A DNA stretch of 64,000 nt, from NCBI GenBank assembly GCA_030684395.1, contig JAUXTT010000026.1, positions 62,001-126,000 of the forward strand, read 5' to 3'. Of this stretch, positions 1 through 64,000 are shown piece after piece; position 1 is the stretch's first letter, and each line of letters starts with the position of its first letter. Below the pieces are notes generated by a model, which was given only the letters and a program-made list of their open reading frames with translations, made no database searches and was not told where the DNA came from. This DNA comes from Bacteroidota bacterium (GTDB lineage: Bacteria; Bacteroidota; Bacteroidia; B-17B0; Aurantibacillaceae). The position numbers and the translations under genes were made by a program.

Positions 1-879
1 CTTCGTCAGGCAATTGCACAAGCGGTTGTTAAGGTGAGTAAACAGGAAACCATTGATGCAATTGTAAACAAAACAGTTCCAAAAGGAGATGTTTTTGAAA
101 TGGCAAAAACTGCAGGATTGTTTGCAGTAAAACGCACCAGCGATATGATCCCTGATTGTCATCCACTGCCGATTGAATTTACAGCAGTTCGTTATGAAAT
201 AAAAAAACTGGAAGTATACATTGAAATGGAAGTAAAAACCATTTACAAAACCGGCGTGGAAGTAGAAGCTATGCACGGTGTATCTGTTGTAGCACTTACC
301 ATGTACGATATGCTCAAACCAATAGATAAAGGAATTGAGATCAGCACTATTAAACTACTTGAAAAGAAAGGCGGAAAATCGTGGCATAAAACGGAAGCAC
401 ATAATTTAAAAGCTGCGGTGCTTGTTATTTCCGATTCTGTATCTGCAAATAAAAGCGTAGATAAATCAGGCAAACTGATCGTAGAAAAACTGAAACAACA
501 ATTATTTGACAATACTGCTTACGGTATTGTTCCCGATGAAATAGAAGCGATTCAAAACAAAGTGAAACAGTTTTGTAAAGAAGGAATTGATTTGATCATA
601 ACAACAGGTGGAACAGGACTTTCTCCAAGAGATGTAACACCGGAAGCAGTAGGTGAATTATTAAATAAAGAAATCCCGGGAATCATGGAAACCTCCAGAG
701 CCTACGGACAAGCAAGAACACCTTACGCGATGTTATCGAGAGGTGTGGCTGGATTTAAAGGAAACACATTGATTCTTACTTTACCAGGCTCAACAAATGG
801 AGTAAGAGAATCATTGGATTCATTGTTACCTCAATTACTACATGTGTTTAAAGTGAAAGAAGGAAAAAAACACGACTAA
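1..879 (+). CDS. moaCB: Bifunctional molybdenum cofactor biosynthesis protein MoaC/MogA(MoaB)-like, 5' truncated by window edge
   Basis: N-part has MoaC motifs (KGDVFEMAKTAGLFAVKRTSDMIPDCHPLPI, GVEVEAMHGVSVVALTMYDMLK); C-part has the MogA/MoaB motif (DLIITTGGTGLSPRDVTPEAV). Reading frame is open to base 1 (LRQAIAQAVVK...), so the GTG at 34 is not the true start. Confidence 0.93.
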   Translation, partial: LRQAIAQAVVKVSKQETIDAIVNKTVPKGDVFEMAKTAGLFAVKRTSDMIPDCHPLPIEFTAVRYEIKKLEVYIEMEVKTIYKTGVEVEAMHGVSVVALTMYDMLKPIDKGIEISTIKLLEKKGGKSWHKTEAHNLKAAVLVISDSVSANKSVDKSGKLIVEKLKQQLFDNTAYGIVPDEIEAIQNKVKQFCKEGIDLIITTGGTGLSPRDVTPEAVGELLNKEIPGIMETSRAYGQARTPYAMLSRGVAGFKGNTLILTLPGSTNGVRESLDSLLPQLLHVFKVKEGKKHD

Positions 880-1013
880 TTTTTCACCACGGAGGCACGG
901 AGAACACCGAGTTTCGCGAAGAAATTTTAAACCCGCTTTATAAAAACTTTTCGCCCTTTGTGATCCCGATAGCCATTGGGGCTTTATATTCTTGGTGGTT
1001 AAAGTTTCGGAGT

Positions 1014-1484
1014 CTAGTATTCTATCTTATCATTCTTGTTTGTCCACTCTTTAAAAGCAACTAAAGCTTCTTCACGCGACATTTGAATGAATTGGAGATT
1101 GCGTTCGTTTAATGGTTTTGCAATTTCTTTGTAAATAAAATCATCGTCGAAATTAATTTCAGCAGCATCTACTTTAGTGTTGGCATAATAAACTTTAGAT
1201 GGACGTGCCCAATAGATAGCTCCAAGGCACATAGGACAAGGTTCGCAGCTGGTGTATATTTCACAGTCGTCTAATTGAAATGTATTTAATACTTTACAGG
1301 CTTCTCTAATTGCGTTTACTTCTGCGTGTGCAGTAGGATCGTTTGAGGATGTAACAGAGTTTGCGCCTCTTGCAATTATTTTTCCGTCTTTTACAACTAC
1401 TGCTCCAAAAGGCCCACCCTTTCCTGACTTCACATTATTTATAGAAAGCTCGATTGCTTCCTTCATGAAATTTTTATTATCCAT
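1014..1484 (-). CDS. Nucleoside/guanine deaminase (CMP/dCMP deaminase zinc-binding family)
   Basis: HAEVNAIREA and CEPCPMCLGAIYWA zinc-binding motifs; C-terminus resembles guanine deaminase. Confidence 0.9.
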   Translation of the reverse strand: MDNKNFMKEAIELSINNVKSGKGGPFGAVVVKDGKIIARGANSVTSSNDPTAHAEVNAIREACKVLNTFQLDDCEIYTSCEPCPMCLGAIYWARPSKVYYANTKVDAAEINFDDDFIYKEIAKPLNERNLQFIQMSREEALVAFKEWTNKNDKIEY

Positions 1485-1711
1485 TCTTTCTTATTTGTCC
1501 CGAATATAGCTTCAGGATTTTCTTTCGAATTTACTCAAAATTCATGAAACATAAACCAATTAAAGTGTTGAAATAAGAATGAGTTTCTTGTTTGTTTATG
1601 CAACAAAAGTCATCTATCAATCTTATAATTGACAAACTCTTTCTACACGAAGTAGTTTAAACTACTTTGCTTACAATACTTAATAATTCTTCCCAGAGTA
1701 GATTCTTCTCA

Positions 1712-2140
1712 TTAAATATGTAATCTTAAAAGGTAATCCAACGAATGTTTTCCTGATCCATAAAACAAGAAACAGGCGCAGGCAATAAAGGTTAAGCCAG
1801 CTTGTAATAAGTTGTTTTCCACCATATTTCCTGAAAGATTCACAAACAATGCGGTTGCTACCATTGGCAACAGAATTAAAATGCAAACACGGGTTACTAA
1901 ACCCAATGCAATAAAAATTCCGGCGCACACGTGCAGGGTTGCCGCAACATAATGAATCGTAAGGAGGTCTGCTCCACCAAGTCCGGGTATTGACTCCAGT
2001 ACCTTTAACGTCTCTTCCGGATTACTCAGCAAATAAACGCCTTTGTAAACCAAAAAAACACCCAAAAGAACTCTCAACGCATCAACAGCTAAGTTCGTGT
2101 TTGCGTTGGCCCATTTGTTAAGTTCCAAAACTGCTTTCAT
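1712..2140 (-). CDS. DoxX family membrane protein
   Basis: 142 aa with four hydrophobic helices; RVLLGVFLVYKGVYLL...HVCAGIFIALGLVTR pattern typical of DoxX. Confidence 0.75.
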   Translation of the reverse strand: MKAVLELNKWANANTNLAVDALRVLLGVFLVYKGVYLLSNPEETLKVLESIPGLGGADLLTIHYVAATLHVCAGIFIALGLVTRVCILILLPMVATALFVNLSGNMVENNLLQAGLTFIACACFLFYGSGKHSLDYLLRLHI

Positions 2141-2565
2141 GATAAATGTTTTTTGTTAATACTTGTCACATATCCGCGTGACTTCCGGGTAAGGAATCCG
2201 CCATGTTCTTTCTGGTTTCCGGCTTAATGAACGGAACAGATTTGCACTCTTACTAACTGTTATAGAAACACGGCATTCCCTAATACAATGCTTTTATTAG
2301 TTTTACGCTTGCAATTCTATTTCGTTGCGTTTTTAAAACGTTATTACTTCCGTCATTCATTGAAAATCAAACCTATATGCAGGTGATTTTGATGAGAAAA
2401 CTCAAAAGTTAATGCGTTGCTTCATGCAAGAACAATGGTTTTTAATACTCAATTGAAGGAGAAAATTAATTTCAGGAAGAATATCTTTATGCTTAATTAC
2501 CCATTGGCTTTTAGCATTTTTTGGGTCTTGGCGATCTAAATATATTAAACCAATACTTCATGATT

Positions 2566-4437
2566 TCAATTTACCAACACCTTCACCGGATATTTAATTC
2601 CTTCCACATAAAAGTTCACAATATATTGTCCGGATCGTATTTTTTCCTCCGGAACAATATGTACGGTATTAGTAGCCATTGATTCGGAAGTGAATTGATT
2701 TTTGTAAACCACTTTACCCTCCATACTATACATTTCAATTAACACTTCATGTTCGTTCTCAATTCCGGAAAAATCCACCGAAAACTCGCCCATGTTTGGA
2801 TTTGGAAAAACAACAAAACGAATATTATTTTTCACTTCAAAGTCTACCGAAATTATAGGATGATATTCAAATGCTCCATTAAAATCTATTTGCTTGAGCC
2901 TATAATAAGACATTCCATCAGAAGGCGCATTATCTGTATACGAGTAATTCAACTGGTAGTTTGAGTTTCCATTAGTAGCTTTAGAGTCTTCCGTTCCAAT
3001 TTTTTCGAAACTTAAACCGTCAATACTTTTTTCAATTTCAAAACGGTCGCTGTTCTTTTCGGTAGCTGTTGACCAATTTAAAACCACACCATTGTTTTCA
3101 GGTGTTGCATAAAATTCCGTTAGCTCAACCGGCATAGGAGTTTGGCTGGCATTACTTGTGCCAAAAGAAAATCTGGAGCCATTATCAATATCAACTCCTG
3201 ACCACTTGTAAACAGTGCCTCCAACAAGTACAGCTCCTGAAACAGGAACCTCGTCTGTAAAAACTCCGTCGTTATCCGTGTCGATTATCAATTGCAGATC
3301 ACTCGCTGTAACACTTCCCAAGCCCGCTAAATCCAGGCTAACATCCACTGTTCCTACTTCACCAACTTCAGAAACTCTCCATACTCTTGTCATTCGTGAC
3401 TGAACACCTGCAGGAATATCTGTTATATCATTAGCTGCTACGGCGGCATTATCATGCCCAAAAATAAAATACTCACCATTGCCAAGACCTGAAGGATTAT
3501 TTATTTTCACAATACCTGTACCTTGCGCATCATTATGAATATTAGAAGCGTCAACTCTTCCAATTCCGGCTACATCATAATCAAAGTTGCCGTTTCCTGC
3601 ATTATCCATCGTATAAACATCATTTGCGGCCGCTAAACCAATATTATATTTTGCAGATAAATAGTTTTGAACTAATACTCTTTGAGCCGCATTAATACTT
3701 GTATTAAATGCGATTACTTCTGCAATATCACCTGCCCATGTTTCGGAGCCCTGTCTACCAATAGCAAATTCTGTCCATGATTTTAACGTTCCATCATAAG
3801 CAACCGTTCCTGACGCCGTCCCATTAACATTTTGATTGATTGCTGTTCCTGTATAATTACTTTCTATAATGTAGTTGGTAGAAGCAGCTGTAGTGGCAAC
3901 TAATGAAATATTACGTTGTGTACTGTTAGTTTGAGTTCCTCTTCCCCAAGGTCGATTAGCATTACTTACCCACATTCCAACTGATTTGTCTGCTCCGCCG
4001 GTTGACAAAAGTAAAGTTGCCGGAGAGCCTTGAAATATTCCCGGATTTGAGCTTGGCAAGGAAGAATAACTTACAACTGCGTAGAAGGTTGCGTTATTTC
4101 CACTTGTAATTGAGGTATTTGATATCCTGTCATCACTCCCATCAAACCTTATAACCGGGAAGCCATTTATTACTCCGGTTCTGAATGTTGGTCGTTGGCC
4201 CGCGGTTCCTTCACTAAAATTTTTTGTGTTTCCACTTTGATCATTCCACTGCCTCACGCTTTGTGTGTTGGTAGCTAAAGTTACCCCGGCGTCATTATAG
4301 GCACCGACATCCGCTTTCAGCCAGAAGACATTGGTAGCACTGGACCCCACACCCGCAGGTCCGGTTTGTGAAAAGGAAATTAAAGTTGAACTAATAAGGG
4401 TAAAGCTAAATAATCTTCTGATCATACCTGAAAACAT
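2566..4437 (-). CDS. T9SS type A sorting domain-containing protein with ConA/LamG-like domain
   Basis: Signal peptide; FWLKADVGA...WNDQSGN...FDGSDDR domain; C-terminal VVFPNPNMGEFSVDF...GQYIVNFY...VKVLVN sorting domain. Confidence 0.85.
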   Translation of the reverse strand: MFSGMIRRLFSFTLISSTLISFSQTGPAGVGSSATNVFWLKADVGAYNDAGVTLATNTQSVRQWNDQSGNTKNFSEGTAGQRPTFRTGVINGFPVIRFDGSDDRISNTSITSGNNATFYAVVSYSSLPSSNPGIFQGSPATLLLSTGGADKSVGMWVSNANRPWGRGTQTNSTQRNISLVATTAASTNYIIESNYTGTAINQNVNGTASGTVAYDGTLKSWTEFAIGRQGSETWAGDIAEVIAFNTSINAAQRVLVQNYLSAKYNIGLAAANDVYTMDNAGNGNFDYDVAGIGRVDASNIHNDAQGTGIVKINNPSGLGNGEYFIFGHDNAAVAANDITDIPAGVQSRMTRVWRVSEVGEVGTVDVSLDLAGLGSVTASDLQLIIDTDNDGVFTDEVPVSGAVLVGGTVYKWSGVDIDNGSRFSFGTSNASQTPMPVELTEFYATPENNGVVLNWSTATEKNSDRFEIEKSIDGLSFEKIGTEDSKATNGNSNYQLNYSYTDNAPSDGMSYYRLKQIDFNGAFEYHPIISVDFEVKNNIRFVVFPNPNMGEFSVDFSGIENEHEVLIEMYSMEGKVVYKNQFTSESMATNTVHIVPEEKIRSGQYIVNFYVEGIKYPVKVLVN

Positions 4438-4657
4438 TAAATTTTACAACAAGAACAATAAGGTTTAGAAAACGAATAGGTTATAACAAAGATAAAAAAA
4501 TTCCTGAGACGTCAAAATTATTCGCGGTTAATTATGGAACTGTCTCGGTTTTCACATCTCCTAGTTTGAATCACGCTAATTTGATAATTATCGTCCGGTC
4601 TTTAACAAATTTTTGCAGGTTACATTTTTATAATTAATTGAATAAAAGAAAAAAATC

Positions 4658-5647
4658 ATGAAAACATTCGCCACCGCATTTGGTAAAACTTTTTTAGTAA
4701 TTGGTTTACCTGTAAGTATCATTTTCTCTGCCTGCGCAGGATCATCAAGTGAAGAAAGAAGTGCTAATAAAAGCACTTACGATTATGCGGAGGCGCCTCC
4801 AACTGACATTTCTGCGAATGCCAAACAAGATTCGGTTTTAACTTCCAATGTATTTGCTCCAATGACAGTGGGTAAAACAAACGACTCCAATCATGTATTC
4901 ATGCGCAATGCAGATATGCGTTTCAGTGTAAAAGATGTAAGACAGGCTACTTTAGATATAGAAAAATTGGTGCGCAAATACGATGGCTTTGTAACTTACA
5001 CAAGCCTTACCGGAAATAAATACCTGAACAATTCGGTTAGAGTTAGCAAAGACAGTATAATGGAGGTATACAAAATGAATGTTACCAACGAGATCACGCT
5101 TCGTGTTCCGAATGTTAATCTCGACAGCACGTTAATTGAGCTTAACGGAATTATTGAATTTATAGACAACAGAACTATACGTGCTGATGATGTTAAGCTT
5201 CAATTGCTAGCGACCAGTCTAAAAGCAAAACGCAATTTACAACACATTAATAAACTTGACAAAAAGATCGACGATCAGGGCAAAAAACTTCCACAAACTG
5301 TACATGCATTAAACGATCTGAATTACAGTAAAACAAATTATGATGAGCAGCAACTAAATTTAATGGATCTTACAGATAAAGTTTCTTACAGCACCGTTAA
5401 GATGTATGTGTACCAACCGGAAGTTATGGAGTACAAAAAAAGCATGCTTCCTGCTATAATTAAACCTTACTCTCCTTCTTTTGGCGATAGATTAAGCTCA
5501 GCACTAAATACAGGGCTAACCATTCTTCAGGCTATCCTGTTGTTCTTTGCAACCATCTGGCCTTTGCTGTTTTTGTTTGTGATCATTTGGTTTACAACAA
5601 AATGGATAATCCGAACAAAAATTCTTGCAAGGGTTTTTAAAATTTAA
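4658..5647 (+). CDS. DUF4349 domain-containing lipoprotein
   Basis: Lipobox (SACAGSS); MRFSVKDVRQATLDIEKLVRKYDGFVTYT...LRVPNVNLDSTL and C-terminal TM helix as in DUF4349. Confidence 0.75.
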   Translation: MKTFATAFGKTFLVIGLPVSIIFSACAGSSSEERSANKSTYDYAEAPPTDISANAKQDSVLTSNVFAPMTVGKTNDSNHVFMRNADMRFSVKDVRQATLDIEKLVRKYDGFVTYTSLTGNKYLNNSVRVSKDSIMEVYKMNVTNEITLRVPNVNLDSTLIELNGIIEFIDNRTIRADDVKLQLLATSLKAKRNLQHINKLDKKIDDQGKKLPQTVHALNDLNYSKTNYDEQQLNLMDLTDKVSYSTVKMYVYQPEVMEYKKSMLPAIIKPYSPSFGDRLSSALNTGLTILQAILLFFATIWPLLFLFVIIWFTTKWIIRTKILARVFKI

Positions 5648-5671
5648 CAGGATTTTATATCAATAAAATCC

Positions 5672-6046
5672 TCAATCTCCTTCAGTTACCGGAATATCCA
5701 GAACAACCGTTTCATTGTATCGCACTCGTGTCGGAATCCCGCCTACAACCTGATAAGGCGGGGGGACGGCAAAATCTTCTCCAACGGCATATAGATAATA
5801 CTCTCCCTTATATACTCCAGGAAACTCATAATTTCCGCTAATATCCGCAGTAACTTTCGCATCATATTTAGACACATCGGTTCCCGGAGAATCTTGTGTT
5901 CCGAATTTAATATACACCGTTGCATTTGCAATTGCTTTGCTGTGATGTGCTATTTTTCCTCTGATGGTGCTTTTTCCACCTAATTCATTTTTTTTGCACG
6001 CTGTAAAAACCATAGCAAGTAGCAGGCAATAAATAACATTTTTCAT
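5672..6046 (-). CDS. Carboxypeptidase-regulatory-like (Ig-fold) lipoprotein
   Basis: Lipobox (VFTACKK); IRGKIAHHSKAIANATVYIKFG...GNYEFPGVYKGEYYLYA fold pattern. Confidence 0.65.
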   Translation of the reverse strand: MKNVIYCLLLAMVFTACKKNELGGKSTIRGKIAHHSKAIANATVYIKFGTQDSPGTDVSKYDAKVTADISGNYEFPGVYKGEYYLYAVGEDFAVPPPYQVVGGIPTRVRYNETVVLDIPVTEGD

Positions 6047-6391
6047 ATGACTGTTTTTTAATGATCAACGACTATTCGTTTAAGAAACCACTCCTCTTTT
6101 CATTCCTATTTGTTTCATCTCAAATAAGAAATATTTAGGAAAATTTTCTAAGGTAAAATTACGTTTTGTAGAGACCAAAGCCAAATGTTTTAACAGCAAT
6201 GACAATTTCGTTGGCATATTCCCAATTTCCAAATAAGGATCCATGAAAAACAAGTGTATCATACGGTCAAATCTGATCCTATACGCTGATCGAAAGCCTA
6301 AACAAAATAATGATTAGAATCATACATGTTGTTATTAAACCAAATCCATGTCATAAAAATGAAAGTTTAAAAAGTATTACATTTGTGGCAG

Positions 6392-6760
6392 ATGAAATGG
6401 TTGTTTATCATATTAATCGGGACAAGTATAATCTTACAGTCATTCAGTAAGGCAATTATTCTTGTGAATTTTCAGCTTAACAAGGACTACATTGCCAAAA
6501 ATTTGTGCGTACAGAAAAAGGTGAAAGGCAATTGTTGTCAAGGCAGCTGCCATTTGGAAAAACAATTGAAAGAGGAAGATAAACAAGAACAATCACCCGT
6601 TAATAACCTTAAAAGCATCCGGGATTTTCAGGTCTTTTGTCAAAATTGTTCTTCCTTCAGCTTAAAGCTTGAACTTGTTTTTGAAAGGGAATTTGTTCCT
6701 TTTCAAGAGTCAAAAGCACAATACCCATCCTTTTCTATTTTTCATCCACCAAAGGTTTAA
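6392..6760 (+). CDS. Small membrane-anchored Cys-rich protein upstream of TonB receptor
   Basis: N-terminal hydrophobic helix, then NLCVQKKVKGNCCQGSCHLEKQLKE. ORF track starts at TTG 6383, but ATG 6392 is more likely because a TACATTTG -7 box overlaps the TTG. Confidence 0.6.
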   Translation: MKWLFIILIGTSIILQSFSKAIILVNFQLNKDYIAKNLCVQKKVKGNCCQGSCHLEKQLKEEDKQEQSPVNNLKSIRDFQVFCQNCSSFSLKLELVFEREFVPFQESKAQYPSFSIFHPPKV

Positions 6761-6915
6761 TTAAATAAATTGTTAGCGCGAATCAGTCTACATTGACTGG
6801 TTAGGTTATTCTCTGCAAACAAGTAGGGGCAAACTCAATTCATTCGTTAATTTAATGAACCTGAACATAAGGTTCATCTCTAAAAGCTATTTATTATTTA
6901 TTTAAATCAATTCTT

Positions 6916-9279
6916 ATGAAGAAAAAGTATTGGTTAATGGCACCTTTGCTGGTGTCCATTAATTTCACCTTTGCTCAAAACATTATTTCAGGAAAAGTGT
7001 TCGACAAGGTTACCAAAGAGCCGCTCGTTGGGGTAGCGCTTATAATTCCAAGCACCCAAACAGGATGCACAACCGATATTAATGGGTCTTTCACGTTGTT
7101 AAACGATCAGTCGGTTGATAGTATTGAGGTTCGTTATATTGGTTATGAAACAGAAAGATTTAAAGCGGATCAAAAGCCACTTAAAATTGCACTTTCACCA
7201 TCAAGCAACACTATGCAGGAGATTGTTATTACAGCCAGTAGAGACGCACAAACACGTTCCGATGTTCCGATGGCTATAAACAAACTTTCTGCAACAACAA
7301 TCAACGACGCAAAACCTACTTTACTAAGTGAGTTGATCAATAAGGTTTCCGGGGTTGCTATGTTGAATTTAAACAACGAACAACATGGAATGTCGATAAG
7401 GCAACCAATGGGCACAAGCAATTACTATTTGTATATGGAAGATGGCATTCCGATGCGCCCAATGGGAGTTTTTAATCACAATGCATTAATTGAAATGAAT
7501 GTTTTTGCGATCTCCAACATCGAAGTTATAAAAGGTCCTGCTTCGTCTTTATATGGTCCGGAAGCAGTTGGTGGAGCAATTAATTTTATAACGCAAAAAC
7601 CTACTGCTGTGCTAACCGCTAAAATTGGATTGCAAGGAGATAACTTCGGTTATAAGCGTGTTCAATACGGCGCAGGTGGAATGATCACAAAAAAATTAGG
7701 TTTTTATGTGGGAGGTTTTTATGGTCAACAACGTAATAGTTGGATAACTAATTCTGACTACGATAAAAACTCAGTGAATGTGCGTCTTGATTATGATCTT
7801 ACTAAAAAAACAAAGGTGATATTAGCCGGTTCATTCAACGACTACTATTCACAAACAGGAGGAAGTGTTGACAGTGTTGCGTTTTATTCAAGAATCTATG
7901 TAAGTACAACTGATTTTACCTACAGAAAGGTTAAGTCATTAAGAACACGTTTTACCCTAGAGCACAAGTGGAATGAAAATAACAATACAACAATGCATTT
8001 GTTTTGTCGCGACAATTCTATCGGGCAAAATCCGGCTTATTCAATTCGTTGGACTACCGGGAAAACAACAGCAAGCGGTCAGGTGAATATTAACAGTGTA
8101 ACAAGTAAGGGTTTTATTCTGCAACACGCAACCACTATAAAACCAATCAGAATCAAATTAATTGCAGGGCTTAGCCTTGATAATTCTCCAACAACCTATA
8201 ACGCTTATCAGATCGATCTTAATGCGCAATTACGTGCAGGCGGATTATCTGTTGAGAAATACACAATCAGTGCAGATCGTCCCGATATTAAACTGGCGGA
8301 TTACTCAGCGGTTTTGTTGAATTATGCAGCGTACGCACAAGCAGAAATAAAACCAATAAAAAGGCTTTGCATTATTTTAGGCGGACGTTATGATGTAATG
8401 TCATTTAATTATAAAAATTATTTGGATGTGAGCTCAGGGAAAAAATCTTTCGGGCAGTTCTCTCCTAAGATCGGTGCTACTTTTAAAACATCAACTAATT
8501 CCGGTGTCTATGCTAATTTTGCAAAAGGATTTTCACCTCCGGGGCTTACCTCTATTTTTACTAAAAAGCCCAATACAAACCCTGCGGAGTTTTATTACAA
8601 CTTAAGTTCACCGCAATTCACCAATTATGAAACCGGAGCATGGTTGAATTTATTTAAAAATAAGTTAGACTTAGATATTACATTTTATCAATTGCTAGGG
8701 AAAAATGAATTGCTAAGTATTCGCCAGCCTGATAACTCCACGGATTATCAAAGTGCAGGGAAAACCACTCATCAGGGCGTAGAATACGGGGCAACGTATC
8801 GTCCAAACAAAGAATGGATGATTCGTTTTAGTGGAACAAATGCTGTTCACCGATTTGATGAATTTGTTTTAAGTACAAAGGCAAGTGATGTAGTTAAAAA
8901 TGTAAATGGCAAAATAATGCCAAGTGCACCATCCTGGATCGCGAATAGCGAAGTTATTTATAAACCCAAATATGTGAAAGGATTAAAGGTTGGATTAGAA
9001 TGGCAGCACATGAGTGCCTGGTATCAGGATCAGGTAAATACAGTAAAGTACGACAACAAAGGAGTTTTTGGTGCAAAAGGAATCAGTGTTTTAAATGCAA
9101 GGATAGGTTACCAGTGGAAAGGGATCGAAGTGTTCTCAAACATAATGAATCTTACTAACGAGCTTTACGCTTTTAATGCAACGAGAGGGAATTTACCAAG
9201 CAGTCGCACCACTTATACGCCTGCTCCACCACGTACATTTGTTTTAGGATTACAATATAATTTTACCGGAAAAAAATAA
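6916..9279 (+). CDS. TonB-dependent receptor with carboxypeptidase-like plug-preceding domain
   Basis: ISGKVFDKVTKEPLVGVALIIPST N-domain; EIVITASRDAQTRSDVP plug; IEVIKGPASSLYGPEAVGGAINFIT; C-terminal beta-barrel ending PRTFVLGLQYNF. Confidence 0.93.
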   Translation: MKKKYWLMAPLLVSINFTFAQNIISGKVFDKVTKEPLVGVALIIPSTQTGCTTDINGSFTLLNDQSVDSIEVRYIGYETERFKADQKPLKIALSPSSNTMQEIVITASRDAQTRSDVPMAINKLSATTINDAKPTLLSELINKVSGVAMLNLNNEQHGMSIRQPMGTSNYYLYMEDGIPMRPMGVFNHNALIEMNVFAISNIEVIKGPASSLYGPEAVGGAINFITQKPTAVLTAKIGLQGDNFGYKRVQYGAGGMITKKLGFYVGGFYGQQRNSWITNSDYDKNSVNVRLDYDLTKKTKVILAGSFNDYYSQTGGSVDSVAFYSRIYVSTTDFTYRKVKSLRTRFTLEHKWNENNNTTMHLFCRDNSIGQNPAYSIRWTTGKTTASGQVNINSVTSKGFILQHATTIKPIRIKLIAGLSLDNSPTTYNAYQIDLNAQLRAGGLSVEKYTISADRPDIKLADYSAVLLNYAAYAQAEIKPIKRLCIILGGRYDVMSFNYKNYLDVSSGKKSFGQFSPKIGATFKTSTNSGVYANFAKGFSPPGLTSIFTKKPNTNPAEFYYNLSSPQFTNYETGAWLNLFKNKLDLDITFYQLLGKNELLSIRQPDNSTDYQSAGKTTHQGVEYGATYRPNKEWMIRFSGTNAVHRFDEFVLSTKASDVVKNVNGKIMPSAPSWIANSEVIYKPKYVKGLKVGLEWQHMSAWYQDQVNTVKYDNKGVFGAKGISVLNARIGYQWKGIEVFSNIMNLTNELYAFNATRGNLPSSRTTYTPAPPRTFVLGLQYNFTGKK

Positions 9280-10511
9280 TGAAAAACTACTTTGCAATTA
9301 CCGCATTTGTTTTGTCTTTGGTTTCTTGTTCGAACAAACAAGCCGAGCAAACTTCTTCAGAGGAAGAAAAAACAGTTTCAACAAACACCTCATCAACTAC
9401 TTCATGTCCTTATTTAACCCAGGATGAAAAGGGCAATGTAGTGATGAGCTGGGTAAAGGAGATCAACGATAGTATTGCTTTTGTATGTTATGCTTTGTCA
9501 CAGGATAAGGGAATAAGCTTTGGTGAACCTGTTGAGATCAAGGCTACTAAAGATGTTCATCCACATGGAGAAAACTTACCCAAACTACTTTTTAAACCAA
9601 GCGGTGAAATTATCGTGATATGGGGAGTAAACAACGCAAACCCCAAAAGCAAGTATTCGGGTTTAGTTTATTATTCTCAGTCTTTTGATGAAGGAAAAAC
9701 ATGGGCCAACCCGATCGCACTTGTAAAAGATACATCAGCATACGATCAACGTTATTTTGACATGGAACTTTTGCCAAACGGTGAAGCAATGGTTATTTGG
9801 CTTGACAATCGCGGTGAAAAAGAGAAGGAAGGATCTACATTATTCTGCGCGGTAACTAATGGAAAAACCGGCTTTTTAAATGAGAAAGCAATTGGTGAAA
9901 CATGCTGCCCATGCTGTCGAACTGATTTATTTGTAGACAGCAAGGGAACTATTCATGCTTCTTATCGGGATATTATAAATGATTCTATTCGTGATATGGT
10001 GCAACTGGTTTCTTCAGATAATGGAAGTACCTTTTCGCAACCGATCCGAATCAGTGCAGATAACTGGGTAATTAATGGCTGTCCTCATACCGGGCCAACC
10101 GTTACTGAAAACAATGCCGGTCTTCATTTCGCCTGGTATACAATGGGTGGCGGCGAAGGTGTTTTTTATTGTAAGTCGTCTGATTTTGGGAAAACATTTT
10201 CTAAAAGGGATATAGTAAGCAGTAATCCTTCAGCAAAACATCCTCAGATTGCAGCTCTTCCGAATGGAAATGTTGTAATTGTTTGGGATGAATCAGTAAA
10301 AAAAGGAGAGAAGGTTAACGCATGGATAGGCTTACAAGTTAGGAATTCTAAAGGAAAAATTATTTCCTCAAAATTTGTTTCTTCTGATGATGCTTTTTCT
10401 GAATTTGCAGTATTAAAAGTGATTGATGAAAATAATATCTTAGTTGTTTACAACCAACGAATAAACGGAAGGAAAAGTATTAGTCATAAAACGGTAGCAC
10501 TTAACAATTAA
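9279..10511 (+). CDS. BNR/sialidase-like beta-propeller lipoprotein with CCPCC motif
   Basis: Lipobox LVSCSNK; repeated SxDxGxTF/W blades (SQDKGISFGEP, SFDEGKTWANP, SSDNGSTFSQP, SSDFGKTFSKR); ETCCPCCRTDL. ATG overlaps the TonB receptor stop by 1 nt (TAATG). Confidence 0.75.
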   Translation: MKNYFAITAFVLSLVSCSNKQAEQTSSEEEKTVSTNTSSTTSCPYLTQDEKGNVVMSWVKEINDSIAFVCYALSQDKGISFGEPVEIKATKDVHPHGENLPKLLFKPSGEIIVIWGVNNANPKSKYSGLVYYSQSFDEGKTWANPIALVKDTSAYDQRYFDMELLPNGEAMVIWLDNRGEKEKEGSTLFCAVTNGKTGFLNEKAIGETCCPCCRTDLFVDSKGTIHASYRDIINDSIRDMVQLVSSDNGSTFSQPIRISADNWVINGCPHTGPTVTENNAGLHFAWYTMGGGEGVFYCKSSDFGKTFSKRDIVSSNPSAKHPQIAALPNGNVVIVWDESVKKGEKVNAWIGLQVRNSKGKIISSKFVSSDDAFSEFAVLKVIDENNILVVYNQRINGRKSISHKTVALNN

Positions 10512-10514
10512 AGC

Positions 10515-10556
10515 AAAAAGGGGCTGTTCTCTACTTTTGAGACAGCCTCTTTTTTA
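10515..10556. terminator. Rho-independent terminator between convergent genes
   Basis: AAAAAGGGGCTGTTCTC-N7-GAGACAGCCTCTTTTTT. Confidence 0.75.
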
Positions 10557-10574
10557 TTATTTCCAAAACTCATT

Positions 10575-11855
10575 TTAATTTTTCATGAGATCTTTTCCAA
10601 TATCTCTGCGGTAATATTTATTCGTGTAGGTGATCTTCTCTGCACTCGAGAAACTTTTATTTACTGCTTCCTGAATTGTATATCCAAAAGAAGTAACGGC
10701 GATCAATCGACCTCCATTGGTAAGTACTTTGTTTCCTTCTTGTTTAGTTCCTGCATGAAAAGCAATACTCTCTTTCACCTGATCCAAGCCGCTTACTTCG
10801 TGTCCTTTTTCATATTCTTCAGGATACCCTCCTGCTACCATCATTACTGTTGTTGCAATGCGTGAATCCAGTTCGAATGATGTTTTATCCAATTCTTGTT
10901 TGCCAACCGCTTCTAATAATTCTAACAGATCTGATTTTATTCTTGGAATTACCACTTCTGTTTCCGGATCGCCCATTCGGCAATTGTATTCAATAACGGA
11001 TGGTTCGCCATTATCATTCATTAATCCAATAAAAATAAAACCCCGGTAATCAATTCCCTCTTTGTTTAAACCTGCGATGGTTGGTTTCACAATTTTCTCT
11101 TCTACTTTTTTCAAAAAAGCTTCGTCGGCAAATGGCACAGGGCTTACTGCTCCCATCCCACCTGTGTTTAAACCTGTGTCGCCTTCGCCAATACGTTTGT
11201 AATCTTTTGCCGAAGGAAGAAGTTTATAGGATTTTCCATCGGTTAAAACAAATACACTTAATTCTATCCCATGCAAAAATTCTTCGATCACTACCTTCGC
11301 GCTTGCCGCTCCAAACTTAGCGTCGGAGATCATCGCTTTTAATTCTGCTTTTGCTTCGTTAATATCATTCAATATCAAAACGCCCTTACCGGCAGCTAAA
11401 CCATCTGCTTTTAATACGAAGGGTGGTTTTAGTGATTCCAGAAATTTATATCCCTCTTCTAAATTAGTTTTATCAAAACTTGCATAACGTGCTGTTGGAA
11501 CACCGTGTTTGATCATGAACTGTTTCGAGAAATCTTTACTTCCTTCTAACTGTGCTCCATCTTTTTTTGGACCAATAACCGGAATATCTTTCAACACATC
11601 ATCAGCTAAAAAATAATCGTGAATTCCCTTTACCAATGGATCTTCAGGCCCAACCAAAACCAGGTCAATTCCTTTTTCCCAAACCAGGTTTTTTACTGCA
11701 TCAAAATCAGTGGCACTTATATTTACATTCGTTCCGCAATGAGCTGTTCCGGCGTTGCCCGGGGCTATGTATAAATTCTCCAGCTTTTTACTTTGTGCGA
11801 TCTTCCACGCAAATGCATGTTCTCTTCCTCCTGATCCTAAAATTAAAACGTTCAT
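10575..11855 (-). CDS. purD: Phosphoribosylamine--glycine ligase
   Basis: MNVLILGSGGREHAFAWKIAQS, GPEDPLVKGI, LKADGLAAGKGVL, EYNCRMGDPETEVV. Confidence 0.97.
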   Translation of the reverse strand: MNVLILGSGGREHAFAWKIAQSKKLENLYIAPGNAGTAHCGTNVNISATDFDAVKNLVWEKGIDLVLVGPEDPLVKGIHDYFLADDVLKDIPVIGPKKDGAQLEGSKDFSKQFMIKHGVPTARYASFDKTNLEEGYKFLESLKPPFVLKADGLAAGKGVLILNDINEAKAELKAMISDAKFGAASAKVVIEEFLHGIELSVFVLTDGKSYKLLPSAKDYKRIGEGDTGLNTGGMGAVSPVPFADEAFLKKVEEKIVKPTIAGLNKEGIDYRGFIFIGLMNDNGEPSVIEYNCRMGDPETEVVIPRIKSDLLELLEAVGKQELDKTSFELDSRIATTVMMVAGGYPEEYEKGHEVSGLDQVKESIAFHAGTKQEGNKVLTNGGRLIAVTSFGYTIQEAVNKSFSSAEKITYTNKYYRRDIGKDLMKN

Positions 11856-11903
11856 ATCACAAATTTTTCATCCCTTCGGGGTTTGGTTGAATATATCTTT
11901 TTT

Positions 11904-13226
11904 CTATTTGGGTAAATTGTATTTGTTCATGTATTTATTGTACAGATCTTTTTGCGTATTGTTCAGGTTTACTTTTCTTCCATCGATAAAAGCCCACTCA
12001 ATATTATTTGTTCTCATATCCAAAGCATCGCCGGTAGATACGATCAAAGAAGCATTCTTTCCTGTTTCGATGGTTCCGATCTTGTCATCTACTTTCATAA
12101 TCTTTGCAGCATTATATGTAATTGCGGCAAGTGCCTGTTCTTTTGTTAGTCCGTAGGCACATGCCGTACCTGCAAGAAATGGAAGATTTCGTGTATTCAT
12201 TCCCTCCATATCTCCTTCGTTTTGTATACAAAATAACACGCTGTCTTTTTGCAATAAATAGGGCAATTTAAATGGCTGATCCACATCTTCCTGCTCCAGA
12301 TTTGGTAAATCATGCAAACGATTTACCATTACCGAAACACTGTTCTCCTTCAGTAGCTTTGTTACTTTCCATGCATCTCTGCCTCCAACCACAACTACAT
12401 TTTTCAGTTTGAAGTAATTTGAAAAATTCACAACTCCAATAATATCTTTCACATAGTTAGCATGAAAATACACACTTGCTTTCCCCTCGAAAACGGGACG
12501 CATAGCCTCACAACGTAAATTGGTTTCCTGCACCTCTTTGTTATTACAATAATAATTCGCGTCGGTAAAAAACTTCTTCAGCTTGTTTACTTCATCAGTG
12601 TATTTATCGTTGGTAGAGGAAGGTTCCGGTTCTGCCCACCATCCGTGACGTTGAATTGAATTTGGAAAATTTACGTGTATTCCGTCATCCGTTTTTAAAA
12701 CAGCATCTTCCCAGTTCCAACCATCCAGAGAAAGGATGCTTGACTTTCCACTAATAGTTCCGTTTCTGGGAGTAACCTGTGCATAAAGCACTCCATTTGT
12801 ACGGACAGTGCTTGACACTTTACTATCGGTATTAAATGCTATAAGTGAACGCACGTGTGGGTTAAATTGTCCTACCTCAGCAAAATCCTTTGTTGCCCTA
12901 ACTTCGTCGATTTCGCTTAACCCCAAAGTAGAATTGGGAGCAATAAACCCGGGATAAACATGTTTGCCGTCTATATTAATAGTGGTATCGTAGGCATTCT
13001 TATCCAGCTTCATTTTCTTTAGATCATCTCCGCTTGCTACAAAGCTGATCTTCCCATCTTTAAATCCAACAGCACCTCCTTCCAACACTTTTCCATTACC
13101 AACATGTACAGTGGCTCCCCATAACAAAATTGATTTTGTTTGTTTTGCTCCCGGAGCAGGAACTTGTGCTTTTACTGTGCTTACAGTTAAAAGTCCTGTA
13201 ACAACTAAAGAGGTGATTTTAATCAT
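11904..13226 (-). CDS. Amidohydrolase family protein (secreted)
   Basis: Signal peptide; ILLWGATVHVGNGKVLEGGAVGFKDGKI...GKHVYPGFIAPNSTLG and C-terminal ALAAITYNAAKIMKVDDKIGTIETGKNASLIV. Confidence 0.8.
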   Translation of the reverse strand: MIKITSLVVTGLLTVSTVKAQVPAPGAKQTKSILLWGATVHVGNGKVLEGGAVGFKDGKISFVASGDDLKKMKLDKNAYDTTINIDGKHVYPGFIAPNSTLGLSEIDEVRATKDFAEVGQFNPHVRSLIAFNTDSKVSSTVRTNGVLYAQVTPRNGTISGKSSILSLDGWNWEDAVLKTDDGIHVNFPNSIQRHGWWAEPEPSSTNDKYTDEVNKLKKFFTDANYYCNNKEVQETNLRCEAMRPVFEGKASVYFHANYVKDIIGVVNFSNYFKLKNVVVVGGRDAWKVTKLLKENSVSVMVNRLHDLPNLEQEDVDQPFKLPYLLQKDSVLFCIQNEGDMEGMNTRNLPFLAGTACAYGLTKEQALAAITYNAAKIMKVDDKIGTIETGKNASLIVSTGDALDMRTNNIEWAFIDGRKVNLNNTQKDLYNKYMNKYNLPK

Positions 13227-13460
13227 AATTACGGATTTTTACAGGAAAATATCAGGAAGCAAAGATAAAAAACTAATTGAACCCAAATTATGCTTGTTGC
13301 ATAATTTGCCTGAAAAGCCGGGCAAGCCTAGTGTCAAGCTCCGATTTTTAACATCATGGCTTGACGAAAACCGCTTTTTTGTCATTTGTGCGTTAAAAAC
13401 ATTACACAAGCATGATTGAAAACTGCCCTATAAGACTTGCGGTAAAAACAATAGATTTTG

Positions 13461-13468
13461 TATTTTTG
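13461..13468 (+). promoter_or_regulatory. Bacteroidota-type -7 box (TATTTTTG) for sterol desaturase gene
   Basis: TTG at 13437-13439, 21-nt spacer, TATTTTTG, 5 nt before ATG 13474. Confidence 0.5.
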
Positions 13469-13473
13469 CGTCC

Positions 13474-14361
13474 ATGTTTGAAGAGTTTAGAGAGGCCTTA
13501 CTAATAATGATTTCCACTCCTATCTATGTAATAGTGATTGGGGCTGAAATTCTTTTTAGTAGTTTTTACAACCACAACAATTATAGCAAGAAAGGAACGA
13601 TTGAAAACATCTACCTAATGTTCCTGAACATGGGGCTGGACATTTTGATGAGAGGTGTTTGTTTGTTGATCCTGAATTTCTTTTTTCAGTTTCATTTTGT
13701 TGAATTACAGAATCAATGGGCATACTGGATTGTTCTAATAATCGGGCAGGACTTTTTATTTTACCTCTTACATTATGTAGATCACTACGTACGGTTCTTT
13801 TGGGCGGTGCATGTTACGCATCACTCATCCGAAGAGTTTAATTTAACTGTGGGATTTCGATCTTCGGTTTTTCAACCTTTGTATCGTTTCATTTATTTTA
13901 TTCCATTATCTCTCTGTGGGTTTGCGGGCAAAGACATTATGTTTATTTATTCTGCAACACAGATCTACGGAATTTTGATCCATACCAAATACATTAACAA
14001 GTTGGGGCCTTTGGAGTGGATCTTTTCAACGCCTTCACATCACAGGGTTCATCACGCATCCAACATCCCTTATCTGGATAAGAATATGGGAATGTTACTT
14101 ATAATCTGGGATCGTATGTTTGGAACTTTTGCTGAAGAAAGAGCTGATGAACCCGTACGTTATGGTTTAACTGAAAACATCAAAAGCCGTCATCCGGCTC
14201 ATGTTGTTTTTCATGAATGGGTAGGGATTTCGAAAGACCTCAAAAAATCAAGTTCTTTCAAACACAAATTAAAATACCTGTTTGCACCTCCCGGATGGAG
14301 CCATGACGGTTCTAAAAAAACAGCCAAGCAGTTAAGAGAAGAGCATCACTCCAGGAAATAA
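13474..14361 (+). CDS. Sterol desaturase / fatty acid hydroxylase superfamily membrane protein
   Basis: HYVDH, HVTHHS, HHRVHH histidine motifs with multiple TM helices. Confidence 0.88.
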   Translation: MFEEFREALLIMISTPIYVIVIGAEILFSSFYNHNNYSKKGTIENIYLMFLNMGLDILMRGVCLLILNFFFQFHFVELQNQWAYWIVLIIGQDFLFYLLHYVDHYVRFFWAVHVTHHSSEEFNLTVGFRSSVFQPLYRFIYFIPLSLCGFAGKDIMFIYSATQIYGILIHTKYINKLGPLEWIFSTPSHHRVHHASNIPYLDKNMGMLLIIWDRMFGTFAEERADEPVRYGLTENIKSRHPAHVVFHEWVGISKDLKKSSSFKHKLKYLFAPPGWSHDGSKKTAKQLREEHHSRK

Positions 14362-14658
14362 TTAAACAATTTGCAGCAAAGTTCGGTGCGCTACAAATTT
14401 ATTGGTATACCTTTCAGAATGTTCTCTTTGCAAAGCAGGCGCAAATTCCTTCTGATACTTTTCATAAATCTCCATAGTGTCGAAATGATATTGCACGGAA
14501 TAAGTTACTCCTTCATCATCAACCAACACTCTTAAAATCCGATTCTCAGTAAAACAACCTGTATTCAAAACATCAGGAATGTGTTTTTCTTTCATCCATT
14601 TTAACCAATCTTCATGAGCGGATTCATCTAAATTTACCGTTACGTTATATATGAACAT
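14362..14658 (-). CDS. DUF4286 family protein
   Basis: 98 aa; MFIYNVTVNLDESAHEDWLKWMKEKHIPDVLNTGCF is characteristic. Confidence 0.8.
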   Translation of the reverse strand: MFIYNVTVNLDESAHEDWLKWMKEKHIPDVLNTGCFTENRILRVLVDDEGVTYSVQYHFDTMEIYEKYQKEFAPALQREHSERYTNKFVAHRTLLQIV

Positions 14659-14740
14659 ATTTTATTTCTTTATTAACTAAAACTTCCTTCTGTGCAATGG
14701 TAGCTGAGCGTCCGCCTGACGGACGGGCAGATAGTCGAAA

Positions 14741-16468
14741 CTAGAATTTTGCTCTTGCTTTACGTTTTGTATTATCCAAATTCACACTTTGACTTCTTGG
14801 ATATTTGACCGAATAAGTTAACACTACTTTTTTTGATTCATCCGGTGCCAGTGTCATACTCCATTTTAATTTTCCTGTTGCAGGATCTAATTGAGCTTTT
14901 GAAAGTTCTATACTTTCAACAACAATATCGGCATTTTTTGAAACAGGTAACTGATCGTTCAATTCCAGATTCACTGCTCCCTTGCGATTATTCTTCACTA
15001 CCATCTCATAAGAAAAAGTTGCCTTTCTGTTATTCCCAATTACTTTATCTTTATTCATATCTTTCAACTTGGTACGTGTAACAACAATTTTTTTGTCGCG
15101 ACCAAAAGAAAGATCTAAGGTGTCATCAACACTGCGTGGATTGATATATGATTGCCCAACGTAAGTTCCACCGAAATAAACATTAGCTGTTCCTTCTACC
15201 AAATTTAATTCTTCCCAACCTGTTATACGCGCCAACATAAATGCTTCTTTTTCGATTTTAGGCACGCAGAAATGTTTGTAGGTTGCCGGTAAGTTATACG
15301 ATGTAACATCTACCAAATAAGGTTTTGCATCCGACGGAATCGAATACATTTGTTTAATATCAAATTCAGCACTAAGTTCAGAAACCTGTATTTCTTCGTA
15401 TGCAATAACTGCTTTTTGATTTTTTTGTTTCTCGCTTTCCTTTTTCAATTCCTGAGAATACAACTTATCCATAGTCATGCTCGCAGGTGCATTATACAGT
15501 TCGTTGTTATTTTGTTGAACCTGATTGATATTAGAGTTATTTGAATTATTGTTGTCGTATCCTCCGTAACTCTGCTGTTGATATGCATATTGCGTTTTGT
15601 AATTTAAGTACCACGTTGCCAGTTCCGGTTTAGAAGCATTCTTCATTGGGTCTCCGGTAGACAGTTTTATTTTAATATCATTCCAGTCAACGTTAGTATT
15701 ATTAAACACTTTTGCCTTGTACTTTAACTGGATTGGGTTATTAATGTCTTCCGCAATAAGATCATAAGTAGGAACCCAGCCTGCATTTGCAACAATGTAC
15801 TTTATTTCCAGATCCGAATTTATTTTTGCGGCTCCGTTATTGTTTACCAATATTTCTATTTCAGCGGTTGGATCATTGTCCATAGCACTAAGTTCATACA
15901 AAGCAGCTTGCAGTTTGGTTGCAGTCTTTTGATATCCTGCAATCTTTTTATTCAGCTTAAATGTTTCACCGTTGATCTCCATAATTCGTGAGCGATAGAA
16001 GTCAGCTGCCAGTTTTAGTTCAGCAACTGCCAGACCTTTTTCATTACCACCAATTTTTTGATTAGCAGTAATCATATTTTTCTCCGCCTGAAAAGCATCC
16101 AGATCCCATTGTAGCTTCAATATATTATCATTAACCATTTCCAACGAATCTTTCAGTTGTTTTGTTTTAGCCGTTTCTTTTGCATTTGTTAAATAATTGA
16201 TCTTATCACTTACCGAAAGCAAAGAAACATCACCTGCAAAAGTTACCTGCACACTTTTAGAAACCAGTTTAGGTGTGATTCCGGAATACACTATTATGTT
16301 TCTTCCCGGGTTCAAAGACACCGTTTTGCGCTGGGTGAGTTCAGCTCCATCTAAATAAAGAATAGCGGCTTCTACCTTTGACTGAATGGTTTGAGAAGGA
16401 ACATTTGTTTGCGCCCAAGCAAATAATACAGGGAACAACATTAAGGATGTAAGAATTGTTTTTTTCAT
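14741..16468 (-). CDS. DUF4139 / mucoidy inhibitor MuiA-like protein
   Basis: VEAAILYLDGAELTQRKTVSLNPGRNIIVYSGITPKL N-domain and NLEELN-type C-domain. Start moved from 16540 to the ATG at 16468 (MKKTILTSLMLFPVLFAWAQ signal peptide). Confidence 0.8.
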   Translation of the reverse strand: MKKTILTSLMLFPVLFAWAQTNVPSQTIQSKVEAAILYLDGAELTQRKTVSLNPGRNIIVYSGITPKLVSKSVQVTFAGDVSLLSVSDKINYLTNAKETAKTKQLKDSLEMVNDNILKLQWDLDAFQAEKNMITANQKIGGNEKGLAVAELKLAADFYRSRIMEINGETFKLNKKIAGYQKTATKLQAALYELSAMDNDPTAEIEILVNNNGAAKINSDLEIKYIVANAGWVPTYDLIAEDINNPIQLKYKAKVFNNTNVDWNDIKIKLSTGDPMKNASKPELATWYLNYKTQYAYQQQSYGGYDNNNSNNSNINQVQQNNNELYNAPASMTMDKLYSQELKKESEKQKNQKAVIAYEEIQVSELSAEFDIKQMYSIPSDAKPYLVDVTSYNLPATYKHFCVPKIEKEAFMLARITGWEELNLVEGTANVYFGGTYVGQSYINPRSVDDTLDLSFGRDKKIVVTRTKLKDMNKDKVIGNNRKATFSYEMVVKNNRKGAVNLELNDQLPVSKNADIVVESIELSKAQLDPATGKLKWSMTLAPDESKKVVLTYSVKYPRSQSVNLDNTKRKARAKF

Positions 16469-16478
16469 ATGCATGTAA

Positions 16479-18317
16479 TTAATTAATAAGATCTCCTCTA
16501 AGTTTACGGAATCGTTTGCGTGCTTCAACCGTATATACACTTGCCGGGTATTTCGTCAACATTTCCTGATAAGTTGTTTTTGCTTTTTCAGTATCATTTA
16601 AATTGTATTGATGGATCTCAGCAATTTTAAATAAGGCATCGTCCCCGAAAATTTCTTCTCCGTATACATCTACAACTCGCTGAAAGGATTCAATTGCTTC
16701 TTTCAATTTGTTTTGTTTTAAAAAGATTATTCCTTTTTTGTAATAAATATCATCTGCCAAACTATGACTATCAAATAGTATATTGATAGAGTCCAGTCTT
16801 GCCAAAGCCGGTTCAATTTTATTTTGCAGGATCAGAAGATCTGCAGAAGAGAACATTTGCAAAGGAACTACATTCGTATCTACATTAATGGCATCACCAA
16901 TTAACAAAGACAAATCCATTGCGTCATTTGAGATTAGCTTGGAGGTTGCGCCCTTTAATACATCTAACTGAGCTTTTGCCCATTTAAAATCGCCATTGTA
17001 ATATGATAATTTTGCATTTCTGAATTTTGCTTCTTGCCCTACAGGATCGTATTTGTATGCCTTTTCTACTTGTGAGTACAACAAAGATGCGTCCCAAATG
17101 TTCCCCGAAATTAGCAACACGTCTCCCAGATCCAGCTTACATTCTGCCTGCATAAATTTATCAATTCCGGGCAAATCAACTGCCTGGGTAAGCAAATCAA
17201 TTGCTTTAAGTATGTCATTAAGATAGTACGCGTGCAAATTAGCCTGTTTACGAACTAATGGAAGTGTGAGTTGGTTTAAACCAAACTCATTAATAGTAGT
17301 GGAAAGTTTTTCGTCCAGTTGTTTCAGATCCTCGGATGTATATGTTCTTTGCTTCACTATCTTATCATACAAAGCATTTGTAGACTCTATGTTAGCCTGG
17401 TTATAATTATAATTATCTTTTCCTTTTGCAAGAACATAGTTGTAACACTTTTCTGCTACATCGTATGCTTCGTTACTTGCACATATTTTTCCCAATTCCA
17501 TTAAACGATACCCATCTTCTTTATTACGCTTATCCATTGCTTTACTTTGTGTGAATGCACCTTCAAAATCTTTTTGCTGCATTTGGATGTAGATCAAAAA
17601 TTCCGAGAAAATTGTTTTCCCGGGGTTTGCCTGAATGCGTTTTTGTAATTCCTGTTTTAATACCGGGTTGCCAAAACCACCTTTTTCATCGTCGTAACCT
17701 AAACTGTTTTGTAAATTATTTTGTACGTTAACCATTTCTGTTTCTTTGTATTCGAGCGCATCCAAATAGGTGTTGATCATGGTTTTCAGATCTCCTTTTT
17801 CCTTATAAATGTCCGCCTTTTCATAATAGTACGGATACAGTCCACTGTTCATTTTAGCCGCTTTATCAAAAGTTTGAATAGCATAGTCGTACAGTTTTAC
17901 TGTTTTGAATGCATTGGCAAGGGTTGCTATTTGCGTATAATCGTTCGGTAGTTCTTTTATTGCCTTTAGATATTGTTCTTCCGATTTTTTGTCTTCCTTT
18001 TGCGATTTATAGATCTCTCCCAAATCAACATACAAATACACTTCGGTTGGGTTTAGTTTTATTTGGCGCTTTACTGTTTTTTCGGCTTTCTTGAGGTCAT
18101 CCGTTTTTACAAGACAAGTAAGATAATACTCGTAATAATTGTGAGGTGCTTTGTCGTATAATTTTTCGTAGTAAAGAATCGCTTTGTCGTACTCTTTGTT
18201 ATTATAGAACTGGAGGGCCAACTGTTCATTGGTATTATTTGTAGGTTGTGCAAAAACAGTATTGCCAAATCCCAGCAAAATGATTATCAAAAAAAATATG
18301 TTACTTGCTGCTTTCAC
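16479..18317 (-). CDS. Tetratricopeptide repeat protein
   Basis: Signal peptide and multiple TPR units (ALQFYNNKEYDKAILYYEKLY; AIESFQRVVDVYG). Confidence 0.85.
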   Translation of the reverse strand: MKAASNIFFLIIILLGFGNTVFAQPTNNTNEQLALQFYNNKEYDKAILYYEKLYDKAPHNYYEYYLTCLVKTDDLKKAEKTVKRQIKLNPTEVYLYVDLGEIYKSQKEDKKSEEQYLKAIKELPNDYTQIATLANAFKTVKLYDYAIQTFDKAAKMNSGLYPYYYEKADIYKEKGDLKTMINTYLDALEYKETEMVNVQNNLQNSLGYDDEKGGFGNPVLKQELQKRIQANPGKTIFSEFLIYIQMQQKDFEGAFTQSKAMDKRNKEDGYRLMELGKICASNEAYDVAEKCYNYVLAKGKDNYNYNQANIESTNALYDKIVKQRTYTSEDLKQLDEKLSTTINEFGLNQLTLPLVRKQANLHAYYLNDILKAIDLLTQAVDLPGIDKFMQAECKLDLGDVLLISGNIWDASLLYSQVEKAYKYDPVGQEAKFRNAKLSYYNGDFKWAKAQLDVLKGATSKLISNDAMDLSLLIGDAINVDTNVVPLQMFSSADLLILQNKIEPALARLDSINILFDSHSLADDIYYKKGIIFLKQNKLKEAIESFQRVVDVYGEEIFGDDALFKIAEIHQYNLNDTEKAKTTYQEMLTKYPASVYTVEARKRFRKLRGDLIN

Positions 18318-18861
18318 TTTTGTATTTATTGATCAGTTTTTCGATCTCACTGTTATATTTATCAAAGGTATCTATACTTTGTTTCGTTAATTCATGATTT
18401 ATGGTGAGCGCCTCCATTATTTTTTTTGCTTCCATTTTTTCCACTGTATAATATTCGTATGCCTTTTCATCATCAATAGCCTGGTTTTTCATGTCAGATG
18501 AAAGTTTGCTTAATTGTTGTTTACTGAATTCAGCATCCTTAATCAGGTTCGAATAATTCTCTTTAATAAACAATAATGGTTCATTCACTCCCCTGTAATT
18601 TTTCAAAGCATTTAAATACTCGTTAGACACCGTATCTTTTATGTTCTGCTCTATCCAACTCACATTGCCTGAATAGGTTTTTGTGTACCTGCCAATCTTA
18701 GCCGTATCAATAGAGGAGAACACGGCCAGATTTTTATCCAGTTCAATGCGTAAGCTATCAAGGCTGTTTACCTGTTCGGTATATTTTGGCTGATCATTGC
18801 AAGAACCAAAAAACACTGAACATATTGCAACAACTATTAAATAAGGGATTTTCATTAGCAA
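18301..18861 (-). CDS. Putative lipoprotein of unknown function
   Basis: Lipobox FFGSCND; helical coiled-coil-like body; overlaps downstream TPR gene by 17 nt. Confidence 0.6.
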   Translation of the reverse strand: MLMKIPYLIVVAICSVFFGSCNDQPKYTEQVNSLDSLRIELDKNLAVFSSIDTAKIGRYTKTYSGNVSWIEQNIKDTVSNEYLNALKNYRGVNEPLLFIKENYSNLIKDAEFSKQQLSKLSSDMKNQAIDDEKAYEYYTVEKMEAKKIMEALTINHELTKQSIDTFDKYNSEIEKLINKYKSESSK

Positions 18862-19017
18862 CTAAAGGTACAAAAAATAGTAGATTTTTGGTGTAGAGAG
18901 TAGATTTTTAAGAACTATTAAGGATTGTGTTTAACAATTTGCATTAAAGTCCATCCTAACATAGTGCATTAAGAGATTTTTAGATTAAATTTGTTTCAAC
19001 AATTTGAATGTCAACAA

Positions 19018-19239
19018 ATGAGTACAAAAGAAATAATAGCCGAAATGCTTTCCTTACCAATTGAGCAAAGAGCCATTGTTGCAGATACTTTATTAAAAAG
19101 CTTAAATGCCCCTGATAAAGACAATGATAAAGAATGGCTAACCCTTGCGAAAAAACGAATGGAGGATGTTAAAACTTCAAAGGTGAAATTGGTAAAAGGA
19201 GAAGATGTTTTTAAGAAACTATGGAAAAAAGCATCTTAA
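19018..19239 (+). CDS. Addiction module antitoxin (putative addiction module component family)
   Basis: MSTKEIIAEMLSLPIEQRAIVADTLLKSLN; overlaps the following RelE/ParE-type ORF. Confidence 0.82.
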   Translation: MSTKEIIAEMLSLPIEQRAIVADTLLKSLNAPDKDNDKEWLTLAKKRMEDVKTSKVKLVKGEDVFKKLWKKAS

Positions 19240-19532
19240 CAAATTATTCTTTTCATCCTGAAGCCGAACAAGAATTAATTGAATCCGTAAATTATTACAA
19301 TGATTGTGAGCCTGGGCTTGGGCATGATTTCTCTATTGAAGTTTATGCTGCAATTTGTCGTGTAATTGCGCAACCAAAGGCCTGGCAAATACTAAGGCAC
19401 GGTGTAAGGCGGTCTTTAGTGAGCAGATTTCCTTATGGAGTATTATATTACATTGAAAAGAATGAAATAGTGATTCTTGCGGTTATGCACTTGAGTAGAA
19501 AACCAAATTATTGGAAGAAAAGGAAAAAATAA
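19221..19532 (+). CDS. RelE/ParE family toxin
   Basis: FHPEAEQELIESVNYYNDCEPGLGHDFSIEV...RRSLVSRFPYGVLYYIEKNEIVILAVMHLSRKPNYW. Confidence 0.88.
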   Translation: MEKSILTNYSFHPEAEQELIESVNYYNDCEPGLGHDFSIEVYAAICRVIAQPKAWQILRHGVRRSLVSRFPYGVLYYIEKNEIVILAVMHLSRKPNYWKKRKK

Positions 19533-19566
19533 ATTTTAATAATCATTCTCAGTAAAAAGTCCAAGG

Positions 19567-20592
19567 CTACTTCTTCTTCTCTTTAAACTCTTTCAAAAAA
19601 TCTTCCCATTTCATGCTTTTGTATTTGTCCTCGCCATAAAAATGAAAGACCGGTAGCAACACTTGATCCGACATGTAGAAGGGTAATACATCTATGACAT
19701 CCTGATTTTCATTGAGAATAGACAGTGTTGGAAAGATCAGGTTCTTCCTTGTAAGCTCCAAGGTGAGTGGATGAAAAGGAAAGTTTGGAAGGTCTCCTGT
19801 TTTATATTTTACTCCCTTAAACTCTATCTCCTCTTTCGTTTCCGCGTTCATGTCTACCAAATAAAAATTATCGTTGATGTATTTTGCCAGTTCTTTATTA
19901 TTGTAAACTGTTTTGTTCATCACCTTACAAGCATTGCAAAATCCTGCATAAATGTCGACGAGTATTTTTTTAGGTTTCTTTTTGTTCAATGCCAAAGCTT
20001 CATTCATGCTGTACCATTTTACCTCATCCACAATTTTGGTAGTGTCGTAAAAGGTTCTTTCAAAATTCACCCTGAAATCATCATACTGTGTTGTTCGGAA
20101 AACATTTTCAACTGTATAAATAAGCAGAGGTTCTATTTTTCTTACTTCCAGAAAACCCTGTGATAATAAGCTAAACTGAAAATTATTGTTTACAAAAATG
20201 GTAGACGGATACGATAGTTTCCCATTCAACATTTTTGTTGCCAACTGGTGGGGTGATTTTTTTTCCTTGCTTTCGTTCCAGTATTTTACACCATTATACT
20301 CAATAGTATCGTGTGTTTCAGCGTCAAACTGAACGGGGTAAAAATAAGTGTTGATGTAGTTTGCCAAACCCGGGTCCGAATAAGTGGTTTTGTTCATGTG
20401 TTTACACCACCCGCACCAATCGGTATAAACATCTATTAAGAATGGCTTTGCTTGTTTTTTGTTGGCTTCCTGCGCTTCTTTAAAATTCATCCATTTCACC
20501 AAACCATGAGGCGAGGCATCTCCTGATTGATTGTGCTGAGCAAACAAGATTACATGAAACACACAGAAAATAAAAATCAAGGTTTTATTCAT
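19567..20592 (-). CDS. Protein with two tandem thioredoxin-like domains
   Basis: PFLIDVYTDWCGWCKHMNKTTY (domain 1) and KILVDIYAGFCNACKVMNKTVY (domain 2), each followed by matching ...YINxxFY..DxETxxxIExxGVKY. Confidence 0.85.
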   Translation of the reverse strand: MNKTLIFIFCVFHVILFAQHNQSGDASPHGLVKWMNFKEAQEANKKQAKPFLIDVYTDWCGWCKHMNKTTYSDPGLANYINTYFYPVQFDAETHDTIEYNGVKYWNESKEKKSPHQLATKMLNGKLSYPSTIFVNNNFQFSLLSQGFLEVRKIEPLLIYTVENVFRTTQYDDFRVNFERTFYDTTKIVDEVKWYSMNEALALNKKKPKKILVDIYAGFCNACKVMNKTVYNNKELAKYINDNFYLVDMNAETKEEIEFKGVKYKTGDLPNFPFHPLTLELTRKNLIFPTLSILNENQDVIDVLPFYMSDQVLLPVFHFYGEDKYKSMKWEDFLKEFKEKKK

Positions 20593-20666
20593 GGCAATTT
20601 TTTTGACGCCCTAATGTACAAAATCTTTGCCATAGTCGTTGTTAAAGAGCTATTGGAGAGTTCATT

Positions 20667-23600
20667 TTAGTTGGTTTGTTTAATTATTTTTTTCACGATT
20701 AAGTCCTGCGTTCCTATGAGTTTCAAACAATAAATTCCGTCTTTGTATTCCGACAGGTCCAATTTTAAAGTGCGGTTATTCTCTCCGGAAAGGGTTTGTT
20801 CAAAAACAAGTTTCCCACAATTATCAATCAGTTGAACCTCTTTAAAACTTTCCCCGCTCAATTCAATAAATACCTCACCAGCTGAAGGATTTGGATAAAC
20901 ATTTATTTCTTTTAAGTGTTGATTGCAATTGCTTGAATAAACTGTCGGCGAATACAACTTAGAGATTCCATTGTTATCGAATTGTTTTAAACGATAATAA
21001 CTAAAAGGATTTAGTTTTTGTTCCTGATCAATGAATTCATAGTTGTTTAAAGAACCGGGGCTTTGAGAAGCATTAACCATTCCTATTGTTCTATAGTCCA
21101 AAGCGTCTTCGCTTTTTTGGATTTCATAATGATGGTTGTTGCTTTCCGAAAATGTTGTCCAGCGAATATGTGCATTTTCCTTTTCACAATCTACCGTTAA
21201 AGACGCAAGCTCAACGGGTAGAGTGGCGTTTATTCCGTTTACAGAACCAATAGCAAAATATCCTGTTCCTGCTTGTATATCATTATAAGGAACTGTAAAA
21301 TAGATCTTACCTCCCGTTGCCGCATATCCCGCATTGGGTGTATAGGTGTGTTCCCCGGCCGAGGCATTACTGAAGTTGATGTCATTATCCACTAATAATC
21401 TTATGTCTGCATTGGTGTTTCCACCATATCCCCCGGGGCCATTAATTTGCGCCATATCAAATTCAATGATTAAGTTTCCGCTGTGTGTTCCTGTTTTTTG
21501 AGTTGACCATACACGGGATGATTGATAAACAATTGCGGTAGAAGGCCCACCGTGTGTGTAGTTTGCGGTTACAGGCGAAGCAAGTGTTCCCGCATTATTT
21601 CCCACTAATAAAAATACTTTATCATTAGTAAAAGCAGCAGGTGTAGTAAAGTTACTGTTTGCAAGTGTTATAATATCTACCGATCCATTCAAGCTTGTTA
21701 TACTTGTAGATTTTAATTTGTTTAAGCCTGAATTTCCCGCGGTATTATCTCTTCCAATCCCGATAACGTAATTGTGATAGCCGGTGTGATTGTTCCATAT
21801 CTGTGTACCATCACTGCTATAATATGTTACAGCAGAACCACCACCTTTGTTATTACCTAATGTTATTCCGTACTTAATTGCCAGGTACGATTCTACTCGT
21901 ACTAACTCCGATGAACTGAGTTTTTTGTTATAAGTTAAAACTTCAGCAATATCAACGCTGGTATATAAGGGATTAGCAATATCATTAGACCCGATGTACA
22001 AAGGTTTTGAAGTTGCTCCCGGGCTAAATGTTAATGATGGATGTGTCATTATTGCATCATAATTTCCGTTTAACTTAAGGTTAATGTTTGTAGATGTAGA
22101 TAAGTATTCAACCATTACATCTTTATTAATAATATTTGTACTGCTCAAATTATTTTTTCCTCCTCCATTATCATCAACCCAATCAATCCGCTGCGCCGCT
22201 CCGTTTATCTCCATACCAATACGCCAACTATTGGTTGGATCTGTTTCCCATTTGTAATCCACTGTTCCGCTTTTATAATTTTTGATCATAAAAATGCTGT
22301 TATCAGTGGTATTAAAGAGAGTTGTTCCGGTAAAAGAATTTGCGCTGGCTAAAACATCGTTTGAACCATCAAAACGAATATAGTCCTGAAAATTAACCGC
22401 ATTGCTTTGTATGGATGGTCTATTAGCTGCGGTGGCTTGTGTCATGTTGCCGGTAATCCCTGCGCCCGACTGATCGCCCCATGCACTCACCGGACTTCCT
22501 GTAACACCCGCATCGGATTTAACCCAATGTTTTAATCCTAATGCACTTGTTCCCGGATAGTTTGAACATGCCGTTAATGTTCGGGTACCTGCGGGTGCAG
22601 TTGCCGTGGGGGTTTTGTTTCCCCCACCTGTTCCGGTAACTGTTACCTGTGTACATTCTGCGTCTAAAGTGGTTCCCGGTGCTGTTGGAATAATATCGTA
22701 AGCAAGCCAAAAATAATTAGTTCCCGATGATAATGTTTGCGAACTTCCTGTAAAAGTTATTGTGCCCGCAGCAGAAGCCATTCCGCCCGAAACAAATTCA
22801 TTTGTAGTAGCAAAAGTAGCCGAAGTTCCGGTATAATATATATGAATAGCAGAAACCTGATTGGTTACCGTCGCTGTTGTCCCGTTCATGTTGACCTGAA
22901 AACCACTTACCGTATTAGCAACACCGCATCCGCCGGTTGTTATTACCTGTACACAAATAATTTCCTGATTATCGCTGCATTTTTCTACATTACTTGTAGT
23001 AGGTTGAGTAGTAGTACATGATGAATAAGACATGCTTCTTGGTGTCCAACGATACACTTCTCCATCTGCAGGCTTTGTACTAAGATTACCGGTTTCTGAT
23101 CCGTAATTAGCAGTAGGAGTAGCGCCCGTTCCGTTTAATGAATAATAATCACCCGCAGCGGATGTTGGCGCAATACCAATGGATGCAGATCCCGAACTTA
23201 CAGCAACACCTCCTTGTTTATATATAAAATCAATGATGTTTGTTGTTTCGTATAGTTTTGCCTGACAGGAAATCACATCTCCGCTTGCACTGTAGGTCCA
23301 CTCCATCTGATTCCATTCGACAGTTAAAATACGATTTGGGGCGCTGCCTGTAAGCTGATAATTTACACTTCCTGTAGCAGCTGTTGCCAGGTCATCCCAC
23401 AAGGGAGCAATTAACGGTTTATTGGATCCGGCAGACAAACTATTAGAGTAATCATTTCCGGTGTAAGAAGTATTAAAGGTTAACCATCCGTTACTGCTTA
23501 CTCTTATTTGGGTGTAATTTACACAGCCAAACTGAAAAGTAAATCCAATATTAATAGCACCCGACATGGCATCATCTGTATTCGATCCATGTATAGCTGT

Positions 23601-23732
23601 TGGGCTTACATTGGCCGTATATCCATTGGCAGGAAAGGATAGTGTATATGACTGCGCCTGAGCGGTTGAAAAAACAAGACATGTAAATGCACATGTAAGC
23701 GATACAATAGTATATTTTGCAAACTTTTTCAT
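20667..23732 (-). CDS. Large T9SS type A sorting domain surface protein with LamG/ConA-like domain
   Basis: Signal peptide; KHWVKSDAGVTGSPVSAWGDQSG..IRFDGSND; C-terminal INVYPNPSAGEVFIEL...DGIYCLKLIGTQDLIVKKIIKQ. Confidence 0.85.
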   Translation of the reverse strand: MKKFAKYTIVSLTCAFTCLVFSTAQAQSYTLSFPANGYTANVSPTAIHGSNTDDAMSGAINIGFTFQFGCVNYTQIRVSSNGWLTFNTSYTGNDYSNSLSAGSNKPLIAPLWDDLATAATGSVNYQLTGSAPNRILTVEWNQMEWTYSASGDVISCQAKLYETTNIIDFIYKQGGVAVSSGSASIGIAPTSAAGDYYSLNGTGATPTANYGSETGNLSTKPADGEVYRWTPRSMSYSSCTTTQPTTSNVEKCSDNQEIICVQVITTGGCGVANTVSGFQVNMNGTTATVTNQVSAIHIYYTGTSATFATTNEFVSGGMASAAGTITFTGSSQTLSSGTNYFWLAYDIIPTAPGTTLDAECTQVTVTGTGGGNKTPTATAPAGTRTLTACSNYPGTSALGLKHWVKSDAGVTGSPVSAWGDQSGAGITGNMTQATAANRPSIQSNAVNFQDYIRFDGSNDVLASANSFTGTTLFNTTDNSIFMIKNYKSGTVDYKWETDPTNSWRIGMEINGAAQRIDWVDDNGGGKNNLSSTNIINKDVMVEYLSTSTNINLKLNGNYDAIMTHPSLTFSPGATSKPLYIGSNDIANPLYTSVDIAEVLTYNKKLSSSELVRVESYLAIKYGITLGNNKGGGSAVTYYSSDGTQIWNNHTGYHNYVIGIGRDNTAGNSGLNKLKSTSITSLNGSVDIITLANSNFTTPAAFTNDKVFLLVGNNAGTLASPVTANYTHGGPSTAIVYQSSRVWSTQKTGTHSGNLIIEFDMAQINGPGGYGGNTNADIRLLVDNDINFSNASAGEHTYTPNAGYAATGGKIYFTVPYNDIQAGTGYFAIGSVNGINATLPVELASLTVDCEKENAHIRWTTFSESNNHHYEIQKSEDALDYRTIGMVNASQSPGSLNNYEFIDQEQKLNPFSYYRLKQFDNNGISKLYSPTVYSSNCNQHLKEINVYPNPSAGEVFIELSGESFKEVQLIDNCGKLVFEQTLSGENNRTLKLDLSEYKDGIYCLKLIGTQDLIVKKIIKQTN

Positions 23733-23869
23733 AGGTATAAAAATATGAATATATCTAAACCGATTAATTAAATCGATTTAGATTTTTGTTTGATTATTTG
23801 CTTTCGGATGATTTTTAACAAATTAACAGCTCCGAAGCAATCATAAAGCAGCGTGTGCCTTAATTTTCT

Positions 23870-23877
23870 TACTTTTG
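23870..23877 (+). promoter_or_regulatory. Candidate -7 box (TACTTTTG) for tatC
   Basis: Matches TAnnTTTG 14 nt before ATG 23892; -33 element not clear. Confidence 0.35.
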
Positions 23878-23891
23878 CGCCTCGTTAACTT

Positions 23892-24725
23892 ATGGCCCTA
23901 TTTTCAAAAAGCAATAACCCCGGAGCCGAAATGGGCTTTATGGATCACCTGGAAGCACTGCGTTGGCATTTGGTACGCTCGGTGATTGTTGTTATTGTAT
24001 TGGCGGTGGTCGTTTTTTGTTTTCCTGATTTTGTTTTTGGTAAGATCATCTTCGGACCTATGCGTCTTGACTTCATTACTTATCAAATGCTGTGCAAGCT
24101 TTCGGATAAATTAGGCGGTGTTCAGGATCTGTGTGTAAACAAGATTAATTTTTCTCTTATCAGTAATCAACTTTCGGGGCAGTTTACCAATCACATGTGG
24201 ATCTCTTTTTTAGGAGGATTGATACTGGGAATGCCTTATGTATTATATGAACTATGGAAATTTATTAAACCGGCTCTTAAGAATACAGAAACCCGGCCAG
24301 CCCGTGGGTTTGTATTGGTTTCCTCTATCCTGTTCCTCATAGGTGTTTTATTTGCTTACTTTATTATCGTTCCTCTTTCTGTTCAGTTCTTAGGTAATTA
24401 TTCTATTACAAGCGATAATTTCATTCAAACCTTGCCAACTATTGATGATTACATTTCATTAGTATCTACTTTGGTTTTAGCAACGGGCTTGGTATTCGAA
24501 ATGCCGATTTTAGTTTATTTCCTCACACGCCTGGGAATTTTTTCTCCCGCATTTATGCGCAAGTTCAGAAAACACGCGGTAATTGTACTGTTGATTGCTG
24601 CAGCAGTTATAACTCCTTCTCCTGATATTACTTCACAAATGCTGGTGTTTGTTCCTATTTACCTGCTATACGAAATAAGTATTTTTGTTTCTAAGTACGT
24701 AGAGAACAAATACAGAATGAAATAA
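23892..24725 (+). CDS. tatC: Sec-independent protein translocase TatC
   Basis: MGFMDHLEALRWHLVRSVIVVIV, LGMPYVLYELWKFIKPAL, GLVFEMPILVYFLTRLGI, ITPSPDITSQMLVFVPIYLLYE. Confidence 0.97.
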   Translation: MALFSKSNNPGAEMGFMDHLEALRWHLVRSVIVVIVLAVVVFCFPDFVFGKIIFGPMRLDFITYQMLCKLSDKLGGVQDLCVNKINFSLISNQLSGQFTNHMWISFLGGLILGMPYVLYELWKFIKPALKNTETRPARGFVLVSSILFLIGVLFAYFIIVPLSVQFLGNYSITSDNFIQTLPTIDDYISLVSTLVLATGLVFEMPILVYFLTRLGIFSPAFMRKFRKHAVIVLLIAAAVITPSPDITSQMLVFVPIYLLYEISIFVSKYVENKYRMK

Positions 24726-24729
24726 TGCA

Positions 24730-25146
24730 TCAGTGACTGCAATCTTTGTCATGAATATGTGTTGATTGCTTCAGTTTTCTTGGCCAAAATATCACTACCA
24801 GTTCGTTTCCCCTGGCTACCATGGTTGCACTTCTTCCATTGTTAACAGTAATGTTTTTTAAACTCCCTTCCCACTCACGCTTCACCGGTTTCAACTCTCC
24901 ATTCTCTTCTTCAGTATAAAAGGCTTCCAGTTTCCCGTTTTTAACCTGAGCCGCTCCGTTATAACAGGTTGTATTGCCGGGTTTACGAAATGTAATGATT
25001 ACATCGGAATATTCGCCATCCTCAATGGAATCCGCACCCCGCTCCGCAAATTTTGCATTCCATTCGTTATAACAATTTTTTTGCTGCGCCGGAATATGAA
25101 CACAGAATAAACTGAACAGGGTAGTTATAAAAAACAGCTTCATCAA
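24730..25146 (-). CDS. Hypothetical secreted protein (paralogue of 25163..25621)
   Basis: Signal peptide; CYNEWNAKFAERGADSIEDGEYSDVIITFR aligns with neighbour. Confidence 0.65.
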   Translation of the reverse strand: MMKLFFITTLFSLFCVHIPAQQKNCYNEWNAKFAERGADSIEDGEYSDVIITFRKPGNTTCYNGAAQVKNGKLEAFYTEEENGELKPVKREWEGSLKNITVNNGRSATMVARGNELVVIFWPRKLKQSTHIHDKDCSH

Positions 25147-25162
25147 TTAAGTGTTCTGTAGT

Positions 25163-25621
25163 TTAATCGTCGGTTGGTTCAGCGGCCTTTTTAAAGGGAG
25201 CTTTTTTTGGCTTGATTTTTTTCGGCCACAAAATATTTATAAGCGTATTGTCTTTGGTGACAATAGTTTTGCTCATTCCTTCTTCAATAGTAACATAACG
25301 GGTTTCTTGTTTTAATTCTTTAGGAATATGTTCATAGGTTCCATCTTCCAGTTGTATAAAGAAACTCATTACCTTTCCGCCTTTAACCTCAACTTTGCCA
25401 TCATAACAGTTGGTGGTAGGGCCGTTGGCAGAGATTTCCCTCACCACAACAATTACATCAGCATAAGAACCATCTTCAACTTCCTCGGTGCCTCTGTCCT
25501 TGAATTTTTTTACCCATTTCGAATAACAATCTGTTCCCTGTTTGTTGGATTCCTGAGCATTTAAAGCAATGAATCCAAACAACAATCCAATAACAATAAT
25601 GGTTGTCTTCATTCTGTTCAA
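25163..25621 (-). CDS. Hypothetical secreted protein (paralogue of 24730..25146)
   Basis: Signal peptide; CYSKWVKKFKDRGTEEVEDGSYADVIVVVR. Confidence 0.65.
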   Translation of the reverse strand: MNRMKTTIIVIGLLFGFIALNAQESNKQGTDCYSKWVKKFKDRGTEEVEDGSYADVIVVVREISANGPTTNCYDGKVEVKGGKVMSFFIQLEDGTYEHIPKELKQETRYVTIEEGMSKTIVTKDNTLINILWPKKIKPKKAPFKKAAEPTDD

Positions 25622-25788
25622 CTTTTAAGTGTTAGTTTAAATCTGTATTGCGTAAATGTATATAATCGGAACAAAAAAACTAATTCTTTTAGACAAAAAT
25701 ATTTCAAAGGCTAATAATATGTTAGCATTTATATTATTTCCTCACCTCAAAACTGACTATTATTAGTAATAATTTACGTCGGTTTTCG

Positions 25789-25796
25789 TACATTTG
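25789..25796 (+). promoter_or_regulatory. Candidate -7 box (TACATTTG) for gcvP
   Basis: TACATTTG match to Bacteroidota -7 consensus 24 nt before ATG. Confidence 0.4.
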
Positions 25797-25819
25797 CCCC
25801 GCTAAATCGCAGCTTAAAT

Positions 25820-28687
25820 ATGACAACTGATAAATTTGTTTCGCGCCACAATGGCCCCCGTGAAAATGAAGTAAAAGAAATGCTTACAAAAATTGGTGTT
25901 TCCAGTGTTGATGAATTAATCAATCAAACGGTTCCTCCGGGCATCCGTTTAAAACAACCTTTAAAGGTTGGAAAAGCCATGAGTGAATTTCAATATCACA
26001 AACATTTAAAGGCTTTGGCAAAAAAGAACAAGGTGTTTCGTTCATATATCGGGCTGGGTTATTACAACACTATTTTACCTGCGGTTATTCAACGTAATAT
26101 TTTTGAAAACCCGGGCTGGTATACTGCTTACACTCCTTATCAGGCGGAAATTGCACAGGGTCGTTTAGAGGCTTTGTTAAATTACCAAACCATGGTAATG
26201 GATTTAACCGCTATGCCAATCGCGAACGCATCTTTATTAGATGAATCAACAGCAGCGGCCGAAGCGGCGTTTATGTTTCATGGTCACAGAAGTAAAACAA
26301 AACAAAACGCACATAAATTTTTTGTAAGCAAGAATTCTTTTCCTCAAACCATTGATGTAATCAAAACCCGTTCTGAACCTATTGGTGTAGAGGTTGTAAT
26401 TGGAGATGTGGAAACGTTTGCTTTTGACGATTCATTCTTTGGTGCATTCATTCAATATCCTGACATTAACGGTGAAGTAATCAATTACAAAAAATTTGTT
26501 GAGAATTGTAAGGCAAAAGAGATTCAGGTAGCTGTTGCATCTGACCTTTTGGCGCTTGCCCTATTAACTCCTCCCGGAGAGTGGGGTGCTGATTGTGTTG
26601 TTGGTAACTCACAACGTTTTGGTGTGCCATTAGGGTATGGCGGACCTCACGCTGCATTTTTCGCATGTAAAGAAGATTACAAACGTTTGATCCCCGGTCG
26701 TATTATCGGAGTGTCTGTTGATGCAGAAGGAAATCAGGCTTTGCGGATGGCTTTACAAACCCGCGAACAGCATATCAAACGCGACAAAGCAACTTCCAAT
26801 ATTTGTACTGCACAGGCTCTATTAGCTATCATGGCGAGTATGTATGCAGTGTATCATGGTTCAGAAGGAATCAGAGCAATTGCTGAAGGTGTTCATGGCG
26901 CAACTTCGTTTGTTGCGTCCGAACTAAAAAAATTAGGTTACGAACTAAAAACAAAATTATATTTCGACACGCTAGTTGTAACTGCTGATGCGAAAAAGAT
27001 CCGCACTATAGCAGAAGCAAAAGAAATTAACTTCCGTTATATCGATGATAAACATATTGCGCTTTCTCTGGATCAAACAATTGAGGAAGAAGACGTGAAT
27101 GATATAATAGCTGTTTTTGCTGAAGCAATAGGCAAATCATTTGCGGGAGCTCCATGTGTTGATAGCGACCTTATCAAAGGAACCTTTGCAGAAAGAAAAT
27201 CTGCTTATTTGACTCATTCTATTTTCAATTCATACCACAGTGAAAGTGAGATGATGCGTTACATTAAACGCTTAGAGAACAAAGATCTTTCATTGGTTCA
27301 TTCAATGATTTCTTTGGGTTCTTGTACCATGAAATTAAATGCAGCTTCTGAGTTATTGCCTTTAACATGGTCTGAGTGGGCTAATATGCATCCCTTTGTA
27401 CCTGTTGCACAAGCAGAGGGTTACAGGGCAATGGTAAATGAATTGGATAAAGATCTTTCTGACATCACGGGGTTTGCAAAAATGAGTTTTCAGCCAAACT
27501 CGGGTGCTCAAGGCGAGTACACAGGATTGATGGTTATTCGTGCTTATCATATTGCACAAGGTAATGCAAACAGAAATGTTGCTTTGATCCCATCATCAGC
27601 GCACGGAACAAACCCTGCAAGTGCAGCAATGGCAGGAATGAAAATTGTTGTCACTAAATGTGATGATAAGGGAAATGTTGATCTTGCTGATCTTCGCGAA
27701 AAAGCAGAATTACACAAAGACAATCTTTCGTGTTTGATGATCACTTACCCAAGTACACATGGTGTATACGAAGAGTCAATTACCGAGATCACAAAAATGA
27801 TTCACGATAATGGCGGATTGGTTTATATGGATGGTGCTAACATGAATGCACAGGTTGGATTAACAAGTCCGGGAAATATTGGTGCTGATGTTTGTCACTT
27901 GAACTTACACAAAACATTTGCCATTCCTCACGGTGGTGGTGGCCCCGGTATGGGACCAATTGGTGTGGTAGAAAAATTAGTTCCTTTCTTACCATCTCAC
28001 CCTGTTGTTAATACCAGTGGAGACAAAGGTATCACTGCAGTTTCAGCAGCACCTTATGGAAGTGCCCTGATCTTATTGATCTCTTATGGCTATATTAAAA
28101 TGTTGGGAAGCGAAGGTTTAAAAGCAGCAACAGAAACAGCTATTTTGAACGCTAACTACATGAAAGAAGTATTAAAAGATCATTACAAAATTCTATATAC
28201 CGGTAAAAGCGGACGTTGTGCACACGAAATGATTTTAGACTGCAGTGATTTTAAACAGGCAAGCGGTGTTGAGGTAGGTGATATGGCAAAACGTTTAATG
28301 GATTATGGTTTCCATGCTCCTACAGTATCTTTCCCTGTTCACGACACATTAATGATTGAACCTACCGAAAGTGAGAATAAAGCGGAGTTGGATCGTTTTT
28401 GTGAAGCAATGATTGCTATTCGCAAAGAAATTCAGGAAATTATAGATGGTAAGTTTGATAAAGTGGCCAACGTAATTAAAAACGCGCCTCATACGGTAAA
28501 ACTGGTTGCTGCAAACGAATGGAAAAAACCATATGACCGTGAAAAAGCTGCGTTCCCATTGAAATGGGTAAAAGCAAACAAATTTTGGCCAAGTGTTGCC
28601 AAAATTGATAATGCCTACGGCGACAGAAATTTAGTTTGCTCGTGTGCACCTATTGAAGCATACATGGAAGAAGCTGTTGGGGTATAG
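25820..28687 (+). CDS. gcvP: Glycine dehydrogenase (aminomethyl-transferring), P protein
   Basis: 955 aa; FVSRHNGP, SLLDESTAAAEA, GSCTMKLNAA, HLNLHKTFAIPHGGGGPGMGPIGV. Confidence 0.98.
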   Translation: MTTDKFVSRHNGPRENEVKEMLTKIGVSSVDELINQTVPPGIRLKQPLKVGKAMSEFQYHKHLKALAKKNKVFRSYIGLGYYNTILPAVIQRNIFENPGWYTAYTPYQAEIAQGRLEALLNYQTMVMDLTAMPIANASLLDESTAAAEAAFMFHGHRSKTKQNAHKFFVSKNSFPQTIDVIKTRSEPIGVEVVIGDVETFAFDDSFFGAFIQYPDINGEVINYKKFVENCKAKEIQVAVASDLLALALLTPPGEWGADCVVGNSQRFGVPLGYGGPHAAFFACKEDYKRLIPGRIIGVSVDAEGNQALRMALQTREQHIKRDKATSNICTAQALLAIMASMYAVYHGSEGIRAIAEGVHGATSFVASELKKLGYELKTKLYFDTLVVTADAKKIRTIAEAKEINFRYIDDKHIALSLDQTIEEEDVNDIIAVFAEAIGKSFAGAPCVDSDLIKGTFAERKSAYLTHSIFNSYHSESEMMRYIKRLENKDLSLVHSMISLGSCTMKLNAASELLPLTWSEWANMHPFVPVAQAEGYRAMVNELDKDLSDITGFAKMSFQPNSGAQGEYTGLMVIRAYHIAQGNANRNVALIPSSAHGTNPASAAMAGMKIVVTKCDDKGNVDLADLREKAELHKDNLSCLMITYPSTHGVYEESITEITKMIHDNGGLVYMDGANMNAQVGLTSPGNIGADVCHLNLHKTFAIPHGGGGPGMGPIGVVEKLVPFLPSHPVVNTSGDKGITAVSAAPYGSALILLISYGYIKMLGSEGLKAATETAILNANYMKEVLKDHYKILYTGKSGRCAHEMILDCSDFKQASGVEVGDMAKRLMDYGFHAPTVSFPVHDTLMIEPTESENKAELDRFCEAMIAIRKEIQEIIDGKFDKVANVIKNAPHTVKLVAANEWKKPYDREKAAFPLKWVKANKFWPSVAKIDNAYGDRNLVCSCAPIEAYMEEAVGV

Positions 28688-28881
28688 TATAGAACGCAGA
28701 TGACGCTGGTTTTTTATGATCGGCACAGATAAATGTATTGTTAAACAGGCTCGCTTATGGTGGGCCTGTTTCATTTTATATAATGCCTCACAAAAAAATC
28801 AGTGAAAATCTGTCTAATCGGCGTCATCAGCATGCCATAATTCACGAAAATGCGTATTTTAGCCATGCATTTTTCCATACT

Positions 28882-31074
28882 ATGAGCAAGCAAAAACAAC
28901 AATTCAAACAAGCCAAAATAAACGAAGCGGCAAATTTTTCGATATTCCCATTTGTATCCGCAAAGATCGCTTACCTCGTTTTGGGCATAGTTGGTTTCAT
29001 TTTTTACATCAATACTATAAATAATGAGTTTGCTCTGGATGATGGAATCATCATTCATAAGAATGAGTACGTTATGAAGGGATCAAAGGGGATAAAAGAC
29101 ATTCTTACCCACGATGCTTATTACAGTTTTTACAGGCAAATGAATGCTGAAGATCAGTTGGCCGGTGGTCGTTACCGCCCTTTGTCGGTGGTAAGTTTTG
29201 CAATGGAACAAAATTTTATTGGTGCATTTCCAACCGGGAGAACGGATGGCAATAGTTGGGACGTAAACAAAAACAACATTCAGGATCCGGGAGAAGATGT
29301 GAATGAAGATGGATTGTTCAATGAAAACGATGCACTTACAAGAGGATCCGGATTAAGACATTTTAACAACATGTTGTTTTATGTATTATCAGTATTAATT
29401 CTATTTGGTTTCCTCAAAAATTACTTGTTTAAAAACAATTGGGACCTTGCGTTTTTAACGGCGCTTTTATTCTGTATTCATCCTATCCATACGGAAGTTG
29501 TAGCCAACATGAAGAGCAGGGATGAGATCTTTTCGTTTTTATTTATAATCCTCACTTTCATTTATGTGTTTAAAGCATTGGAACTAAGAACCACCAAACA
29601 TATAGTACTTGCTGGTTTTATGTACTTTCTCGCATTATTGAGTAAAGAATACGCCTTCACCTTAATATTTGTAATTCCCATGATGATCTACATCTTCCGT
29701 CCGGAACTTATTGATTTTAAAGATAAAAAGTTATGGGGTGTTTTTACCGCCTTCCTTGTTTTTGCAGTTGCCATGTATGAACTCAAATCAAAAGGTTTGC
29801 CCGGATACCAATACCTTCCTTTTGTATTTGGCATCATCATCGTTTTTGCTTTTCAAAAAGATTTTCAATCCAAAACATTCACTGCATTATTTGGCTCCCT
29901 TACCATTGCCTTTTTAATGTATCTTTCAATGCGTTTCATTTCTGTAACATTAAAACCTGCAGTGCCTGATACGGAAGTATTAAACAACCCTTATTTGTTT
30001 GCAACAAAAACTGAAACATATGCCACTAAAATTTATGTATTGCTTAAATACATGAAACTTCTTTTCATCCCTCATCCATTAAGTTCTGATTATTCATTCA
30101 ATACTATTGTTTACCGCAACTTCGGAAGCTGGGATACTTTATTGTCTATTGTTTTATACATCGGCCTTGCTATCACAACCTTTATGTTATTTATCAAACG
30201 TCATATTTTGTCGTTTGGGTTAATCTTCTTCTTCGCCAATTTATTAATGATCGGTAACATTGTTTTTGACATCGGTGCAACTATGGGTGAACGTTTGATT
30301 TATCACTCTTCCTTTGGTTTTGCTTTGTGTATAGCTTGGCTGCTGATTGAGGGGCCAAAAAAATTAAATGTATCTCCTTCTCTTCAAAAAAACAGCGTAT
30401 TAGGTATTGCAATTGTATTAACAGGTTTGTTTGGTTATAAAACCATAGAACGTAATGCAGAATGGAAGAGTGATATTACTTTATTTACTAAAGATGTAAA
30501 AACGGTTCCAAATAGTGTTTTGTGTTTAGGAAATGCAGGGGCGCGCTGGATCGATCTTTCTGAAAGACCGGAGAACAAAGACAGTGCTACCGCTTTCCTC
30601 AACAGGGCCGTGGGATACCTGAAACACGCATTGGATTTACATCCTAAATACGTAAACGGATACCTGAACTTAGGCTTAGCTCAAATGAAACAAGGAGATT
30701 TAGACGGTGCTTATACAACATGGAAAACAGCTCAGAAACTTTATCCTAACAATCCTTATTTACAAAGCTACTTCCCTTATCTGGCGGTTAATTATATGAA
30801 CAAGGGTGTTACTTTAGGTCAGCAGGGTAAGTTGGATGAAGGCTTGCCATATCTGGAAAAAGCGGTTGAATGTAACCCTAACAACTATGATATTTGGTAC
30901 AATTATGCCGGAGTGTATTTCACAAAAGGTAATTGGGAAAAAGCTAAAACAGGATTCGAAAATTGTTTGAAACTGAACCCGAATGCTGAAAATGCCAAAC
31001 AAGGGTTACAGGCTGTAAATGAGAAATTGGGAACGACCTCAACTGTTGCTGTTACAGCGCCAATTCTGAAATAA
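28882..31074 (+). CDS. Multi-pass membrane protein with C-terminal TPRs (TMTC/O-mannosyltransferase-like)
   Basis: Many TM helices; INTINNEFALDDGIIIHKNEYV, GRYRPLSVVSFA, HPIHTEVVANMKSRDEI; TPRs at C-terminus. In-frame ATG 28882 (MSKQKQQF) preferred over 28738. Confidence 0.8.
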   Translation: MSKQKQQFKQAKINEAANFSIFPFVSAKIAYLVLGIVGFIFYINTINNEFALDDGIIIHKNEYVMKGSKGIKDILTHDAYYSFYRQMNAEDQLAGGRYRPLSVVSFAMEQNFIGAFPTGRTDGNSWDVNKNNIQDPGEDVNEDGLFNENDALTRGSGLRHFNNMLFYVLSVLILFGFLKNYLFKNNWDLAFLTALLFCIHPIHTEVVANMKSRDEIFSFLFIILTFIYVFKALELRTTKHIVLAGFMYFLALLSKEYAFTLIFVIPMMIYIFRPELIDFKDKKLWGVFTAFLVFAVAMYELKSKGLPGYQYLPFVFGIIIVFAFQKDFQSKTFTALFGSLTIAFLMYLSMRFISVTLKPAVPDTEVLNNPYLFATKTETYATKIYVLLKYMKLLFIPHPLSSDYSFNTIVYRNFGSWDTLLSIVLYIGLAITTFMLFIKRHILSFGLIFFFANLLMIGNIVFDIGATMGERLIYHSSFGFALCIAWLLIEGPKKLNVSPSLQKNSVLGIAIVLTGLFGYKTIERNAEWKSDITLFTKDVKTVPNSVLCLGNAGARWIDLSERPENKDSATAFLNRAVGYLKHALDLHPKYVNGYLNLGLAQMKQGDLDGAYTTWKTAQKLYPNNPYLQSYFPYLAVNYMNKGVTLGQQGKLDEGLPYLEKAVECNPNNYDIWYNYAGVYFTKGNWEKAKTGFENCLKLNPNAENAKQGLQAVNEKLGTTSTVAVTAPILK

Positions 31075-31090
31075 ACTTAAATTGTTATAA

Positions 31091-31130
31091 TAAAGAAGGG
31101 CGAACATAAACACGTTTGCCCTTCTTTATT
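31091..31130. terminator. Bidirectional Rho-independent terminator between convergent genes
   Basis: AAAGAAGGGCGAAC-N7-GTTTGCCCTTCTTT stem flanked by T/A tracts. Confidence 0.8.
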
Positions 31131-31144
31131 TTGTTCTTCCTGAC

Positions 31145-32716
31145 TTAGTCAGTATTTACTGTATTACCATTAGTGATCAAAGTAGCTTTATCCGTTACTC
31201 CCTGCCCGGAAGGTGGTGCCATTGGAGTTTGCGAGTTCAGAGAGATGGTTTTTCCTGTAAGAGCAGGGATAGATACAAGTTTTGCAAGCAATGCATTTAC
31301 TGACGCAACACTTAATTTACAACCCGACGCATTAAAACTATTTCCAAAACTTGTTAATGCAGGGAAAGAAACGGTTGTCACTCCCGAAGTAATAATAGTT
31401 ATACTACTTGAACCTGTTGTTGTTAAAGCCGGAAAACTTAGAGTAGCAAGAGCAGGATTTGAAATCACGTTAATACTTCCTGAAGACGTTAGTGCTGACA
31501 AATCAACAGAGGTCAACAGCGTATTGTTGTTCATGTTGATGTTTCCTGAAGTGGTAAGTGAAGGAAAGCTTAAAGATGTTAAAGCAACATTGTTTTGGCT
31601 ATTGATACCTCCTGTTGTTATTAGCGCCGGAAAACTCATTGTTGAAATGGACGCACAATTACTTACGAATACTGAGCCTGCGTTTCCTAAAGAAGGAAAA
31701 GTTAGTGATGTTACATCAGAGTTGCTAGAAAATGAAAGAGAACCGCAGGATGCAAGAGCCGGAAAAGAAACAGTGTTCAGATCTGGATTTCCGCTAATAC
31801 TATATGTATCATTAATTGTAGACATTGCTCCAAATGAAATTGAGGTCAAAACACTGTTGTCTTCTATATGCAAATTAATAGAATTTGTCACAGAAGGCAT
31901 GCTAATACTTACCAGAGCAGTGTTTTCATCAATGGTTGTGAAGGTGTTACATTTTACTAAGGCAGGCAGGTTCAATGAAGTAAGTCCTACATTGCTCACA
32001 ACGAATTCACCGGTTGTGATTTTGGCAAGAGAAGATATGTCTAATGAAGTTAATGCCGGATTATTGTTAAAAATAACAGAACCATCACAACGGGTTAAAC
32101 CACTTAAGTTAAGAGTAGCAAGTGCACTATTATTGGACACCTCAATATAAATAGCTGTGGTGATCATACTAAGATCAACCGTAGTTAAATTTGTGGTTCC
32201 TACAATTTTGATCTCCTGCGTGTTCGGTCCCACTTCATTTGCGATAATAGTTGCTGCCTGTGCATTGGTAACATCATCACTTAATACCAGAGTTTGTTTT
32301 CCACCGTTATTTACAACATTTCCCGCACACAAAGCATAAGGAACCGATAACATTTGTGAGGTTCCCATTAACTGGTAACTTGTTCCACCGGTAATATCCA
32401 TGCTTACTTTTAAAAATTTACTTCCGCCAACAGCCCAGTTAATTGCATTGAATGTTCCTGTAGTTGGAGTTCCTGCGCCAATCACCAATGTAAATAACCC
32501 GTTGGCGTCAGTAGTTAGTGCATGTGTTTCGGTATAAATTGTTGTACCGCTTGGCGAACCTTCTAATACCGATAACTCTATACCTATTGATTGGTTTGAT
32601 AGCTCAACGCCTGCTGCGTTACGGGCAACTCCCTGATAATTGATTCCTTGAGGAGCCTGAGCGTTTGTGATGAAAGTTAAGCAAGTCGCTAAAATTAAAG
32701 TGTAAACGTGTTTCAT
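31145..32716 (-). CDS. Surface protein: N-terminal Bacteroidota 'NYQGVARNA...LSVPYAL' module plus LRR-like beta repeats
   Basis: APQGINYQGVARNAAGVELSNQSIGIELSVLEGSPSGTTIYTETHALTTDANGLFTLVIG..MLSVPYALCAGN, then about ten 21-23 residue repeats of type LTSLSFPSLTTSGNINMNNNT. Confidence 0.75.
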   Translation of the reverse strand: MKHVYTLILATCLTFITNAQAPQGINYQGVARNAAGVELSNQSIGIELSVLEGSPSGTTIYTETHALTTDANGLFTLVIGAGTPTTGTFNAINWAVGGSKFLKVSMDITGGTSYQLMGTSQMLSVPYALCAGNVVNNGGKQTLVLSDDVTNAQAATIIANEVGPNTQEIKIVGTTNLTTVDLSMITTAIYIEVSNNSALATLNLSGLTRCDGSVIFNNNPALTSLDISSLAKITTGEFVVSNVGLTSLNLPALVKCNTFTTIDENTALVSISMPSVTNSINLHIEDNSVLTSISFGAMSTINDTYSISGNPDLNTVSFPALASCGSLSFSSNSDVTSLTFPSLGNAGSVFVSNCASISTMSFPALITTGGINSQNNVALTSLSFPSLTTSGNINMNNNTLLTSVDLSALTSSGSINVISNPALATLSFPALTTTGSSSITIITSGVTTVSFPALTSFGNSFNASGCKLSVASVNALLAKLVSIPALTGKTISLNSQTPMAPPSGQGVTDKATLITNGNTVNTD

Positions 32717-32720
32717 TTTA

Positions 32721-33197
32721 TTAATCTATTTTGGTTATTGTTTTATGTTCCATTACTTTTTGTTCATTATCCAACAGAAGGAGTTGGTAAATACCATTTG
32801 GAAAACTCTCTAATGAAAGCGTATTATTCTTTAACTCTCCATTATACATTGTGCGACCTAAACCATCCATTAATTTTACATTAACTGTGTTCTTATAGTT
32901 TGAAGAACGTATGTTTAATTCTGTACTTGCCGGGTTTGGGTAAACTACAAAATCAACCGAAGTGTTATTCTCTTTTATAGAAACTCCGTTTACCTTTGGT
33001 TGTAAAAAACCTTGTGTGATGGCGTTGTTTGAGTTGCCGACTTTTGTAACTGCAACTTCTCCAACACTGAAAGTAAGTTGAGCAGAACCGGAAGAAAAAT
33101 TATTTCCGTTTGCATTTAATACAGAAGGACTTATTTGCTGTGCGCCGAGTGTGCTAAAGAACAGGCAGTACAGGGTAACTAAAATGGTTTTTTTCAT
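32721..33197 (-). CDS. Small T9SS type A sorting domain protein
   Basis: Signal peptide; ISPSVLNANGNNFSSGSAQLTFSVGEVAV..ITQGFLQP; VVYPNPASTELNIRS...PNGIYQLLLLDNEQKVMEHKTITKID. Confidence 0.8.
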   Translation of the reverse strand: MKKTILVTLYCLFFSTLGAQQISPSVLNANGNNFSSGSAQLTFSVGEVAVTKVGNSNNAITQGFLQPKVNGVSIKENNTSVDFVVYPNPASTELNIRSSNYKNTVNVKLMDGLGRTMYNGELKNNTLSLESFPNGIYQLLLLDNEQKVMEHKTITKID

Positions 33198-33278
33198 AAT
33201 TGTTGCTTCAAAATATAAAGGTGTGCAAATATAGAAAATAATTTTTCTACTTATAATGATATGCGTGTATAATAAAAT

Positions 33279-33653
33279 TTATAACGCTAATTCTAAAGTA
33301 GGATCCCAGTATAGTTTTTCGAAATCAACTATTTTATCGTTTACGACTTTTATTTTTTCTTTTTTGAGAAGCTCTTCCATTTCGTATGGATTTGCAAAAT
33401 GATGTTTGCCGGTAAGTAATCCATTTCTGTTTACTACACGATGCGCGGGTACTTTTTTCTTTTGTGAATGAGAAGCGTTCATGGCATAACCAACCACACG
33501 GGATGATTTTGCGGCTCCAAGATATTTAGCAATTGCTCCGTAACTGGTAACGCGACCTTTTGGTATTAGCCGAGCTACTTCAAACACCATTGCAAAAAAA
33601 TCATCCTGCTTTGCAGTGTCCGGTTCTTTTTTTATGACTTTATTTTTCCTCAT
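33279..33653 (-). CDS. MGMT-fold alkyltransferase-like protein (PAHRV variant)
   Basis: VFEVARLIPKGRVTSYGAIAKYLGAAKSSRVVGYAMNAS...VPAHRVVNRNGLLTGKHHF; the catalytic PCHRV Cys is replaced by Ala. Confidence 0.88.
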   Translation of the reverse strand: MRKNKVIKKEPDTAKQDDFFAMVFEVARLIPKGRVTSYGAIAKYLGAAKSSRVVGYAMNASHSQKKKVPAHRVVNRNGLLTGKHHFANPYEMEELLKKEKIKVVNDKIVDFEKLYWDPTLELAL

Positions 33654-34206
33654 CAGGTAATGGAATGGTTCCGGTTACATTTAATATTTCCCACTCTGTA
33701 AAATCTTCATTAGCTTCCATTCCGGTTCCTTTAATGATCTCTTTTTTTGTTTTAATTTCTACGTAAGTATCCGATTTTATTTTTTTTGTTTCTTCGTTCC
33801 AGATTAAGTGTTCGGTGGTTAAAGTTTCCCCATTTTCATTAACGATCACGATGTGTTGCTTTGCCTCCATTTTTTTTGTCTTTTCATAACGGATAGCGTA
33901 ATCAGCCTTCATGGTAGATTTCACCTTATTGTCTTTGCCATAATTTTCGATGTAAACGCCTTTAGGAAATTCAGAGTAAGGATCTTCCACTCCAATAACG
34001 TAATGATCCATTAACGGCGCCTTTAAGCGAAACACCAGTTTTCCCGAATCAGTGTTTAATACATTGAGTTCGGTTGAAGATTCGGTTGGTGTAAGCTTGC
34101 CTTTTTTTGTAAGAAGTGCTACTTCATTTAAATCGTTCTCACAGGAAGCAAAAAAAATTGTTGCTACAAGGCCCAGTAAAAACAATATATTTTTCGCCGC
34201 TAACAA
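33640..34206 (-). CDS. lptC: LPS export ABC transporter periplasmic protein LptC
   Basis: Lipobox-like N-terminus (FFASCEND); YIENYGKDNKVKSTMKADYAIRYEKTKKMEAKQHIVIVNENGETLTTEHLIWNEETKKIKSD is LptC/OstA-like. Confidence 0.82.
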   Translation of the reverse strand: MLAAKNILFLLGLVATIFFASCENDLNEVALLTKKGKLTPTESSTELNVLNTDSGKLVFRLKAPLMDHYVIGVEDPYSEFPKGVYIENYGKDNKVKSTMKADYAIRYEKTKKMEAKQHIVIVNENGETLTTEHLIWNEETKKIKSDTYVEIKTKKEIIKGTGMEANEDFTEWEILNVTGTIPLPDEEK

Positions 34207-34209
34207 GTA

Positions 34210-35691
34210 CTAGTCGTATTTGTATTTAATAAACCACCTGTCGTTAAAAGTGAAGCCAAGTTTAACCTGAATGTAATTATGTTCTACTAAATCTTTGTTT
34301 CCAACCTTCCCGAATTCGGCTGCAATATTAAAAGTATTCAGTGCTCTGTTCATTCCCACAGGCAATCCTAAACCAACTGTTATTCCATATTCATTTACAC
34401 GCTGATCGTTAATCAACAGTTTACCATCGTTGTACTTTCCTCCAATGCGGTATTGAATTTTTTTCCAATAGCTCCCTTTGGTGTTGGTTAGTTTGTTAGG
34501 AATGTATTCTGCTCCGAAAGAAATACGTTTCATATCTGCAAACTGAGCTTTTTCATTCAGGTATTTAAATCCGCTCCACAACTGCATTTCATAATCAGCA
34601 ACTATATTCAATTTGTTTCCCTTTCTGATTGACAGACCAATTCCATGCATAGTAGGCAATGTAATATTGGTTCTCATATCTTCCACAAAATTTACGGTAT
34701 CTCTTATATATTCATTTATTCCGTTCCCTTTATACAAAAAGGTATATGCAAAATTCGAATAATACGCCCTGAGATCATTGTTCATTGAATAAGTATAGCC
34801 CCAGGAGATCTCTATGTTTTGTTTAAGGTCTCTTCGTTTCTTTTGCCCGTATGTAGGAGATGTTTTACTGGTATCTTTTCCTGCAGAAACGTAATCGATC
34901 GTAAATGTATTTTGTATTCCAAAAGAGCCTGTAAAATCTTTTACCTGAGTTTGATACCGCTGAGCAGTATTAAAAAAATTAGATTGTGTAGGATAAATAA
35001 CCCTGCTTGTATTATTTATTGTTCCGAAATAATAATGTCCGTTTGCCCCTATTGATAAGCTCGAAAGCCATCTTTTCACAAACATTTTTTTTCTCACTAT
35101 GTCAACTTTTCCTGAGTCTCTTAACTCCTTTAATGAATGTGATGAAAGAAATTTTCTATATGATTTCCCAAAAGGAGCACCGGATATACCTATAAATAAA
35201 TTGTTTATTCCTCCATCACCCTCATACAACTCAGTGACAGAGCCTATGTTTTCAATATCTGATGTTTCCGTTATTTTATATCCAACACTTGACGCGGGCA
35301 TTACTCCAATACAAGCTCCCATATTTTGGCGAATAGGAAAAGCAAGAGCAAGATAGTTGAAAGAAGTATTATTTCCCTGAGAAGTAGAAGTAGTAGTTGA
35401 ATATTTATTAAAGATAGTGTTTAATCCAACCTCAAATGTGGCTAATCGCATCCCAGTGTACGAAGCAGGATTTGTAGGGTTAATAAATAAGGGAAGCAAG
35501 GTGTCGTTTTTAAGAGCAATGCCTGAACCACCTAAAGCTGCTGATTGTGCAAATACTTTGTTGGGAGCAAAATCGCCCAAACCAAAACGTGAGTACGGAG
35601 ATGATGTTGGACTTTGTGCATTACCCTGGAATACAAAAGCGAGTACAAACAAACACAGGAAAGAAAATAAATTATGTCTACGGTTTTGCAT
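34210..35691 (-). CDS. Outer membrane beta-barrel protein
   Basis: Signal peptide; SPYSRFGLGDFAPNK...ALGGSGIALKND...NPTNPASYTGMRLATFEVGL; C-terminal strand ending WFIKYKYD. Start set at internal ATG 35691 (MQNRRHNLFSFLCLF) rather than 35709. Confidence 0.75.
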   Translation of the reverse strand: MQNRRHNLFSFLCLFVLAFVFQGNAQSPTSSPYSRFGLGDFAPNKVFAQSAALGGSGIALKNDTLLPLFINPTNPASYTGMRLATFEVGLNTIFNKYSTTTSTSQGNNTSFNYLALAFPIRQNMGACIGVMPASSVGYKITETSDIENIGSVTELYEGDGGINNLFIGISGAPFGKSYRKFLSSHSLKELRDSGKVDIVRKKMFVKRWLSSLSIGANGHYYFGTINNTSRVIYPTQSNFFNTAQRYQTQVKDFTGSFGIQNTFTIDYVSAGKDTSKTSPTYGQKKRRDLKQNIEISWGYTYSMNNDLRAYYSNFAYTFLYKGNGINEYIRDTVNFVEDMRTNITLPTMHGIGLSIRKGNKLNIVADYEMQLWSGFKYLNEKAQFADMKRISFGAEYIPNKLTNTKGSYWKKIQYRIGGKYNDGKLLINDQRVNEYGITVGLGLPVGMNRALNTFNIAAEFGKVGNKDLVEHNYIQVKLGFTFNDRWFIKYKYD

Positions 35692-36409
35692 TAAAAAGCA
35701 GTATTTCATTAAGCCCGATCAACACCAATTCGGGGATTGCAAAGATGTGATTTTTTAAGCCAAGTTCAAAAAAAGAGGCATCTCCGCCTGTAACAACGAT
35801 GTTAATGCCGGGATATTGTTTGGAATAGGCATCTACAAAGCCCTGCACCTCATATAAGGCACCGTTTTGCACCCCGTTTAATATAGATTCTATAGTATTT
35901 TTGCCTGTTAAAGATTTGTAATTTTTATCCGCTCTCACCAACGGAAGCTTCCCTGTAAAGGTGTTCAAGGCTTTAAAGCGCATTTCGATTCCGGGAGAAA
36001 TGGAACCTCCCATAAATTCGCCCTGATCGTTAACCAGGTCTATTTTAATAGCTGTGCCTGCGTCAATCACCAATACGCTCTTTCCTTTAAATTGCGACCA
36101 GGCTCCAACTGCCGCTGCCAGCCGGTCTTTGCCAAGTGTTTCAGGGCTTTTATAAAGGTTTTTGATAGGCAGGGCTGATCTGTGGTCAAACACGATTAGC
36201 TGTGTTTTTGCAGCAAGCAGTCTTTCTGTTTCGGTTGAATCTTTTGCCACAGAAGATAGGATAGAACGTTTTACCAAAGGCTGTTTAGAAAGCAGAAGTG
36301 CAATGTTTGAAGCGATATTTTCTTCAAACACATACTCTCCCTGCCATTCACGACCGCTAAAAATGGCGGCTTTGGTACGGGTGTTTCCTATATCAACAAC
36401 TAAGTGCAT
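35678..36409 (-). CDS. coaX: Type III pantothenate kinase
   Basis: MHLVVDIGNTRTKAAIF, DRLAAAVGAW, VLVIDAGTAIKIDLV, GGSISPGIEMRFKAL, IVVTGGDA. Confidence 0.95.
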   Translation of the reverse strand: MHLVVDIGNTRTKAAIFSGREWQGEYVFEENIASNIALLLSKQPLVKRSILSSVAKDSTETERLLAAKTQLIVFDHRSALPIKNLYKSPETLGKDRLAAAVGAWSQFKGKSVLVIDAGTAIKIDLVNDQGEFMGGSISPGIEMRFKALNTFTGKLPLVRADKNYKSLTGKNTIESILNGVQNGALYEVQGFVDAYSKQYPGINIVVTGGDASFFELGLKNHIFAIPELVLIGLNEILLFNAKP

Positions 36410-36537
36410 TGTAAAACAGTGGTTTTCAGTACAAAAATGGAAAATTATTCCCTTATTGGCTATTTTTTTTCATAATTTAATTTATTTAGTATATTTGCAG
36501 CCCCGAATCCAACATCTGTGTTTGAAACGGGAAGGAT

Positions 36538-36583
36538 GGTATCTTAGCTCTCCCGATAGCTATCGGGACAGTAGAGTAACAGA
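36538..36583 (+). pseudogene. Decayed 5' half of a tRNA-Phe-like gene with palindrome in the D-loop
   Basis: GGTATCTTAGCTC-[TCCCGATAGCTATCGGGAC]-AGTAGAGTAACAGA compared with intact GGTACCTTAGCTCAGTCGGTAGAGCAACAGA at 36603; no anticodon or T arm follows. Confidence 0.55.
36551..36568. repeat. 18-bp perfect palindrome TCCCGATAGCTATCGGGA
   Basis: Self-complementary by direct reading; related palindrome at 36956-36975 and degenerate copy at 965-980. Confidence 0.85.
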
Positions 36584-36602
36584 GAAGTTCTTAATAGTAG
36601 TT

Positions 36603-36675
36603 GGTACCTTAGCTCAGTCGGTAGAGCAACAGACTGAAAATCTGTGTGTCCCTGGTTCGATTCCTGGAGGTACCA
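36603..36675 (+). tRNA. tRNA-Phe (GAA)
   Basis: Acceptor GGTACCT/AGGTACC, D stem GCTC/GAGC, anticodon arm ACAGA-CTGAAAA-TCTGT, T arm CCTGG-TTCGATT-CCTGG (one central U-U mismatch); 73 nt, CCA not encoded. Confidence 0.95.
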
Positions 36676-36684
36676 CTTCAAATG

Positions 36685-36714
36685 AAGTCCCGCTCTTCGG
36701 CGGGACTTTTTTGT
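36685..36714 (+). terminator. Rho-independent terminator downstream of tRNA-Phe
   Basis: AAGTCCCGC-TCTTCG-GCGGGACTTTTTTG. Confidence 0.9.
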
Positions 36715-36955
36715 TTGGTTCGGAACGTTGTCAGTTCATACTCTCATAAGTGGAGAAATAAAATAAAAACGCGAAGCTTTGCTGAACCTTTTATATGTTG
36801 ACTCCTGATAGGAGAGATCAACGAAATTAATCCGATCGCGAGCCTTTTCTATGCGCCGACAGGGGTATGCACTCCGGCAACAGGGTAAGTCTATCCGCAA
36901 TTTTATAAATGTAACTGTTTTATATTTGACTTAAGTAAAAACCGCTGGAAATTAC

Positions 36956-36975
36956 ATCCCGAAAGCTTTCGGGAT
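36956..36975. repeat. 20-bp perfect palindrome ATCCCGAAAGCTTTCGGGAT
   Basis: Self-complementary by direct reading. Confidence 0.85.
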
Positions 36976-37059
36976 CGAGCGAACGGGTAAGCTTGTCAAT
37001 TACTCTTTCCTACATAAGAATAGCTCAAATCTGTAACGGTAGATTTAAACCTTTACTCG

Positions 37060-37111
37060 AAAAAACGTCGTTTTGGAGCAGTCATTCTAATCCTTAATTT
37101 GTTACTTAGTA
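37060..37111 (+). promoter_or_regulatory. Shared upstream element, copy 1
   Basis: AAAAAACGTCGTTTTGGAGCAG-N20-TTACTTAGTA; near-identical blocks upstream of 41803. Confidence 0.65.
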
Positions 37112-37156
37112 ATCAAATCAATTTTATTAGAAACTAATAACATTAAATAAAAAACA

Positions 37157-40102
37157 ATGAAAAAACATTTCACACTTTTTTTCTTAATATCTGTATTATT
37201 TTTTTTTATGCAATCTAATGCCAAAGCACAGGCTTTTACAGAAAATTTTGATGATATAACATCACTTACAGGCAATGGCTGGTTGATGCAAAACAATAGT
37301 TCTCCTATAGGTAGTTCAGGTTGGTTTCAAGGCAATGATGTTGCAAACTCAGGTCCTTTTGATGCATATAATGGAGCATCCGATGCTTATATAGCTGCAG
37401 ATCTTAATAATACTGGAAGTACAGGAACAATCAGTAACTGGTTGATTACACCAAACCGGATATTCAGCAACTGTGATACACTAAGTTTTTATACAAGAAG
37501 CACTTTAGCTTCAGTTAAGCCGGATCGTCTTGAAGTTCGTTTAAGTACAAATGGAACCAGTTCGGATGTAGGATCAGGAGCAACAGCTACAGGAGATTTT
37601 TCCCTGCAATTGTTAAGTATCAATACAAATTTAGTTGCGGGAGTTTATCCGCAAACTTGGACTCAATACACTATAATAATTTCCGGTTTGTCAACTCCCA
37701 CTTCAGGGCGTATTGCTTTTCGATATTTTGTTACATCGGGAGGCTCATCCGACTCAAACGCTGACTATATAGGAATTGACAATGTTGTTTATAAGCCGTT
37801 TAATTGTATTAACCCATTAAATCAAACATTAACTGTATCACAATCTACTATTTGCCCCGAAGGAGGAAGTACTACAATTGATTTAGCTTCTTCAGAAACC
37901 GATGTAAAATACTACCTTAGAGTTGATTCTAACAACGCGATTGTTGCAGGGCCTGTAGTTGGTACCGGTAATGGAGTTTCCTTAAATACAGGAAATGTAA
38001 CATCAACAACAACCTATAATGTATATGCTGAAAAAGTAAATTCAAGAGCTTTAGAGTTTACAGGCAACTCCGGATTAAAGAAAGTAAGTTTAGGTACGAA
38101 TTTATATACCGATAATATTGCAGGAACAACACAGCTAACCGTTGAAGCCTGGATTAAGCGGTCGAGTTTAGGTTCATTACACACCATACTTTCAAATTAT
38201 CAAGGCAGCTATCCTTTGCTTTTACGTATCGATAATGATAAATTAAATTTCCATATTAATAGCAGCACAAATGTACAGAGTAATAATACAATACCTGCAG
38301 GTGTATGGACGCATGTTGCAGCAACCTATTCAGGCACTCAAATCATGGTTTATATTAATGGAGTTTTAGAGGGTAGTCAACCATACAACCAGCCTTTTAA
38401 TTCCTCATTAAATGAATTAAAGATTGGTGCAGGTTTAAGTAATAATACCGAATATTTCCCTGGAGATATTGCTGATGTTCGAATATGGAATTATGAAAGA
38501 TCAGCTACCCAAATTTCCAACAGTATGAACCAACTTTTAACCGCAACTGAAAGCGGATTAATTGCTAATTATCAATTTTCAGAAACTTCAGGTAACACAG
38601 CTACCAATTCAGCGGTGGGAAATTTATATCCAGGTACATTAATTAATAACCCATCCTGGGTGGCTGGACCACCGGCATTAAATCCACCTGTTTGCTCACA
38701 GGAAATGACACAATTAATAACCATTTCAGTAAATGATCTTACTGCACCTGTTCCGGACATAACTAATTTGCCGGATATTACTGCTGAGTGCGAAGTAACT
38801 TCATTAACAACACCAACGGCTACTGATAATTGCTCAGGAAATACCAGTTTAACTATATTACCTCCGGCAAGTATCGCCGGGGAAAATACAAACCTGGGGG
38901 TTTCTAATTTAGGCCCTCAGGTTTTCGCTATAAGCGGTCAATGTGTAATTGCCCAAGACGTTACTCCTGATGCGTATGTTTGTGATTCAATCCCGGCTGA
39001 TCTTACAGGAAAAATTGCTGTAATAAGGAAAGGTATTTGTAGTTTTCAACTTAAATTACATAATGTTCAGGTGAAAGGAGCTATTGGTGTTATAATTATA
39101 AACGATCAGGGCGGGACAACGGTTGAGGATATTCTGGATACTGACCCTTCAATCGTAATGCCAACATTTATGATATCTGAGAATGATGGTTTAGCATTAA
39201 TGAACGAAATAGGCTTAGGAAATGTTTCCGTAATAATGAAAAGAACAAATCCAGTAACCATAACACATAATGCAAGCCTGCCTATAACAACACAAGGAAC
39301 TACTGCAGTCACCTGGACTTATGATGACGGAAACGGTAATACAACAACACAAAATCAAAATGTAATTATCCAGGATATAACAAACCCAACTATTTCATGC
39401 CCTGGTGACCAAACAGAAATCCCTACCGGATCATGTGATTTTACTTTGCCGGATTATACCGGTTTAGGAATAGCGAGTGATAATTGTGTTACCGCTCCAA
39501 CAATCACACAGTCGCCAGTTCCGGGGACTATCATTTCTGGTAATACTATGATTACACTTACTGCAACTGATGCTGCATCTAACACTTCCACTTGTACATT
39601 TGAGGTTCTTTTACCAACAATACCAACTATAGATAATACAATTGACAACAGTTTAACGCCACAATTAACATCAAATCAAGCAGGAGCGAGTTATCAATGG
39701 ATTAATTGTGATAATGGAAATTCTCCGATATCCGGAGAAACCAATCAAACATTTACTGCAACTGCAAGTGGTAATTATGCAGTAGTAGTAACAGTAGGAG
39801 CATGTTCGGATACATCAGCTTGTGAGAGCGTAACATTTGTTGGTTTAAAAGAATTAAATTCATCACCGGTATCTATTTATCCAAACCCAACAAGCGGTAT
39901 TTTTACAATTGATTTTAGTACGAATATTGGAGTAGTTAATTTTTCTATAGTAACAGTTGATGGAAGAGTGGTGTTAGAAGACACAACTTCTGAAACTAAA
40001 TTAAAATTAGATTTAAACAATGTTAGTAATGGCATATATTTTATGCACTTAAATGGAAACTCATTAAATAGCGTTTTTAAGATTGTGAAGCAATCATATT
40101 AA
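37157..40102 (+). CDS. Multi-domain T9SS surface protein (choice-of-anchor/MAM-like, LamG, PA, HYR and sorting domains)
   Basis: FTENFDDITSLTGNGWLMQNNSSPIGSSGWFQG; LTVEAWIKRSSLGSLHTILSNYQG (LamG); GKIAVIRKGICSFQLKLHNVQVKGAIGVIIIND (PA); TATDAASNTSTCTFEV (HYR); VSIYPNPTSGIFTIDFS C-terminal domain. Confidence 0.88.
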   Translation: MKKHFTLFFLISVLFFFMQSNAKAQAFTENFDDITSLTGNGWLMQNNSSPIGSSGWFQGNDVANSGPFDAYNGASDAYIAADLNNTGSTGTISNWLITPNRIFSNCDTLSFYTRSTLASVKPDRLEVRLSTNGTSSDVGSGATATGDFSLQLLSINTNLVAGVYPQTWTQYTIIISGLSTPTSGRIAFRYFVTSGGSSDSNADYIGIDNVVYKPFNCINPLNQTLTVSQSTICPEGGSTTIDLASSETDVKYYLRVDSNNAIVAGPVVGTGNGVSLNTGNVTSTTTYNVYAEKVNSRALEFTGNSGLKKVSLGTNLYTDNIAGTTQLTVEAWIKRSSLGSLHTILSNYQGSYPLLLRIDNDKLNFHINSSTNVQSNNTIPAGVWTHVAATYSGTQIMVYINGVLEGSQPYNQPFNSSLNELKIGAGLSNNTEYFPGDIADVRIWNYERSATQISNSMNQLLTATESGLIANYQFSETSGNTATNSAVGNLYPGTLINNPSWVAGPPALNPPVCSQEMTQLITISVNDLTAPVPDITNLPDITAECEVTSLTTPTATDNCSGNTSLTILPPASIAGENTNLGVSNLGPQVFAISGQCVIAQDVTPDAYVCDSIPADLTGKIAVIRKGICSFQLKLHNVQVKGAIGVIIINDQGGTTVEDILDTDPSIVMPTFMISENDGLALMNEIGLGNVSVIMKRTNPVTITHNASLPITTQGTTAVTWTYDDGNGNTTTQNQNVIIQDITNPTISCPGDQTEIPTGSCDFTLPDYTGLGIASDNCVTAPTITQSPVPGTIISGNTMITLTATDAASNTSTCTFEVLLPTIPTIDNTIDNSLTPQLTSNQAGASYQWINCDNGNSPISGETNQTFTATASGNYAVVVTVGACSDTSACESVTFVGLKELNSSPVSIYPNPTSGIFTIDFSTNIGVVNFSIVTVDGRVVLEDTTSETKLKLDLNNVSNGIYFMHLNGNSLNSVFKIVKQSY

Positions 40103-40191
40103 TGTTTATACGCATAATTACAAATGTGACTTTGAAATAACTTAATTGTGATAGTTTTAATTTGTTTGTAATAATTAATTTAATCAATTCT

Positions 40192-40223
40192 AAAAAAGGC
40201 TGTTTCTATAAACAGTCTTTTTT
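40192..40223 (+). terminator. Rho-independent terminator after 37157 gene
   Basis: AAAAAAGGCTGTTTCTATAAACAGTCTTTTTT. Confidence 0.8.
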
Positions 40224-40599
40224 ATTAGGCTTAATGGAAAATGCTATTTGTAATTTAATCTGATTAAGCCCGGCTGATTTTCAGGAAACAAGTTCGAAAA
40301 AATGTCGGTGAGGTCTGCTGTTAACTAACGAAGGTTAATGAGATCCTTGATAAACGATTGAAAGAACATAATTAGCGATGATCACATAAATTAAAAATAG
40401 AACTCCATGCATCCTGGTTTATTCTTAATTATGCGAAACAAAGGAAAACACAACCAGTAGAGAAAAATATTTCAAAACAGCAACCGAGCAAAAACACCTT
40501 ACAAAAATATTAGCATCTCAGTTCAATGCCCACCTGAATGTCGCTTATTCGGAAATTCTTAGCAGAGTCAAAAAACTTACTCAATCCGGTTTTTTATAT

Positions 40600-41682
40600 C
40601 TAATTTTCATTTAATAATACTGATGAAGGATTGTACCCAAATTGTTTTTTAAATGCTGCAGAAAATTTACTCGCATTTTCATATCCTAACAAATTGGCCA
40701 CCTCTTTAACCGTTTGCTTATTTTCTAAAAGTAATTGATTAGCAATTTGCATTTGCTGAGAGCTGAAATACTGAAGCAATGTTTTATTATGTATGCTTTT
40801 AAAATCACTTTTTGCTTTAGTAGGCGAAACGCCAACCTTAGCAGCTATTTTTTCAATCCCCGGAAAATCCCCAAACAAATGATCGCTGATGTATTTCTCA
40901 ATTTGCTGAACATTCTTTCTGTCTTTATCGCTTAAGTGAAAATGATTTTTTTCGATAGTTTCGGTATTAATTTTATTTATAAAGCAGGTTAAAATTTCAT
41001 CAATGTGTTTTTTTGCCCCTTTTATCCAATTCTCACCACTCTCTTTCTTTGCAAGTATAATCAGGTCTTCATATATGCTTTCATAAGCGCGGTCTTCCTC
41101 GTCTAATAAAATATAATTGTTCTTAGAATCAAAAAAGTTGGTAAGCTTACTGTTACCATACAAAGGATTGGATGCTTTTTGTTTCTCGAGCCACCTGTCA
41201 GTAAAGTAAATAGTAATGTTTTTCTCTTCCGAGTTTTTAAAATGGTATTCTGAAATGGAATGGCCTGCCTTAAACATCGACCAGGTATTGTTTTTCACCA
41301 CTAAACCATTAATGGTTGATTTGCTTGCGATATTCTTGTTCTTAAAGTGCAGGTTAATAAAATGATACTCGACCGGAATTTCTTTCTCGTAAAGATTTTT
41401 CATCAATACATTTTGCTTAAAATTTAATCCTGACACAAACATCCAAAGATCTTCTTCAGGGTTGCAGTAGTAAAAAAAAGCCTTGAAAAAAATGGTATCT
41501 GCAGACAATTTTTTTTTCGCTTTATCATGTTTGCAAAAAGGCATCTTATCAAAACTTTCAATAACGGTTACAGGTGAGTTATTTAAACTCGAAAGATGAA
41601 AGCTCCCGTTTTTATAACGTACAATATACTTTCTGAATTTCTTAAACCACCCGGAAAGTTTATAAAGCATTGTTTTTTCCAT
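40600..41682 (-). CDS. AraC family transcriptional regulator
   Basis: C-terminal double HTH: IEKIAAKVGVSPTKAKSDFKSIHNKTLLQYFSSQQMQIANQLLLENKQTVKEVANLLGYENASKFSAAFKKQFGYNPSSVL. Confidence 0.92.
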   Translation of the reverse strand: MEKTMLYKLSGWFKKFRKYIVRYKNGSFHLSSLNNSPVTVIESFDKMPFCKHDKAKKKLSADTIFFKAFFYYCNPEEDLWMFVSGLNFKQNVLMKNLYEKEIPVEYHFINLHFKNKNIASKSTINGLVVKNNTWSMFKAGHSISEYHFKNSEEKNITIYFTDRWLEKQKASNPLYGNSKLTNFFDSKNNYILLDEEDRAYESIYEDLIILAKKESGENWIKGAKKHIDEILTCFINKINTETIEKNHFHLSDKDRKNVQQIEKYISDHLFGDFPGIEKIAAKVGVSPTKAKSDFKSIHNKTLLQYFSSQQMQIANQLLLENKQTVKEVANLLGYENASKFSAAFKKQFGYNPSSVLLNEN

Positions 41683-41725
41683 AAGAACATTGTAATTATT
41701 TACATATAAAAGTAAAACTTTATTT

Positions 41726-41779
41726 GGAAAAATGTCGTTTTGGAGCAGATGCTTTTGGGTTTTAATTGATTACTTAGTA
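41726..41779 (+). promoter_or_regulatory. Shared upstream element, copy 2
   Basis: GGAAAAATGTCGTTTTGGAGCAG-N21-TTACTTAGTA between divergent AraC gene and 41803 gene. Confidence 0.65.
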
Positions 41780-41802
41780 CTTGAACAATTAACCGTTTTT
41801 AT

Positions 41803-44800
41803 ATGATGAAAATTTTTTTACTTTTAGGGCTTATACTCGTAAACCAATTGGTGCGCGCGCAAAACATTGCCGCCGGAGATTTTAACTCATTTATGATATG
41901 TGCAACCGGGACAGTTAAAGCCTGGGGTGATAATCATTCTGGCGCATTGGGCTTAGGAGATTACATAAACAGAAAATTACCGGAGGAAATACCCGGAATG
42001 AACAATGTAGTTAAAGTTTCATCCTCAAGAAACCATGCCTTGTTTTTAAAAAGTGATGGTACTGTGTGGGCCGCAGGGGGAAACAATTTGGGCCAACTGG
42101 GAGATGGAACTTTGGTGAATAAAAAAACGCCTGTTCAAATTACGAGCTTAACTGGAATAATTGATATTTCTGCCGGCTGGGAGTATTCATTATTTCTTAA
42201 AAATGACGGAACTGTTTGGTCTTGTGGTCTCAATGACAAAGGCCAGTTGGGTTTAGGGAATAACAACAACACTAATATTCCCATGCAAGTTGCCGGTTTG
42301 AGCGGAATAACCAAAATTTTTGCGGCTTACCAACATTCTTTATTCTTAAAAAATGATGGGACTGTTTGGGGAACCGGAAATAAAGTAGCTGGTTTTACAG
42401 CGCAAGTAAACCCTCCGGCATCTATTAACATACCTGACCAAATTATTAATATTGATAATATAACAGCGATTGCAGCAGGTGACAATCACTCTCTATTCTT
42501 AAAAAATGATGGAACTGTTTGGGTCTGCGGATTTTCGCTTTATGTCGCAACCGGATTAACTTCTCATACATTAGCGATCAGTGCCTTCGATAACGTGGTT
42601 CAAATTCCTGGCTTAAGTGGCATAAGCGATATTTATTCCATGCATAATTCTTCATTGTTTTTAAAGAACGATGGCACCGTGCTTGCCTGTGGCCGAAATA
42701 GCAATTATGAATTCGGTTTATCATGGACAAATTCTATAATAGGAGCCCCTGCTCTTATACCAAATTTATCAGGAATCACTCAGATAAGTTGCGGTGAAAG
42801 CCACACTTTATTTTTGAAAAATGACGGAACTGTTTGGGTTTGTGGCGCAAATGGTTCTTATCAACAGGCAAATGGAGGAATTAATGGAAATAATGCTTCT
42901 GTACAAAACATCGGAAATCCATGCGCAATTCCGCCAACTCCTCCACAGGTTGATTTTAGTAATTTCCCGAGCAGCTTGTGCCTTGGTAGCAACGTGATTT
43001 CCGAACCTTCCATTTCCGGCTCTAACCCAATGATTGGCGGAGGAGTTGATAGTAGTATTATTGTTAACGCACCAAAAGCTATTTGCAGAAACAATGATGC
43101 GGTATTTGTATTAGAAGCTAATGATCAGATCAAAAGCTTTGATTTTAACGGTAACTTACTTTTAACCTATAATGCCGGAGGCACATTCCTTAACTCTATA
43201 ACAGCAATGGCTGCCGATGATAATGATAATGTGTGGGTTTCAAGCAGTGCATATCCTGACCGGATCTACCGCTTTGGAACTGCCAATGACACCAGCTCCA
43301 TTCAATCCTACTACATTACCAGCCTTAGCTCCATGGGTTTCTTTGATTACAATTATACCCCGGGGAATTTATTTACAACAAGTACCGATGGAAACCTCGT
43401 GAGCATTGACCAAAATGATACGGACCCTTTTACTAACAGTAATTTACAGGCTGGTATTAGTCTCAACGCGAATCCGGTTACATCAATGACCTGTGATAAT
43501 CTTGAATACGCCGAAAAAAGAATTATTTATGCCGATCCGGTTGGAGGTAAAATATGGGCAAGACAACTATTTGATGCGAATGCTTCAAACTTAGACGCAA
43601 GTTTATTAATTGACAGTACCCTCACTCAGGGGCAGGCATTTGATTATGTTTGGGCTGATACAACAAGGCCTTATTATAACATACTGGCATCCTCCTCTAC
43701 CACAGGAGCTATTGGCCTTATTACAAATAGTAAAAATCCTGATGGAAGCTATTTTGGCCAGATTGATACTTTAATAACCGGACTTGTAAACTCACAAATG
43801 CCTGTAGGAATTGTATCCATTCCATTCGGTAATTTACCGGAATATTGGATTGCGGATAAATTAAAAAACAAAGTATTAAGGGTGCGTTTATATGTATATG
43901 AACTTATACCTGAACTTCCTGAAGGACTAAAGTTTAATACCTTTACCGGTAAAATAGAAGGAACTCCGGTTAATATCAGCGGAATACAAACATACCAGGT
44001 TATCATACACAACAACCTAGGAACCGATACCAGCACTTTCACATTTGCAGTGAACCCACCGAGTAATATTGCAAACACTGTAGGCTCATCAAGCGCAAGC
44101 GGTCAGGTTGATGATGGACTATCTATCAAGTATTTTGAAAACAATTCCTGCAGTCGTTTATTAGAAATTGCAGATTCAATCGGTGGCACCTCACCTGGTC
44201 ATACAAGCGTTACACAAACGGTTTATCCATTCGTGTCAGTAATTGCAAATGACAGCTTAATCAGAAGAGTAAATGCTCTTCGCGCTGATAATCAGGATTC
44301 ACTTCAGGTAGATATTAAATTATTTTACTCCTATCAGGATATTCAATTGTTTAATCAAACGCGTGGTTCAGTATTGTTAAGTAATGATACAACAGGTGGC
44401 ACCATGCAAATGGCAGTATTGCAAATGCACGATAAACCGGATGGCAGCAAAGAGCCAATTATTCATAGCCCTGTTACTGCCACCTGGTCAACAGCCAACC
44501 AGCATTGGGCAGCTACTGTACCTGTAACAAAATTCAGTGATTTTTATGGTAGTGATATTGCAACCTTAAGTACATTTGATTGTTCAAATACTGGTTCAAG
44601 TTCTCTAAACATACCAAACAGTTACTACGTTTGGAATTACGATACATTGTTTACATCAGGCACTTATGTTGATACTTTAATTAATAAAACCGGATGCGAT
44701 AGTATTACTACACTAAACTTAGCTTTAAACCCAACAGGATTAAGTGAGGCTGCTAGTAGCAGCTCCATTCATCTTTTCCCTAACCCCAATAATGGAATAC

Positions 44801-44994
44801 TGAATATTACATTTGCCGGCAATGCAGTTGCACCGGATAGAGTAAGAATCATGAATATTATAGGTAACGAAGTGTATAATCAAGCAGTGACGGGCAATAC
44901 ACAAATTGACATTACTTCATTTAATAGCGGCATCTATTTTGTTTCTGTTGATACAAAAGATCAAACGTTTGTATACAGAATAATTAAGGAGTAG
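41803..44994 (+). CDS. RCC1-repeat beta-propeller T9SS surface protein
   Basis: At least six RCC1-like units (HALFLKSDGTVWAAGGNNLGQLGDG; SLFLKNDGTVWSCGLNDKGQLGLG); C-terminal IHLFPNPNNGILNITFAG...SGIYFVSVDTKDQTFVYRIIKE. Confidence 0.9.
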   Translation: MMKIFLLLGLILVNQLVRAQNIAAGDFNSFMICATGTVKAWGDNHSGALGLGDYINRKLPEEIPGMNNVVKVSSSRNHALFLKSDGTVWAAGGNNLGQLGDGTLVNKKTPVQITSLTGIIDISAGWEYSLFLKNDGTVWSCGLNDKGQLGLGNNNNTNIPMQVAGLSGITKIFAAYQHSLFLKNDGTVWGTGNKVAGFTAQVNPPASINIPDQIINIDNITAIAAGDNHSLFLKNDGTVWVCGFSLYVATGLTSHTLAISAFDNVVQIPGLSGISDIYSMHNSSLFLKNDGTVLACGRNSNYEFGLSWTNSIIGAPALIPNLSGITQISCGESHTLFLKNDGTVWVCGANGSYQQANGGINGNNASVQNIGNPCAIPPTPPQVDFSNFPSSLCLGSNVISEPSISGSNPMIGGGVDSSIIVNAPKAICRNNDAVFVLEANDQIKSFDFNGNLLLTYNAGGTFLNSITAMAADDNDNVWVSSSAYPDRIYRFGTANDTSSIQSYYITSLSSMGFFDYNYTPGNLFTTSTDGNLVSIDQNDTDPFTNSNLQAGISLNANPVTSMTCDNLEYAEKRIIYADPVGGKIWARQLFDANASNLDASLLIDSTLTQGQAFDYVWADTTRPYYNILASSSTTGAIGLITNSKNPDGSYFGQIDTLITGLVNSQMPVGIVSIPFGNLPEYWIADKLKNKVLRVRLYVYELIPELPEGLKFNTFTGKIEGTPVNISGIQTYQVIIHNNLGTDTSTFTFAVNPPSNIANTVGSSSASGQVDDGLSIKYFENNSCSRLLEIADSIGGTSPGHTSVTQTVYPFVSVIANDSLIRRVNALRADNQDSLQVDIKLFYSYQDIQLFNQTRGSVLLSNDTTGGTMQMAVLQMHDKPDGSKEPIIHSPVTATWSTANQHWAATVPVTKFSDFYGSDIATLSTFDCSNTGSSSLNIPNSYYVWNYDTLFTSGTYVDTLINKTGCDSITTLNLALNPTGLSEAASSSSIHLFPNPNNGILNITFAGNAVAPDRVRIMNIIGNEVYNQAVTGNTQIDITSFNSGIYFVSVDTKDQTFVYRIIKE
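42040..42845 (+). repeat. Intragenic direct repeats encoding RCC1 blades
   Basis: Recurring TTCTTAAAAAATGATGGAACTGTTTGG-like block near 42043, 42192, 42342, 42495, 42657 and 42811. Confidence 0.8.
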
Positions 44995-45019
44995 ACTCTT
45001 CAAAAATTACACTATTACC

Positions 45020-45048
45020 AGGGGGCTTTTTGCCCCCTTTATATTTTT
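45020..45048 (+). terminator. Rho-independent terminator after 41803 gene
   Basis: AGGGGGC-TTTTT-GCCCCCT followed by TTATATTTTT. Confidence 0.85.
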
Positions 45049-45211
45049 CGGTTATTTGCAATATTAAACATAGATAACCAGACACTATGGTGAGTAAGTA
45101 GAAATTCATTCGTTGATTAAAGGTTCTATAAGTCCGGTAAATTCAAGTATTTTATAAAAATCCTCGACTTCATAGTACGACCTTTTCCCCACTAGTACCA
45201 CTGAATACAGT

Positions 45212-45250
45212 AACCCCAATAAACGTATGTTTGTTGGGGGTTTGTTTTTT
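45212..45250 (+). terminator. Second, orphan Rho-independent terminator
   Basis: AACCCCAATAAAC-GTAT-GTTTGTTGGGGGTTTGTTTTTT imperfect stem plus T tract. Confidence 0.65.
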
Positions 45251-45394
45251 GGTATTTTCAAGGGTTTCAGGATCAGGTTAAAAAATTCAGGGAATCGGGA
45301 TTATTTATAGCCGTTTAATTTGATCTCATGTTATCTGTGCTTATTTTTGAGCCAGAAATCTGTGGCTGCAAGATTAAATAAGGGTTTTTATATT

Positions 45395-47353
45395 ATGTTC
45401 ATCATAATTATGATGAACACCTGGCTTCGTGCAACAGATCAAAAGTACCTCGACAGCCTGAAGCTTGAATTAAAAAAAGCTAAAACCCCGAAACAAAAAA
45501 TTAAATGTTTATATAGCTTAAGCTTTGAATATGGTCTGATTGATCCCCGAAAAGGGATTAATTATGGTAAAGAATGCCTTAAATACGCTCAACAGATTCA
45601 TAATATTGAAGATCAATCGAACGCTTATAACGGCATGGGTAACGCCTATGAGACCATGGCAAATTACGATTCGGCACGCTGGTGCCACCAGCAATCGTAC
45701 GAGCTGGCAAAAAAACTTAACTCCAGACAATACATGGCTGTTACTCTTTTTAATGTTGGGTATTGTTACAAAGAACAGGGCGATTACAGAAACGCCCTGA
45801 ATATGTATTTGGAAGGATATAAACTCGTTGAAAATGAAAAGGAATATAATCCAAGGATTCATTATTATCTGGGAGAGATCTATATGAAAATAGGTGATTA
45901 CGATCAGGCCGAATATCACACTCACTTAGGAATAAAAAAATGCTGGCGGCCATATCACGATTATGTGAAACTCAATTTTTATATCAATCTGGGTAAATGC
46001 TATGCCCAAAAAGCAAAAACAGATTCGGCTATTTTTGTTCTTAACAAAGCACTGGTTGGGTTAAAAAAAAATACCGACCAATTAAGTCTTTGTACCTGCT
46101 TAAATGCTTTGGGCGAAGTTTACATGTACCGGAAAGAATATGCAAAGGCACTGGAATACTTTACAGAAGAAAACCTTATTCAAAAAAAAATAAACAATAA
46201 TAACGGGCAATGCATTTCGCACATGAACATTGCTTATTGTATGGTTAACCAAAAAAACATTGACCTGCATGAAGCAAAAAAACAGCTTTTATTATCCGAA
46301 CGGTTTCTTTATGCTATTGGAAACAACAGGGATATGCAAATGAAAGCTTACGATAAGTTAGCTGGTGCATATGAGAAAATTGGCGATAGCAAAACAGCGC
46401 TTTTTTATTTCAAAAAACACACTTATTATAAAGATTCTTTGTTGAACAAAGATAAATTTCATCAGCTTAATGAGTTAAATACCAAATACGAATCGGAGAA
46501 AAAAGAAAAACAAATTCAAATTCAAAAATCAGCTATTGAGAAACAAAATACTTTGTTAGAGCGAAACAAACTACAAACACTAACATTAGCTTTCTTATTT
46601 GCCTTTTCCGCTTTATTCGGGATATTTTTTTACAACAGATACAGGGCCAAACAAAAAATAAGGCTATTATTGGAAATACAGCGGCAAGAAAAACTAAGAG
46701 AAAATGCCTTAAAAGAAAAAGAAATTGAAGAACGAACACGTATAGCCAAGGATATTCACGATGAGTTAGGTTCAGGTATTTCCAAAATTTTTCTTATCGC
46801 AGAACTCTCTGTTCAAATAGCCCGTTCAAATGAAACACTTACTGAAAACATCAAAACAATTTCCAAAACAGCCAAATCCTTGGCAGACAACATGAAGGAT
46901 TTGGTTTGGTCGCTTAACCCGGAAAACAGCACTTTAGATAATCTTATTGCCCGAATAAATGAATTCAGCAGTGAGTTTCTGGAAGAGTTTCCTATTGAAT
47001 CAGCTTTCGACTTTCCTTATCATGTACCTCCTTTAAAAATTTCTAAAGAAGCCCAAAGAAATATTTTCCTAACCTTTAAAGAAGCACTAAATAACTCCGT
47101 TAAACACTCGTTTGCCAATAAAATAAACATAGAAATTACACTAAATTCGGGTGTTTTACACATAAAAATAAGTGACAATGGTAAGGGCTTCACTTCCGAA
47201 AAAATTAAAAAAACCGGAAACGGACTTAGAAATATGCAACAAAGAATAAGTAACATTGGTGGCAAGTTTGAAATTCATTCTTCTGTTAAAGGCACAAACG
47301 TTCAAATAGAGTATAAGCTAAATGAAAATGAATCAAATACTACTTTCATGTGA
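45395..47353 (+). CDS. TPR-containing sensor histidine kinase (LuxR-system / HisKA_3 type)
   Basis: N-terminal TPRs, one TM, EERTRIAKDIHDELGSGISKIFLIAELS dimerisation/phospho-acceptor, HATPase NALNNSVKHSFANKINIEI..DNGKGFTSEKIKKTGNGLRNMQQR. ATG 45395 preferred to 45320. Confidence 0.92.
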   Translation: MFIIIMMNTWLRATDQKYLDSLKLELKKAKTPKQKIKCLYSLSFEYGLIDPRKGINYGKECLKYAQQIHNIEDQSNAYNGMGNAYETMANYDSARWCHQQSYELAKKLNSRQYMAVTLFNVGYCYKEQGDYRNALNMYLEGYKLVENEKEYNPRIHYYLGEIYMKIGDYDQAEYHTHLGIKKCWRPYHDYVKLNFYINLGKCYAQKAKTDSAIFVLNKALVGLKKNTDQLSLCTCLNALGEVYMYRKEYAKALEYFTEENLIQKKINNNNGQCISHMNIAYCMVNQKNIDLHEAKKQLLLSERFLYAIGNNRDMQMKAYDKLAGAYEKIGDSKTALFYFKKHTYYKDSLLNKDKFHQLNELNTKYESEKKEKQIQIQKSAIEKQNTLLERNKLQTLTLAFLFAFSALFGIFFYNRYRAKQKIRLLLEIQRQEKLRENALKEKEIEERTRIAKDIHDELGSGISKIFLIAELSVQIARSNETLTENIKTISKTAKSLADNMKDLVWSLNPENSTLDNLIARINEFSSEFLEEFPIESAFDFPYHVPPLKISKEAQRNIFLTFKEALNNSVKHSFANKINIEITLNSGVLHIKISDNGKGFTSEKIKKTGNGLRNMQQRISNIGGKFEIHSSVKGTNVQIEYKLNENESNTTFM

Positions 47354-47395
47354 GTAACATTAACAGAGTCAGAGTTAAATTTGTAAAGCAATAAA

Positions 47396-48031
47396 ATGTC
47401 AATAAAAATCTCCATAATAGAAGATCAAAAAGAAATCCGGGAAATGCTTTCAATACTTGTAAAAGGCAGTGAAGGTTTTTTGTTTTTGGATGCGTTTGAA
47501 AATGCTGAAGATGCTATTGCAACTATTCCCAACCGTAAGCCCGATGTTGTATTGGTAGATATTCACTTACCTCAACAAAGTGGCATTGATTGCGTTTTGA
47601 AACTAAAACAAAATTGTCCCGAAATACAATTTATCATGTGCACTTCCCTGGAAGATTCGGAAACCATTTTTGCGGCACTAAAAGCAGGTGCTAATGGTTA
47701 TATTACCAAATCTACATCGCCCGCAAAGTTATTAGAGGCCATAATAGATGTATATAATGGCGGCTCACCCATGAGTGCACAAATCGCCCGTAAAGTAGTT
47801 GGTGCTTTTCAACAAACCCACTCCACAAATAAAGCAATACTGGAAACTCTTTCAAAGCGCGAGCAAGAAATATTAACACTCCTTTCCAAAGGTTTTAGGT
47901 ATAAAGAAATTGCCGACAAACTTTTTCTCAGTATCGAAACCGTGAGAACACACGTGAGAAATATTTATGAAAAGCTTCAGGTAAATTCGAGAACCGACGC
48001 TATTAACAAAGCGTTTAGGGAACAACCCTAA
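47396..48031 (+). CDS. Response regulator, REC + LuxR/NarL HTH
   Basis: DVVLVDIHLPQQSGIDCV receiver; LSKREQEILTLLSKGFRYKEIADKLFLSIETVRTHVRNIYEKLQVNSRTDAI. Confidence 0.95.
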   Translation: MSIKISIIEDQKEIREMLSILVKGSEGFLFLDAFENAEDAIATIPNRKPDVVLVDIHLPQQSGIDCVLKLKQNCPEIQFIMCTSLEDSETIFAALKAGANGYITKSTSPAKLLEAIIDVYNGGSPMSAQIARKVVGAFQQTHSTNKAILETLSKREQEILTLLSKGFRYKEIADKLFLSIETVRTHVRNIYEKLQVNSRTDAINKAFREQP

Positions 48032-48048
48032 TTACTACTAAATAGTGA

Positions 48049-48079
48049 TTGATATTGGTTTTCATGTAGAATAATTTTG
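48049..48079 (+). promoter_or_regulatory. Bacteroidota promoter: TTG-N20-TAATTTTG
   Basis: TTG 48049-48051, 20-nt spacer, TAATTTTG 48072-48079. Confidence 0.6.
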
Positions 48080-48106
48080 CGTCATTATTCATCTAAATCA
48101 ACTATT

Positions 48107-48610
48107 ATGATCACATCTATTAAGTTTTTTAAACTTGCTTCATTAGCAGTAATCGCAACTCTTACAATGAGTAGTTGCGCAACAATGTTTTCAGGAAAAA
48201 CAACCCCCGTTGTTTTAGTAAATTGCCCAAAAGACCTTATTGTAAAAGAAAATGGATCCACTTTAAGCATTGAAAGAGTTAAAGCTCACGTAAAAGGGAA
48301 TTTGGATGAATCAACAACTACATATTATGCCGCAGGTGTTGAATTAGACAAAAAAGTGAAACGCCATACCCTTGAATTAACAAGCGAAGGGAAAACAAAT
48401 ACGGTTGAAATAAAACTGGGAGCGGGAGGAAAATGGGTAATTGTTAATCTGTTTGGCGGGGGCGTAATTGGTTGGGGCGTAGATGCCGCAACTAAAAAAT
48501 GGAGAGTTGCCAAAAACAAGTACATCGACGTTCCTGCCGTAATTGGTGGAACCAAGCCCCAGGGTCAGGGTAAGTTAAAGCGAATCATTAAAAAGCAAGC
48601 TAAAGGCTAA
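48107..48610 (+). CDS. Small lipoprotein of unknown function
   Basis: Signal/lipobox MSSCATMFSGKTTPV; track start at TTG 48077 lies on the -7 box, so ATG 48107 is preferred. Confidence 0.7.
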   Translation: MITSIKFFKLASLAVIATLTMSSCATMFSGKTTPVVLVNCPKDLIVKENGSTLSIERVKAHVKGNLDESTTTYYAAGVELDKKVKRHTLELTSEGKTNTVEIKLGAGGKWVIVNLFGGGVIGWGVDAATKKWRVAKNKYIDVPAVIGGTKPQGQGKLKRIIKKQAKG

Positions 48611-48622
48611 TATTTTCTTCTA

Positions 48623-48650
48623 AAAGTCACTCTTCGGAGTGGCTTTCTTA
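48623..48650 (+). terminator. Rho-independent terminator after 48107 gene
   Basis: AAAGTCACTC-TTCG-GAGTGGCTTT followed by a T-rich run. Confidence 0.75.
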
Positions 48651-48711
48651 TCTATTACAAGAGTTATTAATGGCGTTGCATTTTAACAATAAGTGGTAAT
48701 CATCTTTTTTA

Positions 48712-48892
48712 TATATTTGTTTTACGAGCGGGACAAAAAACCATCAAAAACAAATCCCTGAAGTACCATAAAAAATGTGTTCAAACTCAACCATTAATAA
48801 AATTAATGTGTTCAGAGCCGAATTTCAAGCTCTGGAGATAATACAAAACAAAAAGATAACCCCTTAACCCCTCACCTGTTAAGGGGTTTTTT
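48712..48892 (+). ncRNA. Candidate orphan small RNA (about 165 nt)
   Basis: TATATTTG -7 box at 48712-48719, no ORF in the track, ends in a strong terminator at 48858-48892. Confidence 0.4.
48858..48892 (+). terminator. Strong Rho-independent terminator
   Basis: AACCCCTTAAC-CCCTCACCT-GTTAAGGGGTTTTTT. Confidence 0.88.
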
Positions 48893-48950
48893 ATGTGTTT
48901 ATCACACAAGAGAAAATTACTATTTTTAATCCTTTAATCAGAATTTCGCT

Positions 48951-50195
48951 ATGAGTAAAAATCTGTTGCTATTTGGCATTTTCCTTTGTTGTTTTTTTAT
49001 TGCGCCTGCACAGTACATGTGGCAAATAAATAAAGACAGCGTTATCACCTGGTATTATCAGGATGGCGATGAATTTAACGATACGAAATTAGACATGGAC
49101 AAATGGGACAACGGCTTTCCCTGGGGACGAACCGTTATGTCGCAGGATCTTTATTTTACAAGCGGTGAAGATTTAGAAGAAAGCAATGGAACATTAAAAT
49201 TTGCTCTTAACAAACGTGATTACAAGGTGAAACTTACACGCTGGGATGTTGATTCAGCTTATTTAAAAAAGAGTAAAATTGTTTTAGATAACGATACTTT
49301 TCCTTTCAAATATACAGCCGGTCTTATTTGGTCGAAGCAAAAATACAAATACGGTTACTTTGAAATGCGATTTAAATGTCCGAAAAATGGAAAAGGTATG
49401 TGGCCGGCCTTTTGGATGTTCGGCGGAAACAAAAATGATGAGATAGATTTTTTTGAAATAAAATGTGAAAAAAATAATTACGTGCATGTAGATGTTCATT
49501 GCCCTGACGGTTGTCGTAACTATATTGAAGGACCGGGTTTTCATAAGGCATGGGGAGGATGGATAAAAACCAAAGACTATTTTGATAATGGCTACAATAC
49601 CATTGCTGGTGAATGGCAAAATGGTTATGTAAAATGGTACCTGAACGGAAAAGGTATTGCTTATTTTAAAGGAAGCTTCGAAACTGCCATGAGTGTAATA
49701 GCTAATATGTCCGTAGCAAAAGACGGAGGGCCATTCGATCCGGGTCCTGATGAATCAACCGTTTATCCCGGTATAATGGATGTGGACTATATCAGAATAT
49801 GGACAAAAGATAATCAGTTACAAAAACGTGTTCCTGTTACTTTTGAAGAAAAACCTTCTGCAAAAAGTGCTTCTTCCGAATTGAAAGGAAATAAATCATC
49901 CATGAAAAAAAAGAAGCGTTTGTTGTATGGCAAGAAAACCAAGTATAAAAACGAAGGGGTTTTCGTATCACTATTGCGCAACACCAAAACAAGCTACCTG
50001 CTTACCATGCAGGGGAATGAAACAACGCCGGTTTCTATAGAAATAAAAGACACAACGGGGAAAATTATTTTTAGTGAAAGTAAATACACAGAAGAGTTTT
50101 TACAAATAAACATGGCCGACTTAGCTGCCGGTAATTATACATTTGTGGTAAAGTACAACGATAAGATCATTCAACAGGAAATTAATTATAAATAA
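48951..50195 (+). CDS. Glycoside hydrolase family 16 protein with T9SS-like C-terminal domain
   Basis: GMWPAFWMFGGNKNDEIDFFEIKC (GH16 ExDxxE motif); C-terminal LLTMQGNETTPVSIEIKDTTGKIIFSES...AAGNYTFVVKYNDKIIQQEINYK. Confidence 0.88.
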   Translation: MSKNLLLFGIFLCCFFIAPAQYMWQINKDSVITWYYQDGDEFNDTKLDMDKWDNGFPWGRTVMSQDLYFTSGEDLEESNGTLKFALNKRDYKVKLTRWDVDSAYLKKSKIVLDNDTFPFKYTAGLIWSKQKYKYGYFEMRFKCPKNGKGMWPAFWMFGGNKNDEIDFFEIKCEKNNYVHVDVHCPDGCRNYIEGPGFHKAWGGWIKTKDYFDNGYNTIAGEWQNGYVKWYLNGKGIAYFKGSFETAMSVIANMSVAKDGGPFDPGPDESTVYPGIMDVDYIRIWTKDNQLQKRVPVTFEEKPSAKSASSELKGNKSSMKKKKRLLYGKKTKYKNEGVFVSLLRNTKTSYLLTMQGNETTPVSIEIKDTTGKIIFSESKYTEEFLQINMADLAAGNYTFVVKYNDKIIQQEINYK

Positions 50196-50219
50196 GGTGT
50201 TGCGTTTTATATTAAAAAC

Positions 50220-51710
50220 TTAAGGAGAAAGCTCAAATACCTTGATACTTCCTCTTTCTATAACAAGTCCTTTCAGGTGACTCTGCACAAAAGGCTTGGC
50301 TTCCAGTTCCCTTGAGTCGGAGACCAAATATTTTGCGCCCATATTACAATAGGCAACAAATACTTCTTCTTTTATAGTATTATCAGTAAAGCTCCAACAT
50401 TTTCTATGAAGATAGTATGGCCAAATATGAGTTGACCGATCGTTCCCTGCTATGCAAAAAGCGTCATCAGGAATACTGTTGCGAAATTCAGTTTTAAAAC
50501 TATAGAGGTCTTTATTAAATCCCGGGCTCTTCGTGTTCCACCGATCATTAATTCTAAGAAAAGCGGTTATCGGCAAAATAATCAGGCAGAAACCGGCAAA
50601 CCCTTTAACAAAACCCGATTGCTTCTTCATTAATACATTGAACCCAAAGCCTACAAGAATAAAAAGCAAAGGCAAAAAAGGGAACAAATAGTAATCATGA
50701 ACAGTTCCTATCATATTCATCTCAAAAATAAAATAGGCAATAACAGCCATGCCCAATGAGGCCAGATACATTCCCCTTTCAGTCTTATATAATTTAAAGC
50801 GAAACACAACTATCAATCCCGTTATAAAAAAGATCAGGCTTCCATAATTGAGAAGTAATTCGGGCAATGTAGAAACCAGATTGGCCTGCAAAATATTCAA
50901 CATTTCCATAATGCCGGTATTTTCTGTTCCCATAAAACCAGTCAGAATCCCATTTCCTTTCCATCCTGAAATCACCCATAGATACCAGCATCCCGCGGGA
51001 AAAAGAAAGATAAACATGCACACACTTTTTTTAATAACAGCTACCGGTTGTTTTTTTAAATGACGAATAAAATAAATCAGCCAGGGAACCGCATAAATTA
51101 CAAAAGGTAATTTACTTAAAACAGCCAGGGATAGAAATAAAAAAGAGAGCAGCATTTTAGCTATAGTTTCCTTGTTGATATAACTGAAGAAATAATACAA
51201 AGACCATATTCCCGTGCATAAAGCCAGATTATCAGGTAATGGATTAACTATATAATAATAAAACACCGGGGAGAAACAAAATGCCCAGGCACCGGCTAGA
51301 TTAATAATAGAGTTGTTGAACAAGCTTTTGAGTAATTTATACATTCCAACTACACTAAAAATTCCGATCAAAAAAGTTAAAACCCTACTGATGATAATGT
51401 GATTACCAAACAATTTATAAAAACAAGCAAAGATCCATTGCATCAATGGAAATTCATAACGCAACAAAAAATCCGGGTGATGAAGACTATATGACTTTGT
51501 ATTTAAAATATTAAAGTCGTTGAATGCAAAATTCTCAATGTTGATCTGGGTTTGGCTTTGCCTCCAAACATGCACCCCCACAAGGTCCCTGTTAAACACA
51601 TGCAGATGCATAAGTGCGCTTAATATGATTACGCACACGAAAAACAGCATAGGGTTTTTTCTGAAGCTATTTGTTACTGCAAGATAAAATCGCTGCATAT
51701 ATAAATTCAT
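50220..51710 (-). CDS. Glycosyltransferase family 39-like membrane protein
   Basis: Multi-TM; FNRDLVGVHVWRQSQTQINIENF; SRVLTFLIGIFSVVGMYKLLKSLFN. Confidence 0.75.
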   Translation of the reverse strand: MNLYMQRFYLAVTNSFRKNPMLFFVCVIILSALMHLHVFNRDLVGVHVWRQSQTQINIENFAFNDFNILNTKSYSLHHPDFLLRYEFPLMQWIFACFYKLFGNHIIISRVLTFLIGIFSVVGMYKLLKSLFNNSIINLAGAWAFCFSPVFYYYIVNPLPDNLALCTGIWSLYYFFSYINKETIAKMLLSFLFLSLAVLSKLPFVIYAVPWLIYFIRHLKKQPVAVIKKSVCMFIFLFPAGCWYLWVISGWKGNGILTGFMGTENTGIMEMLNILQANLVSTLPELLLNYGSLIFFITGLIVVFRFKLYKTERGMYLASLGMAVIAYFIFEMNMIGTVHDYYLFPFLPLLFILVGFGFNVLMKKQSGFVKGFAGFCLIILPITAFLRINDRWNTKSPGFNKDLYSFKTEFRNSIPDDAFCIAGNDRSTHIWPYYLHRKCWSFTDNTIKEEVFVAYCNMGAKYLVSDSRELEAKPFVQSHLKGLVIERGSIKVFELSP

Positions 51711-51792
51711 TCAAAGATTGTATTTCTCCTGCCCGGTGGTTTGATTTTAAAAAATAAAAGTACGGAAAATAATTTTCGTTTAAGTGCAGAAT

Positions 51793-52608
51793 CTAAAACA
51801 AGCTTATTTGAGTTGCTTTCTTTGAAACATTGATGGTGAGGTCCGGACGGATCTCATAAACATCACTTTCTTTATAACGCGAAGCAACAATCACTTCTGT
51901 TTGTCCTGCATGTTTCGAAAAAAGTTCGCGTGCCAGAATTGGGCAATTATTGTCTTTTGATAAATGCGATAAAAACACATGGCTCATAAGATCAGATTTA
52001 TGCTTTTTAAACAATTCCAGCGATTGAGCGTTCGATAAGTGCCCGTGATCCGCACTGATTCGTCTTTTCAAATAAAAAGGGTATGCTCCCTTCTGCAACA
52101 TTTCCTCATCGTAATTAGCTTCCAAAAAAGCTGCGTGGCAACGGGAAAAATAATCGCGCACATGTTCGCACACTGAACCAATATCAGTTAGCACCCCAAT
52201 CGTGGTTTCATTTCCTTCTACAATAAAACTGTATGGATCTGCAGCATCGTGACGCTTAGGGAAAGGTGTTACAGAAAGCTTACCTATTTCAATTGGCTGA
52301 TGAGCTCCGAATCTATATGTCAACGCCCGCTCCAACTGCAGTTTGCTATTGGAATAAGTTCTATCGTTTATATAAACAGGAATATTGTATTTTTTGGATG
52401 TTACTCTTACTCCACTGATGTGATCGCTATGTTCGTGTGAAATAAAAATGGCTTTTACCTTTTCCAGATTCAACCCCACGCGTTCCATTCGTTTTTCGAG
52501 TTCGCGGCAAGAAATACCAACATCAACCAATACTGCTTCGTCGCTATTGCCCACGTAATAACAATTTCCATTGCTGCCTGAGTTTAGGGATGCTGTGAAG
52601 AGTGACAT
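51793..52608 (-). CDS. MBL-fold metallohydrolase (YycJ-like)
   Basis: MSLFTASLNSGSNGNCYYVG, AIFISHEHSDHISGVRV, HVFLSHLSKDNNCP. Confidence 0.9.
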   Translation of the reverse strand: MSLFTASLNSGSNGNCYYVGNSDEAVLVDVGISCRELEKRMERVGLNLEKVKAIFISHEHSDHISGVRVTSKKYNIPVYINDRTYSNSKLQLERALTYRFGAHQPIEIGKLSVTPFPKRHDAADPYSFIVEGNETTIGVLTDIGSVCEHVRDYFSRCHAAFLEANYDEEMLQKGAYPFYLKRRISADHGHLSNAQSLELFKKHKSDLMSHVFLSHLSKDNNCPILARELFSKHAGQTEVIVASRYKESDVYEIRPDLTINVSKKATQISLF

Positions 52609-52635
52609 TACAGCGTAAATTTACACTAAAATCCC

Positions 52636-54666
52636 TTAATCTTTAGCATAAAGAAAATCAACCAGTTCCTGTGAGATTTCTATATCAGTTTGTTTTTTCA
52701 CAGAGAGGCTCCTGATACCTGTTTTGAAGTAGGGCCTCGTTACATTAAAATTAAAATAATAGGCGGTGTAATCATTCCTCATTTCCTTTAGATCCAGGGC
52801 TTCCTCATAATCATAAGATACATTTGCAAAGCACATGGCTCCATAATCATTGGTTTTAAACCATGTATAAAACTCGGGCGCATAAATAAAAATGTTCTTT
52901 GTATATTTATGTGTCAATCCAATTTCATCAATGCTCTCTTTAGATGAAACTCTTTTTTTACGAAAGAGTTGCTTTTCTTCATTATTATATAAAGAAATCA
53001 TTTGCTTCTCTAATTTTTGATAATGATATAGGTCGCGGGGCTTTATTCCTAAAAATTCGTTTACAAACACCAGCTTTACCTTTGAAGTATCATCTGCGAG
53101 TATTGGGGCCACTTCTTTGTTAAGTTTTCTTTTTGCTTTTATCTGATAATAATTTGATCCGTACCAAAAATTGTCTTCTGCGTTTATCCCCGAATTATCA
53201 TATATAAAAAGCATCTTGTTTCCTGTTAATGTTGGCTTTTTGCTTTGCAATATTGCAGTAGCAAATTCAGTGTTCATTCCCCCATTCCCTTTTATATATT
53301 CATCCGTGTAGAAGATAAAATTGTCTTCGTCTTTTTTCGCATAATAGTATAAGCCCAGAGAAAAGTTTGCTTCATTAAACCCAAGAGTTTTTGCTTTATC
53401 GCAAAAATAGACCATTGCTTCGTCGTAAGTATTAAATGGCTTTGCAGGGTCCGCAAGCAGTGGGTGATTACTCAATTCATTTTCCTGTAGGGAATCAAGA
53501 AAAAGCAGTTCCGGTTTTTTTAGAATACTAGAATTATACTCTACAAATTCTTTATCAGAATACTCATCTGCTAAAAAACCCTTTTTCCCAAGTTCAGGAT
53601 CAACGTACTCCAGGCGTCTTATACATTCGATAATATAGTAAAGGTTTTTCAGGTTCTTTCCATTGTATAAATAATCAACGAACGACCTTCTCAGGCATTC
53701 TTTATAATCCGCGTTTTCGAACAGAATTCTTTTACATTCTTCTTGTGCAAATTTCCTGATCTTGTGAAACAATACAGAATCAACAATATAATTACGTCCG
53801 GGTTTGTATACTTTTGCTGCATAGTACTGCGCCATCTTAACTCTGTTTTCATTCAGGGGATGCGAAGAATACGTTTTCAGATAGTCTTTTACTTTTCTCA
53901 TACTTCCTTCGCCAAATGCAGAAAGGGAAGTATGTATGCTTCTTTTCATATCGTAATCATAAATATTGAATTCTCCTTTCACCGCATTCAGATTATAACC
54001 TGCAATTGCCATCTTTACATAAGAAAAAGTATCCGCGGTTATTTCATAATTTCTGGAGAAAAAATTCCTAACTGAGGTTCTATCGAACCAGGTTTGCGGA
54101 TTATTGTTTTTATACTGTGTAAAATCAACGTACTTATTGTAACCGTGATCATATACGGCATGCCCGGTTTCATGCCCGATTATGCAAGCCAGTGCCGCTT
54201 CATCTCTCATAGACGCAAGCAGCCCTATATTAATAAACAAAAACCCGTTATCATTGGCCCGTGCGTTTATAGAAGGGTCTCTTGCCACAAAAAGTTGCAT
54301 GTGGTACTTTTCCCGATACTGAACAGGAATTAATGTGTCGTATATTTTTTTCAAATAATCTTCCGCCTGAATCCAATCCAAATACGCTTCGTTCTGATCA
54401 AAAGACTGTTGCAAACCATAAATAGTACTCATTCGGAAAGCGGCTGATTCCTTTTCATTAAGTCCATGCAACGGTTTTTTGTTAAGTTTTTCAAAAGCTT
54501 CTTCAGCATGAAAATTATAAAACTGGGGAAATTTTTCGGGAAACTGGTATGCGCTTTTTTGAGCAAATGATGTTTTAAAAAAACTTAACAACAGAAATAG
54601 AGTTATAAAACACTTATCTGCCACAATCCTGTTTAACGTCTTTTGACGCTCCAATATAAATAACAT
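52636..54666 (-). CDS. M48 family metalloprotease
   Basis: ALACIIGHETGHAVYDHGYNKY (HExxH), later NYEITADTFSYVKMAIAGY and SSHPLNENRV. Confidence 0.88.
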   Translation of the reverse strand: MLFILERQKTLNRIVADKCFITLFLLLSFFKTSFAQKSAYQFPEKFPQFYNFHAEEAFEKLNKKPLHGLNEKESAAFRMSTIYGLQQSFDQNEAYLDWIQAEDYLKKIYDTLIPVQYREKYHMQLFVARDPSINARANDNGFLFINIGLLASMRDEAALACIIGHETGHAVYDHGYNKYVDFTQYKNNNPQTWFDRTSVRNFFSRNYEITADTFSYVKMAIAGYNLNAVKGEFNIYDYDMKRSIHTSLSAFGEGSMRKVKDYLKTYSSHPLNENRVKMAQYYAAKVYKPGRNYIVDSVLFHKIRKFAQEECKRILFENADYKECLRRSFVDYLYNGKNLKNLYYIIECIRRLEYVDPELGKKGFLADEYSDKEFVEYNSSILKKPELLFLDSLQENELSNHPLLADPAKPFNTYDEAMVYFCDKAKTLGFNEANFSLGLYYYAKKDEDNFIFYTDEYIKGNGGMNTEFATAILQSKKPTLTGNKMLFIYDNSGINAEDNFWYGSNYYQIKAKRKLNKEVAPILADDTSKVKLVFVNEFLGIKPRDLYHYQKLEKQMISLYNNEEKQLFRKKRVSSKESIDEIGLTHKYTKNIFIYAPEFYTWFKTNDYGAMCFANVSYDYEEALDLKEMRNDYTAYYFNFNVTRPYFKTGIRSLSVKKQTDIEISQELVDFLYAKD

Positions 54667-54814
54667 ATGAGAATTTGGTTTTAAGGCGGTTCTGCTCTAC
54701 CAAGAACATAGCAAATTTACACTATTGTTTCAAAAAAGCAGAGCAATTTATTACACTGTCCCAAAATTACTGCTACTCTCTATCTTAAAACAATCTGCTA
54801 AAAACCAACAGGTC

Positions 54815-55588
54815 TTATCCTTTATACTTCATCTTACCCCTAACTAAATCTACAAAGCCGTGAAATACCAACTTAAAAGGATTATAGCTTACAAAACCAT
54901 CTGTTGTTCCATAAATGGGTTTTTCAGTCTCGGGTTCATAGGTCTTAAAAATTCTATCCCATATCATTAAAACACCTCCAAAATTTTTGTCGAGATATAT
55001 TTTATTGGAGCCGTGATGCACACGATGTGCTGATGGTGTGTCAATTATTCCTTCCAGTTTGCCTAACTTATTTATTACTTCGGTATGCAATAAAAACTGG
55101 TACAAAAGATTAAAGGCATAGCTTAAAACAATTACTTGCGGGTCTATTCCTAAAATAGCCAAAGGCATAAAGAAGAAAGGTCCGATAATAGCGCTGAACC
55201 AATTTAAACGATAAGATGTGGTTAAGTTCATGTGTTGCCCGGAATGGTGAATTACATGAAATGCCCAAAGTGGTTTCCAAACATGTGAAGCCCTGTGAAA
55301 CCAGTAATAAATAAAATCAACCAACACAAATGCTAATACATAAACCCAGGGCTTATCAGGGAAATCGATAGTGGCAAACTTGTGAGCAAACCCCATTACG
55401 CTTACCTGATAGCCCGCAAAAAGAAATTTGGTCAACACAAACCCGGCTATGATACTCAAATTAGCTAGCGATTCTTTAAGCGAATAAACCTTTTTGTTTT
55501 CTACAATACTCCAGGTGATTTCTGCAGCTATAAGAATAACTATTATGGTTAATGCCCAGGGTTTATATTGACCAAACACAAATTCCAT
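54815..55588 (-). CDS. Sterol desaturase / fatty acid hydroxylase family protein
   Basis: HRASHV, HVIHHS, HRVHHGSN histidine motifs. Confidence 0.9.
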   Translation of the reverse strand: MEFVFGQYKPWALTIIVILIAAEITWSIVENKKVYSLKESLANLSIIAGFVLTKFLFAGYQVSVMGFAHKFATIDFPDKPWVYVLAFVLVDFIYYWFHRASHVWKPLWAFHVIHHSGQHMNLTTSYRLNWFSAIIGPFFFMPLAILGIDPQVIVLSYAFNLLYQFLLHTEVINKLGKLEGIIDTPSAHRVHHGSNKIYLDKNFGGVLMIWDRIFKTYEPETEKPIYGTTDGFVSYNPFKLVFHGFVDLVRGKMKYKG

Positions 55589-55590
55589 GT

Positions 55591-57198
55591 TTATTTAGTT
55601 ATGATAATTTTTTTGCTAACTACAACTGAATCGTCCCTTATATATAAATAATATACACCGGATGATAAAGCGGATGTATCCAAACGCAGCTTTCCATTTA
55701 CACAATTATTTTCCCGGATTACTTTTTTTCCCAATGCATTAAAAATGGTTACACTGAATTCGTTATTTTTTGATTGATAATAAACTGTTAATTCATCAGT
55801 TGCAGGAACAGGATAAATCTCCAGTTGATTTTCGGATGATATTGTTTTGATTGATACTGAGAGAGGGTTTACAATTAATGTTACATCCAATGTATCCGTT
55901 GAAATGCTGTTTCCGGCAATCATCCGCACCATATAAGTTCCTGCAACAGCATAAGCGTGCGTAGGATTATCCTGAGAAGAAATATTTGAGGAACCGCTTC
56001 CGGGATCCCCGAAGTTCCATGCGCTTACCGTGTAATGGGTACTTGTGTTGGTAAAACTAACGGTATCTCCTTCGTAAATTGTAACAGGTGAATAGGTGAA
56101 ACCTGCAGTAGGAGGAATTGTATCTCGTACGTTTATAGGAAGTACTATAGTGTCGGACAGTGGGCCGTTGTGTGCAATCAGCTTAACGTTATATATTCCC
56201 GGATTTACAAACTGGTGTTCGGGATTATTGGAGGCAGATGTGTTATTTACACCGCTGGAAGGGTCACCAAACTCCCATGCATAGGTGGTTGCATCGGTAC
56301 TTAGATTCTGGAATAATACCGTGTCTCCCATAAAAGGGCTTACCGGATAATAAACAAAAAGCGCTGCCGGTTGAAAGTATTGTTTATTGTCAATGTATTC
56401 CACCTGATTGGTTACATAATTATTGCCAACTTTTATTTGAGTAACAGTAAGAACAGGGTAACCTTTTGAGGGGTCCAGCCATTTTAACTCGCGTGTATAA
56501 ATAGTATCCTGAACAGGCTGCAACGTATCAACAGCTATCGAGTCGATTTGGGTACTATATGATTCAAGTTTTAATACATTCGCAAAACTACCGTAAGGAG
56601 TTGTAACACTTCCCCAACCGGTTATTTTGTTTACTCTTTTAATAGATGATTCTCTGTAATATAGTGTTGAAATACTTGTTGTAAATGAAGCCTGACTCGA
56701 ATCTATATTACCATAGTTAAGTGGAAACTTATATATTACATCTGCACTGGTGTATACGTTTTTTACGTTGAATGCCGTTGACCCTACACTTATTTTATAC
56801 GAAGAAGCGCGCTGTTCCAAAGCAAGCGAGTTTTTGAGGTAATAATCATTGGGATCACTGTACTGCAAATTCCCTATCATGATCGTCCTCCCATCTGTTG
56901 ACGATGTATTTACATTAGAGGCGTTATATAAATATGGCCACTGCGCAAAAGAGAATCCGGTTTGGTTTGGTGCCCGCCACTCTAGTACCCGCTGACCATT
57001 GCCAATAAGCATCGAATAATCCCAAAACACATTTGCACCTGTTGTATCAAAATTTTGAGCACCTAACTGGGAGCTTGTAAGATAAAGCGTATCCCCGTTT
57101 GCTGAAAGATCAGTTGAGTTGTAAGTACTTTGAGCTTTTGAAAGTTGAACTGACAATATTATTGTTAGTCCGCTAAGAATTTGTATGTGTTTTCTCAT
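55591..57198 (-). CDS. PKD domain-containing T9SS protein
   Basis: Two PKD units (YAWEFGDPSSGVNNTSASNNPEHQFVNPGIYNVKLIA; SAWNFGDPGSGSSNISSQDNPTHAYAVAGTYMVRMIA); LEIYPVPATDELTVYY C-terminal domain. Confidence 0.9.
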   Translation of the reverse strand: MRKHIQILSGLTIILSVQLSKAQSTYNSTDLSANGDTLYLTSSQLGAQNFDTTGANVFWDYSMLIGNGQRVLEWRAPNQTGFSFAQWPYLYNASNVNTSSTDGRTIMIGNLQYSDPNDYYLKNSLALEQRASSYKISVGSTAFNVKNVYTSADVIYKFPLNYGNIDSSQASFTTSISTLYYRESSIKRVNKITGWGSVTTPYGSFANVLKLESYSTQIDSIAVDTLQPVQDTIYTRELKWLDPSKGYPVLTVTQIKVGNNYVTNQVEYIDNKQYFQPAALFVYYPVSPFMGDTVLFQNLSTDATTYAWEFGDPSSGVNNTSASNNPEHQFVNPGIYNVKLIAHNGPLSDTIVLPINVRDTIPPTAGFTYSPVTIYEGDTVSFTNTSTHYTVSAWNFGDPGSGSSNISSQDNPTHAYAVAGTYMVRMIAGNSISTDTLDVTLIVNPLSVSIKTISSENQLEIYPVPATDELTVYYQSKNNEFSVTIFNALGKKVIRENNCVNGKLRLDTSALSSGVYYLYIRDDSVVVSKKIIITK

Positions 57199-57381
57199 AT
57201 CCTTGATTTTATTTCTTTGATCAAATTTGCTTACTATTCTTGTTATTAAAAAAATTATTCAACGGAACGCTACCTTTATTCAACGAATGGGGCTATTCGT
57301 TTTAAATGCATTTTGTTGAAGAAAGCTCACGTTTCATTGAAATTTAAGCAGTAAAGGTTTTGTTTTTTCTATCTTAGTTGC

Positions 57382-58431
57382 ATGAAAACGGTGTTGAAGA
57401 ATCAAGTTGGTTTTATTCCCTCAAAAACAGTATTGGTTTTATTGCATTTGGCGTTTTGGATCTTATTCTTTGGGATTATTTTGGTTATTTTTTCGGGCTT
57501 CCTCAAGCCTAATGTTGCTTTTACAAGGTCATTTTTTCTCACCCTTTTTTTGGTTGTTGTTTATTACATCAACACCCTTCTCCTCATTAATATTTTATTT
57601 GAACGCAAAAAATATTGGTTGTACGGAGTTTCGATTGTTTTATTTAGTTTGATGGTAATAAAGTTAAAATTCCAAATGGATTTTGTTTGGTTCGAAAAGG
57701 AGAGTGGTTTTTTAAAAGTAGCCGGAACAAGAGCGTCTCATGTTGTTGCTTCCTTCCCAATTATATTTGACCTTATTTTCAGCACTTTATTACAGCTTCT
57801 CTTAAATCGTTACAACCGAATGCAGGTATACAGGGCGAGGTTAACAGAACTAACAACTGCTCAGCTAAATTTACTAAAGGGTCAGATTAACCCACATTTT
57901 TTATTCAATAACCTTAATAATATTTACAGCCTTGTTATAAGGAAAGATGATAAAGCTCCTGAAATCATCCTTATGCTTTCAGATCTATTGAGGTATGTTA
58001 TATATAAGGGAAGTGCTCAAAAAGTTTCTCTGACAGAGGAAACTGAACAGCTAAAAAATCTCATAGCATTGAATAGGTTAAAAGACAATGAGAATACAAA
58101 CATCACATTTAGTACCGGTGACTTAAACAAACATGGATTTATAGAACCAATGATATTGATTCCTCTGGTCGAAAACTGTTTTAAACATTGGGATGGTGCT
58201 TATAATAAAAATGGTTTTATTCGTATAGAAATGTCGTCGAATGAAAAATGGTTTTGTTTTGTTACCGAAAACTCTGTTTCAGAAACTCCGAAAGAAAGGG
58301 TTGAAGGTGAAGGGGGCCTGGGACTTGAAAATATTAAAAATCGTTTGGAACTGGTTTACGGAGATAAGGTTGCATTTAATATCAGTAAAGAAGCTACAAT
58401 GTTCAAGGTTAAATTGATAATAGAATGGTAA
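57382..58431 (+). CDS. LytS-type sensor histidine kinase
   Basis: TM helices then LNLLKGQINPHFLFNNLNNIYSLVI and IEPMILIPLVENCFKHW...GLGLENIKNRLELVYG. Confidence 0.93.
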   Translation: MKTVLKNQVGFIPSKTVLVLLHLAFWILFFGIILVIFSGFLKPNVAFTRSFFLTLFLVVVYYINTLLLINILFERKKYWLYGVSIVLFSLMVIKLKFQMDFVWFEKESGFLKVAGTRASHVVASFPIIFDLIFSTLLQLLLNRYNRMQVYRARLTELTTAQLNLLKGQINPHFLFNNLNNIYSLVIRKDDKAPEIILMLSDLLRYVIYKGSAQKVSLTEETEQLKNLIALNRLKDNENTNITFSTGDLNKHGFIEPMILIPLVENCFKHWDGAYNKNGFIRIEMSSNEKWFCFVTENSVSETPKERVEGEGGLGLENIKNRLELVYGDKVAFNISKEATMFKVKLIIEW

Positions 58432-59141
58432 ACGTTACAAGCTGCATAATTATTGACGATGAAATTCCCGCGTTAAAACTGATGGAACAATATGTTTCTC
58501 AAACAGAAGGTTTGCGTTTATTGGGCCAGTTTAAATCTCCGGTTCAAGCATTGCAGTTTTTGCAAAACAATAAGGTGGATATTGTTTTTTGTGATATTCA
58601 AATGCCTGAAATGACCGGCATCAACATGGTTAAAGTTTTAAATCACAAACCGGCAATTGTTTTTACAACAGCGTACTCTGAGTTTGCTGCCGACGCCTTT
58701 GAAGTAGACGCGATTGATTATTTAAGAAAACCGTTCTCTTACGAAAGGTTTACAAAGGCTGTTTCTAAGGCCCGCGAGCATTTGCACCTGAAAGATGCAT
58801 GGAAACAGGAAGGAATGCGAATGGAAAATTCTGAAAAAAAATTCTTAACTATAAAATCAGACCATAAAATAATTAAGGTGTTTTTCGAAACCATTTTATT
58901 TGTTGAAGCATTTCAGGAGTATGTAAAAATTTATACTGCGGCCGAAAGATATGTTACTTTGGAACGAATGAAAAACATGGAGGTAATATTACCATCAGAA
59001 GATTTTATCCGTGTTCATCGTTCCTACATCATTTCTAAATCAAAAGTCAGTTCCCTTTCAGGTAATCTGCTTCAAATTGGCGAGCATCAAATTCCTGTAA
59101 GCAGAGAAATGAAGGATACCGTTACCAAATTATTGTTTTAA
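58425..59141 (+). CDS. LytTR family response regulator
   Basis: CIIIDDEIPALKLMEQYV, DIVFCDIQMPEMTGI receiver; LytTR domain FIRVHRSYIISKSKVSSL. Overlaps kinase by 7 nt. Confidence 0.95.
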   Translation: MVNVTSCIIIDDEIPALKLMEQYVSQTEGLRLLGQFKSPVQALQFLQNNKVDIVFCDIQMPEMTGINMVKVLNHKPAIVFTTAYSEFAADAFEVDAIDYLRKPFSYERFTKAVSKAREHLHLKDAWKQEGMRMENSEKKFLTIKSDHKIIKVFFETILFVEAFQEYVKIYTAAERYVTLERMKNMEVILPSEDFIRVHRSYIISKSKVSSLSGNLLQIGEHQIPVSREMKDTVTKLLF

Positions 59142-59209
59142 CATTATTTGATCTTCTATTTTATGAAATCCTTTTTGTTTAACAAATCTTGTACGTGTTC
59201 CATAATCCA

Positions 59210-59243
59210 TTGTGACGTACTTTACGTAAATTAGTTGTCACAA
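59210..59243. promoter_or_regulatory. Nested inverted repeats upstream of msrA
   Basis: TTGTGAC-GTAC-TTTACGTAAA-TTAGTT-GTCACAA. Confidence 0.55.
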
Positions 59244-59255
59244 TTTTTCTACCCA

Positions 59256-59915
59256 ATGAAAACAATAAAAACAAATCTTCTGCTTTCCTGCTTCAGCCTT
59301 TTATTCTTCTCTTGTTCGGAAGCACAGCAAAAAAAAGAAGCAACACAACTAATCAATAATCCTACAAGTATGGAAAACAAAACAATGGACACTGCAACCT
59401 TTGGAGCTGGTTGCTTTTGGTGCGTAGAAGCAGTATATCAAAATATGGAAGGCGTAGAAAAAGTTGTATCAGGTTACAGTGGTGGTTTTGTGAAAAACCC
59501 GGCATATAAAGAAGTTTGTATGGGAACAACAGGACATGCCGAAGTATGTCAGGTACATTACAACCCGCAAAAAGTTACGTTTGATGAATTATTGGAAGTG
59601 TTTTGGCAAACACATGATCCAACTACTTTAAACCGTCAGGGAAATGACATCGGCACTCAATATCGTTCCGCTATTTTTTATCATAACGACGAGCAAAAAC
59701 AAAAAGCAGAAAAATATAAAGCAGAACTCGACAAATCAGGAGCTTTCGACAGGCCTATTGTAACGGAGGTTACAGCTTATACTAATTTTTATCCGGCCGA
59801 GGACTATCACCAAAACTATTACAATCAAAACGGCTCCGAACCTTATTGTCAATTTGTAGTAAAACCCAAAGTAGAGAAATTCAAGAAAGTATTTAAGGAT
59901 AAGGTGAAAAAATAA
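59256..59915 (+). CDS. msrA: Peptide-methionine (S)-S-oxide reductase
   Basis: DTATFGAGCFWCVEAVYQNMEGVEKVVSGYSGG, GHAEVCQVHYNP, YRSAIFYHNDEQ, PAEDYHQNYY. ATG 59256 begins the signal peptide. Confidence 0.97.
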   Translation: MKTIKTNLLLSCFSLLFFSCSEAQQKKEATQLINNPTSMENKTMDTATFGAGCFWCVEAVYQNMEGVEKVVSGYSGGFVKNPAYKEVCMGTTGHAEVCQVHYNPQKVTFDELLEVFWQTHDPTTLNRQGNDIGTQYRSAIFYHNDEQKQKAEKYKAELDKSGAFDRPIVTEVTAYTNFYPAEDYHQNYYNQNGSEPYCQFVVKPKVEKFKKVFKDKVKK

Positions 59916-59976
59916 GTTTTACCCCGGTTAACGGCACATTGCAATATTATCTTAACTTTGGAATAAGATAAGTATT

Positions 59977-60408
59977 ATGGAATCTAAAAAGCCTTTTATT
60001 ATAACCATTTTAATTGCCGTAATTTTACTAGCTATTCTTTCCTTTTTTATATACGATTTAAATAAAAGTAATAAACTTAAGGAAGACAACTTAAGGGTAT
60101 TAGAAAGCAACCTGGCTAATGAAAGTATAAGGATAGCACAAATCTCTAAAACCAAAGATTCTTTGCTACAACGAGTAAACTATTTTCAGCACTATACTTC
60201 TCTGGTTGATGCAACTTTTTTCAGGGACAGTACAACACAATCACTCAAATATAAAGCCGGCGACATTGTACTTTTAAAACCAGATAGCTCTAAAGTGGTT
60301 ATTAAAGAGATCATTATTGGCGGAACACAATACGAGCATTATATAAAATACAAAGTGGTATTAAAAGATAGGTCTCAACTGGAAATTACTCCTGAAATGT
60401 TGTATTGA
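59977..60408 (+). CDS. Hypothetical single-TM protein
   Basis: N-terminal TM helix followed by coiled-coil-like segment; open frame with no known motif. Confidence 0.55.
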   Translation: MESKKPFIITILIAVILLAILSFFIYDLNKSNKLKEDNLRVLESNLANESIRIAQISKTKDSLLQRVNYFQHYTSLVDATFFRDSTTQSLKYKAGDIVLLKPDSSKVVIKEIIIGGTQYEHYIKYKVVLKDRSQLEITPEMLY

Positions 60409-60996
60409 TCACTGCACCAATTCGTAATAGTCGATATACTTATATCCGGTTCCATCCGGATTCTTTACATTGTATTCTGCGCGGAGTTTCATTTTTTTAT
60501 TTCTTAACTCCAATATACTATATGTCATGCTCATTTGGTTTCCTTTATATGTCTTAGTTCCATTCGAATTTTGAACCGATTCATACCGTACATTAATTTC
60601 TTCCTTCGCTTTCACTTCCCCAACACCCACATTAAAATCCCAAAGTCCTTTATTCGTTATAGCCTGACCATCCAATGTTTCCGTAGAAGCAACCGTGCCA
60701 TCCTTGCTAAACTCCAGTTTATATGAATGACTCCCTGCATAAACCTGTGTCGACCACCCCGTTCCTGTTGTATAGGTATATCCGCTTTCCGAATATATAA
60801 AACCATCGCTATAACTTACAGCGCCATTACTACCCGTTTCTTCATAGGTACTTTTTCCCGATTTAAGTTTCCAATCTCCAACCACTCTGTTTTTCCTGGT
60901 TCTAAAAGAAAAGGTAGGATCCTCTTCTCCTTTTTTACAGGAAGCAACAAATAAAATAGTTAAAACAAAAAGAAAGATTTGGTTTTTAATTTTCAT
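60409..60996 (-). CDS. Lipocalin-like/hypothetical lipoprotein
   Basis: Lipobox FVASCKKGEED; RVVGDWKLKSGKSTYEE beta-rich pattern. Confidence 0.65.
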   Translation of the reverse strand: MKIKNQIFLFVLTILFVASCKKGEEDPTFSFRTRKNRVVGDWKLKSGKSTYEETGSNGAVSYSDGFIYSESGYTYTTGTGWSTQVYAGSHSYKLEFSKDGTVASTETLDGQAITNKGLWDFNVGVGEVKAKEEINVRYESVQNSNGTKTYKGNQMSMTYSILELRNKKMKLRAEYNVKNPDGTGYKYIDYYELVQ

Positions 60997-61017
60997 GTTA
61001 GCACAGGTTAAGGACTT

Positions 61018-63180
61018 CTACTTCACAATATTCATCTCTTTCACTAAATATCCTGCCCCGGCATATTTATCTATAATAAATAAGGTATACCGAACATCGA
61101 GTGTAATATTTCTGCAAATGTCAGGGTTATACATTACATCACTCATGGTACCTTCCCAAGCACGATCAAAGTTTGTTCCTATCAACTCGCCTTTTGCATT
61201 GAGCACCGGACTTCCACTATTTCCGCCGGTTGTATGGTTTGCAGCAATAAATGCTACGCGTAGTTTTCCGTTTTTATCTGCATATTGTCCGTAATCTTTT
61301 TTAGCATACAACTCTTTTAATTTTGGAAACACAACATAATCATCAATTGCAGGGTTTTCTTTTTCCATGATCCCATCAATGGTTGTGTAATAATCGTACT
61401 TGATTCCGTCTTTTGGTTTAGAGCCTTTTATTTTTCCATATGTTAATCTTAATGTTGAATTTGCATCCGGATAAAATTGTTTTCCCTTCATGTATTTTAA
61501 CTGGCCTTCCATATAGATTTTATACATTTCCGTTAGTCGTTGCTCATAGCTGGTTGTATAGGGCCTTATCTTTGCGTTATAATGCGTCATTGTTTTACTG
61601 TAGAGCAAATACATCGGATCGTTTTGAATAACATCCGTTTTGTTTGCCACATCATCGAGCACCTTACTTAATTTATCCTTGTTTAGTATGGTGCTTGTTT
61701 CATAAATCTCTTTAGCAATTCGCAATGTGTTTCCCTCATACGCAACTATCATTGAATCTATATAAGGAACCTTTTCTCCTTTTTTCAATCCTTTATCATA
61801 CATATCCAACATCGCGGCCATCAATTGTATGTCCATTTCACGATTGATAGTTTTATGAAAACCAATCAATGTTGGTTTTGTTTTTTCAAAGTCTTTATTA
61901 AAATTTTCGTTTTTTCCATCTTTAAACTTCTTCGCTTCATTAATTACTTTTTCAAAATTACGAGCATATATAAATGCGTTGATTCCAAAAAGTCCTTCGG
62001 TAACATAATCCTGCTGTTTGCTATATCCGGTATACTCTTCGTATATCTTGTGAAACTCATTAAAAAGGTCGTTGAACTTTTTTGTGTCTTCTGCATTGGT
62101 GGCAACTTGCTCTAAAAATAATTTCTCCCATGCTTTTTTCTTTTCAACTGCTTTGGAAACCTTCAATCCGGTCATTTCACCCAACCACTTTTTCCAATAG
62201 TTAGCTACCGAAGCGTAATTGGCAGCATAGTTAATCCTTGTTTGATCATCTGCTTTCATGTATTTGTCCATGATCTCCAAACGCTTTTCACGCAAGGATA
62301 CACGAACCGGATCGTTCACATTCATCAACATATCAACTCCATCGCTGAATAAGTACTCTTGTGTTCTTCCCGGAAAACCATACACCATAGTGAAATCACC
62401 TTCTTCCGTTCCTTTGATATTGATCTTCAACGAACGCTTTGGAACGTAAGGCACATTATCTTTTGAATACTCCGCAGGTTTATTGTCCTTACCTGCATAA
62501 ATTCTAAACACTGAAAAATCTCCTGTGTGGCGCGGCCAAACCCAATTGTCGGTGTCTCCACCAAATTTACCAATGAATGAAGGAGGGGCTCCAACCAAAC
62601 GGACATCTTTAAATGTTTCGGTAACAAACATAATGTACATGTTTCCGTAATAAAACGGACGGGTAAACGATTCGTAATGCGTTCCTTTTACCGCTTCTTT
62701 TTCAATCTCTTTTGCATTTGCCCTGATAGTAGAATCTTTTTGAACTGCAGAAAAATACGTTTGCATATTCTTATTTACTTTCTCGGTTACATCTTCCATA
62801 CGAATGATGAACATAGCAGTTAGTCCGGGGTTTGGAAGCTCTTCGCTTTGGTTCATGGCCCAAAAACCATGAGTTAAGTAATCTTTTTCCACTGTGCTGT
62901 GATTGGCAATTTGCCCATAACCACAATGATGATTGGTAAGCAACAATCCTTTATCGGAAATAATTTCTCCGGTGCAACCACCACCAAACTGAACAATAGC
63001 ATCTTTTAAACTCGATTTATTTATACTATAAATATCTTCTGCACTTAATTTGCAGCCATTTTTTTTCATGTCTTTTTCGTTGAGTTGTTTCAGCAAATAA
63101 GGAAGCCACATTCCTTCATCGGCTTTCACACCAACTGAAACGGAAAACAATACAACAAACGCTAAGAGTAATTTCTTCAT
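61018..63180 (-). CDS. S46 family dipeptidyl-peptidase (DPP7/DPP11 family)
   Basis: GGCTGEIISDKGLLLTNHHCGYGQI, FGGDTDNWVWPRHTGDFSVFRIY, TTGGNSGSPVLNAKGELIGTNFDRAWEGTMSD. Confidence 0.95.
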   Translation of the reverse strand: MKKLLLAFVVLFSVSVGVKADEGMWLPYLLKQLNEKDMKKNGCKLSAEDIYSINKSSLKDAIVQFGGGCTGEIISDKGLLLTNHHCGYGQIANHSTVEKDYLTHGFWAMNQSEELPNPGLTAMFIIRMEDVTEKVNKNMQTYFSAVQKDSTIRANAKEIEKEAVKGTHYESFTRPFYYGNMYIMFVTETFKDVRLVGAPPSFIGKFGGDTDNWVWPRHTGDFSVFRIYAGKDNKPAEYSKDNVPYVPKRSLKINIKGTEEGDFTMVYGFPGRTQEYLFSDGVDMLMNVNDPVRVSLREKRLEIMDKYMKADDQTRINYAANYASVANYWKKWLGEMTGLKVSKAVEKKKAWEKLFLEQVATNAEDTKKFNDLFNEFHKIYEEYTGYSKQQDYVTEGLFGINAFIYARNFEKVINEAKKFKDGKNENFNKDFEKTKPTLIGFHKTINREMDIQLMAAMLDMYDKGLKKGEKVPYIDSMIVAYEGNTLRIAKEIYETSTILNKDKLSKVLDDVANKTDVIQNDPMYLLYSKTMTHYNAKIRPYTTSYEQRLTEMYKIYMEGQLKYMKGKQFYPDANSTLRLTYGKIKGSKPKDGIKYDYYTTIDGIMEKENPAIDDYVVFPKLKELYAKKDYGQYADKNGKLRVAFIAANHTTGGNSGSPVLNAKGELIGTNFDRAWEGTMSDVMYNPDICRNITLDVRYTLFIIDKYAGAGYLVKEMNIVK

Positions 63181-63410
63181 AATGTTCAATTTAAGTATGC
63201 AAAAATAAGGTTTTGGACGGAGTAATGCGGATAAATTTACATGAGCGGGAATTTTGGGAAGGTTTGGTGATTTGTGTGAGAGCCAAGAATCAAGACGTTA
63301 GAACCAAGACAAATCCTTCATCATTAATAAATTTCGATTTCAATCATCTTTGAAGGGCTTTTCTGCCGGTGTTGTAAACCCAAAAATAGGGGTGAGATCT
63401 GTATTTATTT

Positions 63411-64000
63411 CTATCTAATAAATTGGATGATCTTACGTAGCGGTTTAAATGTAAGTGTATAGAACCGTGGTTTTAATCCATTCACTATCCATGCTTCCCG
63501 GTCTTCCTGATTGGCCTTTACCCGGTTTTTCACGGATGCATTGCTTTGCCCGCCCGTACGCATCTTCACCAAATATTCGTTTATATAAGTGGTTGAGATT
63601 TTTAGTTTGTGCAGAAAACGAAGCATCAATTCATAATCAGCGGCTGAACGGAATTGCAAATTAAAAACACCGTGTTTTTCATAACAGTCTTTTCGTACAA
63701 AAAAAGCAGGGTGCGGTGGCATCCACCCATTTAAAAACATTCCGTGTTTGTATTTACCGGAAACCCATTTACGAACTATTTTGTTAGTGTTATCTTTATC
63801 TACATAGTATAGATTACCATACACACTATCTGTTTTCTTATTCTCAAAAGCTTTAGCGACTTTACTCAGAACTTTGTTATCCAAATAAAAATCATCAGAA
63901 TGCAAAAGCGCAATCACATCTCCTGTGGCAGCATTAATTCCTTTATTCAAAGCGTCGTAAATTCCTTTATCTTTTTCGGAAATAATTTTTGTGATCTTAT
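63411..64000 (-). CDS. Family 2 glycosyltransferase, 5' end beyond window
   Basis: Frame stays open to 64000 (ISEKDKGIYDALNKGINAATGDVIALLHSDDFY); DxD-like HSDD, GWMPPHPAFFVRKDCYEKHG. Confidence 0.92.
   Translation of the reverse strand, partial: KITKIISEKDKGIYDALNKGINAATGDVIALLHSDDFYLDNKVLSKVAKAFENKKTDSVYGNLYYVDKDNTNKIVRKWVSGKYKHGMFLNGWMPPHPAFFVRKDCYEKHGVFNLQFRSAADYELMLRFLHKLKISTTYINEYLVKMRTGGQSNASVKNRVKANQEDREAWIVNGLKPRFYTLTFKPLRKIIQFIR

Follow-up and report, generated by a model that had tools for sequence, protein, structure and literature searches.

This study analyzed a 64,000-nucleotide stretch of DNA (hereafter the window) from a Bacteroidota bacterium and identified a three-gene operon that, at a probability of roughly 0.6, serves copper import and handling. 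In this operon, a lipoprotein with a thiolate-bearing beta-propeller would take on the role that PepSY_TM proteins play elsewhere, and copper would pass onward to SCO1 and the oxidases. The gene directly downstream of receptors of the same subfamily encoded a propeller in some of the loci read and a PepSY_TM protein in others, with no locus carrying both, and this partner switching is a new finding here. Gene order, linkage, conservation of Cys, His, and Met residues, copper gene neighborhoods, and partner switching were all computed. The features of the locus were as follows.

6378 to 6385, + strand: tentative Bacteroidetes-type −7 promoter-like element, TACATTTG (TAnnTTTG), located in the sequence 6 nt 5' of the small-gene ATG
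6392 to 6760, + strand: small protein, 122 aa, with an N-terminal hydrophobic helix, C-x9-C-x3-C, and a C-terminal FHPP (ORF; family alignment)
6506 to 6550, + strand: codons spanning the three invariant Cys of the small protein (family alignment)
6916 to 9279, + strand: TonB-dependent receptor, 787 aa, with CarbopepD_reg, plug, and barrel (Pfam)
7375 to 7392, + strand: plug segment NEQHGM, with H157 (72/72) and M159 (67/72) (receptor alignment)
7471 to 7482, + strand: plug segment FNHN, with H188 (72/72), aligning with a second CirA plug stretch (receptor alignment)
9279 to 10511, + strand: seven-bladed beta-propeller lipoprotein, 410 aa, with four Asp boxes (ORF; BNR_2; AlphaFold2)
9903 to 9917, + strand: CCPCC codons; C210, C212, and C213 invariant, C209 variable (106/106 sequences)
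10080 to 10097, + strand: CPHTGP codons; C268, P269, and G272 invariant (106/106 sequences)
10515 to 10554, + strand: terminator hairpin at the operon end (−21.7 kcal/mol, z −5.7, 0/200 shuffles equally stable)

The ORF list of the window thus gave three same-strand genes and a terminator. The open reading frames of the original prediction were confirmed, as were LCVQKKVKGNCCQGSCHLEKQLK in the small protein and the TAATG in which the receptor TAA overlaps the lipoprotein ATG. The cassette recurred in many Bacteroidota genera and in one Ignavibacteria MAG, and was complete in Chitinophaga, Pontibacter, Rufibacter, Parafilimonas, Flavipsychrobacter, and Ignavibacteria UBA6667. The receptor subfamily was present in 34 of 396 Bacteroidota genomes, at one copy per genome. 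Just upstream of the receptor, the small cysteine gene was found for all 27 of the strongest receptor matches in the 396 genomes and was adjacent in 25; in the other two (G313 and, by coordinates, G088), one gene intervened. A DNA re-scan that left out L110 and L111 did not find the small gene upstream in L067, L081, L101, L104, and L129. Rare co-occurrence and non-conserved cysteines had been named beforehand as observations that would refute the proposal; both were examined, and neither was found. The presence of the small gene upstream in the 27 strongest matches, together with the conservation of four propeller cysteines in 106/106 sequences, indicates that the observation is beyond chance.

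The lipoprotein carries an LVSC lipobox, four S-x-D-x-G-x-x-[FWY] Asp boxes, and the sequence ETCCPCCRTDL. Its description as a BNR-like Asp-box lipoprotein held, with BNR_2 (PF13088) matching at 2.6e-11 and 43.8 bits against a curated cut-off of 31.4. The AlphaFold2 model (mean pLDDT 89.6, pTM 0.88) exhibited seven blades by DSSP. The residues C210, C212, C213, and C268 were present in 106/106 aligned relatives from Bacteroidota, Ignavibacteria, and Alpha- and Gammaproteobacteria, as were Arg230, Trp263, Pro269, and Gly272; Arg238 was present in 105/106. The lipoprotein thus carries the signature of a CxCC propeller family (C-x-C-C ... C-P-x-x-G, Arg230, Arg238, and Trp263). The CCPCC motif highlighted by the original prediction stood in part: three of its cysteines are invariant, together with the distant C268-Pro, but C209 varies, and CCPCC was therefore rejected as a conserved functional unit. 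In the predicted structure, the inner strands of blades 4 (216-219) and 5 (274-278) directly follow CCPCC and CPHTGP, respectively, and the DSSP strand order places the four cysteines on one modeled propeller face. Alternatively, they could pair as two structural disulfides. The proposed surface location of the lipoprotein was not borne out; two or more acidic residues immediately C-terminal to the lipid Cys, as expected for surface export, were present in 11 of 73 propeller members and missing in most. At E<=0.001, 136 of the 396 Bacteroidota genomes sampled had propeller-type matches, which need not all belong to the CxCC family.

Relatives of the propeller carry the automatic label "sialidase family protein", and the propeller and receptor might accordingly be a glycan or sialic-acid scavenging pair, with the propeller as a sialidase or glycan-binding protein. 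The Asp-box propeller fold is common to GH33 sialidases and PLL-type lectins, and Foldseek returned sialidases as top matches and also PLL/PHL lectins. Nevertheless, GH33 sialidases have a six-bladed propeller with a RIP motif and a sialidase active site, whereas the window propeller has seven predicted blades, invariant cysteines, and no RIP motif; TM-scores to six-bladed sialidases were approximately 0.5, and sequence identity was 10-15%. A true sialidase and GH33 membership were rejected on these grounds. The locus resembles SusC/SusD systems in pairing a CarbopepD-bearing TonB receptor with a lipoprotein gene, but the lipoprotein is a BNR_2 propeller and, as had been proposed, not SusD-like, and the receptor scored 117.9 bits against the SusC model TIGR04056 (cut-off 368.25). 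A SusCD-like pair was likewise rejected. No SusD or CAZyme neighbors were seen in the loci read, and the gene neighborhoods were those of copper; glycan scavenging is very improbable.

The receptor matched the plug (8.4e-15), barrel (3.3e-32), and CarbopepD_reg_2 (2.8e-16) models of Pfam. Its subfamily conserves Met149, Met159, Met668, His157, His188, His619, and His645, and no conserved Cys was present in the subfamily alignment. The NEQHGM segment, kept in propeller-linked and PepSY-linked receptors alike, aligns with the CirA plug stretch immediately before the IRG motif, and its residues may contact the ligand. Copper receptors of the OprC/NosA type have a CxxxM-HxM metal site. The window receptor shares with them the TonB receptor type, the link to copper, and an HxM (H157, M159), but because this HxM lies in the plug and no Cys is conserved, the receptor lacks the CxxxM-HxM site and was rejected as OprC-type; no OprC/NosA-type model was among its best 25 NCBIfam matches.

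Another cargo, either PQQ or a different metal complex (Fe-siderophore, heme, or B12), would leave the nearby copper genes as coincidental or as shared redox partners. PqqU/YncD were the best profile matches among solved structures, with CirA next; siderophore, hemin, and B12 receptor models of NCBIfam also matched, and PepSY_TM proteins serve iron siderophores too, as in ferri-siderophore reductases such as FoxB (PMC13038864). However, all of these model matches were below cut-off, the PqqU model scored 78.6 against a cut-off of 1200, and copper genes recurred around three separate cassette components in distinct lineages. Uptake of B12 was rejected, as a search of the window and ten relatives found no cobalamin riboswitch and the B12 model TIGR01779 scored 57.9 bits against 599.7. 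We consider a cargo other than copper improbable.

The closest known arrangement is that of CrtA-CrpH of Bordetella pertussis, in which, as in the window, a partner gene lies directly downstream of a TonB receptor and a link to copper and heme-copper oxidase exists (PMC12914433, PMC13038864). CrtA is a proven copper receptor; the PepSY_TM protein CrpH is encoded next, and PepSY_TM follows in >75% of loci (PMC12914433, PMC13038864). Sister loci of the window receptor also have PepSY_TM in the partner slot, whereas the window has a soluble propeller lipoprotein there and an additional small Cys protein upstream. By the published description, the CrtA subfamily has two conserved His and no conserved Cys or Met (PMC12914433); with three Met and four His, the window subfamily does not fit it. 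The receptor tree, which has long branches in parts, required six partner switches, at least four of them forced by strong branches. The cassette PepSY_TM was absent from the seven propeller genomes searched, and a search of the window's own genome found no PepSY_TM. The propeller therefore appears to replace the PepSY_TM protein behind a copper receptor.

We further examined the gene neighborhoods of the propeller relatives. On Roseobacter plasmids, these relatives occurred with copper oxidase, azurin, CusA, CusB, and a P-type ATPase; Runella exhibited the order MCO-propeller-RND-TolC, Tritonibacter a relative with an MCO, Adhaeribacter one near copper ATPases, and Methylomagnum an adjoining CopC with amoAB nearby. 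Bacteroidota propeller neighbors included CopC, CusB, SCO1, and an HMA-bearing receptor (HMA below the Pfam cut-off). The small family and the receptor neighbored MbnP with MbnH/CCP_MauG, SCO1, YHS, and NosL/NosD. MbnP/MbnH (CorA/CorB) pairs and MbnT are known from methanobactin loci (PMC3621798); such pairs adjoin genes of the small Cys family and, in L239 and L241, the same receptor subfamily as well. No methanobactin biosynthesis gene was noticed, and PF20243 was not among the Pfam matches of the window proteins, so the propeller is not MbnP.

These independent neighborhoods sharpened the predicted metal acquisition to copper specifically. They left acquisition less secure against excess-copper handling, because distant propeller relatives stand in copper-resistance islands beside MCO, CusAB, and P-type ATPases, with conjugative plasmids carrying several of them, and the propeller could thus serve detoxification. 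In copper defense, the propeller and small protein would sequester surplus Cu(I) in the periplasm, and the receptor would export or sense copper, or merely recover its chelated form. This explanation is unlikely, although it deserves some weight: the cassette propeller is coupled to an importer, a TonB receptor; the PepSY_TM, MbnP/MbnH, and nos genes of the sister loci are what a supply role would predict; and no efflux gene was found in the window operon. In several genera, the gene immediately upstream of the propeller encodes a TlpA/ResA-like thioredoxin; this, and the resemblance of C-x-C-C to redox motifs, would suit thiol-disulfide exchange between the four cysteines and TlpA with no metal bound. 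Such a purely redox system is doubtful; it leaves the TonB coupling and the MCO, CusAB, CopC, and SCO1 neighbors unexplained, and TlpA is itself a known reductant of CoxB and of the Cu chaperone ScoI (PMC6696091).

For copper supply, we infer a mechanism that covers copper binding, reduction or hand-off, import direction, periplasmic orientation, and cargo chemistry. The receptor would import a copper complex, probably Cu on a small chelate, across the outer membrane by using its invariant plug His and Met residues. The propeller would be anchored to the outer membrane, and a four-thiolate site at its mouth (C210, C212, C213, and C268) would take Cu(I) off the imported complex, and a periplasmic TlpA-type thioredoxin would keep this site reduced. 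The propeller would thus fill the role of PepSY_TM in the sister loci and in CrtA-CrpH, and copper would be handed on to SCO1 and heme-copper oxidases; the window's own genome contains three COX1-family and two SCO1 genes. The small protein may be a membrane-anchored metallochaperone or sensor of the same pathway. Its family has invariant C38, C48, and C52 (numbered from the second residue), and the expectation that cysteines would be conserved in homologues held for both families. A low-confidence model (pLDDT 69.6) placed a helix at residues 2-28; the protein matched no NCBIfam model, no Pfam model reached its cut-off, and a PHD_Oberon match (0.0014, below cut-off) was treated as chance.

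Neither the propeller nor the small protein was found described in the open-access literature searched. It is likely that "sialidase family protein" should be re-annotated as a copper-thiolate protein, also on Roseobacter plasmids. More tentatively, the CxCC propeller may be an undescribed periplasmic copper-thiolate class that strips and reduces imported copper, a soluble, heme-free PepSY_TM replacement swapped several times, with sialidase-annotated relatives that serve Bacteroidota and Proteobacteria as a general module for copper handling. The locus also presents a natural experiment, in which one receptor is paired with a heme-type membrane reductase in some loci and with a cysteine propeller in others, and these alternative partners make the post-import fate of copper testable by partner swap. 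The cassette offers a concrete three-protein candidate in culturable Chitinophaga species.

Within the window, the direct neighbors of the operon were purD and a DUF4349 lipoprotein gene, neither of which is a copper gene, and the terminator hairpin may also serve the convergent purD. A sigma-70 promoter scan performed no better than on shuffles. At the aligned position of the −7-like element, relatives L031 and L032 carry TAGATTTG and TAGATTTA, respectively; because the element lies so close to the small-gene ATG, the leader would be very short or absent.

We analyzed, in a Bacteroidota genome, a three-gene cassette encoding a small cysteine-containing protein, a TonB-dependent receptor and a lipoprotein with a predicted β-propeller fold. 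The locus comprised the following features:

ATG 6392, stop 6760, same strand as the other two genes: ORF, small protein, 122 aa
6916-9279, same strand: ORF, TonB-dependent receptor, 787 aa
9279-10511, same strand: ORF, lipoprotein, 410 aa, ATG overlapping the receptor stop
10515-10554: strong hairpin with a U tract, 3' of the lipoprotein gene, -21.7 kcal/mol, z -5.7
6 nt upstream of the first ATG: TAnnTTTG-type element, partly conserved in close relatives

The flanking genes were unrelated (a DUF4349 lipoprotein, a small minus-strand lipoprotein and purD on the opposite strand). The receptor comprised CarbopepD_reg_2, plug and barrel domains, the lipoprotein matched BNR_2, and Pfam and NCBIfam searches assigned no family to the small protein. 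No description of the propeller or small-protein family was found in the open-access literature searched.

The receptor subfamily was present in 34 of 396 Bacteroidota genomes, one copy each (E <= 1e-120). By coordinates, a small-family gene lay just upstream of the receptor in all 27 of the strongest matches, with one intervening gene in the sampled genome G313 and apparently also in G088; no small-family gene was listed beside the receptor in the seven weaker genomes. The small-receptor-propeller order occurred among propeller relatives in GTDB genomes of Chitinophaga, Pontibacter, Rufibacter, Parafilimonas, Flavipsychrobacter, Flavobacteriales and Ignavibacteria. The three genes originally predicted to form a metal-acquisition locus thus recur together, with the small gene and the receptor as the core of the cassette. 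In its own genome, the propeller and small protein were single copy and the receptor had no close paralogue. Close homologues of the whole cassette occurred in other Bacteroidota, including locus L032, labelled a Chitinophaga pinensis MAG (identity 83% for the receptor and 72% for the propeller), and no strong propeller match was found in genus or family members among the sampled relatives. This patchy distribution suggests gain by transfer; GC content was not anomalous.

Among 106 aligned propellers, which extended to distant sequences of ~25% identity from Alphaproteobacteria and a methanotroph, C210, C212, C213 and C268 were invariant, as were R230, W263, P269 and G272. Because C209 varies, the conserved unit is C-x-C-C plus a Cys-Pro and not the CCPCC motif noted in the original prediction. 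The AlphaFold2 model (pLDDT 89.6, pTM 0.88) was read from its strands as a seven-bladed propeller, in which the innermost strands of blades 4 (216-219) and 5 (274-278) are preceded by C210-C213 and by C268, respectively. Such connections into inner strands surround the central channel at a single face of a propeller, and the four thiols should therefore be neighbours in space. H96/E98, R158 and H321/Q323, which the cassette group conserves, likewise sit before or at the start of inner strands on this face. Foldseek matched sialidases and PLL lectins (TM about 0.5-0.6). The small family carried three invariant cysteines (C-x9-C-x3-C) and, in most members, a C-terminal FHPP. In the receptor, H157, H188, H619 and H645 were conserved in nearly all sequences and M149, M159 and M668 in most; the plug stretches that contain H157 and H188 aligned with CirA plug sequence close to and following the IRG motif.

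Copper genes recurred around propeller relatives. Among those on plasmids, Pseudosulfitobacter and Phaeobacter carried TolC, a copper oxidase, a copper-binding protein, azurin and cytochrome c with the propeller, and the former also CusA, CusB, FixH and a P-type ATPase. Runella combined a multicopper oxidase, propeller, RND pump and TolC, Adhaeribacter had copper ATPases nearby, and Methylomagnum had CopC with the propeller and, nearby, amoAB. A multicopper oxidase adjoined the propeller in Tritonibacter and Salipiger and lay ~5 kb away in Sulfitobacter; Spirosoma had just a distant oxidase. This plasmid sample is biased, since metal islands are over-represented on plasmids. Bacteroidota chromosomal loci contained CopC (L102), CusB (L114) or SCO1 (L093, L043), and TlpA-like thioredoxins lay near the propeller, mostly directly upstream, in L087, L088, L102, L106, L112 and L126. 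TonB receptors with an N-terminal HMA-like domain (GNCEMC; an HMA match scoring under the cut-off in L081) lay directly after the propeller at L067:8330-10945 and L081:8215-10845, each adding another copper-like receptor to its operon; both loci lacked the small Cys gene. Another partner arrangement was seen in Dyadobacter (L073, L075, L078), where the neighbours of an invariant-Cys propeller were, in place of the receptor, a lipoprotein-like protein of ~550 aa and a conserved one of ~214 aa.

Small-family genes, whose neighbours were partly Pfam-tested, adjoined MbnP and MbnH/CCP_MauG in L181, L187, L188, L190 and L239, with SCO1 and YHS in L188 and L190. Their presence in nitrous-oxide reductase (nos) accessory clusters (L184, L185) suggests copper supply for NosZ. 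In our estimate, copper is the metal of the cassette with a probability of about 0.8 and, given copper, import is probable over defence. In L185, the small Cys gene of the nos cluster accompanied the same receptor subfamily and PepSY_TM. Two Rfam Flavo-1 sRNAs flanked the MbnH gene next to the putative copper receptor locus, at L239:3766-3844 (-) and L239:5120-5203 (+). A ~300-320 aa protein with N-terminal D-x-C-x-C-[AS] (CDACGCAAGNG / CDVCGCSGTG) lay beside MbnP/MbnH in several Bacteroidota:

L181:4692-5588
L188:2207-3163
L190:9042-9986
L239:5220-6179
L241:5415-6380

Where the receptor lacked a neighbouring propeller, a PepSY_TM protein (Pfam-tested in eight) was the next same-strand gene in 18 of 18 fetched loci, with ~2 kb of opposite-strand small genes intervening in L237; L185 was a nineteenth such locus. 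No locus among those read held both partners. The cassette-type PepSY_TM was absent from 7/7 sampled propeller-cassette genomes and from G431, which has a close propeller; the sole hit in these genomes was weak and unrelated (G190), and the genome of the window had no PepSY_TM match at all. The 55-row receptor tree, which carries long-branch warnings, required six partner-label changes, at least four forced by well-supported branches, and bootstrap trees also gave six. Because labels switch on the tree and never coincide in a locus read, the propeller and PepSY_TM seem to be alternative ways of carrying out the same step. PepSY_TM also follows the Bordetella copper receptor CrtA in >75% of loci, where CrpH is a proposed copper reducer for heme-copper oxidases (PMC12914433, PMC13038864). 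The cassette would work like CrtA-CrpH, yet it lacked those CrtA-defining features that were tested.

We infer every chemical step of the mechanism that follows; conservation, linkage, neighbourhoods and partner switching were observed. The receptor would be the entry route of a copper chelate. Propeller thiolates might capture copper as Cu(I), a tentative step, and hand it on towards SCO1 and oxidases; three COX1-family genes and two SCO1 genes lie in the cassette's own genome. A TlpA-type thioredoxin would keep these thiols in the reduced state, the role that TlpA plays towards ScoI and CoxB (PMC6696091), and the small protein may be an accessory chaperone or sensor.

Elsewhere in the window, a 325-aa open frame (31173-32150) antisense to an LRR-like secreted protein (31145-32716) probably just reflects the codon structure of the repeats. 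Two sterol-desaturase-like membrane proteins, with HxxHH motifs recognized by eye, lie at 13474-14361 and 54815-55588.
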